Positions 1 through 64,000 of a stretch of 64,000 bases of DNA are shown here, one piece after another. This stretch comes from Mansonella perstans (taxonomy: Eukaryota; Nematoda; Chromadorea; Rhabditida; Onchocercidae). Where the stretch lies: NCBI GenBank assembly GCA_037074765.1, contig JBAMDO010000179.1:1-64000 (forward strand). Direction: 5' to 3'. Under the pieces are notes generated by a model. It was given only the letters and a program-made list of their open reading frames with translations, ran no database searches and was not told where the DNA came from. The position numbers and the translations under genes are program-made. Numbering within the stretch: position 1 is the stretch's first letter; each line of letters begins with the position of its first letter.

Positions 1-10
1 GCCTTTTTAG

Positions 11-3000
11 GCGTTTCTTCAGTAACGGCCATCAGCAAGGATCATTAGGTTGTAGTCATTCACGCCCTCAATCGGTATCATTGGCAACACGAAAAGGTGG
101 TAATAATCAACAGCTTAGACATAGTGCAGCAGATCCACTTCATGCAGGCTTTTCTTCCTTAACCGATCAACAGCAACAGGATCGGGTTTGTTTAGTTAAT
201 TTATTTCTATGCTCATTTTAGGATCAAAATTTTAATGATCCTAAAATGATTCAAATTTCACTAGAATGCCATTTGTTCAAATAGATAAAATGCTCTTTTT
301 AAAATATCTTATTCAATAAGAAAACTAATCCTTTAATCTGATAAAATAGAATTTTACTTGCTTTCAGGATTTTTTTTTTTTTTTTTTTTTTATGATTTTT
401 ATTCGTACGAAGAATATTGCAATTTTTGCATGTGAATTTTATTCACAAATCCATTATTTCAAATTCTATTTTTAGAAATATTCTCCATAATAAAATCATA
501 AAGAAAAAAATAATAAAAAAATAAATTAGCATTGAAGTCATTTTCTTATATGTTTTCGATGATGCTATTCTCCAATATTTACGCACTTCATTTTTTAATT
601 TCCGTACAAATTTACTTGCCAAAAGGCATTAATTTATTTCGCTTTTTTTTGCTCCTATTTCATTTTCTCTTCCTTTTCTTCTCTCTCTCTTTCTTTTTTT
701 TATTAGGCATATATATATATATATATTTCATTTTTATATAACTATGAAATTCCAAATCATTTGAATCTTGCATTTAATTCTTTTAATTCTAATTAAATTT
801 AATTCATCAAAAATGATTAATATATTTTTTCGCTTTTTTTATACGAAATCTTTGGTTAATATTTTTAATCTAAAAGTAAGCAAGCAGTGTTTTTCTTTTT
901 CTTTTATTTTTTGAATAAATAAGCATTTTTAATTGCACTACTAAAATTTCTTATCAAATTCACTTTCTCTCACTTTTTTTTCATCTCTCTCTCTCTCTCT
1001 TTTTCTTTCTTTCTATGCTCTCTTTTCTTATATATATATATTTTTATTATCTTATTTCGTTGCTTTTTTGAGGAAAAAAAGTCATTTAATGGCATTCGTC
1101 CTATTTGATTTTCTTAATTTCAACTTTTGTTCTTTTTTTTCTTACTTTCTTTATTTCTTTCTCTTTCTCTTTCTTTTTCTCTTTATTCCTTCTTTTGTTT
1201 ATTTTTATATTCTTCTTTTTTTTTTTCATCAAATTTTTAAATTTATTCTAACAAAAAATGCTCATACACATATTCTGCTTTTTCGTTGTTAGCATTTATT
1301 CATATTCTTTTTCAATGAATCATAACAGAATTTATTTAATTGTTTCTTTATTGCTATTTTTTTTTAAATCTATGTTTTGTAAACTGGCCGATGTTTTTGA
1401 TGACATTAATGATGATAATGATATTAGTTAAGTTAAGTTTAATTAATTAGGCAATTAATTTAATTGATTAGACAGCACTTCTTACAATATTATCATTCTT
1501 TGCATTTATTTTGCTTTTTCCTTTTTTTGAATTCGGAATATTGATTAAAATACAAATATTAGTAATAGTAATAATTTTCAAGATTATTTTTGGAAAATAT
1601 TTACAAAATGAATGATGATTTCTCATTGCGATATCTTTCCAAATTAGTGTATCATGTCTTTGGTTGAATTTAAAATCATTATATCTCTTAATTAATTTTT
1701 CACTATAGATGTATGTATATGACTGTCACTATATTTCACTGGATTATTAATTGTTAGTGAAATTTGTTTTTTTCTATTAATCTTTCTCAGTTTTTATTTC
1801 GCATAAGAAAAAGAAGCAATTTCATTTTTATGAAGTAATGCATTATATTTATCAGTTGCTATCATCATCATCATCATAATGGTAAGATGATGCGATATGA
1901 TTTGATTCGTATTAAGCTAGATACAGCTGCTGAAAAGTTGAAATATGAAAAAAATAGAGAGAAGTAATGAATATGGAGGGAATTTTATAATTATGATATG
2001 ATAACAAAAATGTAAGCTTGAATTATGGACCAAAAATTATTTGATAAGCATAGATTTGAAGAAAAAAATTGATGATAAATTTGTTGAAGCAATTTTTTTA
2101 CCATTACCATATTAATCTCTTACTAATTTAGTAGAGAATTAGTTGCAGGAATTGTTTACATTGTTATTTTAATTAAAAAATTTCTTTAGTAATAAATTCA
2201 AAATTTGCTATTTGGAGAAGTTTACAAATAACAAAAAAAGTCTCATAGAATGAACAATTCCAATATAACTTTTTACTTCTTTGCTTAATTCATCATTCAT
2301 TTTACAAGAAAGATGAATAATTTATATGCAAATTGCAAGTTTTGAAATAATTGTTTAAAAAATATCATTTAATTAGTTTGATTTATTGTCAAATTAGAAA
2401 AATAATGCTAGCAATTGTCAGTTATAATTAAAATTGACAATTACAGCATTTTACAGTGCATTGTTGTCATTGTCATCTTTTCTGCTTTTCGCTTCAACTT
2501 GAGTCTTAAAAGAAAAAAAGAAATTATATTTGCTTTTCCAAAAAAAAAAACTAAAATATTTGCCTTTTTTTACTTTAGCAAAATACGGTATTCTATTTGT
2601 TTTATCTTTTTTTTTTGATTTCTTCTATTTTGTATTATTTATTATTTTAATTCTTTCTTTTTCTTTCTCTCATTTTCAATATTAATTTACGAATTCTATT
2701 TTTCTCAATGGAACAAAAATTTTTTGCTAGCTTAAAATTTTATAACCACTTGATAGGGAAAGAAATGAAATTTTAATGAAACAATTTTTTTCTAATAAAT
2801 GTGAATATTAACAATTAGAAAGTAAGACATCTAATAGAAGTTAATGATTTAATGAGTAAATTTAATTTAGCAAAAATATTTTGGGGAAAAAAATAAAATG
2901 AATTGAAATTTGATGAAAATAGTTAAAAAAAATGAGTGGAACGATTTTTCGAGTAAATAACAATAAATTTGGTTAATTAGTGAAAAGTAATTAGATAGCC

Positions 3001-6000
3001 AGTTGTCATTATCATCGATTTATCCTATCAATAAATCACATTGCATACTTTGGTTGTTGTCTTTGTTGTAAAATAAGCAGTGTATTGTTAACGATAAATG
3101 TAAAGGAAAAAAAAAAAAGAAAGTGAAAAGAAGTTTTTATTTGAAAGCTTTCAACTTTTTCAACAGCATTCTCCTTTAACACTTCATTTCATTTGTTCCT
3201 ATTATCCTGTAGAGTGAAACCTAATTATATCCTGTGTGTGGTCAAGCCTAATTATGAAAAAGTTGTTAATCATTATCATCATCATCAGGATAATAATTGA
3301 TGCATTGATGCATTGTAATTTTGAGTTTTAATTTTAAATTGATATTTCTATTCCTTTCTCTCTCTCTCTCTCTCTCTCTTCCTCTCTTTGTTTTTCTTAA
3401 ATTTTATTCATCATTTTGTGTTTTTTTTACACAAACACATATTTATATTCTTACTTTCTTCTTGTTTTTTTTTTTTTTTTAAATAATATATTTATTCCTT
3501 CATTACATTTTTTTTTCATTTAATTACTTCCATCCTTTTGAATAGACTGAAATAAGAATATAATTTTTCTTTATCTTTCATTTCATATCTCTCACACACT
3601 CTCTCTCTTCATTTATCTCCCTCTTTGTTCATTTCTCTCTCTCTAGTATGTTCCAAAAATGATGTTTAATGAAGAGAAAAAAAATGAATAAATGAGAAAT
3701 TGGGACAATCATTTTGACTAAATTACCTTTTTGCTCTCTTATTTTTTGTTGCTTCTTTTATTCTTAGTTCTAATTTTCATTTCATTTATTGTTTCATTGT
3801 AAAATTTCAAATAATGCGAGTTTTTTTTGTTTTTTCCAAGTTTTATTAATGGAAATGTGAAAGGAAAAGGATGAAATAAATTAATAATTTAGCACAATTT
3901 AACTTTGAATGAATTTAAGAGAGCAAAGAAATTTGTATAAATATAAACTTATTCAATTTAAACAAAATAATAATTGAATATATTGTTTATAAAAGTTTGA
4001 AATAATTTTTAATTCTTTTTTTTTTTTACTTTAGGATTTAGCTGAATTAGATTCAACGATTCTTAGTACACCAACAACAGTAGTAGCAGCAGCAACAGCA
4101 GAAACGGCAGCAACAACAGAAGTAGCAATAGCAGAAGCTGGAGGAACTCATAGTGTTTTAACATCGTGTGACAACGATCAAATACATTTGACAACTGGTC
4201 AGGACGAAGTATCAATTGGTGGAATAGGTGGTGGATTACTTTCGGTGAATCCTCCATTAATTGATGCAACAATTGAGTCAACATCATCATTCTTGGATCA
4301 GGGTGAATTTGAATTACCACCACCAATGAGTGAATTAAGCAGTGCTATATCTGATGCTGCTGCATCCAGAAATACATCAGTAAGTGTTTTCATTTCATTT
4401 CAATTTACTTCATTCACTTTTGATATTTATATTCATATCAATTTCATATATATTTTAATTTCATACTTTTTTTCCTTTTTCATTTTCTCAACAACATTAT
4501 AACATTTATTGATAAGAAGAATGTTATTTGTAATAAGTATGCAATTAAATAAATCTTTTTATAATTCTCTCCAATAATTAATTAAATTATCTACTAAATT
4601 TATTTCAGTTTTAGATAATTTAGTTTGTTAGTTTAAAAAAAAGGTTAATTTTAGATTATGCATTTCACAGTTTTTTTTTTTAATTTTTATCATCTCATGA
4701 TTTTTAGTGGAATTATTTTTAAATAAATTTATTTTTTTTTTTATTGGAAATCGTTTTTTGTTCATTCATCTACTCTAACTTTTATTTTCTGAAATATTTT
4801 TCTTTTCACAATCTAAAATAGTAGTATTATGTTGAAAATATTAGAAGTATCATTTTTAAATTAAATAATCTTTTCATCAATTACTAGCTAATCAGTGACA
4901 ATTATCTCCAGAGCTGTTTTCTAAAAGTTAAATAATAAAATTTTCGAAGCCTATTGAAACTTTTTTTTAAACCTAATTTTTAGCAATAGTTTTAATATAG
5001 AAGCATTGTGAAATGTACTTACATACTTACCTAAAATTATGAGTAAATTTTAACTAAGTACATTGTATTTTGATTTTTAACCATTTTTTTTTGTACTGTA
5101 ACCATTTTTTTTTGTAAATGTATTCTAATCTAATTGAATGCAGTACGAAAAAATAACACTGTAGCGATTTTTACTTTTTTTTTCTCTTAAAAAATTATAT
5201 TCAAATTTATTCTTACATATATAATTGATGACTGATGACATTAGTGTTGTTAAAATAAAAGGATGAAAAAGCAAAAACAAACTACTGCTGATTTAATAGA
5301 TTGAATTGACAAAAAAGCATTAACATCTTAATTGTTCTGATAACGTTACAATTAAATCATTAATAATGATGATTGATGATCATTGATGATCACTGGTGAC
5401 TTTTTCTTTCTAGCTCAAATTTTTAATTTTCAACTTTTTTTATTTCATTTAAGATTTAAAATGAAGATGAAATGAAAAATGTGCAGCAAATTAATTGATT
5501 GCTTCATTCATCATCATTATCATCGATCGTTGAATTCAGACTTGTTTCAGTTGTAATGAGAAATTCAAAAATTTCGCTCTACCCATTTAAATTATCTTAG
5601 CTGGGTAATTTTTTTATGAATTAATTTCAGATTGAGAAACTTTCTTCTTTGACTTAATCTAGTATATTTTGGTGTACTTGATGATATATTTGTTTAACTT
5701 TTTAGAATTAGGTTTATGATAGTGAAAATATTGTAGAAATGAATTAATAGCGTGGAAATGAGCTAATTTTTGATAAATTACTTTGTTATAATCCAATTGG
5801 AGAGCTGAAAAATTGGATCAAAAATAGCTAAATGGTGACAGTGGTGTAATTATTTCAGTTATTCATGAAATTTATCAGCGATCTTACACTACAACCACCA
5901 TCATCACTTACAGTTACTCTTCACAATGACATGATGTCATTTATTGATCTTTCCATCTTTTAGTTTTAAATACTATTGAAAAAAAATATGAAAATTTAAT

Positions 6001-9000
6001 TAAGGATGGATTTTGTGAAAGATTATAATGGACACTAGACTGCGCTAAATTGCTAACTGAAATGATGTAATTTTTATGTTGCTATATATTTTTATCTAAA
6101 CTTGAAAACATTACTTTAACGCAAATAAAATTCATTGAATTCATTTTCAGACTCAAAAAGATCGAATTATGCCTGTGTTCATTAGCATATGGTTGTATAG
6201 TGGGTAAATTGAATCAACTACTGTAAAAAAGGAAAGAGAATGGGCAAGCAAGAGAGAGAGAGAAAATTCTATGAGAATTTTTTGAATTATTCTGAATTAT
6301 CTTCTTGCATATTTAGCATTCCCATAAATAAATATGATGAAATTGTTGGAGTCAAAAATTTTTATTAAATTATTTACAATTGGTGAAGAATAATTAGAAT
6401 AGAAGAGAATAATAAGTTATAATGGAAAGTGAATAATTTTAGGGTACATAGTAAAATGGGCTTGCATAATTTGCACAATAAATAAGAGAAAATTGGGAAG
6501 CAAAGGAAAAAGTTTTTGCAGAAGAAGAATGTTTTGCTATCTAAAAATTCCTTTTAGCAAAGGCTGTTTATTAAAATCATTCCTTCCAAATGAAATATTA
6601 TTTTAGAATTGCTTAAATATGCAACAAATTTTTCTTTGTTCTGTTTTTTTCCATTCATATTTTTTCTTATGATTATTTAATTTTTTCATATTTTGCAAAA
6701 ATTTGTTAAAATATAAAATTTGAAATTTGCAAAAGAAAAATATTTTTATTGGAACAATATAGCAGTGGTATTATTTGAATATTAATTTGACAGTAAATAT
6801 TTATAACTTCATTATAAAATAAAATCATTTTAATATTTCAATAGAATAATTATTTTTTACTTCATCCTTCCTCATTCTCTGTTTTATTCAAAAATTTTCA
6901 ATCATTTAATAGAAAAATATTTTAATATCTTCTGCTCAGTATTGTATTATTATTTAAATATTAATTATTTATGTAAATTTATTAATTCAAATAAATAATT
7001 GAATCATTTAAATGTTTTTGCTTTTTTTTGTCGGAAAATTTAATTCATTGTTGAAAAAGAAAAAGTATATGTGTAAATGATTTATAATTGACATTAAATT
7101 AAAAAGTTTTAGATGCTTTAGTATTATATTTCTTTATGCTGTAAATCTTTCAAAGCGGTTTGCTTTTAAAGCGGTTTGCTTTTATCGTTTTAATTAATGA
7201 TTGTAAAATGACGGGATGTGTTTTAAAAGAAATGAGTTATAGAGTTACAAAGAGAGAGAGAGAGAGAGGGAGGGGGAGAGAGGGTGAGAGAGATAAGATA
7301 ATTGTGGAAGTGTGGGAAAAAATGAAATATTCTCATTAGTTTTGTGAATTATATACAATTAATTTATTTTTCAAAAATTGTTATTTTTAATCATTAATTA
7401 AATAAAACTTTAAATATAACAGAGAAAGAATGATTGAAATTAAAATAAATAGTAATTGTACAGTTGTTTTTGTCGATTTTTTTTTTGTTTTGTTTTTCTT
7501 TTACAGCAAAAGTAAAAGAGGATGATGATGAGAGATAAAGAGGAAGAGAGAGAGGAAAAGAAAAGTAATAAAATTGAACAGTTCTTTGTTACTTAGAGAG
7601 AAAAAGTAGTAGTAATAAATGTTGTAGTGATAAGATGGCGTAAATACTTGACTTCTTTTTCTTATTATTTATTATTACTGTTATTACTCTTCTTTCCTTT
7701 TTCTTTCATTCTTTTTTTTTCAAAGATATTTTCTCTTTCTTTCTTTCTTTCTTTCTTTTCTTTTTTCTCTCTCTCTCTCTCTCTAAATGATATGACATTT
7801 AAGAGAAGAAATAAGGTTGCAAATAGAAGAGAGAAAGAGGAAAATAAAAAATGATAATTGAAAAATTTTTCTATTCGTTTTTTTTTTTTCAAACTTTTAA
7901 CGAAATTATCAGTTATAATTTGAATAAATGAAAAGAAAGCAATGAAAAAAGAGCAAGAATTATTGCTGAAATGACATTAAAGTTTTATTTATTCTTTTAC
8001 TTTATGTAATTTAAAAAAAATAGAAATTTTTTCCTTTTGTTACAAATTAAAATTTTTTCTCTTTTTACAAATTTGTTTGAAACAGAAATTTAAAATAGAA
8101 AGTTTCAATGGGAGCAAATGCAATGTGGTTTCTTATTTATGTTCATTTTTTTTCTTTGTCCGAAAATCTTTTGAAGAAAATATGATAGAATTAAATAAAA
8201 TTCATTTTTCAAATTTTGAAAGTTTTTTTCTATCGTTCACTTTTTCCTTATAATTAATTTATTTGAATATATATTTAGTACATTTGATTTGAGAATGACA
8301 ATTGTTTATTGACTTTTTTTTTTTAATTAAGTTATAATATAATATATTTTAGCGTATTTTATATGTGATATTATTTCAAAACAGTTATTTTGGATTTTTT
8401 TTTTAGCCTAAAAATTTTAATATCTACGTAAATTTCAAAAAATTATTTAACTGATTTTCAAATGTTAAATTGTTTACAGATGGAAGAACAACGTACAGAC
8501 GATGCAAACGACGGATTAGTTGCTTGTACTGATGGATCAGAAGATCAAAATGGTGCTTCAGAAAAGGAAGAAAAAAATCCTCAGGATATTGCAAGGCAAA
8601 AGCGACAGTTCGTATTCTTTTTTTTTTTTTTTGAATTAATTAGTTATTAACTTTAGTAAGTAAAATTGTTGTGAAATTATTTAATGATTTTAAGATTCTG
8701 ATTGTCGTTTTTTGGATGATAATTGTTATTGATTATAACTGTCATTTATTAATTATTGTTGTTGCTTAGGACTGAAATTTCGATGACTAATAAGATTACG
8801 ATTAAATATTTACTGATATTCTTGAAAAAAATTCACATTAATTTTTAATTTGAGATATGTGTTGATGGAATTAGTCGATACAGAACGAGATTATGTGAAA
8901 GATCTGAGTTCAGTGGTAGATGGATATATGGCAAATTTGCAAACGATGGAATTGCCGGAGGATTTGGTTGGCAAAGATAAAATCATTTTTGCAAATATCG

Positions 9001-12000
9001 CTCAGATTCTTGATTTTCACAAAACGTAATTTATTAATTTATATTTAGTTATTTTTACGTACTAATTAATTTCATTGATTACTTGATTCATTATCATCAT
9101 TTCAAGTCTTTTAGCGAGGATAATTTACAGTTATTAACAAAAAATTTATTTTTACTTTTCAGATTATTTTTAAAAGAAATTGAAAAGTGCCTTGAAAACT
9201 ATGAAGCTGCGGGTAATGCTTTTGTTAAATATGTAAGTGTATTATTTTCTTTCTTTTTTTTTGCGCACTAAATTTTCAATTTATGTAATCGCATATATAA
9301 AAATATTAATAATATGGAAGATGATGAATTAATATAACATAGATTTATTATAGTTCATCTTGTATTATTCAATATCTTTTTGACTTCAAAATTTCTTTTA
9401 TTTGAATACTCTTCCACATAAGCAATTATTGTCATTTCTTCACTTGGTATACTTCTTTTATTTCACTAATTATTGCTTTAAGTTTAAATTATATTAATTA
9501 TTGCTTTTTTAATATATTTAAGCATCAATTATTCAAATTTTTATCGTAATAAAATATACAGCAGAGTAATGAATGGAAAGTGTAACTTTTGATTAGATCA
9601 CATTTGAAAATTTCTGGTCGAGATGAATCTGTGCATGCTTTCATATATTCAAATTTTTGAATGATTTGAAACTCTCATCTCATTAGGCATAATAAACTGA
9701 TTTGTTGTTTGCAGGAACGAAGGCTACATACATATTATGTGAAATATTGTCAGAATAAGCCAAAATCAGATTTTCTGATGGCACAGGATGATTTTGAGGA
9801 GGTGCATTTTTTTATTTTCATCTCATTACTTTATATCGAATCAACTTTATTGTTTTATTATCTATTAAGTAATGATTTTATCAGTTCTTTTTTCTCCGCC
9901 ATTATTTTAAATATTCAATTTCACTGATGTATATGATGTATGTCATTTTTAAGTTTTACTTAATTATGGTCTTATTTTTTTTGCTAAATGATTGACTGTA
10001 GCTGTCGTTTCTTTATGTTTGAAAATTTTTGAAGATATTTTTTGGCGTGCTTACACCTCAGTCGATTTTAATCATACTTAAAACAGTCTGAAAGTGTTTA
10101 CTTGTTGATTTATATGTTTCATCCGTATTTTTTTATTCATTAAGCCATGTCTTATTGCAATTAAAAAGATATTTAACAATTAAAATTTTAGTTTTTTGCC
10201 GAAACAAAGCTGAAATTGGGTCATAAGATAGCATTATGTGATCTCTTGATCAAGCCGGTACAGCGTATAATGAAATATCAGTTACTGTTAAAAGATATTT
10301 TGAAGTATACGGAAAGAGCGGGTGATCAAGTGGATATCTTGGAAAAAGCTCTTCAGGTTTATTTATTATTTATTTTGGACAAGATTGTCGTTTGAATAGT
10401 TCAAATGGTGGTTTTCTTTTAACTTAAGAATATTTTTGATCCAGCAATTAATCATTGACATTAAGAATTTTCTTCTTCTTATCCGAAACTAGTTTAACTC
10501 AGGGATTGTTAGAAAATAAAAGTGTTATGATATCATTACAGTAATGTGCAGCATTATTTCGACTTACATATGACTATGACTAAATAAGAGCCATGAATTT
10601 TGCTATTTAGGTGATGCATGTTGTACCAGAAGCATGCGACCATATGATGCAAGTTGGCCGACTGCAAAATTTTGATGGAAATTTAAATGCTCAAGGAAAG
10701 TTGATATATCAGGTTATCATCTTAAAAATCATTAATATACATAATTAGATGAGTAATATAGCGCAAAACATTATCTTTTGATAAATCTATGTAACTTTGA
10801 ACTATCAATTTACTTTTATACAACAATGTGCTGTATAAATTTTAATTTAAATCTGCAAGAATTTCAGGGAACAGTGGCAATCTCAGATAATACTCCATCA
10901 CAACCTTTCAAAGGAAAAGATAGGCGAATATTTTTATTTGAGCAATCAGCAATCATTGCTGACTGTATTTTGCCAAAGAAAGAATTTGCCAATCCAACAT
11001 ATATTTTCAAAAGTCAAATTATGGTTAATAAGGTAATTTATGTTAATTTTGCATATATAACTTTAAGTATTTAATTTGACTCAAACTTACTGTCCAAATC
11101 AATGATTGTATAAGATATGTTGTAAAATATAACAGTATAATTCTTTGATTCTGACTAAGAAATTGTGATAATAAAATTTTTTGCTTTTAATTCGAAGTAT
11201 TATTTATTCACTTTCATTCTAAACTTTTTCTAAATAATAATTCTAGATTTTTTCCCTCTGTCCCTTTCTCCTATTCCTTTTTCCTCTCTCTTTCTCTCGC
11301 AATAACCATAGTGTTTAATGTATCAGCAATTGGAAGAAAATCATTATAGTATTAAATAGGCAACAATCGGAATTCAATAAATGTTGATTTCGTACATATG
11401 ATGAGTTAAAATGAATTAAATGAGAGTAAAGAAATGCCATTTAAATGATTGTATTCTGCCGTATATAATCGATATAGTATTTAATATTACTAAATATGAA
11501 TTTTAAGCAGTTAATTGATAGGTTAATAACATAACTTATGTTTAGTAATATTTTACGAATTAGAACATAAAATGTATAAAATAAAAGATTGTTCTTTTTC
11601 CGCAATTATTGTATCGTACTGTTGTCAATCGTATGTTTGATACTGCTATCATATTGATAGATATATCACCTATTTGTTAATAGTTCGACAAATTTCTTAA
11701 GATGAAAATTGAAATTCTTGATGTTGAAGTTGAAAGTCAAAAATATAACACTTTCAAAAAGAAGCAGTGATGTAAAAAAAATTGTAAATTATGTTTCTAA
11801 AAAAAATGGAATTATGAAGAAGTAATTGATTTTTTTTTTTTTTGAAAGCAGTAATTCATGTTGATAATATTACTTACGATAATAGAGATGAGCAAGTTTG
11901 TTTCACTCAAGTTCTTTGCAAAACATTATTTAAAATATGTTTTATAAATTTCATGAGGTACCAAATAAATGATAATGAATTAAACACAAAAATAGAAATA

Positions 12001-13124
12001 TTCTGTTTCTACGTTTCAGCTCTCCCCTTGAATGATATGGCTTTTTTTTTTTGCTTAATCCAAGAAGTTAATTATGCGATATAGTAACGGTAGTTGGAAG
12101 AGAGAATAAATTAATTTTAAATTTATAAATTTTTTCTTTCCAAAAATACCTTTCGAAAAAAAACATCTTTAAATTTTTAAATAATTGGGATTTTTTCATA
12201 TAATGAATGAAATTCATTTTAATTCATTGCAAACTTTGCTTTTTCGAGAAATTTCTTTGTTTCCAGCATAAATTATCAGTTGGAATAATTTTAGATGGTA
12301 TTAGAAGCAAATATTCCTGATGAACCGTTACGTTTCATCCTGAAGAGTAATGATCCGACACAACCGAATGGATTCTTAGCACAAGCTAATACAATAGAAG
12401 AAAAAAATGAATGGATTTCGAAAATAAACAGTCAGTTGGATCAGCAGAAAACCTTTCTTGCAGCTCTGGTAGATCCCAAACGTTATCAAAATCAGCTTGC
12501 TGGAAATGTCAATTCATTATCATTGTAAGGATTTTTTTCTTTTTTTTTCGCTTTTTCTTTTTTCATTAACTTTTTTTTCTCTTTCAATAAATGGAAGTGG
12601 AAAAAAAAGGATCTGCTAATTATTGTAAAGTCAAATTCCTATCCAGTAATTAATTTTTCAGTATAATTTTGCAAAAACATAATTTGTTTTTTTCTTCTGC
12701 TGCTTTTGAACGTAATCAGTTTCTTGTCCTGTATTTCAATTTGTATAAAGCTGGTAGTTTTGGTTGTTCCGATGAATTATCTTTGGTATTTCTTGATAAT
12801 TATCTAATGATAATTATGTATTCATAATGATATATATAATCGGCACTGTTTTGTCGCATAAAATTTTCTGTTTTTTTTTTAATATTTTCTTTTGAGCTGT
12901 AATTAATTGACTTTTAATATTTCAGGGATGAAACGGATAAAAAGAAGACATTATTCCCTCGATTAACGGGTAAAAGTAAAGAAAGTAATCACAATTCTTC
13001 AGGTGCTTCATCATCAATGCAGCAAAATTCTAGCACTCCAGCAGCACCATTAACAAAGAGTAATTCATCGTCATCAAAATCGTCGAAGTTATTTGGTTTT
13101 GGGAAAAAAGTAAACAGCAAGTGA
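11..13124 (+). CDS. unc-73: UNC-73/Trio-family RhoGEF, second GEF module (DH2-PH2), 5' partial, short C-terminal isoform
   Basis: Guanine nucleotide exchange factor for Rho-type GTPases, acting in cytoskeletal and axon-guidance signalling. Exons: 11-185, 4035-4379, 8480-8607, 8855-9025, 9163-9232, 9715-9801, 10192-10356, 10611-10712, 10868-11032, 12295-12524, 12926-13124; all junction phases agree. The first two exons encode a Ser/Thr/Ala-rich linker containing ELPPPM. The DH domain starts at [16 protein letters not shown] and contains the hallmark helix [19 protein letters not shown] (exon 10192-10356). The PH domain follows (RRIFLFEQ in 10868-11032; [15 protein letters not shown] in 12295-12524). 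The last exon is Ser-rich and stops at 13122-13124 after a basic GKKVNSK tail. Bases 1-10 look like a splice acceptor, so the Sec14, spectrin and first GEF regions should lie to the left. DH and PH order and linkers match Trio GEF2 closely; substrate GTPase is not readable from sequence. Confidence 0.9.
186..4034 (+). other. Large unc-73 intron (3.8 kb)
   Basis: AT-rich, with long T tracts (about 368-391 and 3465-3480), a TA microsatellite at about 708-727 and a CT microsatellite at about 3356-3380. Open frames in it are T-rich low-complexity translations (poly-Phe/Leu/Ser). I see no gene. Confidence 0.8.
4380..8479 (+). other. Large unc-73 intron (4.1 kb)
   Basis: AT-rich intron with a GA/AG microsatellite at about 7250-7275, a purine-rich block at about 7515-7565 and a pyrimidine-rich TTTC/CT stretch at about 7735-7785. 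An 18-bp unit containing AAAGCGGTTTGCTTTT is tandemly duplicated at about 7153-7187. No coding exon was recognised. Confidence 0.75.
13110..13124 (+). other. In-exon alternative 5' splice site versus stop codon (isoform switch)
   Basis: Inside the terminal Ser-rich exon of the GEF, GGGAAAAAA is followed by GTAAAC at 13110, a usable donor in phase 0. If it is not used, translation reads five more codons and stops at 13124. If it is used, exon 12926-13109 joins in frame to 17709, adding the SH3-Ig-FnIII-kinase tail. The phase match is direct; isoform use is inferred. Confidence 0.65.
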
Positions 13125-16100
13125 ACTAAGTCGAACATAGCAGTAGATATAAATTAAAGTAGTGATGCTGGGGAAAAAAAGAAATAGTGAATATTTTGCC
13201 ATAAATTATTAAAGTTATATTTCATTGACTTTACTGGTATCCTGTATATATATATATACAGATATAAATATATATGTATATTTCTTCTTAGTTACTTGCT
13301 TGCCTTTAATTTACATTTCCATCATTTTGTTAAATCAATCAAAACTTTGTTGATTTTGTGAATTTTTTTTTGACAAGAAATTTTTCTCCATTCTTGCTCT
13401 ATCAATCTTGCAATTCTGTAAAAAATTTTCAACAAAATGATTGGCTTTTTTGAGACAAAAAATCTTTTTGATTGAAGAGACACTAGAGATTTGTCATTTG
13501 AGACGAGAAAGGTTTTTTTTGGGGGAATTGCAACAAAAACTGGGAATGATGGGGAGAATGGGTAGTTCTTATTTTTTAAGCATTTTGGAAGATATTTTTT
13601 TGAGGGAAAATTTTTTTACTACTCATTTATCCATTGTACGATATTTAAGAAGAGCTGTTATAGTTAGAAAATTTTTTTAGGCCGTATGACAAAATTTCTT
13701 GGATTTATTTATTTTTTTGATTTTAGCAGCTTCGTTTTTTTTTCTTTGTAATTTATTTTGATTTACTGGTTTCAATTTATTCGTATATTTTTCGAATAAA
13801 TTTTCTTGTTATATGGTATGTTTATGAATGAATTGATTCTGTTGTATATGTGTAGCAAACAATGAACGCAATTTGAATGCCAACAAAATTTGTTTTGGAA
13901 GATTATTATCTAAAATGCTTTGAAATTTGTTTAAAATTTTATTTCTGAAAATTTGCTTTTGCTTACTTATGTATATGAATGTGTAAAAATGCAATGCAAT
14001 GCAGCTAGTAGCAGAACTTTTTATTTATTTATTGAAAAAGTTAATTGATTATTACTGGTTTTAAGTTAATTAAAAATCTCAGATTCGAGTTTTACATTTC
14101 GAAGTTAAAAAAACTGGTGTTCTTTTTTTTCCAACTATTAATATTTTTTTACCTTCCTTCCTTCTTTATCACATGTATCATTTCAATATATATTCAAAAT
14201 TATTGCTATTTTTAATTTTTTTTTGACTTTTCTCTTTTTGGTAAATTTCGACGAAGTTTCTATCTTTTATAAAATTATTTTAATAACAAATTTTTTTCGA
14301 ACTCATTTTTATTTATATTCTCTAGTTAGTTAAATTTGTATTTTTAATTTAAAATTATTTGATACAAAAGAAGAGGAGCTGAAAAAAAAGAGTAGCAAAC
14401 AATTCTGTGTACATATATATGATTATTATTTGTTGTTTGTTTTTAAAAAAAATTAAAAATTTCTTGTTTATTTTCTTTTTTTTGTTTATTCTATTCGACA
14501 CAAGAGCTTATATTACTATTCTTTAAAGAAAAATGAAAATTAAATTTCATTCATCAAAGAGTTGCTGCTTGCTCATTATGAAATGAGGATGGATGCAGGG
14601 GAAAAAAATGCAGTAATTTTCAAAATATAGCTATAATTATAATTTAGTTCATAAAATCTCCACTTAACAGACATTTTTTTTTTAATTTATTTTTTATAGT
14701 GTATTTTTTGTTATAGATTAGAATTTTTAAATTTTCTTAAATGATTTTAATTTTTTTTGCTAATAAATAAATAATTTTTGTCAATGATCTTTCCAAAGAC
14801 AAAGAAGGAGCGGGGAAAAAAAATTCTGTAAATTTCTATAAAAAAAATTGTTTTTTACAATTTATCAAAATTTGCAACAATTGATAATAAATAAAATTGT
14901 GATTTGGGACTGCTTTTATATATTGTACATTGTCATACGGCTTACTTTATGCAAATATTAATAATGTCAATTAATTAATCTTCTTTCTTTTCTTCTCATT
15001 AATTTTTTTTTTTGCCAAATTTGGTTTTGTTTCAAGTGTGATGAATGTATTTATGATGTGGAAATGAGATTCATTCGTTTTCAGTTTTTTTTTTTTTCTT
15101 TTTTTTTTTTCTCATTAATAATGCATGCTTGTTTAAGAGAGGTATATAAAATATCGAACGATTGATTGATTAATTAATTAATGAAGTTATCATAAATTAT
15201 TTCATGTAAACATGAAAATGAAAGGAGTGAGGTTTAAAATGGAGGAAATATGTTTTTTATCAATTTTGTCATTTGTCATCTCATCGTTCCAATTCATCGA
15301 TCATTTCTTTCTTCTTTTCTTTCTTTAAATTTCATTAAATTATTGTCTTTTACTTCAAAAATTTGATTGAAATTAATTGCATTACATATTGTATACATAT
15401 ATCTTTTCTGGTTTCGGATTTTTTTTTTTTTTTACTTTTTTCATTGTATGTTTTATAAAATTACAAAAAACAAATGAAATTTTCAGAAAAAATTTTAAAA
15501 TGTAATAGTGCTTTAAAGTACTTTGATATTTATTGGTAAAAAAATTTTTTTTTCTTTCATTCATTCATCGTTAGGTGCCTATAGTCATTTTTCAAATCTT
15601 TTCTTTTCTTTCTGATCACTTTCATTGCCTCCTATTCTTACCCTCTCTTTTCATACTTCTCCTCTTGACTTTTTTTTTTTCAATTTTAAAAAATGAAAAT
15701 TTCTTTAAACAAAAAATTGATTGACAAGATTTTTCCTTTTTTCTTTGATCTCTGATCTTTCACTCTTGCTTTTTTACAATTTATATTTTTACAGCCGGAA
15801 TGATAATAAACATTGCTTTCTGAATGCGTTCAGAAATTATTTGTTTAATTACACTATAATTAAACTGAAACACAAGATGGTACATATGCATTTCGTGGTA
15901 TTTAATTAAATCATTAATCCAATAAGTTTTATTACCGATAAATTTTATAAGAAATAAATCAAAAAAAAAAAATATTTATTGTAAATGAATCCGGTTTGTG
16001 GTTTCTGACATAATCAATGTAATGCAAGCCAAATTTCCAGTATTGCACTATGTGAAATAAAAAAAGCAAAGAAAGAAGAAGGATGAGTGCTAAATTCGGA

Positions 16101-17708
16101 GAACATATTGAAAAATTGAAAACAGAAAATAAGTTACGGTGCTTCCAGATTGGGAACGAAATGCAAAACATATTAACATATCACTGGGAACTGAAAAGCA
16201 ATTGTTGGATGTTGTGATTGTTTTGAAAAATTTCAACTCACACAAAATATGTTATTCAATAGATTTGATAATTAATTGTTAATTGAAGATCCTTTTTTAC
16301 AAGTTTAAATCTATTTTTTTAAGTTTTTTAAATCTCTTTTTATCATTTCGATGTAGCTCTCATGTTATACGGTAATTGCATTAGATTAAAAAGATAAATA
16401 CTAGGAAGTAAATTTTAATATATTGATTGTCATATGAATCTCAAAATGGGATAGTTTGATTTTTGCATACATTGAAAATTAAAATAATAATTTTGAGATA
16501 GTTAATTAGGTGAAAAAGTAAGAGAGAGAGGGGGCGAGAAAATAAAAAACTTCAGGGAGAGAGTGAAATTTTCTTAAAACTTCAGAAAGGAAGTGAAATT
16601 CTTTAAAACTTCAAAGAGAGCGAAATTCTCTTAAAAATATTTTGCTCATTTTATTCAGGGATCATATTTGTTTCTAACAAGAATTAAAATGATTTTATTT
16701 AGTAAATGCAATGATGGAATTTTTATTAAGAAAATTTACAGAAAGTTTTTCATTTCATTGACAGTGCTATTGTTTAATTGAGAGGGAGGGCACAGAGAGA
16801 AAGAAAGACAAGCAAAAGGTTATAAATTTTAACTTTTCGACAGTTGTTCGGGAATTAGTTGTTATTGATGGAAGGATGAATGTTGACGATTTGAGTGAAT
16901 TGATTTGTCCTTCTTTTAATTTCACTCTTGCAAAAACTTTTATATATAAATCGGAAAAATATGTTAAATGATGCGAGAACGGTTAGCTTTTATTTCCGTC
17001 TAATGTTACTATTGTTGCTACGGTTTTCATTTCTTATTTCATTTCTTATTCATTTCTTATTTATTTACTTATTACTTATTAACGCTTCAAATAAATAAAT
17101 CATTACTTTATTGATTTTTATTTTTCAATTTAAGATTTAATAACAAAGAAAATTTGACCTTGTATTTAATAAACTTTACTCAAAAACAATGTATGAATGG
17201 TGAAATTTCTGGAAATTCATTTCATCATTATGTAGGAAGTAAATTAAAAATTTACTGTTTTGTATTTGTTAGTTTGACGAAAATTAGTCGATCGGACAAG
17301 CAAATAAACAATAATTCTGATAAATTTATCGATTAATGGCTATATTGAAGAAATTTCGATACAGAAATATGCATGTAACAGTTAGTATTTGTTCAGTTAT
17401 TCTGGATGCATGCGAATAAAAATGGTGGTTAATGTTGATGAAATAATTGAAACTTGACATTATGACAATCTGCTATTTATGCTTATTAGAATTCTGCTAA
17501 ATCAAATGAGTGTAGATGATACACGAGGATTTCATCTTTGATTATATGCGAAATCGAAATACTAAAATCCAATTTCTGATTTAAATCTGATTATTTGATA
17601 TTAATTAGATTGATATTATATTTATTAAACATTAATTTTTTATTGCATTAATTAATCAGTTTGTTATTACATTTAATATTGTTCTTGTTTCTTTGAATTT
17701 AATTTTAG
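13125..17708 (+). other. 3' UTR of the short isoform and 4.6-kb intron of the long isoform
   Basis: After the stop at 13124 there is a TA-rich stretch (13246-13285) and AATAAA at 13795-13800, a possible poly(A) signal for the short isoform. The rest is AT-rich with poly-T tracts (about 15415-15434) and a small tandem repeat at 16547-16637. Short open frames here (for example 13441-13680) show no family resemblance. Confidence 0.6.
16547..16637. repeat. Three-copy 29-30-bp tandem repeat
   Basis: Three imperfect copies of a unit beginning AACTTCA followed by a purine-rich core and GAAATTCTCTTAA. The ACTTC starts are at about 16549, 16579 and 16608, giving periods of 30 and 29 bp. It lies in the intron between the GEF and the kinase-tail exons. 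Confidence 0.75.
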
Positions 17709-20700
17709 GAACAACCATTGTCATGGGATGCAAGCACGAATGAAGTAAATGCTGTAATTAATTGTTCATTTAATGCCGTAAAAAAAAAGCAAATTAGTGG
17801 TCATCGAGGTGAAAAGGTGATTTATTGTTATCGTTATCTTGTTGTTATTGTTGTTGCTTGCATTAAATAATATGATCTTAGGATTTTTTCCCTTTGTCTG
17901 TGATATGCAGCAATAAATGCTTTTGGTTGTTTGGTATTTTGCAGGTGAAAATCCTAAGCATTGATAAAGAAGGATATGCTGAAGTCGAGAAAGAAGATGG
18001 AATGAAAGGTTTTATTCCGACTTATTTCCTCGATCTAAATACAGTACCAGGTGATAATTTCGCTCAACAAATAAGGTTAGTACTAAAGAGTTTGAACTTG
18101 CAGACTTTTAAGTTTACGAAATCTGAAATTGACCATCACAAGGCATGTAACAAAGAAGTAGCAAATAACAAACATAACAAACAACAAACAAACAACTTAA
18201 TTATTTAACTTAATATAGCTAACCAATAATTAATCACTTTATCAAACAAATGCAAAATTATTCAACCTAGCTATAAAGGACTAATCGTCGATATTATTAA
18301 TTCTTTAGCTGGAAGTTCTAGTGAAACAAATTTAAAATTGAAGCTTTCTTCAGGTTTAATAAATTTATTAACATTATTATTACAGCCCATATAATTAAGC
18401 TTTCTCTGTTTTTTGCTTTTGAATTGGGCCATTTTATAAATTTTCATCTTAAATTGAACTTTTATAAATCATTTTTCAAATGACCGAAGAAAAAATTGAT
18501 TGATTGTCAGGCTTTTTGAACTATAATACATTTGAAGTATAGCACTGCAAGTAGCGTTAGCATTTATTTGAAGCACAAAAAAAAAAGATGAAAAGAAATT
18601 AAAATTTAAATCAATTACCTTCGTATTTCAGATATCGTCGAAAATGGTATCATTTAGTGGATTCTAGTCATTCAGTAATTTTCAACGATAATCCAACCAA
18701 TTTATTGAGCAATATTTCATACCTAACTAATTTACTATCATTTCTACCTGTGGAGAAGCAATCACTTCCACTAAATTCATCTAAACAACCAATTTGTATT
18801 GAACCTTTGCAAGATAAGAGAATAAAACTGGGTGACGAAATATGTTTAATGTGTAAATTTCTCTCGGAAGAAACACCTAAAATTACTTGGCATGGTCCAG
18901 TGATTACAGCTAAACGTCAATATGAAATCACGGTAAGTGCAAAGTTTTTTTTCTTTCCACTTTCTGGATTTGAATCAATTTTTCGGAAAGATCCTCAGAG
19001 AGAGTGTAACTTGAATTTTCATCATCGGACAAAAATAGTTACTGTAAGAGTTAATACTTTTACTAGAATCTGCTAAATCCTGAGATTTTTCGGAGTATTA
19101 TTTTCATTAATAATAAATTTAAATTTATTGTCACACCATTATTGCCAATTATCAAACATATGACAAATCACTTTTCAAGATTAAGTTTTATTAATTATTC
19201 ATCTATAATTATTACATTTAACAAAATTTCTCTTTTTTTCTTGCAGACAAATGAGGAAGGTTATTCGATATTAACATTTAAAAAATGTATCGAAGAAGAT
19301 AGTGGACAATATTGGGTTCAAGCTGAGAATATCTATGGCAAATGTCATACTATGGCTTGGATTACGATAATCGTACCACCTGGTAGTACTCATTTTACAA
19401 TATGTAAAGCAATTAGTCGAAATAGTGTATTGCTGCAGTGGAAAAATGCACGAAATGGTAATTCGAAAAATGTCTACTATGTCGTAGAATATAAATGGAA
19501 AGGTGAAATTTTCTTGACAATTTTTTTCTTTTTTTATAATCAATATTATTAGAATTTGGAATTAATTTATTAATTATTTCTTAATTCTTGTAATTTTTTA
19601 ATTTACATTTAATTTTTCATTGACAGTTTTTTTCCCATTTTTTGGCTCAAATTTGTCGTATTATTTTTCAATATAATCCGTCAATATTTCACTATCAGAA
19701 TATAATCACAATACTGTATTTCACTATTAGTTACAGTACGATATTATTTCTTAGTCAATGTATAATACGATAGTGCTTCATCTATCAGTATGTAATCCAG
19801 GAATATTCTGCTATCAATATATAATCCGATAACTGTCACCATGCGTGTGTAACTTGAATCACTGGAACACAGAAATATTTTATACTCTTACGTGAGCTTG
19901 AAAAGATGAAAGGTCTTTAAAGTAGTAATAACGTCCTTTCTTTCGAATATTTTCCACTTATCTTTTCGAATATTTTTTTACTATATCTTTATCTTTCCAT
20001 ATCGTTATGATGATGCTAATCATACTAGTGTCAATTAGATCAAGTTTTGCATATCTTTCAAGTGTACGATTATATATCAGTTAAACAAAATTGCTATAAA
20101 TGATTGGTTTATTTTCGGTTTTGCAGATATGATGGATTATAAAGTAGCAATGGAAGGTATCATTGGTACATCAACTGTTATCACAGATCTCAAAACTACA
20201 TTCTATTCTTTTCGTATCTACGCTTTTAACGAGTATTTCAAGGGTAAAATTGGACCAACAGCTGATGTTGATTTAAATTTGGCTCCTTCGCAATCTCTAT
20301 CACCAGTTACTTTCATTGGTGACAGCAGTGTTAAGGTTGACACTTCATATGTCATTACTTTTCTTCTCATTCTTGCTTATCTATAATTACTTATTCGTTT
20401 ACTTACTCTTAACAATTAAAATGAAGCAATATTTAAGATTGATTTCATCTTTGAAAGTATTTCACCTGTTACTTTAACTTTTAAATCGAACTCTTAATTT
20501 TAATTTTTTTTAATTTAACTTAACTTTTAATTTCAACTTTATCAAACTTCTAAATTTGATGCATATAAGTTAGCTATTGTTCGGAAAAAACAATTTCTTA
20601 ATTTTTCCTCGAAATAAAATTTTAATCATTCCTAGATGGAATATATTGATGAAGCAACATATTCAAAAATTTATACCATTGCTCGTGTAATACACAAGGG

Positions 20701-23227
20701 AAAATTCGTTTACGTGAAAGAAGTAATACGCAAAAGTGACAAGAAACAGTATGCAGCAAAATGTTTCATGCGTCAATTTACGCGAACTGAAAATGAATGG
20801 GAAGGTATGGAACGTGAAATTAGCATTATGCGCTGTATACGACATCGTAATATTGTTACTTATCATGGAGCTGTTAAAATGGACGATCAATTAATCATGA
20901 TTATGCAATGGTAAGATTTGGAAGCATAGCTGTAAAATCAATTTTAATTTTCTAGTAAAGTTTATTACCAATAATCAGAAGATTTCAAACATTCAAATAT
21001 TTGATAATTTTTATTAAAATATTTAATCATTGTTGTTTGATCAAACATCAGTTTTGTTCTTCTGTTACTTGATAGTAAAAACAATAAAGTTATCTGATCT
21101 GTGTAAACAATCCAGAAATAAACTGGATTTGTGATGTATTTATTTTCATATGTTTCTTCCGTGATCAATGAATATTTTAAGGCTAACTGGTCCAGATCTA
21201 TTAGATTATATAATAAATTTGGGATATATTTCTGAAGCATTAATTCAACGATTCTGTAAAGATCTTTTATTAGCACTGGAGTATCTTCATTCCATACAAG
21301 TTGCTCACCTTGCTATTCAGGTAATGCTCTTTTTTCCTTTTTTTGTCACAAATAAAATTTCAAAATACCAGATTTTTTTCTATTTTGAAAAATAAATCTT
21401 AAAAAATTTTCTTTTCTCCTTTTCTTTTTGTTTTAATTTTGATTATTTTTTTCTACTTATAGCCGGAGAATTTGTTAATGCATATTACTAATGTTGTACG
21501 ATTGATGCTCATCGATTTTGGTTCCAGTCGGTGTTGTAATCAGGAAGCAATTGTTTGGCATTATGGTTCAGTTGATTTTGCTTCACCGGAACAAATTTCG
21601 CATCATGAAGTTACAATAAAATCAGATATATGGTAATTAACCAAATAATTAATTACTAGTTTTACATATGTAAATTTGACATTTTCTATTCCAAATATCA
21701 TGATTATATATATATATATATATTATAAATTTCATTTTGAAATATAAAAAGATTAAGTAATTAATTAATAGCTGTGTTATAACTTCATTTTTTATCCAAT
21801 GATTGTTATTCAAAATTAATTCGTATTCTTTTAATAATATTTACTTGTTTTAATCAATATTTTGTCCCTTCAAAATCTTTCGAACTTTTTCTATTTTCCA
21901 GCAGCTCACATAATTACTCTATCATGTACAAAAAATTTACTAAATGTCAATTTTTTATTTTTTAAAATTTTTGAAATAAATTTCAATTTTTGAATTTTTC
22001 ACTTTCATTTCACCGAAATTGTATATTTTACTAATTTATAGGAGTTTCGGAATTTTATTATATACATTAGCAACGGGTAAAATACCATTCGATGATGAAT
22101 ATTATGAAGTGATACGGTTAAAAATCCTTTCAAACATTTCAACAGTTGACGAGATCAGAAATTATCGAATTTATTCGCCGGAAATTGTTACACTTTTGAA
22201 ATCTGTAATTGTTGCAGATGCCAGGCAATGATTTTATTTTTTTTGTTTTTATTCCTTCTAATTATACTTTTACACATATCACAGTCTAGTACATTTTCTT
22301 TTTTAACTTAGTTTTTCTTGCTTTTAATCTTAATTTTTTTTATTTTTAATTTTTTTCCAATCTTAAGCACTTTAAAAATGAGTTAATAACATTGAAAAGA
22401 GAGGGAGAAGAGAGAGGAGAAGAAAGCAAATTGGAAGAGAAGAGAAAATGAATGCAATACATATTGACAGGTGACAGGTGTGTGCATGTAAAAAAAGAAC
22501 TGCTGATTTGTAATTTTTTGTGAGAATTTAAAATGATTACTAATGTGCCGATTTTAAATTAAAAAAATTCACCGTTGAAAAATTGAATTCAGAATTTAAT
22601 TGCATTAATGTTCAATTAATGAATGAAAGATTTTAAAGTTATTTCTTCTAGCAGTTACTATTATATATTTCAATTTGCAGAACTCGATTATCAGCAACAG
22701 AATGCTTGAAAAGCGAGTGGATGCAAAATGTTTGTTGTCAAATTTAAAGATTGAAATTAAAATTTATTTGAATTAAAAATAGTTTATTAAGTTCGGAATT
22801 CAATTCAAATACTAAGGTTGATTGATTAATTATGTTAGCGTCAGAAAAAAAAACGGGAAAACAATAAAATGATAAATTCTCGGTATAACTCCCTAGTGGT
22901 TATCAATATTGATTTCTAATGAGAATATTTATTGAGTCGACAATTAATTCAAATCTTAATTTAAATTAAAATCAAAGATAAATTTAAAAAAAAAAACGGA
23001 CGAACCAAATTAATTTTTTATGATTCAATTTTTAAGTTTACCACTTATTAAAAAGTTCAAGTTTTTCCTTTTTTTCTTAAAAACTTATTAAATCTTTTTT
23101 ATCTTTTTTTTCTTTTTTTTTTTTAATCTTTCTAAATTACTTATAGCAAAGAGGCGAGGAACTTTTCCTCGTTGACTATTTGGAAGATTATAAGGAACGA
23201 CGAAGGAAGCTATTTCAAACAAATTAG
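17709..23227 (+). CDS. unc-73: UNC-73/Trio C-terminal extension: SH3-like, Ig, FnIII and Trio-type (pseudo)kinase
   Basis: Exons 17709-17816, 17945-18075, 18632-18932, 19247-19502, 20127-20335, 20636-20910, 21182-21320, 21463-21632, 22042-22224, 22681-22729, 23147-23227. The first is phase 0 and joins exactly to an in-exon donor after 13109, so I read this as the long isoform of the upstream GEF. An SH3-like fold ends in GFIPTYFLDL. An Ig domain follows (LMCKF ... EEDSGQYWVQAEN; the second Ig Cys is Trp), then FnIII (VYYVVEYKW ... FYSFRIYAFNEY). The kinase keeps the VAIK-type Lys (YAAKCF), the helix-C Glu (MEREISIM), DFG (LIDFGSS) and SPE, but the catalytic loop reads HLAIQPENL: Asp is Ala. 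The tail EDYKERRRKLF matches the Trio/Kalirin tail containing ERRK. The donor at 22225 is GC. A separate gene with its own promoter is possible but less likely. Confidence 0.85.
19671..19840. repeat. Diverged minisatellite, about 29-bp period, about six units
   Basis: Recurring elements ATAATCCGATA and TTTCACTATCAG alternate through the intron 19503-20126. Units are degenerate, so the period is approximate (28-32 bp). It sits between the two FnIII exons of unc-73. Confidence 0.65.
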
Positions 23228-23317
23228 TGACTTCTTTGAAGATTAATTGAAATTGTATCGATCAATTAAATTCTAATGATCCATCGTACATGGGAAAGCG
23301 TAAAAACGAACAAAGAA

Positions 23318-23323
23318 AATAAA
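23318..23323 (+). promoter_or_regulatory. Candidate poly(A) signal for long unc-73 isoform
   Basis: AATAAA occurs 91 bases after the stop codon at 23225-23227. Spacing is typical, but the motif is common in AT-rich DNA. Confidence 0.45.
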
Positions 23324-24554
23324 CTGTTTTTTTTGATTGATATTTCTATTTTACAAGAAAAAGAGAAAAAATTACTTCTAAAAAAGCTAGGGAAGAAATT
23401 GCTCCTTATGAATGAATCATTTAAATGATTACAACGACGAAATATGGAGGAACTTAATATCTTCAATTGGTGGTAATTGTGGAATGTGAAAAAAATTATT
23501 TCCATATCATTTTATGAAATAATTAATGCTTATCAAATAAGTAAAATAAAAATGGATAAACAGTGAATGCATAGAAACCGCTGTCGTGGCTCACCATTTA
23601 TGAGACATACTAATTCGCATCACTAAAACATTAGTAAGTCAATTAGTGCAAAGTGTAATAAAAATTTCTAGAAATCCCGAGATGAGCTTAAAACTTAGAT
23701 TTATCTAATTTTTAGAACTAGTTCAACACATCTTGGTGATATGAATGCCAGAATGTCAGATATTCCAATCTAATGAAATGGATCAAAATTCCTGATTAAA
23801 TTTAGATATTTCAAGCAGAAAAAAAGCTATGATATCAAGCTAAAAATGTCTTCTATTTTGAACTTTCAAACACTTGTTGCATTCGTATGTAATTTTTTCA
23901 TCTGTAGTAACTTATTTTAAAAAATGAGACGCGATATATAATGTTATCAGTTGTTCCGGCCTGAAATAAACAAGATGATATGATAAATGAAATCATCTTT
24001 ACTGCTTCCTGCATGATTGATGATTCTTAGATTTTCAAAAATTATGCGCATTTGAAAAAATGGAATGGATCATTATAACAATGATACATTAGAAGATTAG
24101 AATCAAGAAGTCTGAGAACATAGATCAAAAACTTTCTCAATAAATAAAACCATGTTTCATAATCACAATCTGAAAATTAAAAACATAAAAGATAAACATT
24201 CATTTAAGTGCATTAATAGTGTGAAAATTAATATGATCAATCTGAAACAATGTTATTCTTCCTTCCTGGAATAGGAAGAACATTAGACACAACTGAATTC
24301 GAAAAAGGAAAACAGAATTGTTGAACTGGGTAAAACAAACAAATAAAACTTAACAACAAAGTATCCAAAAGAAGCACAGAGAGCATAGATACGTCAAGTA
24401 TAGACAGATACATCAAGTATTTCTTAAGCTCAGTTACATTGGAAATTACTGGGGTACACCAGAACCTCAAATAATATTCTGCACTTAGAGTATATCCTTT
24501 CCACAGCGGCCATTTCATAATTTCTACACATATATATGCCTCCATTCTCATAAA

Positions 24555-24560
24555 TTTATT
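24555..24560 (-). promoter_or_regulatory. Candidate poly(A) signal for smu-1
   Basis: TTTATT on the + strand gives AATAAA on the - strand, 172 bases beyond the smu-1 stop (24732-24734). Confidence 0.4.
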
Positions 24561-24731
24561 TCCATTATACGAAAGAAAATGGACACGACTATTGGACTCA
24601 AGATTCAGGTAATTTTATACTTCAATTGTTCCGCTACAGAGCAGCACCATTTTCTAATTTAAATATAAATTTCGAAGGAAAAATTTGCTCAAAATTGGAA
24701 AGTGTAAAGAGATATTTACTACAGTTATTTC

Positions 24732-27700
24732 TCATGGTTTCCATAATTTTAATAATCCATCTTCCGCATATGATGCTATTAGATTCTGATGTGGATGATG
24801 GCATAAACCATTCACTCGATCGTCATGTAACTGCAAAAAAAGACATAAAAAATAGGAAGGAACTGAAAGTCTTGCTTTTATTCCTTCTTAGAAATTTTAA
24901 TTAGAAATTTTTCTTATCCAAATAGTGCCTATTTATTTCTTTACAGATTGCACAACTTACCGGTAGTGTACTTTCCAGATTGCCAGTGATTAATGAAAAA
25001 CAATAAAGCACATGGTCCTCACCAACACAATACACCCAATCACCACGTGGAGACAGTGAGCATGCAACGAAATTACCATTTTCAGTTTTACCCGAAGTCA
25101 TTGATTTAACAATCTGAAAAATTCATAAATATTCTTAAATGAATGAACAAATGAAAGATTCTTTGAATCATAAATTGGAAATTTTATCTCTTTTACCTGT
25201 CCTCGAATATTCACGATAACAATCGTATTTGATCGATTGCAAATGACGAATTGATTATCAGATTTGGGAATTGGATTCACGCTATTCATGACTGTATCAC
25301 CTGCTACTCTTACAGTATTCACGCATTCGCAAGTTTTCAAATTCCATACTCGCACTGTCCCATCACTTGAAGCGGAAACACACATATGACCATCCTGAAA
25401 CTATAAATCTGAAAACCTGGCTTAAAACAGATAGAGTAAACTCATAAAAACAATAGACCGATGTATAGTGCTGCCGTTTCTTCATCAGTCTTTTCACCGA
25501 AAGCTTAAATAAATTTCATGTCAATCTTAGGAAGTTAACCTACTTACCTCCGTATATTTCGCATCATTAACATAATTTATATGTCCTCGAAGTTCTTTTA
25601 GACATTTGCCACTCTTTAATCCATGAACTCTATAAATAACTATGAAAATAATGTGGATAACAGCAATAACATTAAAGAACATATCAAATGCACACAAATC
25701 AATGAATCACAATGACAATTTTCAAAAATTTTCGAAGTTAATTTCCAATTAATTCATTAATGGGATAAAGCAACGAAAACGTTTTATAACGTACTTCACA
25801 AGCGTATCAAATGACGCTGAAAGAACATGTGCATTGTCTTTAGAAAACTGCACACTAGTAATGCCCATATTATGCGCTTTCTCGATGCGTCTTAAACATT
25901 GTCCCGTTTGTATTTTCCACACCTAAATTGCAAAAAGAATACTGCAAAATCCACTAATTAATAAACACATCTAAATGATATTTATTCACAAATAAATCTG
26001 AAATTTATTGAATTTTGGTGGGGACGGAGTGGAAAGGGGGGACAGGAGGAATAAGCAACAAAAGTATACTGTTTATTATTTAACCAATCTTGAAATTGAA
26101 AAATTGTGTTTCAAGAGTGCGGAAATAAATGTAAACTCAGGAGACCGTATCATGAAGAATTCTACTTATAATTCCAGAAATGCTAGAAAAAATTTATCAC
26201 TTTACAATGCTAATCAAGAGTTTAGTGGATTTAAGTAAGGAATTAAACTTTCTCCACTAAAACAAATTATTACTTATACCTAACAGAACATTTCATAATT
26301 TTGTTGTGACAATGAATCAAGAAAGAAAACCTTTATTTTCCCTTCCATGCTAGCTGTGGCTAACATTTCCGAGTCGCGACTGAAACATAAACTCAAAACT
26401 AAACCATCCATCATCATAAAATTATCTTGAGCTTGATATTTCAAATCCTTTCGCAACTTCCCATTCATATAATTCCAAACCTGCAATGAGGACCCATAAA
26501 ATTCATTTATAAATACATCGAAGAAAAAAGATTTTATATTGAAATTTCTGAAACAAAAAAACCTGACTTCAATAAAACCATCCACTGAACCAGTGACCAA
26601 ATATTGTCCATCTGGTGAAAACTGCGAGCAATGTGGAAAGCTTGTTTTACCAAATTTAATTTGACGAGCCATTTGTGTTGGATATCGTTCTTCTTCTTGT
26701 TCACGAATTGCGGCTTTACCACGAAATAAGTCGATCTGTGTACCTGAATGTTACAAAGATCAAATGTATCCATAATTGGTGTAAGAGCCCTCTAAAAGAG
26801 ATCTATGTGATATTTCAGAAAAAGAAGCACTGCTATTCAGCGTTTCTTCAAAAATTCGAGAAGACGTGTGGTAAAATGATACAGGTAACGATTGCACTGC
26901 AATCGCTGAAAATACTGCTTTAATAATTTTTCCTCCTATACATCTTAAACATGCTGGACATTGTAATTACGGAATCCGGGAAACATTTATTTGAACAAAA
27001 GACAGAATTCTGAATATTAAACCATAATTCCGTTTGAATAGTGAAATTATTAAATTATACCGGGTGGAAGAAGTCCTTGATGTTGCTGCCATTTCAGTGC
27101 TTGCGCTAAAAGCGCTAGTAACCTGGATGGTGGTACAACATTCACTTCTGCGGATAGAGACTGCAAAAAAAAAACTCGCCTTTTTTTCCAACAAAATTCA
27201 CTAATAACTATTTAATTCAAAATACAAAATGCTTGCGCACCAAATACATGTAAACTAGCAACAAAAAATAAATCTGTTGTGGCAAAATTCAAAGTTTACC
27301 TGTGCAATAGCAGCTCTTCTTTTTTCTTTTGAGCTGCCGTCAGGATATACTTCACGTGGATCAAAATAAGAACGCGCCAAAAGATTATCTAGTCGGGCAT
27401 ATCTGAAATATGGGAAAATTTTTATAATCTAAAAAATAATGAACTATATGATTACCTCATTTTATTAAAGAAGGAGGGTAGGAAATATTTCCGCTAATTT
27501 TCAAGTCTTTCCAGTCCGGATTTCTTAAAAAGTAAAAAGTGAGATCAAGGCTCAAGTGAAATAGTAATGCTTGATGCAGAACTTAAGTTAGACTTAAGCA
27601 TGTACCTTTCCGGCTCTGTTGTCTTCAGCAGTTGCATTGGGTCGGTTTGCCGCAGAAGAAGTCGAGCTGAGCCTAATTCACGCAATTCCGTTAATTCAAT

Positions 27701-28855
27701 CACAATCTAAAAAATAACATTTAAAAATCTCGACATGTTCATTTCATACTTTGTTACAAAAACAAAATATGAATACCTAGCACCCTATAATTTAAACAAG
27801 ACTACTTACTGCAGATTTAAACTCCTTTAACTTGACCAAACTACATAATCAATCACTAAAGCAACCTCTACATACTTTATTGCAAAGTAATACCTGCTCG
27901 TATAAGTCGATTAACTTTTTTGCTGGTAGTTTTAATGGCTGAATAACTTTGAGCACCGTATCCCAATGTCCATTTTGTATATCATGTACAAACGAATCAA
28001 TGCTATCTACTGTATTTAACGTAATGTTTGTTTCTTCCTAAAAATAAAGAAAAAATAGATTCCTTTCCATTATCAGATCCATCTCTCTCAGTGCATTTGT
28101 TGACCTTAGAAGGATAACTTGCCAAAAAATGACACAACGAATCACTGTCACTTGAAGTGTATCAGCTACTACCAACAGATATATCTGAGAGATATAGATA
28201 TATCTATACCCAGAAAAAAAATTATTCTGGATCAAAAAAGTAGTCAAATCTACCAGTTCGTTCATAAAGACTATGTTCTGTCCGCATATGATATAAAATC
28301 AGATATTCTTGTTCAAACATTTTTGCATAATTGTCAAAAAAGACAATCACTAATCAAAAAACTACGCATATCATATCTATTCTAATAATGAGATGAGTGT
28401 TATATGATTAACATGAAACTATTGAAAAACTTATTCATTTAGCACAAAATTTACTTAAAATTTCATTAAATGAGAAAGCGGAATATGACAAACCTGTAGA
28501 ACTGCTAATGTACGCATTAAGTTATTCTCCTTCAAATATTGTTCCACCAGACGTACAACGCTAAATTTCAACAATAATGAATTAATACTAATAAAATTCT
28601 TTTTTTTTCGGAGCTTTCCCGAAGAAACTAATAATTGCTGAACTTATACTTCGAAAAGATATTAATTCAGTCTGAAGAAAGGCTATATTTGCGCTAAGGA
28701 TTACTTAAATATTAGTGAATGATGGCAGAATGAAAACTATCCTTGTTATTCTGAAAAAACTAATTTAAGAACTTCGTGAGTAAAGTAAATCAAAATTAAT
28801 AAACAAACTCAGAATACGAAACTTACTCCGAAGCTTCTATTTCAATTGATGTCAT
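24732..28855 (-). CDS. smu-1: SMU-1 / SMU1 spliceosomal WD40 protein
   Basis: Spliceosome component that acts with RED and controls alternative splicing in the nucleus. Exons in transcript order: 28855-28827, 28560-28494, 28037-27894, 27706-27606, 27402-27300, 27160-27061, 26743-26568, 26480-26331, 25922-25795, 25629-25548, 25394-25197, 25113-24961, 24830-24732. The spliced frame is 509 aa, close to the human length of about 513. The N-terminus [20 protein letters not shown] is the LisH motif. CTLH follows ([19 protein letters not shown]). Then come a conserved linker ([19 protein letters not shown]) and WD repeats ([43 protein letters not shown], ending in the stop). Every phase joins. A pyrimidine-rich CAG lies 14 bases upstream of the ATG, suggesting SL trans-splicing. 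The exon ending at 26568 uses a weak GTCAGG donor. Confidence 0.97.
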
Positions 28856-31096
28856 TGTTATCTGTCAATCTGCAAAAAAATAATAGGTTTTTTTAAGGAT
28901 AAGTAATGCAAATAAATATTTCACTTTCAAGTCAAAGTTCTAACACTAAGTAATGAGCAATAAATTTCACGGATTATTGAAAATCCCGTGTTTCGCTTAT
29001 GTGAAAGCCTTAAGTTCAAATCAGAAATCTATCAGATCTAATCTAGAAACTATCCACTGAAGCCGAAGTTTTTTAATAAAAAATGGAAGCAGTTTGCGAT
29101 GTTGAACTACGCAAAGCGGACGTAAATATTGGCTCACTTCTTATTCTGACATCTGATACGCTCTTCTAAAATCACAGGCCTTGCACCTGAACTTCTAGCG
29201 TCAGAAATTACGTCAACGCTGAACAATTTATCCATTCCACTTTACAGTAATTCGATATTTCGGTTTTTTAACCAAATTTTCATCATCACTTTTTACAATA
29301 AAATCATGCGATAGTTAAGTGAACAGTTTTATTTTCAAATCAAAATAGTTCTAGAACAAATCAAGAAACATGAAACGAAGATAAATTAACAATTTCAAAT
29401 AAGTAACAGACACAAGCAATTATGAATTAATTGCATTAATTGATTGATATAATTAGTTTAACCTAGAGATAATGATAGAAAGTTTTATATGCTTAAAGAC
29501 TGCTAATTGTAATTTGTAAGAAAACTTGAACAATTATTTGTATAATTGTCCCAAAAAATTTATTCTATCATTCATTCTGAAGCAAGTGGAAAATTTCTTA
29601 TTTTCAATAAAGATAAAATATTAGAGGAATTAGTAAAATATAATTTTTAATATGGAAATATTCAAATAGAAACATAATTATATGATTGATTCACTAATTT
29701 TCTTTCCATCAAAAAATCATTTTCAGTTTAAAATATTCTCAAAATGCATTAAATACCATTAATAAGCAATATATATCTATAGTAATAATAAGCAATAATA
29801 AGATTTATAAGAGAAAGGATTAAGAAGAATCTTATATTAGTGTTCATCAACCACCCGAAATAAATGATATATAGTAATGAAAGCACAAAGATAGGAATAT
29901 CGAATAAATGAATGAATAAATACAAGCTTTTTCTCTAAACATTAGAGTACATATACGTAAATCAAGGTGATATGAGAATAAAAAATTATTGAAAAATATG
30001 TAAGTGTTGTTAAGATATTGTTAATAATTATAACAAAGATTATACATTTCATTCCACTACGAATATCTATCTATTTCTTGCTTATAATGAAGAAAAAATT
30101 AATACTTAATGTTATTTATTTTAACATTAAAAAAAATAGATATCATAATTGATATTTTCCAGAGTACTGAAAATTCACTATCCATATAAATTAATCCATT
30201 TCCTTCAAAATCATATCCGTATTCTATTCGTATTATTCCGCCAGAATTATTCCTGAGAATATGTTGTTGGCACTAAATAAACAAAATTAAAACCAACATG
30301 AAATAATATCGTGTCGTAAAAATACGAATGATTATTTTGACTTTTATACATGCTTTTATCTCTTTGTCTACAGCACTGATCCTTTAGCAATAAGCCGATA
30401 CTCTTTTTTTGTAACTATTCCTGCATCAAAAAAGTAACCAGTCAAAATTCGTATAATTTTATTCATACTCCTTCTGTCATTCATAAATAAATATTTCTAT
30501 TTCTGAGATCCTTTATGAATGAGAAAATATCATTAAAAAGACGAAATGATGTGTGAAAAGTTTTTTAACGCTCAGTAAACTAAATAATCCACAGTACCTG
30601 TAAGTTTTTTTTTTTTTTTTTGTTCCTTCCCAGATTCCAAGAAAAAAGCAAAGCCAAATTCCACTCTTTCAAAATATAATATAAAATAAAGTCTAGTAAT
30701 ACATAAATCAATCTTTCAATCTTTATCAAAAGAAAGCAGTAAACCAATAACAACAATTTCGAATTATGATGCAAAAAATATCGAAATTTCAAGCTCCTTT
30801 TTTACATTGTTGAAACAATAATTGCACACTAACGAAAGCCATAAGTTGTCTTAGTATAACGCGCTTTTTTTTTTTCACTCCGCGACGGTTGTCTTTGAAT
30901 AAACCTACAGTGGTAAACCAATAAACATCTCAGCTAGCCAATTTGCCAATTACAAATTCTACCACTCAAAATACTTACTAATTATTGGACTCAGTTAAAA
31001 ATGAAAAAAGAATGAACAGCCAAACCAACTTAATCAATTTGACTTTGATCAGTTAACAAATCGTAGCTTAATTAATAGTATGAAACTGTGAAAAAT
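28856..31096. other. Intergenic region between smu-1 and the GRASP gene
   Basis: This is upstream of smu-1 and downstream of the GRASP stop, both on the - strand. The part near 29080-29230 is less AT-rich and holds a 28-codon ORF (29083-29169, +) of unknown status. The rest is AT-rich with no recognised exons. With 2.2 kb between same-strand genes, a tight operon is unlikely. Confidence 0.6.
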
Positions 31097-34000
31097 TCAC
31101 AACATACCTTGTGGTAGCAAACCGAACTGATTATTTCCAGTAATCTGGAAACCTGATCTAAATGCTGGGTTCCCCATTGAATAAGTATTCATATTTGATT
31201 GTTGCTGCTGCCCGTACAGTGCTGCAGGGGACGTCGGTAAACCAGGTAAACCAAAAGATATTGTAGTTGGTGGAGGCGTTAGATGTGTGATACCCATAGT
31301 ACTTAATGGTGGCATTGGGAAATTTAAACCCGAAAACTGTGGAGGATTTGTAAATGGAACTACGGGAGGTGCGGATATTTGTGGGGGTAACGGTAACGGT
31401 GGGATTCCGTATGATCCTTTCTGTTGCTGTTGCAGTGGTAAATTTGAAAACATCTGAGGTACAATACTCGGTACAGTTGACGGAGATGATGAAGATGAAG
31501 CTGCAAAGTACGGCGTTCCACACTTTAGATAACCTAAATGCTATCCTCTTAAACTAAACTGATCATTTCAAATGCTCAGCCTTGATGAAATCTTCCATTC
31601 TATACACTGGAAAAAGTGAAATTAAGAAAATTACCACTGTAAATGGGGAGCTGTGATAGGTATTGTGGATCCTGCATATATTGCTGCTGATGCGATGAAT
31701 AACATAACTGTTGAGACATAGCCGCCGATAACTGCTGAAATGCTAACTGAAAAGTGGAAACTATTATACTGCTGAAATGTCTCTTTAAAATAATTTTAAT
31801 AAAAAATTTCACGACATTGAAAATGTCAATAAAATCAAAACTTCACATTTGACCTTAATCATACATAAAATCAAATAACCTACTTCATGATTAGTTGAAC
31901 TTGTTAGCTTGCTGAATGATTTCTCACTTGATCAGCTATTTTTTTTTTTTTTTTTTAAATTGATGTATGCTTCCTTATTCGGCTTAAAGCTAACAAGACT
32001 TGAAAAGCAAACTAGAAAAAATTTAGAAAAAACCTCCGCATCCATCGAATTTCCCAATAAATTTTGCTGTTGCCGCTGAATTTCCTGATTTGCATTTGCA
32101 TAATTTGTACCATTACTCTCAGCAGAGTAAGACTGTTCGGTTCGAGGGGGTGTCGTTAATCCAAGGATTGGGAATTCGGGTGAAGATGGTGGTATGATGC
32201 TCATTTTGTTACTAGTTGCAGTTAATTGTTCCTGCACCCGACGATGAAAATAAAACAGCATATTGTAAAAATTCATTTCTATCATGTTCCTCTAAATCTT
32301 GAAGTTAAACAAAAAATAAAATCTTTTACCGCCAACAAATAGTCCCGAATCCTTTCCTCACAAAAACCTATTTTCCTGAATAGGAACATGATAGAAATGA
32401 ATTCAAAAATTATCTTTTTGATCAATATTCTTCGATGATATAAATCTAACCATAAAGGGCTCTTTAGGTACTGGAAATCCTCCAAGACTTCCTCCAGAAG
32501 ACACTTCGTTCGGACAAGGGCCATTTTCTCTCACTGAGTCCGCTACCGTTGTATTATTAGTAGATACTGCTGGCTTAAGATATCAAATTACCAAAGATGT
32601 TATAGGAAATTCGAAAAAAAATTTTGCAGAAAAGGCAGGATTACGAGCTGCATCAACAGTTTAACATACAATGGAGAATGTGATAAAATTCAGAAAACAG
32701 CCTTACCTGTTTCAGGATCGGTGGTTTAAATGAACTTGGGTCAGGGAATTTTGTAATAGTTTGTATTGAATCAATTTGCGGAATACCTGTGCTGCCTGAA
32801 AATATGAAACCGTATGATTCTGTGAACGTTCACAACAGAAATGAATTGCAAGGCAACAATTACATTACGCAGTAATTATTCTAAGTCAAATGTATCATAC
32901 TGATTTACCCACGGAAACATCATAAGATTTTACTAGTTATGTGACAATGATTAATATCAAATTATACAGATCGGCTATTTCTCATTTATTATACGCAATG
33001 CTCGGTACATAATTGAATAGAACGTGCTCAACTCAAGAACCTACAGAAACTGTTTAAGTGTTGCAATATACCTGGTTCAGGAACACTGATGGTATTATTA
33101 TTCGACGCAGCAGATAGCGCAGAATCGCATAAATTCGCAATTTTCACCAGTGGTGCTACATCCGATGATTTTTCATATTTCCGATCAATCATTGCAGCAA
33201 TTTCTTCGCCCTTCAGTGGACCTGGTTTGTCTCCAGGTATGCGATGTAAATAACCATAACCAATATCACATCCTAAGCATCCTTCACCACCCCAAGCTGA
33301 ATTGGGAGTAAGGGAGACCTGAAAAAATAACAAACATATATGCAATTAGTTAAAGAAACTGGCTATTTTCATAATTATTTTTAGTATGTCACTTCTTTAG
33401 CTTTTATTTATATTCCCAGCAATACTTAATCAGTGCTTCTGACAAATGGTACATACCTCTCGTACAGAATCACTCTCCGTATTATAAACGTACAATTTGA
33501 TCGGTTTTCCTTCGTTTGCTTGTAAATGGGCAATAAGATCATCAGCCTAAACAAGACAACAAACAGATTTGAAATCCATGATATTTTCTATCATTTAAAA
33601 TGTCAAATTTGTTAATTCGTGCTTGATTAAGATATTACATAAGTATTACATTTCTAAGGTATTACATTAATCTGTCCATCGCTAGTTTTCTTTTTAACAG
33701 GAATTGAAAAATTCTAAACAACATATACCAGCTGCTAGTATTCAAGCTTTATCATCTATCATTCTGTTCCAACTTCATTTATATAACAACTAAATTTATC
33801 TTTGCGTTTTATTTCTACAATTCCAGCAACTTGATAGTTTAAAAAAAGTTTAGGTGTTTTAACAAAAATGAATTAACAAACTTGATTTAGAACAGATTCT
33901 GCTCCGAGTATATAATCGAAGTTAGACTGTAAACCAGCAATTTCGGCCGGTGAATTGGGCTGAACATACACAACATGCCACACATTTTCACGCACTCCTT

Positions 34001-35701
34001 CAAATGAGCAGAATCGAATTGAAATACCAAGTAATCCCTGGCCACCCCACATTTGTGATGGTGTAATTTGTGTCTGCCGAACTGTTTGAGTTTTGCTAGA
34101 AAAGAAAAAAAAGAAGTAGCAATGTCACACACGTGTTACTATTTCAATAATATTGATCAAACAGATAACTAACCTGTGCAACTTAAAGAATTAAACAATT
34201 TAAAAAAAGGTATGAATAGCTGCTCACCTATTATAGACAGTCAGTTCTAATGGTCGTTCCACATGCTGCTTTAAAATATCCTTTAAAGTATCATTATCTG
34301 AATTCTGAAATAATAACCAACTTATTTGGAAATCATCTTTTCTATTTAATCCTATCGTCAATAGCAGTATATTTTGGACGGACAAAGATAAACTTAAGAA
34401 GTTTAATTTAACTTAATTAAACTTAATGTGGCTAAAGATAAACTTAATAATGAAATGTTTCATAGTACCATACAAACACTGCTAATGATAAATGCATCTT
34501 CAACAATGATGATTACATATTCATTTAATTTCCAGAACATTCAGTGATAATATTAATATGATCAAACATGACAAAAAGCATCATGTGAATGTGGGAAATA
34601 TCGAAAAGAGTAATTGTTCAAAAAAGTGCCAAAGAAATTTCAAGTATGAAATACTGCCCTGTTTTTTGTATACAAAACTCAAGATATCTACGCAGAGAGT
34701 ACAGTGAAATAATCTGTTAGTTAGAATCCCATATTACACAATAATATTATAAATGTTATAAACAGCAGAAAAAAGTGAAAGTAAAGTAATTAATTACCAG
34801 CCGTGTATTTCCAATACAAACGATAAAATCGAAAAATGGCTCCAATCCAGCAGCTTGACCAGGTGAATTTTCTTGCACCTAAATGTTTTTAATAAGCACA
34901 ACTTGATCTTATAAATTCCATTTTCGAAAAATATTGATTCAAGGAAGAGAAGAAAAGAGGGTAATCATAAGAGATGGATGAAGGGGATGAATGGACGATA
35001 GAGGAAGATGGACGTCAGATGGAAATCAGATGGACGAAGCAAAATAAGGAAATAATTTAATAAGTTGGCTTTAATACCATCAGATAACTTTACAGTTCGC
35101 AAAACGCAGTCTTGTCCAACATATGTTATGGCGTTATTATTGGACGATTGGATTCGTAAGAGCTTAGAAATAATGCCGAAAATACTACTTTTTGCTTCTT
35201 TACGTGTGTACGTCTGTTTGGCTAATTTTAGGGAAATATGGTTGTTTCTTTGCAAGTGTCTTTATAAATGTTATTTTAGTCTCCACGATGAAAGAAATTT
35301 TCTATAATTCAGAGAGATTGGATTTCATACGGTAAAAATTTGATCATTTGAAAACAATAAAAATTACTGTTCCAAGTATTAATCCTAATACCCTACTGTA
35401 AATTCATACCATATAATTTCAAAAGTTGTTTAAAAGAAATAGTACTTTTTAATGAACAATGGTTATATTCAAGTAAGATTCCAGCTAGAATTTCTAGAAT
35501 AGAGGTATAACATTTATTACGGATCCGGATAAAACTAGGATAAACATCAATAAGGTACCAACCTATATTTGATACCACATGATAGGTAAATAATTTTTGA
35601 GAAATAAAACAAAGAAAAAAACGAGAAGCTAAACTAACTCTTAGTACATGATAACCTTCGGAACCACCGCCAGGTATATTAACACTGCCAGAATTTCCCA
35701 T
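31097..35701 (-). CDS. Golgi reassembly-stacking protein (GRASP55/65 family)
   Basis: Peripheral Golgi membrane protein that links cisternae and supports unconventional secretion. Exons in transcript order: 35701-35639, 34878-34798, 34304-34228, 34095-33882, 33546-33457, 33318-33072, 32795-32707, 32573-32451, 32231-32034, 31746-31635, 31500-31097; 565 aa. [21 protein letters not shown] offers the N-myristoylation Gly2. Two GRASP-type PDZ domains follow. Key segments are [70 protein letters not shown] and LHRIP. The C-terminal half is a Pro/Gln/Ser-rich tail, as in the family. A T-tract plus CAG ends 8 bases before the ATG (trans-splice candidate). The last codons GML-stop overlap a possible donor (GTATGT), so an alternative 3' exon is not excluded. 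Confidence 0.95.
32270..32403. repeat. Perfect 22-bp inverted repeat with 90-bp spacer
   Basis: Left arm 32270-32291 and right arm 32382-32403 are exact reverse complements (core TTTCTATCATGTTCC / GGAACATGATAGAAA). Both arms lie in the GRASP intron 32232-32450, so the pre-mRNA could form a stem with a 90-nt loop. Confidence 0.85.
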
Positions 35702-36788
35702 TAAAAATGCTGCAAAAAAAAAAAAAATTCACAAAAACTAATTGTTTGAGATTTAAAATACATCTAGAAGTGTCAATTATTTATGTATATAATATAAAAG
35801 AAAATAGCCGCCTAAAATTAACTTTTCAAGATAAAATAATCAAACTCGAAATTCCTCTCCCAAACAAAACAATCATTCTGTGGTCAATGGATCATGAAAT
35901 ATCGCAAGAATTTATTGACCATTTTTCAAAGATGTCTCTACATGGTAAGATCAAAAACTTAGAATGTTTAGAACGTTTTAGAAATTCGAGAATTTCGAGT
36001 TTTCAGTTCCGCTACCAATTCCTACATACACTCTGACCTTTCACCTTAACTTTATCCAAAATACCTAAGGTAAGATGAATCCCAAGCATGTATATCCAAT
36101 CTCAGAGTTCATGAACAACCTGTACGTGAGGTCCAAATTATCGCAACATTGTGCTGTTAAATTCATTAGTTTTGGCAATCTGCCAAAGTCCTAGTTTTTT
36201 TTTTTTTTTTTGAGGTTGAATGATAGATGACAATGTTTTAAGAATTTCTCAAGAGTGGGTATTTTGATCTTTTCGTAGTTGTAAGTTATATGTATAATGT
36301 GGCTTCTTTTCTCCTTTTTTTTTTCAATCGGAAACGTGACAGATTTGATTTTACATGTTTCCTGATTCTTTTCTCTGAAACCAGAAAATTTGTTGGATCC
36401 ACTTGATTGCACGTTCTATACATTATGCTTAAGTATGCATCTTATTTTCTTTTGTTTATTAAAAGAAAATAGAAATATTACTGTTAAACCATATTCGTTT
36501 TCTTTTTTTTTCTTTGATTTTAGAAAAAAACATGCAAGGTCTGCACGTTATAAGTGCTCTCATGTGAAGAAGCATGAGTAGTTTCTGGTCTCGATTTCAC
36601 ATAACAATGCTATAAAAGTGATAGAAGTATTGTACCGGGTTCAATTATTTTATCTCTTATCAGATTTAATGCTGACGTGATGTCACATTATGTTTCAGGC
36701 TTCGTATAAGTTTTACGTTACATTTTAGGCTTCGTATAAGTTGCAAAAAAAGCATATTTTCTATAGTAAGACAAATTGTAATTTTAAG
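35702..36788. other. Shared divergent 5' region of the GRASP gene and prp-17
   Basis: The two genes point away from each other, so both promoters and 5' UTRs should lie in this 1.09 kb. It contains a poly-A run just above the GRASP ATG, a poly-T run near 36195 and two tandem splice acceptors close to prp-17. A 109-codon open frame on + at 35707-36036 begins in the A tract; I could not tie it to a family. Confidence 0.65.
36697..36742 (+). repeat. Duplicated 16-bp splice-acceptor unit in the prp-17 5' UTR
   Basis: AGGCTTCGTATAAGTT occurs at 36697-36712 and again at 36727-36742, 30 bp apart. Each copy is preceded by TTTC or TTTT, so each makes a 3' splice acceptor (CAG or TAG). They are 91 and 61 bases upstream of the prp-17 ATG. 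Confidence 0.8.
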
Positions 36789-39700
36789 ATGGAATTACTA
36801 CAAAGTTACCCGACCAGCAGTGATGGTGCTTCATCAGACACGGATGATGATGCTGAGTTCGCACATTCGCACAAATTGATAACTCTAGAAAATTGCCGAT
36901 CAGTTGTTCTTGCTAGTGAACTTGCACCAGCTGTTAGTTCAAAAGCGGATGTTGGTGGCGTACGCTGTATCGATCCACAAACCAAGGAGCTTACTTATAA
37001 TCCGAAATATGAAGAGCTTTTTCAACCTACGGTGCTTTTTCAAATTTGGATTTATCAGAAGACACAGTTAATAAAGTGTTGAAAATTCAGTTCCGTAATT
37101 TAGTTGTTGCTTACTTTTCATTATCTTAGAGATTTCTGGTGTTAATAGTAGAAATTTTCAGCTTCAAAATTCACAAATTACTATGCTTGACTGTAGATCA
37201 AGTTATTATTTATAATGTGTGCTTTACTATTTTGTTCATTCTTCATTATGTTTTCAGGCTGGACCATCGAATCCTTTTAAATCAGCCAATCAGACAGCGC
37301 CAAAAAATATGTTAACTGGTTTCGTGGAATCAGCTCATGTGAATAATTTCCAATTTGAACAACAAATTAGATCTTTTGATACGTTAGGATTTGCTCGTGA
37401 TCCATCTACTGATCAACCCAACCAATTTGTCGGAGATACAAAAAAGGTACTACAGATTAATCAAAAATTTATAAGAGATACGGACTAAAGATGTGCAGAA
37501 TTTTAGTAATTTTTATTTTCTTTATCACGAATTCCATTTTTCAGTTCTCTGTTTTAGGCTCAAGAAACACAGGGTGCGGGTCTTTTCGAAGGACAAAAAA
37601 CAGGTGGGGAAAAACGTAGAAGGAAACGAAATATGGACCCCAGTGATGTCGAAGGATATACAGGTATTTAATTTTGAATTTTTTTACAGTCTGCTAAATG
37701 TTTGGAATTCCTTTACTTTCAGTGGATGAAACAATTAATTTTTATTTAATTAGTTTGAATTTTCTGTTTATTTTCCTCTTTATCAAAAAAATTCTAGGAC
37801 CATGGGCAAGGTTTGAGAACGAAGTGGAAATATCAAGACCTGATCCGGAATTAGCAAAGGAGTTGGAAGAAATCGTGAAGAAACGTCAAAAAAATAGTCG
37901 TGCTGGTCGTAAAGCAGCACAGCAGCAGGAAACTATTGCGGATGAATCTTCTACATTGCATTGTATGGTTTTCCTTTAATCTTGAAGTGGTGTATTCGGA
38001 AATTGTTTTTGTATTCAAAAATATATCTGCATATGTTTGGTTGCAGTTTGCAAAGACAATAACGGAATTTCATTACACTTCATTGCTTCTAGCAGTCAAG
38101 TTATGTTTGAAGAAATTTATGATAGCAGTTTGAGATCGGTAAATTTTATTTCAAGCTGTTTATTTCAGTGAAAGAAGCAGAAGATTATATGGGACGTTCA
38201 TTTATGCACGCGCCGCAGTATATTGGTGTGAACTTACGTGAAGATCATATTCCGGAACGTTGTTTCATACCTAAAAAACACATTCACACTTATCGTGGGC
38301 ATAACAAAGGCATAAACTGCTTGAGATGGTTCCCGAAGAGTGCACACTTGTTCCTCAGTGCTGCTATGGATAGCAAAGTTTGTTATTAAAATAACACTAA
38401 TAACACAATCCTTTTTTTGTCTTATCCTTGTCTTTTTTGACTTGATATACATATGACAACATTTTACAATTTACAACGTATTTCACTCATATCGCATTTT
38501 ATTACATCTCGAGTCGTGAAATCTTGTGTCTAGGTCAGTCGCTTATACTGAAGTTTACAATATTCTATATTGGAGTAACGATGTTTTTCAGAAATGAAAA
38601 GATTGGAAAGAACATTAGAATAGTGAAAATTTTCTGCTGTTAAAAAATTTTGAAGTCTCTGTTTTAGATTAAATTATGGGAAGTGTATGGAAAGCGAAGT
38701 GTGGTAAGGACATATGCAGGGCACAAAATGTCGGTGAAAGATGTCACCTTTAATGCTGATGGCACTGAATTTCTTTCAGCATCTTTCGATAGATACATAA
38801 AGTTATGGGATACTGAGAGAGGTTTTTGTTCAGCAAGTTATTTCCAGAAATAATCAATTCTTTTGCTATTTTTTAATTTTAAGGTACATCATATAACTCT
38901 TTTGGATTTTTAATTGCGTAATTAATATTTCGATGCTATAGGCCAAGTGAAGCAACGATTCCACACTGGTCACATACCGTTTTGCGTGAAATTCAATCCA
39001 GATGAAGACAAGCAAAATATGTTTTTATCAGGCATGCAAAATAAGAAAATTCTGCAGTGGGATACTCGGACAGGTGAAATTGTTCAAGTAAGTTTGTTTC
39101 CCTGATTATCTCCTTTCCTGTGTTTAATCAGTTATGAATCTTGCATTTTTAGTTATAAGTTCAAGTGTCAAATATCGCTTTATTTTAGGAATATGATCGT
39201 CACTTAGGCATTGTCAATTCAATCACATTTTTCGACAAGAATCGAAGATTCTGCTCGACTTCTGATGATAAATCAATTCGAATATGGGAATGGTTAGTAA
39301 TATCAGCAATTGATTGTATTTAATTGTGCTTGTTTAAAGCTACGATCAGATTAATTCTCAGAGCCTCTGAGAAACAGAGTTTTATCATTTTTCATTTGAG
39401 GAAATGTAACTGTCTGTAAATCTACAGAGAATTAACAGAAATGATTTTGTTAGAGTACAAACTAAATTGGATTTTTTTCCGTTACATTGAGTTGATAAGT
39501 CGAATTCACATTCTTATTGTCACTTTGATATAATCAAAGTTTATTTGTTTTTTTAGGGAAATTCCCGTCGATACCAAACTTATTCAGAATGCCGGTTTAC
39601 ATTCTATACCAACGATGACGAAGTCTCCAACAGGTAAGCAATTCTTGCAGATTTTTGAATTTTTAGTTTAATAATAATAATAATAGTGTTTCATCAAAAA

Positions 39701-40563
39701 TTGCTTCACAATAACTTAAAAGAAGATATCCAACGATTTTAAGTATTCGTTTAATTCATTTTAGAGAAATGGATAGTTGGTCAGTCGATGGATAATCGTA
39801 TCGTATTATTTCAACTAATTGACGACAAATTACGGTTTGCCAAAAAGAAAGCATTTAAGGGGCATAATGTTGCTGGTTATGCTTGTACAGTGGATTTCGC
39901 ACCAGATATGAGGTTCTGACAATTTTTTACTTTTTTATTTTTGTCGGATATCTGGTTTAACACATCGGCTTAACATGTGTTCGGATTCAACAGAATTCTT
40001 GCTTTTACGCTTGAATTTTTTTAATATATTCCAATCTAATACATTTATAAAGCTTTATTCTCTCCACAAGAAATAGTTATTAAAAGTTACTGAATCCCAA
40101 GTGACATTTTCCCTATTCATTTAGTTTTACTTGATTTTGTTTCTGAATTCGACTTGCTTTTGTGAAATCTGAGTTATGGATTTTAGCCTCATAAACAACT
40201 TGAAATTATCAGCAATCTAGATTCGGTTCTTTTCAACAAAAAGTTCTCCATCTTTTATTGTTGTGTCAAGTGATATGTGGAAGCTAGCTGCACACTTCTG
40301 TTTAAACAGAAACTTCATACTTTTGAAAATCTAAACTTCTTTTATTGTTTACTGGAATTAGTCAAAGATGAAATGTTATTTTCAGCTTTCTAACATCAGG
40401 TGACGCGGACGGCAAAGTATTTATCTGGGATTGGCGAAATCATAAAATAGTAGCACGATGGAAAGCACACGATGATTGTGTTATTTCAACATTATGGCAT
40501 CCTCATGAAACTTCTAGAATGATAACGGGAAGCTGGGATAATGTGATCAAAATGTGGTCCTGA
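36789..40563 (+). CDS. prp-17: PRP17/CDC40 pre-mRNA processing factor
   Basis: WD40 protein needed for the second catalytic step of splicing; nuclear. Exons: 36789-37031, 37258-37446, 37558-37663, 37798-37962, 38169-38377, 38668-38821, 38942-39087, 39189-39292, 39557-39633, 39765-39912, 40386-40563; 572 aa, against about 579 in human. N-terminal landmarks are [30 protein letters not shown] and FLHAP-like [16 protein letters not shown]. The WD region contains [90 protein letters not shown] and WDNVIKMWS before the stop. The ATG at 36789 is the first in this frame after the acceptors. AATAAA follows at 40889. Confidence 0.97.
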
Positions 40564-41479
40564 ATGGGCTTTTTTCTGTAGAATCCAGGCGAAAGTTTCT
40601 GAGATACCAGTGACTTTTATAATTTCTCAACATTATTTACGAGCAATTTCATTTTTGTTAATGAAATATTTCCAATGGAGCCAGAAAGCTGTAACCTAAG
40701 ATGCATTTCATTTCCAATACTTATTTTTCGTAATTATCCACTCATTTTTATGAGTGGATATTTTTATGATAATTTTTATGATAATCACTTGTTGTATTTT
40801 TGTTGTGCTGTTTTTATGTTGTTATCAATGGAATTAAAAAATGCAGTTTTTAACTTCAGTGGAATTTAAGATTCACCATATTAAAAAGAATAAATTGATA
40901 CGTTGTTTTTTGATTAATTGATTGAATTCATCTCGTTTTTATCCAAAAATATACGTTTGTTTTTTATTTCGTTTTTATATCATATTTTTGGAATTGCTCG
41001 CTTTGTTGGATTCATTTTTATATGAATGAAGTTTTGGAAAATGAATTCTTTAAATCAACAAAAAATGGTATCAATTTTGTCTGTGTCAGAAATAATTTAA
41101 TATCACAGGTTTTATTCTGAGGAAGATGAAGTGGATCTCAGTTGTTGATTGAACAAATTTTCCAAGGGAAGTGGATCTAGTCCTCATCGTTTAGTGATAT
41201 AGTTATGTTCAGTATTGTTGGTTTGGATGGGGAAGCTTTCTGAAGGCAAATAGTTCTTGAATAATTGCTTTGCTGGGCTTAACAACACCGTGTTTCGCTT
41301 TTTCTTTACGTCCGCATTGTTTGCTTACATTTTAAGAGATTGTTGAAAATTGCTGTTCATGAGATTGCAAAAGAAATTTTTAATAAATCAATCCAGTTTT
41401 TGAGGTACTGCAAGGAGAAATGGTAGTGACGTGATCTGTCATACTGAATGCAGTAGGAAACTCTCTTCATACTTTACCG
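40564..41479 (+). other. Intergenic region between prp-17 and mrpl-52
   Basis: This 0.9-kb stretch separates two same-strand genes. It probably holds the prp-17 3' UTR and the 5' end of mrpl-52 (an AG acceptor is available near 41452). No other coding signal was seen. The distance is compatible with, but does not prove, an operon resolved by trans-splicing. Confidence 0.55.
40889..40894 (+). promoter_or_regulatory. Candidate poly(A) signal for prp-17
   Basis: AATAAA lies 326 bases after the prp-17 stop and before the next same-strand gene. Only position supports it. Confidence 0.4.
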
Positions 41480-42320
41480 ATGTACTGCATGCGTATGTTA
41501 CACCCATCAAGTGTCGGTTCCATATACAATGCCCGTTGCGGTTATCGAGTCAGATTTCTGCGTGATTTCAACAAACAAGAAGAACCAAAACTTAGGACAG
41601 TTCCGACAAAATGGAAAGGTCGCGTGCAGTGGTGGAGAGAACCGTAAGTAATTTGGACTCGCTTGTGATTTTTTTCGTCATTATCTATACTTTGCCAGAA
41701 TTAATCTAGTTTTCATAATATTTATGTGCACCACATATTAATTTTTTCGTTATTTAACGTCTACATCCCGTTTTTATTTTTGCAGTATTTACATATCACC
41801 GCACGTGAATGTCTTACAAAGAGGAGTTGACTTCACATTTCAAGGTTATTGCTTTATACTAAGTTTATATATCAACGAATTGCATGTAATGACCTATTAA
41901 TAGATTTCAGCTATGTGGTTTATTTATGCAAATGGGTGGATTTTTTTTTAGGAAATTGAGATTTTGAGTTTTAAATTTGAATTCTGAAAAGGATCAATAA
42001 GCGCATAAGATTCGTACTTGTATTTCAGATGGTCGACCAGTTTACGTAACATCAATGGCTGAATTGCGAAGGAAAAAGGAACAGATCGAGTTGGGGGTAA
42101 GGATCACTTTTTGTTTCGCCATAAATTTGATTTTTTGACGAGTGTATGCCTAGCTTTAACATATCTTCTCAGAGTATTTTAGAAACAAATTGTCAAACTT
42201 CTTGATGAAGTGAACGAAGCCGAAGAAATGTACAAACGACAAAGAGAAGTCGAAAAAGAAGAAAATGAAAGAAGACTTGCAATGGCACCATTGCCGAAAG
42301 GTACGCAAGAAATATCATGA
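41480..42320 (+). CDS. mrpl-52: Mitochondrial large-subunit ribosomal protein mL52 (MRPL52)
   Basis: Component of the mitochondrial 54S/39S ribosomal subunit. Exons: 41480-41643, 41786-41844, 42029-42096, 42183-42320; 142 aa from the first of three in-frame ATGs (41480, 41489, 41495). The N-terminus is basic and lacks acidic residues for its first stretch, as expected of a mitochondrial presequence (FLRDF, KWKGRVQWWREP follow). The match to mL52 rests on the segment DGRPVYVTSMAELRRKKEQI and the following charged helix KLLDEVNEAEEMYKRQREVE ending in APLPKG, the same order as in animal mL52. The family is small and divergent, so the name rests mainly on this C-terminal half. A possible donor lies near the end (PKG codon), so the last five residues could differ in another isoform. 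Confidence 0.82.
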
Positions 42321-43210
42321 AAGTCAAATGTATCTCGAACGTGTTGTTGCTTGTTGTTATTGTTTGCATGGAATATACGCTTGTTGCTTCGTGTTACGTG
42401 ATTGTTTAAAGAGGCGACTAGTCCCAACACACGTTCAACATATGTGTACATAAATGATTTCTGTTCGTAAGTTGAAATTTTTTAGAACCAGGAATTTTTT
42501 GCTATATTTTTCAATTGAATCCGTGCATAAGTATTTGCTCATATAACCGAACAATATTTTCTTTTCCATTTTTGTTTTAAATTTAATGGATGCATTAATA
42601 ATATATTCATGTTTCATCGAAATAGCATATTTGTGCATATCTTTCAACAAATTGATTTATTTTTTGTGCGTAAATAATGTGATTGCTGACCGCAAAATCG
42701 AGTATTGCCCTGAAAGACGAATAATGCATTCTGGTAATTTATCGTGCAACGTAAGAAAATTTCTCGTTCAATTTATCGTGCAACGGAGGAAACATTAAGA
42801 CGGGAGGACTGTTATACACACATGGTAAATTGAGGAATAATTAGTGAAAATGCAAAGGTCAAATTACATCGCTTGGTCATTTACTTAATGGCAGAATAGA
42901 AGACAGAAGGCTGAGAAATACTTTTGAATACAATATCGCTATTGCTTATGTTTAAAGCCGATTTCAATCGAAAGGGTTAAAAAGCAAAAGAAATCTTCAG
43001 AAGGTGTAAAGAGGAAAAAGTATTTTAGATAACCAGAAAGAGGAAGTCACCATCCAAAGTTATGGAACAATTATTATTATCTCTTTGCTTGATTACGGTT
43101 CATTACTTTCCATTGTAAGGTCTGGTTTATTACTGTAATATATTTATGATATGATTTGAATAAGATAGTAATGAATGAGTATGGATTGAGTGTTCAGTAA
43201 ATATTTTTCT
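42321..43210. other. Convergent intergenic region between mrpl-52 and the phosphatase gene
   Basis: Probable 3' UTRs of both genes. A 16-bp unit AATTTATCGTGCAACG is repeated at about 42735 and 42769. I searched the - strand for a further phosphatase exon coding the usual last helix and found no convincing one. Confidence 0.55.
43126..43131 (-). promoter_or_regulatory. Candidate poly(A) signal for the phosphatase gene
   Basis: TTTATT on + gives AATAAA on -, 80 bases beyond the stop at 43211-43213. This supports the gene ending there. Confidence 0.45.
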
Positions 43211-46200
43211 TCAAGATGCAAACCTGAAAATATACAAATATTGTTCCTTGGTTTGTATCGATTGAGCTCGTTTTTGACGTATGTAAGCAACCATATCTGA
43301 CACCACTAATTCATTACCAGCTACCAGTTGCATCAAGCATAATTCAATTGCAACCAAAGTACCACTGCGACCCACACCAGCACTACAGTGTATCACGGTA
43401 CATGTCGGTGAAATACGCGACTTTTTCAACAAATAAAACGGTGTTTTGTAATCATTTGGTACCTGCAAAAAATTCAATGTGTATTACATATCTGCAAATA
43501 TCTTTAATAAAAACGTTCAAAACTTCGGTACCTGTCTGTCAGCCCATGATAACCATTGGTAATGCATTACAGTAAGATTTGCATCTCCTCGACTAAGCAA
43601 TAATTGTGTCATAATAATATCACCATTTTTTGATCTGTTACGTTCTCGTAATTCAATTCGTATTCCAGCATGCGTAATTGCGCGAGTTTTAAGTCTAAAT
43701 TAGAAAGGAATCTCGTCTGCTGCTTTCAAGTATTTTATCTTTCCTTTATTAATTAGAAAAATTTAAGTTAACCTGTTTGAATTTCCGAGTTCTGAAATCG
43801 ATTTATCAGCAAAATTTACTATTCAATTTTAAATTTAAAAATCATAAATTTCTAAACATTGGCTTATGAACTAACGTTGGTAAATATTCAGCACACATCA
43901 CTTTCTGATCTTCAACACATTTGCAAAGCATGAATATAAGTCCGGTTCGTTCTTGCCAAACCATTTCCCAAAAATCCTTTACTGTATTCGGTAGCGGACC
44001 CTATTAATTAAGTATTAAGAATTATTAGTTTAAAGATATTGGGAATAATTATTGATTTCTTTTTTTTATTATTATTTAGTTCATCGACTAATAATCAAAA
44101 ATTGGCATTAGTAAAATACAAAAGAAAGGATATTGGAATTCAATAATAACATACTCAATACTCAATCTTCATCATTAAAATTAAAAAAATAACAAAGGAA
44201 ATTAAGCATTCTACGATTAAAATTTTTTCGCTATTTAATTTTACTTAAAAGAAAGAAAAACTACTTAATAGAATACTTGTGTGAGAATGAAATCATTTTG
44301 GAGAACTTTATGGCGAACATAATTAGCATGTATATAATCTTCAGCACTATGATGTAAAATAACTCTGGAACTATCCAAACAGTATACATCTGAAAGATGA
44401 CTAAATTCATTTTAAAAAAACTAAAGAGTTGTAATTTTTAGAAAATGAAAGTTCAAAAATTTACAATGAGACGACTTTTTAAATCTATTCATAATAAAAG
44501 TAATATTCATAATTCTACGTTTTTAATATACATATGCAGCTAATAATACATATTCGCTGTCTAACAGTGATTTAACGAGCAAATAATATAATTTTCTTTT
44601 CATATAATATACATACATAGTGAAATGCTCGAGAAAGGGTCAAAGGTAAAAGTGGGGTGAAAATAAAAAAAAAAAAAAAATCACCTTTGTAACGATTTTT
44701 GTGATAATTTACGCGAAGCATTCCAATAAATGCTTCCGCTTTAGATGGTCTAATCGCTTGAATTTGTTCGAATTGTGCAATAAGTGTTTCGATAGAAGTT
44801 TGATTACACTATGAGCTAATTATTAATTATTGTATTAATTAATCGTTCTACCAGATTTTTATTTGTTCAGTGCTAACTATAAATCGTTGTATTGATAATT
44901 ATTCTATCAAATTTTGTACACCGTTGCATCTAATTACTTTCCCTTTTCTATAGATTCATTTTTTTTTTCTTTTTGAATTTCATAAGTAAGACTGAGATAG
45001 CATGAAATATTCAATAGAATATTTATATATAAACAAAATTAAACGTCATCATCTATAAAAAAAAAAGCAAAAGCAGTTTTATAATATTCTTACAAAGATA
45101 TTTCTAACTTCATAATTAATCATTTCAGGACAATATTCGATGACAATATTTATCGTTTAAAATTAAATTTCAAAAAAATGTTATTTTTTACTTACATAGT
45201 TGGCAAATTCTTTGACACGTTTTTGCATATTTGTTTCATAGAATCGTTCTTGTGCTTCTGCATTACTAGAATGAGGCTGAGAATCCTCTTGAGTTAGATG
45301 CACATTAACTGCTGCTCGTTCACCTTTATCTGTCTGTATGAGTATAAATTAGTAAAAGAGTTGTGAAGATTTCATAGATAAAATATTCATTTTATAGTTT
45401 TCAATTATTGCAAGGTACCTGGCGTAACGTGCTTGTTTGTGTTAAATTTACAACGTAAGATGTTGGCATGCTAAGATGATTCTCCATGTTTTTGGTAATC
45501 ATTTGATCTAAAATCATTTTTGAGAAAAACAGTGATGAAAAATATTTTAATTAAATTTCAAGACATTATTTGATAAATATTATCTAGCTGAATAGTTTTC
45601 TGTTTTTTCAACTGAATAGTTTTCTTTATTCTTAATTCGATATATTTAATCAACCTATTATTTAAATTTGAAATTATTTAGTGTTGCTAATGAATAATAA
45701 TTAATTTCGTGCAGATATTGATAATGTTCCTTTTTTACCTGTAATTTTTAAATATATTCAAACTGAATTTTAGTATGATTATTTAATGAAAAAAAAAAGA
45801 GCCATTAAAATACTTTGATTCAAATGTTTTATTGATTGAGCTTTTTTTGATTGAGCTTGTCGTCGTACTTTTATCGCTCCTATAATAATCATTAATACAT
45901 TTCTAACAAGTAGATAATAAGCATCAGAGACAAAGATAATACTAAAATACCGAATTCTAAATACTGAAACATAATACTTATAATACTGAAATCCTCAATA
46001 AGTGAAACGGAAGCATTGTTGTACCATATTTACTTACCTGTCTTTATTCTTCATTTCTAATTTTACCTCATATTTTCAATTTAATTTATTCGGACACATT
46101 TCATGAATGACAAATAATGCAATAGTTCTAAATCTTACTAATTTTCTTCCTTGAACCGCTACTGCTGCAATAATTAATAGTTTCTATTAATATTGATACA

Positions 46201-47688
46201 TTGATAAAAATATGTACCATCATTTTTTTCAATAGAGTGATCAGCTTTGTAAGTATTATTTTAATTGAATATCAGACATATTAAATCCTACATTGCTTTT
46301 TTAAAAGTGCTTATTTCGCGAACTGATTCCATATTAAAAATAATAACAACACGGACAAAAATTCCAATGGCAACAAATAACAACACCAACAACATACAAC
46401 AAATAACAACACCAACAACAACAATGGCAACAACAATAACAACACAACAACAATTATTAACAACAAAAGCATAACAACAATATCAATAACAATAATAATA
46501 ACACAAGCAATATCAACAACAACAACAGTAACAAAAGCAGAAGCAACAATAGCAACAACAGTACTAACATCAGCAACAATATCAACAAGAACAATATCAA
46601 TGATAATAATAATATAATAGCAACAATAATAATAATGTAGTAATAATAATAAGGAGAATCTCTGATAAAATGGCTTAAAATTTACTAACCTTGTCGATCG
46701 ACTTTCAGCAGCTTCTATTTCATCGCATCTCTAAGTGAAATAATTATTTCATTTTATTTTTTATAAATTAATAAATAAAATGAAAACATCAAATTTTAAT
46801 GTGAACTAAAGTGAGGCATTAATAAAGAAATTTTCAATGAGAAAAAATACTTATTTATATGATTCATTTGAATAATAGCCATAATTTAATACCTATCTTA
46901 TACGATTCAATGAAAAAAATTCTTTCGCGTGAAAAACTGATGTGAAACAAGTAACTGATCTTTATTTATGTAAAACGTAAATGAAATTTTCAAATTAACA
47001 TTTCAATCAAAAATTAGCAAATAAATAAAAAAATTACAACGACCTTGGAATGAGCTGTTATTGCATCCGAAGAGTATGTTGTGGATCGTTGTCGATCCGA
47101 AAGCGAATTTACTGTTCGATGTTTCATTTCCGCGGAATGTTTTCCTCTGCAACATTTTTCAACAGCTTTCAATTATTTTAAATTGAGAAAAATTTGCTCT
47201 TAAAATGACAACAAATTATCAAAAGATATTTCAAATACATTTTATAATAAATATTTTTCTTCTCTTTTAAAAAATAATTTGAACTTTTGAAAGTTTAATT
47301 TTATTTTATTTAGAAAAAAAAGCAATAACTGAAAGAAGCAATAATTAATTTTTTGTTTCAGAAAAAAGCCTACTGTAATTAATAGAGGGAATGAATAAGA
47401 CTTAATCAGGTAATCGTTGAGCTAAGCTGAATAGGTAAGCATAAAAAAGGAACAGAATTTAACAATAGATTAGATCTCGAATAAATGATACCTGAAACGA
47501 TTGTTTGAACGAGGTACAAGTAACACCTGCAATGATTCATCATTCTGCTAAAATTTGATTTAAAACTTGACTGAAAACTCAAATGATACTTAAAATTAAT
47601 TACCAACTTTATTATTTTTCTTTCGATAACCTCTACGACTGATTTTTTTTCCATTCTTTTGATAAGCACCATAATTTTTTTCTGACAT
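43211..47688 (-). CDS. Classical protein tyrosine phosphatase, single domain, non-receptor type
   Basis: Removes phosphate from phosphotyrosine proteins; probably cytosolic or nuclear (no signal or TM segment). Exons in transcript order: 47688-47604, 47144-47044, 46730-46690, 46164-46139, 45507-45419, 45333-45196, 44808-44685, 44389-44277, 44000-43876, 43694-43532, 43462-43211; 418 aa. A basic tail (KNGKKISRRGYRKKNNK) precedes the domain. PTP motifs in order: NYHKNRYKDV (pTyr loop), YIHANYV, DFWEMVWQERTG, WADRQVP (WPD loop, Pro is Ala), HCSAGVGRSGT (P-loop intact), QTKEQYL (Q loop). The frame stops at YIFRFAS, slightly short of the usual last helix. The first four exons, including a 26-nt microexon, rest on phase and splice signals only; an out-of-frame ATG lies 5 bases upstream of the chosen start. 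The nematode PTP family is large, so no symbol is assigned. Confidence 0.88.
46340..46650. repeat. (AAC)n/(AAT)n trinucleotide microsatellite
   Basis: About 300 bp of interrupted AAC and AAT triplets on + (GTT/ATT on the gene strand) in the phosphatase intron 46165-46689. The open frame through it (Thr/Asn/Gln runs) is a product of the repeat, not a gene. Confidence 0.9.
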
Positions 47689-49659
47689 TTCATCCTGAAA
47701 TTTTTGCTACACTGCCAAAAAATCCGTAAATAACGTGGACACATGCGTTGATCACGTATCACGTAAACATATACATTTTTCTTTTTTCATTTTGCATATT
47801 TATTTTTTTTTATTTTTCATATTTCTTTTTTGCATTTCATATTTTAGTTTTCGCACGGATATGAAATTAGTCAATTAATTTTAATTAATCAGTAAATGCC
47901 TTTTTGTTTTGCTTTCCTAAATATTTGTCATTTAATGTTTGATTTTAGATTTTCAACAATTCAAAAAATGATTTAAATTAATCAATTCAGGGTAGTTAAA
48001 TTTCACAAATACATTTTATATTTTAAAAAAGTGGATGATTTCAAGAATTTTCAAATTTTCAAAAAATTATCAAAAAAAACTTTTTCATTTCATATAATGT
48101 TTTTCGTTACATTTAATAATATTTACGATAGCAATAGCTTTACATTTAGAAACAAATTCATTTCTGACTTTATCAATCATGCTTTACGTAATGACGTCAA
48201 ATTCAATTAGTTACACGTTGATTAATATTCATTTTAAGTAGCGCATAGCGTAATAGCATGCGATTAGTAATATGCTGAATTAAATTGAGATGTTTCAGAA
48301 TAAAATTTCAAATGCTTACCGTACTTCGCCGGCTCATTAGTTCTCGTTTTTTATTTAACAACTGGCAATGAACGATTTTGATATGAGTAAGAATGAAACT
48401 AAATGTTAACTGTCACTTTCTTTTATATGCTAATCAATCACAAATAATACGCAAATTTATAGCAATGGAAAAAAGTTTTTCATGAATTTAGAATAAAAAA
48501 GAAAATTATATTCGATAAAAAAAAAAATGAAATTTGTTAATTTATTAAATAAATTAAAATTTAATTTTAGTCTAATAATACTTTTAATCATTTATTTTTT
48601 TTTTTTTTGTTGCTTTAATTAAACAATATGTTTGTGAACGTTTATCGTTTCATTAATTAAATAGTTTCAAATAAGACATATCACTGATCACGTATCACTT
48701 ACGTGAGAATAAGTAAAAGACATTTTTTTTTGATTAAATAACTTGGTTTTATATGTATATGCATATATCATTATGAGCAATTTTCTCTCTTCTTGTCTAA
48801 ATTATTGTTCTATCGTTTCTATTCGTATGTATATGTAGATATAGACGTAAGGATAGGTGAAGGTATAAGTACAATACATTTAGACAGTAAGATTGTCTTG
48901 GATTTATTCATCATTATCCAGTTGGGCAAGTTTATTGATGTGTTAGGAGGTGTCGGTTTCTTCCAGGAATTATTTGATGATGTTGTTGAAGATAGATATT
49001 ATTAATTAGTTAAATATATTTTCTGATCTCATTTTTTTTCTTTAATTAACTTTATTGTATCAGAATATCTTAAATGTTCTGGAAAAAAAAAAGGAAAATA
49101 TGTTAAATCTCCAACAGGTTTTTTTTTTTTTTTTATCATCTTATTTTGAAAGTAGTTAATTAAAAAACCGTATTATTTGATTGCTTTATAAATTGTAAGA
49201 ATTTCATCAAGATGGACTATTAAAAAGTTCAACTTATAAAAGGTCAACTTAGAAGTTAAATAGTGATGTCATGCAAACCGCATTAAGCATATCAGGCCTA
49301 ATGTACTTTTTCAGGCCAATTTATGCATTTTATTTTCAAGTTTTATTGTATGAATGATAATATATCTTATAATTAATTGACTTTGATAACTATGGGTTGA
49401 AAAAAAAATGATGAAAATTTGAAATTATTTAAAATCAATTTATAGTTGATAATTAATTATCTAAGTAATAACACTTTTATTAGTTATTTCAATAGGTTAT
49501 ACATTGGATGCTTAACTTTTTCAACAATCTCTTCTTTATGTCGCATTTTTTCTTTGCATGCATTTGAAATGACAAATTTAAATTCTTCGACGATATTTTA
49601 GCGGTCAAACTAAACTTGAATAAAGTGATGACTAATAATAGAATGGATACAGTAGAATA
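47689..49659. other. Divergent intergenic region between the phosphatase and zinc-ribbon genes
   Basis: Two kb of AT-rich DNA from which both genes are transcribed outward. Poly-A/T runs occur near 48520, 48600 and 49085-49135. A 70-codon open frame at 48793-49005 (+) shows no family resemblance. Confidence 0.6.
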
Positions 49660-49660
49660 A
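49628..49660 (+). promoter_or_regulatory. Upstream ORF overlapping the start codon by one base (TAATG)
   Basis: A ten-codon upstream ORF (ATG at 49628) ends with TAA at 49658-49660, and the A of that stop is the first base of the ATG at 49660. If both are in the 5' UTR, it could reduce or couple translation by reinitiation. Confidence 0.4.
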
Positions 49661-52600
49661 TGGGAAGACAAGGTGTCGTACAGGTTATCAAACAAGAAAT
49701 TATGGTAAGATAAGAAAGCTTATTAGTAATAGAGATACACAAAACTGATACAATCTGTGATTTCAATCGTAAAGTTAAATATAGAATTATTATTTTACAG
49801 TTTTAATTTAACAAAGTTGCACGCCTAATGAAAATTTCGCAAGCAAATTAATTAATTAATTAAATAACTGTAACAAATTAAATAACTCATTTACACAACT
49901 AATACAATGATCACTTTCATATAACTTAATTGTTAGGAATCATTTCGACAATATATTTAGAATCATTTCGCCAGTATACAAGTAACTGATACGTTTTTAG
50001 TTATATTTTGGAAATTTTAGGACGAAATTAGTGGTTCTCGTTGCTTCCAACGAAATTCCAACAAAACTTTTCCTAAAAATGAAGAAATGAATGCTGTCTC
50101 ATCTGCTGTTATTAGTACAACTGCAATCAATCCTTTATCATCTACAACTCAACTGCTATCATTTAAAGGTTAAATTTTCGTAAAATTACTTCAGTTATGC
50201 AAATCTAGCTGACATCATCAAAGCAATATCACACATCTTCGGACACATTGATATGATATATTAATCAGCTGCACTGTATGGTGCAGCAAACAAGGGTTTA
50301 CTAGGCTATTTTCAAAATTTATCAAATAAGTTCCCGCAATTTCAATCCTTAAGAATGAAAGTAATCGTTAACTTGAGTTAAACTGGCAAATTTTGAAATG
50401 GATGACTTGAAATTTAAATGGGAAGTTATTATTGAGGACAATCGGAAGAAAGTATCATACGTCGTATGGATCCTGCAGATGACTTGCAGTTGATGTGTAC
50501 CAAAAAATGCATACCATGCCATCGCTGTGGTTCATCGATGAAATTTTTCATGCGTCGCGTAAAGTATCTAAATACTGTAAAGGTTAGCATTAAATTTGAA
50601 AATTATAGATGAGAAAATAAAAGTTAAAGGTTACATTTGTTTCTATTCATTAATGGCTGTTTAAATAGATGCGTTTATGTATAGATCATTGAGGACAATC
50701 GGAAGAAAGGGATATTTCTTTTTTTTCAGGAATATCCAGCATATCGTTGCATGAAAAAGAAATGTCAAACATTCCGATCACCACGTACGTTAGCACGTGA
50801 GTGTAATATGCTACTCCGTCAAGGTTTTGGCGATGGACGATTTATGAGTGTAGCACCAACAACTAATGCTACCAGACAACTCAAAGTAATCTTAATTTCC
50901 TAAAACGGTAACAGTGTCGGATCATTGCTTCTTATTGAAAGATTATTTATTTTTTTATATCTTTCATTACCTTAGGAAGCATTTCCGGATCACTTCAATA
51001 AGCAAGAAATAGATGGCTTGCAAGGATTATCGACTACTTTTAAAGATGATTTTGATGGCATGTTTATGTTTGGCTTTTTTTTTTACTTATGGCAATATTT
51101 AGGATTAATCGCTATCTCATAATCAGTATTGTAATAATCGTCACTATCATTATCACTATCACATTTAATGATTCAGCAATTGGAACAATAGGAATTACTT
51201 GCCGTATTTTGATTGTACATTAAGTAACTGATTTGCTAATGATGTTACATCAAAATATGATAATATTAGCATCGAAAATACTTCATTAAATCACGATCGA
51301 ATTATCGGCAAATCGATCAATAAATTGCCATCTGTATTAAATTAAAAACGGAATTTTCTCAGAACTTTAGTTCCAGACTGCCATTCATGCATCACAGATA
51401 GCATCCCGTAACTTTATGATAGAAAAGATAGTTAAAAATCAATAATATTTATGCATTTGAGAAAGAAAAAATTTATGACAATTTACAGTCTTCTGGAAAA
51501 ACTGGTGAAAATCATCTGAATTAAATAAAAAAAAGAACTAAATAACGATAAATTATTTCTTGCAGCTTTTTCAAATAATCCGGCATTGCTAGGTAATTCT
51601 GCTATGAGTAATGTTATGCGTGAGAAGGAAGCTTGGTATGCTCTGAGAAATGCCAAACAATCATTGGATACTTTGGTACACACCGATGGTGGGCTCTCAT
51701 TACGTTTGCACCGTATCATTAACGAAATTCACGCATTAGCCAAAGAAATTCCGAAAAAAGAAGGTAGATTGTTGGTAGTTTTTTGTTTTAAATTTGATTT
51801 TTCTTTTTAATTTTAATCAAACTGATGAAAAATCACTTCACTGTTTGCACTAAATGCTATTAGATAAATAATCAAGAAAAAAAAACAATCAATAATGCAA
51901 TAAACTGTTTTTAGTAACTTTCAATTTTTGTATGAAAAAATTAATTTAAAAAAAAAAAAACATAGATTTAAAGCTAAATTAAAATTTTTCATCAATCATT
52001 TCTCAAAAGATTGTTTTTTAAATTTCAAATTGCAATTTTTCGCTTAGAATCAATCAACACAGCATTAGAATGCGAGAATGGATCAATGGAGACAGATGGC
52101 ATACATGAGATGGATGATGAGGGTTATGATTCAATGAGACGATCAACAGCTACTGATCTGATGTCATTAACACTTGGTGGTGATTCACGATCATCTTTTG
52201 ATGCAGAAATAAAATCTGAAACAAGCAGTGTTGATTCATGTATTCTGATGAAGTTAATAATTATTTTACTTCCTTCTAAGAAATTAACATTCGATGATTA
52301 ATTCTCAGGAATATTTAAGCAGATGTATTTTCCTGATAATGCTCTAGGTAATTGAATGAAATTTGACATTTGTACTGAACAAAATAGCTATAAAATGTTT
52401 CCAAAGAAAAGAACAGTCATAATTTATTTTTAAATGAGAAGCACTTCAAATTATCTAATTAACTTAATTTAATTTTTTCCATTCATTAATCATTCATTAA
52501 ACATTTGTCATTTAAATTTTCCTGATTATAATAGGTTTATTTCAGAAATTATTCAGCTCAACGTTACATTCTATTTGCAGAATGCCTTCGTCAACATCAG

Positions 52601-54946
52601 CGTTGTCACCCAATGTAACATCAGTGCAGCCTTTACATTGGATTAATATTTCACGTCATTCACCGTCATTTAGCGTAAAAATGGTTGACGGTACCGTTAG
52701 CGGTAAAAAGCATTTGTTGTTGTTATAGCATTTCATAAAACATTTTATTATTATCAATGGTATTTAAATTTCCTTTTCAGGAATTTTTATTTTTAATTTG
52801 ATTTAAAAAAAAAAAAAAAAAAAAAAACAATTCATAAATTTGATATTTAGCGGCGAGACAAACAGTTGATCAAAGGAAGCATGCGATAACTGATCAACAG
52901 AGCGCTATTAATTATGAATCATTGTCGGTATCGTAAGATTTTTTTTGTTTAAATTCAGAATTTTGAAAGAATTTCTAACAATAATTATAACGATGAAAAA
53001 ACAATCAATAAAAAGAATTGAATCCTGGATATCAGTGAAAACTTCCACAATTATAAGGAAAACGAAATGGTCCGATAAGTTAAAATATCTTCGGAATATC
53101 AGTCATGATATTGTTAAGTATAGATTCTTCACATTCACTTGAAAATTTCTATTTATTTACCGTAACTTTTGCTTATATTCAAATAATAATTTATTATTGT
53201 CATAAATATTGCAAATTTATTAAATGTTCAACTCTCTTTATTTTTATTTCGTTGATTTAATAATGTAGTTACATTTTTTCAAGATTATTTGTTAAGAAAT
53301 TTATTGAAACGGTTAGTCAGAGATAATTTCAGTGATTACGATGTAGGGGTTAAAAAATTAATTGCTGCAAATTAGAATATTTAATTTCTTCATTTTGGAA
53401 TTCCCATTTAGAACTGTCTCAGTAGCAATATTAGCAGTTCACATGAACCTACCATAATTCCAAGAATCAATACAACAACAACAGCAACAACGTTATCATT
53501 ATCCTCATTACCAAATATTATATACGATCAACCATCGACAAGTTACAATTACACTGCAACAACAAATATTACTGTACATCCGGTATACTGTAATCCTTTT
53601 TGTTATTTAAAAATAGATACAGTAACTATTCAAATGCAATGATTGATATATATTACTTTTAAATAATTAAAATTAAGAAAAAGAATGTTTTTATGTACAT
53701 TTAGCGAAAAAAATGAAATTTCATCCATTTATTTTTATCGTTATTTTTATCACTTACCATAGTAGTAGTGTTGTTGTATTATTTTGTAATTTTTCTGTCT
53801 TTGATAAATTTTAATAAATAATCTCATTGACAGCTTACGGAATCAAACACTCAACAATGTTTCAATGATAGTAATGATGGAATTTTGAAAAATGAACCGA
53901 TACCAATCTATGTACGACCAAGCGAATTATGTTTCGATGATATAGCTGATAGTGGTGAGATACTGAATGAATTCTTCATTCCAACATCAACATCCAATTT
54001 TCAACCACCAAAACCCACCATGACTATGACAAGCGATACTACTCTGAATCCTTCGGTATTCACAGCGTTTTTTTTTTTAATTCTTAGTTAACGACATTAA
54101 AATGTCAATTTTACAAAAATGGAAAAGTGAAAAAAAAAGCAAAAATTTTGAAAAAATACGATTAAATTCTAGTCAAGAAATTAATGATACTGTTCATTTA
54201 TGTTTTCAATGAATTACTTACTATGGAAAATAACCTGAAAATTTCATATAAATTATAGCCGCGTGTTGTATTTAAAATTATTTAAAGTCATAAATGATAT
54301 TCAAATATGATGATTTAAAAAGAATGAATATATTGAATGGAACTGAAAAATGAACAATTAAAATGACTGTAATTAGAAATAATAATAAGATAAACAATAA
54401 CTGGAAATAGAAAATATAGAATGAAAATACGACTAACAAAATTTTGATCCTAAAATATGTATGCTAGTCTTAAATTCAAATTTTGAATTTTCTCCTTTAA
54501 TTTTTCATTTCATTTTCAGGTAATGCCAACAGGACCAAGCACAATACCAATTGTTACATTTGCGCAGCTTTGGAATTTCAATGAACAATATGATCATAAA
54601 GAGACAAGCAGTTTTTCTTCAGAGACAGCATCTGCTACAATGTGTAAGTTAATTTTTCATTTTATTTTATTAATTTCAAATTTTCAAGAATTAAGAAAAA
54701 ATTGTTTCTGCGATAGCTATGAAAAAGAATAAACGGTCTGAACGCATATCATTCAATATAAAAGGCGTATTTATATTTAAACCAAACTATTTGATGCTTG
54801 AATTATGCATGAAAATTTGTTTCTGGATTGAATATACATAAATGAATTTCTGGAATGAAAATACATAAATAATTCCATTGATTAAAAGATATTTTTTTGG
54901 TAAACAAAAATAATTTCAATTTTAATGTATTTCAGGTCCATTGTAG
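49660..54946 (+). CDS. Uncharacterised zinc-ribbon-like protein, probable nuclear regulator
   Basis: I do not recognise this family. Exons: 49660-49704, 50021-50168, 50437-50582, 50730-50885, 50976-51057, 51566-51763, 52048-52252, 52581-52702, 52851-52932, 53423-53582, 53834-54055, 54520-54643, 54936-54946; 566 aa with all phases consistent. Residues about 85-140 hold a Cys cluster, CTKKCIPCHRCGSSMKFF then YRCMKKKCQTF: a C-x2-C ... C-x4-C pattern with an aromatic spacing like transposase-type zinc ribbons. A helical segment (KEAWYALRNAKQSLDTLV, RLHRIINEIHALAKEI) follows. The rest is Ser/Thr-rich and probably disordered. Three psi-K-x-E SUMO-type sites are visible (IKQE, IKSE, LKNE). The intron after 51057 appears to use a GC donor. 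Exons after 52252 are held together by phase and splice sites only. Confidence 0.7.
50431..50709 (+). repeat. 22-bp direct duplication of a splice acceptor and exon start
   Basis: The sequence at 50431-50452, spanning the acceptor and first 16 bases of exon 50437-50582 (core GAGGACAATCGGAAGAAAG), occurs exactly again at 50688-50709, in the following intron just upstream of exon 50730. Confidence 0.85.
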
Positions 54947-56895
54947 TAATGATATAAGCTGCTTAAATAAGTTTACTGGTGAATTGTCCCATATATATTT
55001 AGATTGGCAATTTTGCCTTGAAAAAAAAAAGCAAATACTATTTCCCTGTATTGGTGTTTGTCACATATCAATCAATTATGTATGAAATGTTGATGGATTT
55101 TTCAACTAGCAAAATTTCTAGTTTTTTTTGCTTTTTCTATCAATCATGGATTGATACTCGGTTTATATAGCAAGAACTGTGATCGTTTGCAAACAAATAT
55201 TATTATTTCATGCATTTTGATCATATTGTTGGAATTTATAAATTTATGAACGTATGATTTTTTTCGTATCTCATTCATTCATCAATGCATTTCCAATTAC
55301 ATTTCTGGCTTTCAAAATAGTATCTTTCATTCCGATATATTCCGGTTATTGCTTTACTGCTCATTTTGTTCACTCGCATTTTATTTGTAAAATAGGAGTT
55401 AAAGCGACAAAGTTGTCGTTTTTCTCGATTGATCAGTTTGTTTTTTTCTTCTTCTTTCAAGTTTTCAATTTTCTCTCTTACCTATCGTTAAGTTCAATGA
55501 AATACATTTATCGGAATATCAGTGCTGTTTCAGATTCCTTCGAAATTAATGAAACAACGCTTTATAATTCCTTATGATAATGTATTTTGAAATCTGTCTT
55601 AAAGTGAATATTTCCCAATATTTTCTTTATACAAAACCAAAAAGGGTAAGCTTAATTGACTGACTGATTGGAACTTAACTTATTTTGAGAAAATTGACTG
55701 TTGAATGGAGGAATTGAATGCTTAACTTGAATTTTCCTCATTTATATCGCAATTTATTCTGTATTGTATTTGAAATGGAGTTTTATTGATCTCATTTTTT
55801 AGTTTATATTTAAAGTTTTCAACCCATCAAATAAATTAATAATTTTTGTGTAGCTACTTAAAAAAAAAAAAAACTATCATTATCATTACATATATGAAGT
55901 CCTTATCACTGTCATTAGGATATAGTGGAATGGAAAAATTTAAGGCTTTAAAAGTTTTGTCAAAAAAAAAGAACAAGGATGACTTCATAAATATCGAGAG
56001 ATAATCAAATTGGCAAATGAAGAAATTGAATGAAAAAAAAAAATTAGGAAACAAAGCATCATTAACATATGCGCAATTTTCCTGCATTACTTTTATTAAA
56101 TGAATCAAGCATTACTTATATCAATAAATTTCAGTCATTTCTATCAATTTCATCCAGAAATTTAGGATTGTATTATATTCCAGCCATAATGTTAAGTGTT
56201 TGAAATTGCTCAAAATAATAGTGCTCCGAGGAAAATACTTTTTAACGGTTTGATGATCTAAAAATTTTCATAACAATCGTATTGCATGATTATTTGATTA
56301 TTTTTTATTTATTTATTTATTTTTTTTGATTATTTACATTGAATCTTGAAAAACGCGTTTGTTTCAGATCTTCTTTGCATTTATAAAATCACTGCAGAAG
56401 ATAATTTTACTCATTTCTTATCACATTTCTGTTAATTAAATATTAACACTCCTAATATTAGCTATTTTTAATTCAATTAAAATTTAATTCATATATGTAT
56501 GTATATATATTGAAAAAATATAAATAATCAAGGCAACAAAATACAATTAATTATGCTCTTAATGATTGATTTAATTGCCTAAGTTTGATAAGTCAATGTC
56601 TGGGAGCCAATTTTGACTTAAAGTTAAATTTTTGAATGTTTTATAAATTAAAGGGGCATGAAGAAAAAACAAAAAGTTACAATACAACAGCGAACACTGA
56701 GAATATGATGGTAATCTATGTATTTGAAAACATTTTATGCAAAATAAGTTCATTTGCTTAACTTCATCACAAATAACATTGTTTAGCTTGACATGATCGG
56801 ACAAAATGCCAACATAATATGATCAAGGTGGAAATAGATGTAATCAAGCATGGAAAGAATGCATGTTATCAGTGTTTCATTTACAGTACTCCAAT
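54947..56895. other. Convergent intergenic region between the zinc-ribbon gene and GUSB
   Basis: AT-rich, probably including both 3' UTRs. Open frames on either strand are Phe/Ile/Leu/Ser-rich and do not resemble any family I know. No RNA gene was recognised. Confidence 0.6.
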
Positions 56896-59800
56896 TTATA
56901 TTGTTTCTTCTAATTTCTTGTAGCGATTTTTCAGGATATAAGCTGCCATTTTAGGTTGACGATTACGTGTTAGCACACCTTTGTGGTTACCCACTGCGCG
57001 TGTTATACCTATTAAATGGAAGCTTTTTTATTTTTATTAAATTTGTTTTTTCTGAGTTTTTTTTTGTTCTAAATAAAATAGCTAGCATTTTTAGTATTCA
57101 ATTTTTTGATTTAAGATTAATTCAATTAAAGTTTCTTTAATTTAGTTGCATTGATGTAACACTTTGAAGAGCTTTTTCCACAGCAATAATTGCACTGATA
57201 GCGGAAATTTGAAATTTTTATTCAATTTCTTGTTTTTTTTACAATTTGACTTCTTTCTTATCCTAATAGGCTTTTTTAACGACAATTCATCGACCTTATT
57301 TTGTCGATTATCGATTTTATTTTTTCCCTAATAAATTTTTTTTGGCTTATTTTGAAATTTAACAAGAAATCAAACCATCAGCAGTCATGAAATCAGCTAA
57401 ATTCCAAATCATTTCACCAGCAATTGTGTGATTCTTCCGCAATAAATCAAATGCATGATGTGTTTGCTCTATAAGGTCTCGTTGATACTGTTCACTGAAG
57501 GCAATACTTGGCTCCTTAAAAAATTAATTTGACAGAATGTTCCATAACACTATTATCAAATGCAGAAGCAACTATAGTTTCACTGCTTCGATTTCCGGAA
57601 AAGCAAAAAGATTATAAACAATAATTTCATTTTTATTTTACCTGATTTAAACCTGGTAAAGCTTCCGCACCGTATTCCGACACAATAATTGGTTTCTTAA
57701 ATTTTGATTTCCAGTTGTTCACTTCAAAAACCCAACTATGATTAATAGTTTCCAAATAACCTGTATCAACGTACCAGCCAAAATACCGATTAATGCAAAT
57801 TAAATCAAGTAAATCGGCCTATAAATTGTTAATCGTAATTAAAAAGATATTGAAAATTTTTAACTGAAACTAAAACATATCTAAATATATTAAATTTCTA
57901 GCGGTTCCGTATCAATTTGTTTATATTAATTATGCAACATATCAATTTTGTTTTTATATTAATTATGCAAAAAAAAAATTTCCAGCGGTTCCGTAACATA
58001 TCAATTTGTTTATATTAATAATTATGCTCTCAAAGTTTCTGTTCCTCCAGAGATTTGCTATCTTGAATTGAAAGTAAAGTTTCCATACTACTTGATCGAC
58101 ATCAAAACTTGCTGCCAATACAGCAGTGACGGGTCGAGTTGAGTCAATTGTCCGCGTCAAATTAATGAGTTCACTAAAATGAACATTTTATAAATTTAAT
58201 TGAACTCTTCAATTTTTTCCCTTCATTAATTTTTTCAAAACATTCAAAGCAAGTATGTTGCAAAGATCATTGAATTGGACTGATCATTCCAATCGTTGAC
58301 AATGAAGAATGGGAAGAGACAATTTCAGGTTTTAAGAGATAAAATCGTCATTGCTCTCTTTCATTTATTTTAACAGGAAGTTGAAGTCAAATGAAGAAAT
58401 GAAAAATGTAGGTGGATAAATTTAACCTGAAGTATGATCGTGCTGTCAAGTCACCAGATGATGGCTCATTAGCCAATGACCACATGATTACTGAGGGATG
58501 ATTCCGATCACGTTTAATCAATTCACGTATCATTTCTCCATGCAATAATCGATTTTCTTTTGTAAAATAGCTGAAATGATTAAATTTTACTATATACAGA
58601 TACAGAAAAGAGTAAGAGAGAAAGAGGGGAATGTGATAATTATTGAAAACGCTTAGGAAGATCACAAAAATCTCTTTTATAACTTAAAGGATTTCTAAAT
58701 ATTAAGAAAAATTTAATTTGATTTTTTGAAACTGAACACCAAAATGATTATCCGGCATTGTCAAATGGTCATATTCAAACTGCTTTTTTCTATAATATAA
58801 TTGTATGTTTGACGCTTTGATTTTGCTCATGCATTTTAAAAAAACAAAAAACAAAATTGTTTTCCTCAATTTACCTAAGTCCAACAGCAGGTGTTTCAGT
58901 GATAACAGCAATACCGCGACGATCAGCTTCAGATGCCATTTCTTCGCTATACGGATAGTGTGAAGTACGATAACAATTACCATTCATCCATTCTAACATA
59001 TTCAAATCTTTGATCATCACTACCGGATTATAACCACGACCATGAAGCTGAAATCGATCGGATTAGATCTATGATCATGAAGCTGAAAGTCAACAAATAA
59101 TTTTGAGATATTTATTGAAATAAAAATGAAACTTGAGATTAATTCAATCAAATACTTCCAATAACAAATTTCCATTACATTTCAAATTTATACTTAAATT
59201 AATTTTCTGCACTCACACTTCTAATTTCTTTTATACAATTATTATTAATAGTTACCAAATCTGTAATTATTAGTTAATTAATTTTAATGGATACGTGTGC
59301 TAGAAAATGAATCTTCTATGCTATCTCTTATAATGACTAAAATTTTCAATTTAATCAATTTCTTTTTTGATTTCATAAACCTTCAAGTATTTGCTAGTTT
59401 TACACAAATAAAATTCGCAGTTTGATGTTTCTTTTCAAGTACTAACTATTTGTACTAAAATTATCATTATAAAAGGCAACGCACTTCGAAATCTTCATGC
59501 ATACCAAAACCATGACAGTAAAATGGTTTTTCATTTATGAATATTTGATCTGCTGAGATACTTATGGAACGAAAACCGAACCATAAGCGATACACATCGA
59601 TTAAAATACCTGAGATTGTTAATTGAACCTGGAAATTCATTTTATGCTAATTTGTAATTTGTATGGTTTTGTTTGATTTATTTTATTATTTCATTGCATT
59701 CATTTTTTTATTTTTTGATTATTGAAGTTTTTATTTCAGCGATAGCTGAATAATCTTAATAATTCACACTCATTTATTTGTAAATAGCAACATTCAATCA

Positions 59801-62353
59801 AATTAGTTAAATTTCTAAAATTTTCCAAAATGGCACTACAAATTTCCTGTAAATTTCTCAAGTAATTCCTGTTTATTCCTCAAGTGATAGGAGATTAAGT
59901 CCTGTTCATTTCTTAAGTAATAGGAAGTTAATTCCTGTTCATTCCTCAAATAATAGGAGATTAATTCCTGTTTATTCTCAAGTAGTAGATGGTAATTCCT
60001 GTTCATTCCTCAAGTAAATGGAAATTAATCATATTCCTAATTTGACTAAGAATATGCCTATATGAAATGCTAGATTAGGAAAAATTATGATGCCTAGGGT
60101 AGCATAAGTTAATACTTTTACCATAAATTTGTACAATACAGGCGTTCCCATATCACGTGGCCACCATGGCTGAATATTATCGATATGACCGGTGTAATGA
60201 TTTTGATTATTTTCAAATATCACAGTACCATTTCTATCCATTACTGTTACTTGAATTGTTCCTAACTGAGTATCTGTTACTAAATGTACTCTGTAGGAGA
60301 AAAATCCTGCAATTAATTAGTTTTCGCGAATAAGAAAATAGAATGTATTAAATGTCAAATTAAATTAAATGAAAAAAGTGAACGATAAGTTGGAATAGGT
60401 AAATTTACTAATTTATCTTTACAATTAATTAATCACAATTTTTTTAATTAAATTATGGCCGTTTCTTTTTTAAATTAAAAAAAAACTAAATTTTATTCTT
60501 TCGAAAAAGTTTTCAGTAAATTCCCCCTTCAAATTATTTTTTTACCATCTGCTTTGGCCTCGATATCAATATCATCGATGTATGTGAATGGCTTCCGCGT
60601 GATATAAACGGGTCGTAATATTCCAGCATAATTGAAGAAATCAAATTTCCAGATCTGCTTAAAAAATCTGAAAAGAGATGGCTTTATAAAACTCGAATTA
60701 ATTTTGTTTAAATTCAACAAATATTTGAATTCAATTTATAGTTTCCGGAGCCAGACCGCTTACTTTATTTTAAATTTATTTTATCGTGCTTATTTTTCAT
60801 AAATTCTGTAAATCAATATAAATTTTATAAAAGTTTAATTTGAATTTCAAATCATTATGTGTTTTATGACAATAAAACTGATAATATTTGAAAACTTTTT
60901 TCATAGCTTCTCGGTAACTGTTCAAATATTAAAAATCATAAAATTGATATGAATTACTCATTGATAAAGATAATTTTTAGCATATCACGAACCCATTGGA
61001 ATATTGTTTACTTTCACCACGCTGGTTTTGGATATATCGAAATTCACCGGGTGGTATTGTCTTTGAGGTCATCGTATTGTTCACTGCTACTGTGAGGGAG
61101 TTTTCATTATCAAACAAAATGTGAGTTGAAATGTCAATTTCAAATGGTAGATGACCACCCACGTGAATGCCAACAATTTTATCGTTTACGAACTGAATTT
61201 TCAGAAATTATTTATTTCATTTGGAAAAAAAATCAATTCAAAAATTTTCAATTATAAAACAATATTAGATAAATGAATGTGTGTATATCTGTCTGTCTGT
61301 CTGTCGGCCTGTCAGTTTTGTTTATGTTGTATATCTGTAGCCTATGTGAAGTAAATTTTTCTGATAAGTAGCATTTTTAGGTTGTTTAAAAAGGTCAACA
61401 TAATATTAGGCAACATGTTGCATCGTTGCAATCTCGATATATCAGAAGTCCGTTGATCACAAAAATTACTGATACACATTAATTAACTTACAATAACGGC
61501 GTAATATTGTACGCTTGAGAAACGGGCAAAATGCCGATAGGATTTATCACGCACGCTAATGAAAAATTTACGCTGATACCAAACCCAACCGACGTGTTCA
61601 CGCACTTCACGATCTGCTGTCAAATCATTGAAAGCTGCTGGAACAGGCATAACAGTCGCATTCTGAAAATTCACTTAAAGCGTGATTTAGTAAAATTTTA
61701 AATAATTTTAATAATTTTTAATAATTTTAATTCGAATAATTTTAATGACAATTTATTTTAGTAAGTAGCAAAGTTTGAGAATCAAAAAAATTCAGATTTT
61801 TTTTTTAATACCTCAAACAGCGATAAATCATACAAATGCCATTTGTGTCTTATACCTACAGAAGGTGAATTTCTCTCCTCTCTTACAAATGTCCATAAAC
61901 CATTCAGCTCATCGTAAAATCGTCGTTCATTCTGCTGCAAAAACTTTCAATAATTAATTTTTTTAATTTATTGAATAACTTAAATTAGTCCTACTTAATT
62001 TCTTGTTTTCTTTTTTTGTTACTTTTCTTGATACAGCAATCGAAATGCATCAAGGTAAAATCTTACCTATGCAAAGTATCTTTTTTTCCAAATTTGATTA
62101 ATGCAATTGATATTAATAATGCAACAATTTTGAAGAAATTAACGCCTTATCCTTAGAATAGCAATGAATTAAGAATATTTCGTAAAAGCTTTTAATTAAT
62201 TCGTTGCACGTTATATGAATCAATATTGTTTCTCATATATCACTGATGAAAAGGAATAATTTGAAAACATGAAGATGTGTGCTATGATACCTGCACTTGC
62301 AGTATAGAACAAATTGTGGGAAACAATATTAATGATAGTAACAACAGAAGCAT
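56896..62353 (-). CDS. GUSB: Beta-glucuronidase (GH2), secreted/lysosomal
   Basis: Hydrolyses terminal glucuronic acid from glycosaminoglycans and glucuronides in lysosomes. Exons in transcript order: 62353-62291, 61934-61812, 61662-61492, 61192-60989, 60657-60546, 60288-60122, 59628-59485, 59047-58875, 58570-58427, 58173-58092, 57818-57642, 57514-57376, 57008-56896; 603 aa (human about 651). The first exon is a signal peptide (MLLLLLSLILFPTICS). Sugar-binding domain landmarks are ELNGLWTF, MPVPAAFNDL, HVGWVWYQR, GGHLPFEIDIS, FDFFNYAGILRPVYI. The TIM barrel has CHGFGMHEDFE, RTSHYPYSEE, the acid/base Glu in MWSLANEPSS and the nucleophile Glu in VSEYGAEALPG. The C-terminus GNHKGVLTRNRQPKMAAYIL is typical. 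A CAG acceptor ends two bases before the ATG, suggesting trans-splicing or an upstream 5' UTR exon. Confidence 0.96.
57900..58027. repeat. Local direct duplications in a GUSB intron
   Basis: AGCGGTTCCGTA occurs at about 57900 and 57984, and a CATATCAATTTGTTTATATTAAT-like unit ending in TTATGC occurs three times. The block lies in intron 57819-58091. Confidence 0.8.
59867..60030. repeat. 33-bp minisatellite, about five copies
   Basis: TCCTGTT recurs at 59867, 59900, 59933, 59966 and 59997 (periods 33, 33, 33, 31), each followed by CATTCCTCAAGTAATAGGA-like sequence. A partial unit begins at 59845. It lies in GUSB intron 59629-60121. Confidence 0.9.
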
Positions 62354-64000
62354 TTCTGAAATTTGTGTAATATTTTATGAAAAATAAAATTTGACATTTG
62401 TTACTATTAATATATCGATGATTTTTTTTAAAATTAATTAACAAATAGTAACTTACTTAAACGATCAGCATCGAAAATTGTCATCTGAAAGGTTTAGAAT
62501 GACCAAATCATATTACAGATTGTTTGTCACCAGTGCAAAGTTTACGGTTGATTTGGTGGTCAAGAGTTATTGAACAGTAATGAAATTTGCAGAAAATCCT
62601 AACGCTTATCAAAGATATTATTAACATAATCACATTTTAAAGTTGGTAAACATTAAAAATGATTCAAATCCTTAAATTAATGGATTTGGTTTATTACATG
62701 TTGATAATACTTTTAGAAAATTTTTATGAATTAATAAAATTAGTTCATTATATAATTATATGATATGGTGATTAAGAGGGCTACTTATTGCTGGTAAGAT
62801 TAAATTTTTTTTGATAAAAATCAGCCCAATCTGTGATAGCTAGGATTATTGTTTTTCATTTGATGTTGCAAACTAACTATCATCTGAAAGGTTAAGAAAT
62901 ATCATCTAAAAGGTTAAGAATGACCAAATTATATCACAGAATATTTGTCATCAGCGCAAAGGTTACGGTTGATTTGTAAATCAAGAGTTATCAGAGATTA
63001 ATAGAATGTGCAGAAAATTATTTAAATGATTACAGATTAAGCGTCACATCAATTTTTCTATTCCTTACTCTGTGACTAATTTGTATTACTTACTCTTTTC
63101 AATAATTAGACCTGTAACTGTGAATTGATGTTACTTTAGGAATTTGAATAAATTTAAATGTTTATTTAGTAATTTGAATAGTCTACTCAAATTCCTGTTT
63201 AAGTTCTTAATTAATAAATTATTTTTTGCTTTTTCCGTTCTTCGTTTGTCGTTCTTTCTAAGAAATTTTTCGATGAAACGAAATAAAAAGTGAATGTATT
63301 ACAGCAAATGAAAAATGAAAAAAAAATTTTCCAAATCATTTAGTGAAAATTTTATTTAACAAAATTAACCAAACTTTTGCAGAATATGCAGTCCATTCAT
63401 TAATTGAGGCAAATCAAAATTATATGATGATTAAAGAGATAGTAATCCTGAATTTTGGTCTCTTTTTAGTTGCTATTAGATTTTCTAGATGATAACAATT
63501 ATTTATCGCAACCAAATCTTATCCTTAGATGGTTAATTAATTTCTTGCTCCATACAAAATTTTTTAATTGTTAAAGTGAAGACACGAACTGATGGCATTA
63601 GCAAAGAGGCAAACGTTATATTGGAAAATAGATAAATCAATGAATGGTTAGATCGTATACCAATAACTATTTGAATTGAATTCTTTTACAACAATTTTCT
63701 AAAAATATGATGGGCATTTGATACTTTAATAAAAAAATGTTATCTTGCCGCGAAATGCAGTTAAAAATTTCTTTTTAATGAATTATGATTATAATTCATG
63801 ATAAGTCCATACTTCCACAACACGGGAAAATAAATTAAATTTTTGTAAAATAAATTTTTTCACCTTTTATTCTGATGAAACTTGAAAATCACACAAGTTT
63901 TTTTTTTTGATTATGGCAATCAAATTCTCTTGAAGTGAAAATATTATTTTTATGATGTAGTTAAGTTGTGAAAATCCTGCCCCGGGGAAATTTCATGAAA
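62354..64000. other. 5' flank of GUSB to window end
   Basis: Contains a candidate upstream exon on - (62484-62457: CAG acceptor, ATG, 28 bases, then GTAAGT donor) and a diverged direct repeat (next entry). Beyond 63020 the sequence is AT-rich, with no exon-like segment recognised on either strand. Confidence 0.55.
62482..63019. repeat. Diverged direct duplication, about 118 bp, copies 421 bp apart
   Basis: Copy A (about 62482-62599) and copy B (about 62903-63019) share CATCTGAAAGGTT, AGAATGACCAAAT, TTTGTCA, GGTTACGGTTGATTTG-like, TCAAGAGTTAT and TGCAGAAAAT in the same order, with scattered substitutions. Copy A includes the acceptor and ATG of the candidate GUSB 5' exon. Confidence 0.8.

What the first reader, a model, noticed from the sequence alone, without database searches (positions are those of the whole stretch)
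20636..23227. Trio-type kinase domain in a nematode UNC-73, predicted to be a pseudokinase
The kinase frame keeps the ATP-anchoring Lys (YAAKCF), helix-C Glu, DFG and SPE, but the catalytic loop reads HLAIQPENL: the proton-accepting Asp is Ala and the following Lys is Gln. The glycine loop (HKGKFVYV) is also degraded. The loop spans a junction (21320/21463), but both exon ends are fixed by phase. As I recall, published C. elegans UNC-73 and Drosophila Trio lack a kinase, so a retained but catalytically altered domain would be notable. It may serve as a nucleotide-binding or scaffolding domain.
Basis: partly seen in the sequence, partly recalled or inferred. Interest (0 to 1): 0.8.

Follow-up and report, generated by a model that had tools for sequence, protein, structure and literature searches.

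The report
Filarial worm Trio carries dead kinase
Filarial worms keep a protein-kinase domain at the end of the cell-guidance protein UNC-73/Trio, a domain reported missing from the laboratory worm and fly, but each filarial copy compared here lacks one of the two acidic residues that a kinase needs to work, so it has probably become a binding platform.

Summary
Six exons (20636-23227) spell a 298-aa kinase domain behind the GEF2(DH-PH)-SH3-Ig-Fn3 part of a filarial UNC-73/Trio; the GEF1/spectrin half lies on another contig. The catalytic loop reads HLAIQ, and no alternative junction tried restores HLDxK. It is no one-off: with ten related database proteins a clade-wide pattern appears. Of 10 filarial species (this one included), 8 have Ala for the catalytic-loop Asp and keep DFG; Onchocerca volvulus and Dirofilaria immitis keep HLDIK but read NFG. 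Each lacks exactly one of the two catalytic Asps. Structural residues (VAIK Lys, helix-C Glu, PEN Asn, DFG Phe, SPE Glu, helix-F Asp) are invariant in 11 of 11 spirurid rows. The C-lobe is about as conserved as the SH3 and Ig domains. Best reading: a selected pseudokinase, probably a scaffold or regulatory domain, inactivated by two routes in different lineages (or lost once and the loop regained). A 2012 paper says that fly and worm orthologs lack the kinase. Function, expression and dN/dS are untested here. New variant of a known kind (Trio kinase turned pseudokinase).

The parts
8855..11032 (+). Exons C-H (with introns between): second RhoGEF (DH2) domain and start of PH2
   Evidence: Pfam RhoGEF 5.9e-39, SOS1_NGEF_PH 8.8e-23; exon ends
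12295..12524 (+). Exon I: end of PH2
12926..13109 (+). Exon J; reads on into an in-frame stop at 13122-13124, so a short isoform ending here is possible
17709..18075 (+). Exons K-L: SH3 domain before the Ig
   Evidence: Pfam SH3_2 8.9e-06
18632..20335 (+). Exons M-O: Ig (I-set) and fibronectin III domains
   Evidence: Pfam I-set 3.5e-11, fn3 1.2e-06
20636..20910 (+). Exon P: kinase N-lobe; Gly loop remnant, VAIK Lys codon 20759-20761, helix-C Glu codon 20816-20818
21182..21320 (+). Exon Q: hinge to catalytic loop; CAC CTT GCT ATT CAG (HLAIQ) at 21306-21320
21463..21632 (+). Exon R: PEN, DFG (21514-21522), SPE, start of helix F
22042..22224 (+). Exon S: rest of the C-lobe; GC-AG intron follows
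22681..22729 (+). Exon T: end of the C-lobe (RLSATECLKSEWMQN)
23147..23227 (+). Exon U: last exon, conserved tail ELFLVDYLEDYKERRRK and stop
17506..17511 (+). Possible alternative first exon ATGAGT followed by GTAGAT (phase 0 into exon K); unproven
   Evidence: read by eye (the script did not list it, its minimum being three codons); models of four other filariae begin with a similar Met-Ser stretch

Best explanation
The window holds the 3' half of a filarial unc-73/Trio gene that has kept the family's C-terminal kinase domain. The fold is maintained by selection, but the domain is unlikely to be a normal protein kinase: here the catalytic-loop Asp is Ala and the following Lys is Gln. Shown: the domain, its place behind GEF2-SH3-Ig-Fn3, the missing residues, the same or an alternative catalytic loss in all 10 filarial species compared, and invariance of the structural residues. 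Inferred: it works as a pseudokinase, a nucleotide-sensing or nucleotide-free binding surface that recruits partners to, or folds back on, the neighbouring Ig-Fn3/GEF2 unit, much as titin kinase and invertebrate obscurin PK1 serve as scaffolds. The invariant stretches LIQRFCKDLL (helix E) and RLKILSN (helix G region), and the conserved C-tail, are the likeliest working surfaces (a guess).
For: Gene model and domain order; the rest of the Trio architecture on C162. Motifs across 11 spirurid rows: HxD Asp is Ala in 8 of 10 filarial rows and Asp in 2 of 10, and those 2 of 10 have NFG; the Thelazia model lacks the loop and reads DFR. VAIK Lys, helix-C Glu, PEN Asn, DFG Phe, SPE Glu and helix-F Asp are invariant in 11 of 11. 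Mean pairwise identity among filarial rows: C-lobe 0.789 (45 pairs) against SH3 0.785 and Ig 0.797 (28 pairs each) and Fn3 0.743 (21 pairs). Reading frame: with 60 replacements (298 residues times the terminal branch of 0.200 per column in the kinase-only tree) neutral drift would give about 6 nonsense changes, and 0.3% of 1000 runs gave none. Three non-nematode Trio/kalirin kinases that I picked read HLDIKPEN. An AlphaFold model of the Wuchereria row matches DAPK-family kinases with TM 0.78-0.89 by target among the 50 hits shown; the two best hits by E-value are the titin and twitchin kinase regions, whose TM by target is only 0.44-0.45 because flanking domains are included.
Against: No activity, binding, expression or dN/dS data. 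The kinase evolves much faster than the GEF (0.731 against 0.927 identity to Dirofilaria) and the N-lobe is the least conserved folded part (0.708). The AlphaFold model is of moderate quality (mean pLDDT 67.8; residues 488-504 and 509-517, around DFG, under 50). Relatives' sequences are gene predictions, some truncated or mis-spliced (Elaeophora, Setaria, Thelazia).
Confidence: 0.75

Rival explanations
1. The domain is an evolutionary remnant under relaxed constraint, on its way out as in C. elegans and Drosophila; it has no function of its own.
For: Catalytic residues drift by lineage; kinase identity is far below that of the GEF; worm and fly orthologs have no kinase (PMC3541206, passage); Elaeophora and Setaria models end early.
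Against: The frame is open through six exons here, while only 0.3% of neutral runs stayed free of nonsense changes (indels not modelled, which is conservative); structural residues invariant in 11 of 11 rows; C-lobe about as conserved as SH3 and Ig. The Setaria model ends exactly at the exon S border with its GC donor and the Elaeophora model close to it, so annotation is a likely cause.
Confidence: 0.15
2. The domain is still a working kinase by an unusual mechanism: the HLA forms without the usual base, the NFG forms without the usual magnesium ligand (CASK is such a case, recalled).
For: VAIK Lys, helix-C Glu and PEN Asn are kept in 11 of 11 rows; DFG in 8 of 10 filarial rows, so nucleotide binding is possible.
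Against: Two different catalytic residues are lost in different lineages, and the Lys after the Asp varies (Q 6, R 1, E 1, K 2 of 10 rows), as expected if catalysis is not selected.
Confidence: 0.07
3. Sequencing, assembly or splicing artefact hides a normal HLDxK loop.
For: None found; only that the motif lies close to a junction.
Against: HLAIQ occurs in six species, this one included; the codons are internal to exon Q; 0 of 14 open alternative junctions gives an Asp.
Confidence: 0.01

Closest known systems
Vertebrate and lophotrochozoan Trio/Kalirin kinase domain (pike TRIO P0127, Mercenaria kalirin P0135, Lingula kalirin P0172)
   Same: Kinase at the C-terminus of a Trio-type protein, 28-29% identity to the window domain, and a similar RR[KR] tail
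   Different: Those three keep HLDIKPEN (Lingula reads DLG for DFG); the filarial domain lacks one catalytic Asp
C. elegans UNC-73 / Drosophila Trio
   Same: Orthologous GEF protein; C. elegans also has the Ig-Fn pair (PMC2703648, passage)
   Different: They lack the kinase domain altogether (PMC3541206, passage)
Invertebrate obscurin/UNC-89 PK1 pseudokinase
   Same: Kinase in an Ig/Fn3-rich protein, predicted or shown inactive, with a scaffolding role (PMC10129394, passages)
   Different: Different protein: SH3-DH-PH order (PMC10118190, abstract start), long Ig arrays, two kinases; the C. elegans layout in detail is recalled
Titin kinase
   Same: CAMK-type fold; described as an inactive pseudokinase scaffold (PMC4042850, title and start of abstract); best fold hit by E-value
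   Different: Giant muscle filament with no GEF domains (recalled)

Membership tests
Trio/Kalirin/UNC-73 | Two RhoGEF DH-PH units | tested here: met
   DH2-PH2 in window; DH1-PH1 pieces on contig C162; that the two contigs join is inferred
Trio/Kalirin/UNC-73 | CRAL-TRIO and spectrin repeats at the front | tested here: met
   CRAL_TRIO_2 (1e-4, 23.1 bits against a cut-off of 23) and Spectrin (2.9e-8) in concatenated C162 pieces
Trio/Kalirin/UNC-73 | SH3-Ig-Fn3 then kinase at the C-terminus | tested here: met
Obscurin/UNC-89 | SH3-DH-PH front, Ig arrays, two kinases | tested here: not met
   DH-PH precedes SH3; one Ig, one Fn3, one kinase in the model
Active protein kinase | VAIK Lys and helix-C Glu | tested here: met
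   11 of 11 rows
Active protein kinase | Catalytic-loop Asp (HxD) and following Lys | tested here: not met
   HLAIQ here; Asp absent in 8 of 10 filarial rows
Active protein kinase | DFG Asp | tested here: met
   Met in this species; not met in Onchocerca and Dirofilaria
Pseudokinase | Kinase fold lacking at least one catalytic motif | tested here: met
   Pfam Pkinase full length, fold match of the Wuchereria row, motif loss
Pseudokinase | No phosphotransfer activity | not testable with these tools
   needs purified protein

The most novel reading that the evidence does not exclude
The two Asps are mutually exclusive in filarial Trio: every copy compared has one and only one. On the published species tree (Setaria outside, then Onchocerca/Dirofilaria, then the rest) this needs either the same double change (Asp to Ala and Lys to Gln) twice, or a regain of HLDIK in the Onchocerca/Dirofilaria line coupled to loss of the DFG Asp. 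Selection may act on the charge of a metal-free pocket that serves as a conformational switch for the GEF2 unit, a use of the domain that I found in no listed paper on Trio.
Probability: 0.15. Interest if true: 0.75.

Novelty: new variant of a known kind. Interest (0 to 1): 0.6.

Why it matters
The role of the Trio/Kalirin kinase domain is poorly known, and the standard invertebrate models cannot help because they lack it (PMC3541206 says so, passage). Filarial worms supply a natural experiment: ten species in which the fold is kept while catalytic residues have been lost in two different ways. That argues that at least part of the domain's value is non-catalytic, and points to surfaces to test. 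It also warns that database labels such as 'CAMK/DAPK/DAPK protein kinase' (Loa loa) or 'protein kinase domain-containing protein' in filarial records should not be read as an active kinase.

Tried and rejected
Obscurin/UNC-89 was considered because it also has Ig, Fn3 and kinase domains; rejected on domain order. Alternative splicing to restore the loop: 38 donor/acceptor pairs, 14 open, none with an Asp. A degraded glycine loop as evidence for inactivity: dropped, because the clam and brachiopod kalirins share the loss of the first Gly. Event count: the gene tree without the catalytic columns gives the published order with weak support; the kinase-only tree instead puts Setaria with the other HLA species (77/85), and a single HLA clade is not rejected on the longer alignment (p-AU 0.233), so one loss versus two, or a regain, is open. 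Thelazia cannot decide: its model lacks just the six loop residues at the Q/R junction, which may be a splice-prediction fault. dN/dS could not be computed without relatives' coding DNA. Rows left out of motif counts: Thelazia at the loop (gap); Setaria and Elaeophora at the helix-I Arg, where their models end. P0248 and P0250 (Onchocerca flexuosa, Gongylonema) are fragments without kinase and were not counted; P0247 and P0249 are not nematode UNC-73 and were not counted. Species: a place in filarial clade ONC5 near Loa is suggested (81/80, not starred); a Mansonella-like worm is a guess from the 75.7 Mb assembly size, and the passages seen list no genome of that exact size. Literature: searches listed no paper on a filarial UNC-73 or Trio pseudokinase, judged from titles and abstract starts, in an open-licence library only; the other two searches were for phylogeny and genomes. 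The Loa loa genome and kinome paper (Desjardins 2013) was not read, nor was the Toxocara paper that mentions unc-73 (PMC11702694, listing only). The 2005 UNC-73 isoform paper is not held.
Full report
What is there. The + strand of the window carries the 3' half of a nematode unc-73/Trio gene. A 21-exon model (A 4035-4379 to U 23147-23227) joins in phase; its introns are GT-AG, except that exon S ends in a GC donor. Pfam reads RhoGEF (5.9e-39), SOS1_NGEF_PH (8.8e-23), SH3_2 (8.9e-06), I-set and fn3, then Pkinase over its full profile. The order DH-PH-SH3-Ig-Fn3-kinase is that of Trio/Kalirin and not of obscurin/UNC-89, whose SH3 precedes DH-PH. C162 also holds CRAL-TRIO (just at its cut-off) and spectrin pieces. 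The window begins at base 1 of contig C179, so the gene is broken by a contig end; that both halves are one gene is inferred.

The kinase domain. The catalytic loop is HLAIQPEN, and the Ala and Gln codons (GCT 21312-21314, CAG 21318-21320) lie within exon Q. Trying the donor/acceptor pairs in the neighbourhood (38 pairs, 14 open through DFG) gave no loop with an Asp. The glycine loop has lost its first Gly, but so have the clam and brachiopod kalirins, so this is no sign of inactivity.

Relatives. Three protein searches returned ten kinase-bearing UNC-73/Trio proteins from spirurid nematodes: Wuchereria bancrofti, Onchocerca volvulus, Dirofilaria immitis, Thelazia callipaeda, Acanthocheilonema viteae, Cercopithifilaria johnstoni, Litomosoides sigmodontis, Setaria digitata, Loa loa and Elaeophora elaphi. 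With the window this makes 11 rows. HLAIQ with DFG: the window, Acanthocheilonema, Cercopithifilaria, Litomosoides, Setaria and Elaeophora. HLAIR with DFG: Wuchereria. HLAIE with DFG: Loa. HLDIK with NFG: Onchocerca and Dirofilaria. The Thelazia model skips the six loop residues just at the exon junction and reads DFR. So 10 of 10 filarial rows lack exactly one of the two catalytic aspartates. Three non-nematode Trio/kalirin kinases that I picked (pike, clam, brachiopod) read HLDIKPEN; the brachiopod one reads DLG in place of DFG.

Is the fold under selection? VAIK Lys, helix-C Glu, PEN Asn, DFG Phe, SPE Glu, and helix-F Asp and Gly are invariant in 11 of 11 rows. Mean pairwise identity among filarial rows is 0.789 for the C-lobe (45 pairs) and 0.818 for the tail (21), against 0.785 for SH3 (28), 0.797 for Ig (28), 0.743 for Fn3 (21), 0.708 for the N-lobe (45) and 0.570 for the linker before the kinase (45). 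The sets of rows differ between domains, because two models hold little but the kinase. The GEF is far more conserved: DH2 0.927 against kinase 0.731, window to Dirofilaria. A neutral simulation with 60 replacements, the number implied by the terminal branch of 0.200 in the kinase-only tree, gave a mean of 5.96 nonsense changes, and none in 0.3% of 1000 runs; with 30 replacements none in 5.2%; indels were not modelled. This argues against plain decay but is no dN/dS. Among stretches of five or more residues invariant in the rows that have them, the longest are LIQRFCKDLL and RLKILSN.

Structure. AlphaFold on the Wuchereria protein with 12 other rows gave mean pLDDT 67.8, with residues 488-504 and 509-517, around DFG, under 50. 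Foldseek's best two hits by E-value are the titin and twitchin kinase regions (TM by target 0.44-0.45, flanking domains included); DAPK and CaMKII kinases follow, the DAPK-family ones with TM by target of 0.78-0.89. The fold is a kinase; the pocket cannot be judged from this model. The window's own protein was not modelled.

How many losses? Published trees (PMC4654488 and PMC12693587, passages) put Setaria outside the clade ONC3 (Onchocerca, Dirofilaria) plus ONC4 plus ONC5. On that tree, with an HLDIK ancestor, either the same two changes occurred in Setaria and in ONC4+5, or they occurred once and were reversed in ONC3, where the DFG Asp was lost. The gene's own tree is too weak to choose: it recovers the published order with low support, the kinase part alone groups Setaria with the other HLA species (77/85), and a single HLA clade is not rejected, p-AU 0.233. 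Either way, ONC3 and the rest reached the catalytically deficient state by different residues.

Most likely working. The domain probably still folds, may still bind nucleotide (Lys, Glu and PEN Asn kept in all 11 rows; DFG Asp in 8 of 10 filarial rows) and has given up phosphotransfer. By analogy with titin kinase (PMC4042850, title and abstract start) and obscurin PK1 (PMC10129394, passages), a scaffold or regulatory role next to Ig-Fn3 and GEF2 is the best guess; that step is inference. It may be made both as the tail of UNC-73 and as a separate SH3-Ig-Fn3-pseudokinase of about 600 residues: four relatives' models begin with a similar Met-Ser stretch, the window has an ATGAGT with a GT after it at 17506, the intron before exon K is 4.6 kb, and exon J can read into a stop. 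None of this is proven without RNA.

Compared with what is known. [quoted passage not shown] Eight literature searches listed no paper on a filarial Trio kinase or pseudokinase, judged from titles and abstract starts. The library holds open-licence papers only, and the Loa loa kinome paper was not read. The public Loa record is named 'CAMK/DAPK/DAPK protein kinase'. I file the finding as a new variant of a known kind: a Trio-family kinase domain turned pseudokinase across the filarial nematodes compared.

Noticed in passing
window 22224/22681: Exon S ends in a GC donor (AG|GCAATG); the Setaria model stops exactly there and the Elaeophora model close by, so this intron may confuse gene prediction.
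   Followed up: partly
window 13109-17709: A 4.6 kb intron between GEF2 and the SH3-Ig-Fn3-pseudokinase part, with an in-frame stop just past exon J and a possible alternative start ATGAGT|GTAGAT at 17506: possible split into two proteins.
   Followed up: partly
window 1-~200 and contig C162 of the same assembly: The unc-73 gene is broken between contig C162 (CRAL-TRIO, spectrin, GEF1, minus strand) and C179, whose base 1 is the start of the window.
   Followed up: partly
window about 25.1-26.75 kb, minus strand: WD40-repeat pieces (Pfam WD40 1.1e-10 on one) suggest a WD40 gene convergent to unc-73.
   Followed up: no
Thelazia protein P0005: The model lacks six catalytic-loop residues precisely at the exon junction and reads DFR for DFG; either a third kind of loss or a splice-prediction fault.
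   Followed up: no
Lingula kalirin P0172: Reads DLG in place of DFG in an otherwise canonical catalytic loop.
   Followed up: no
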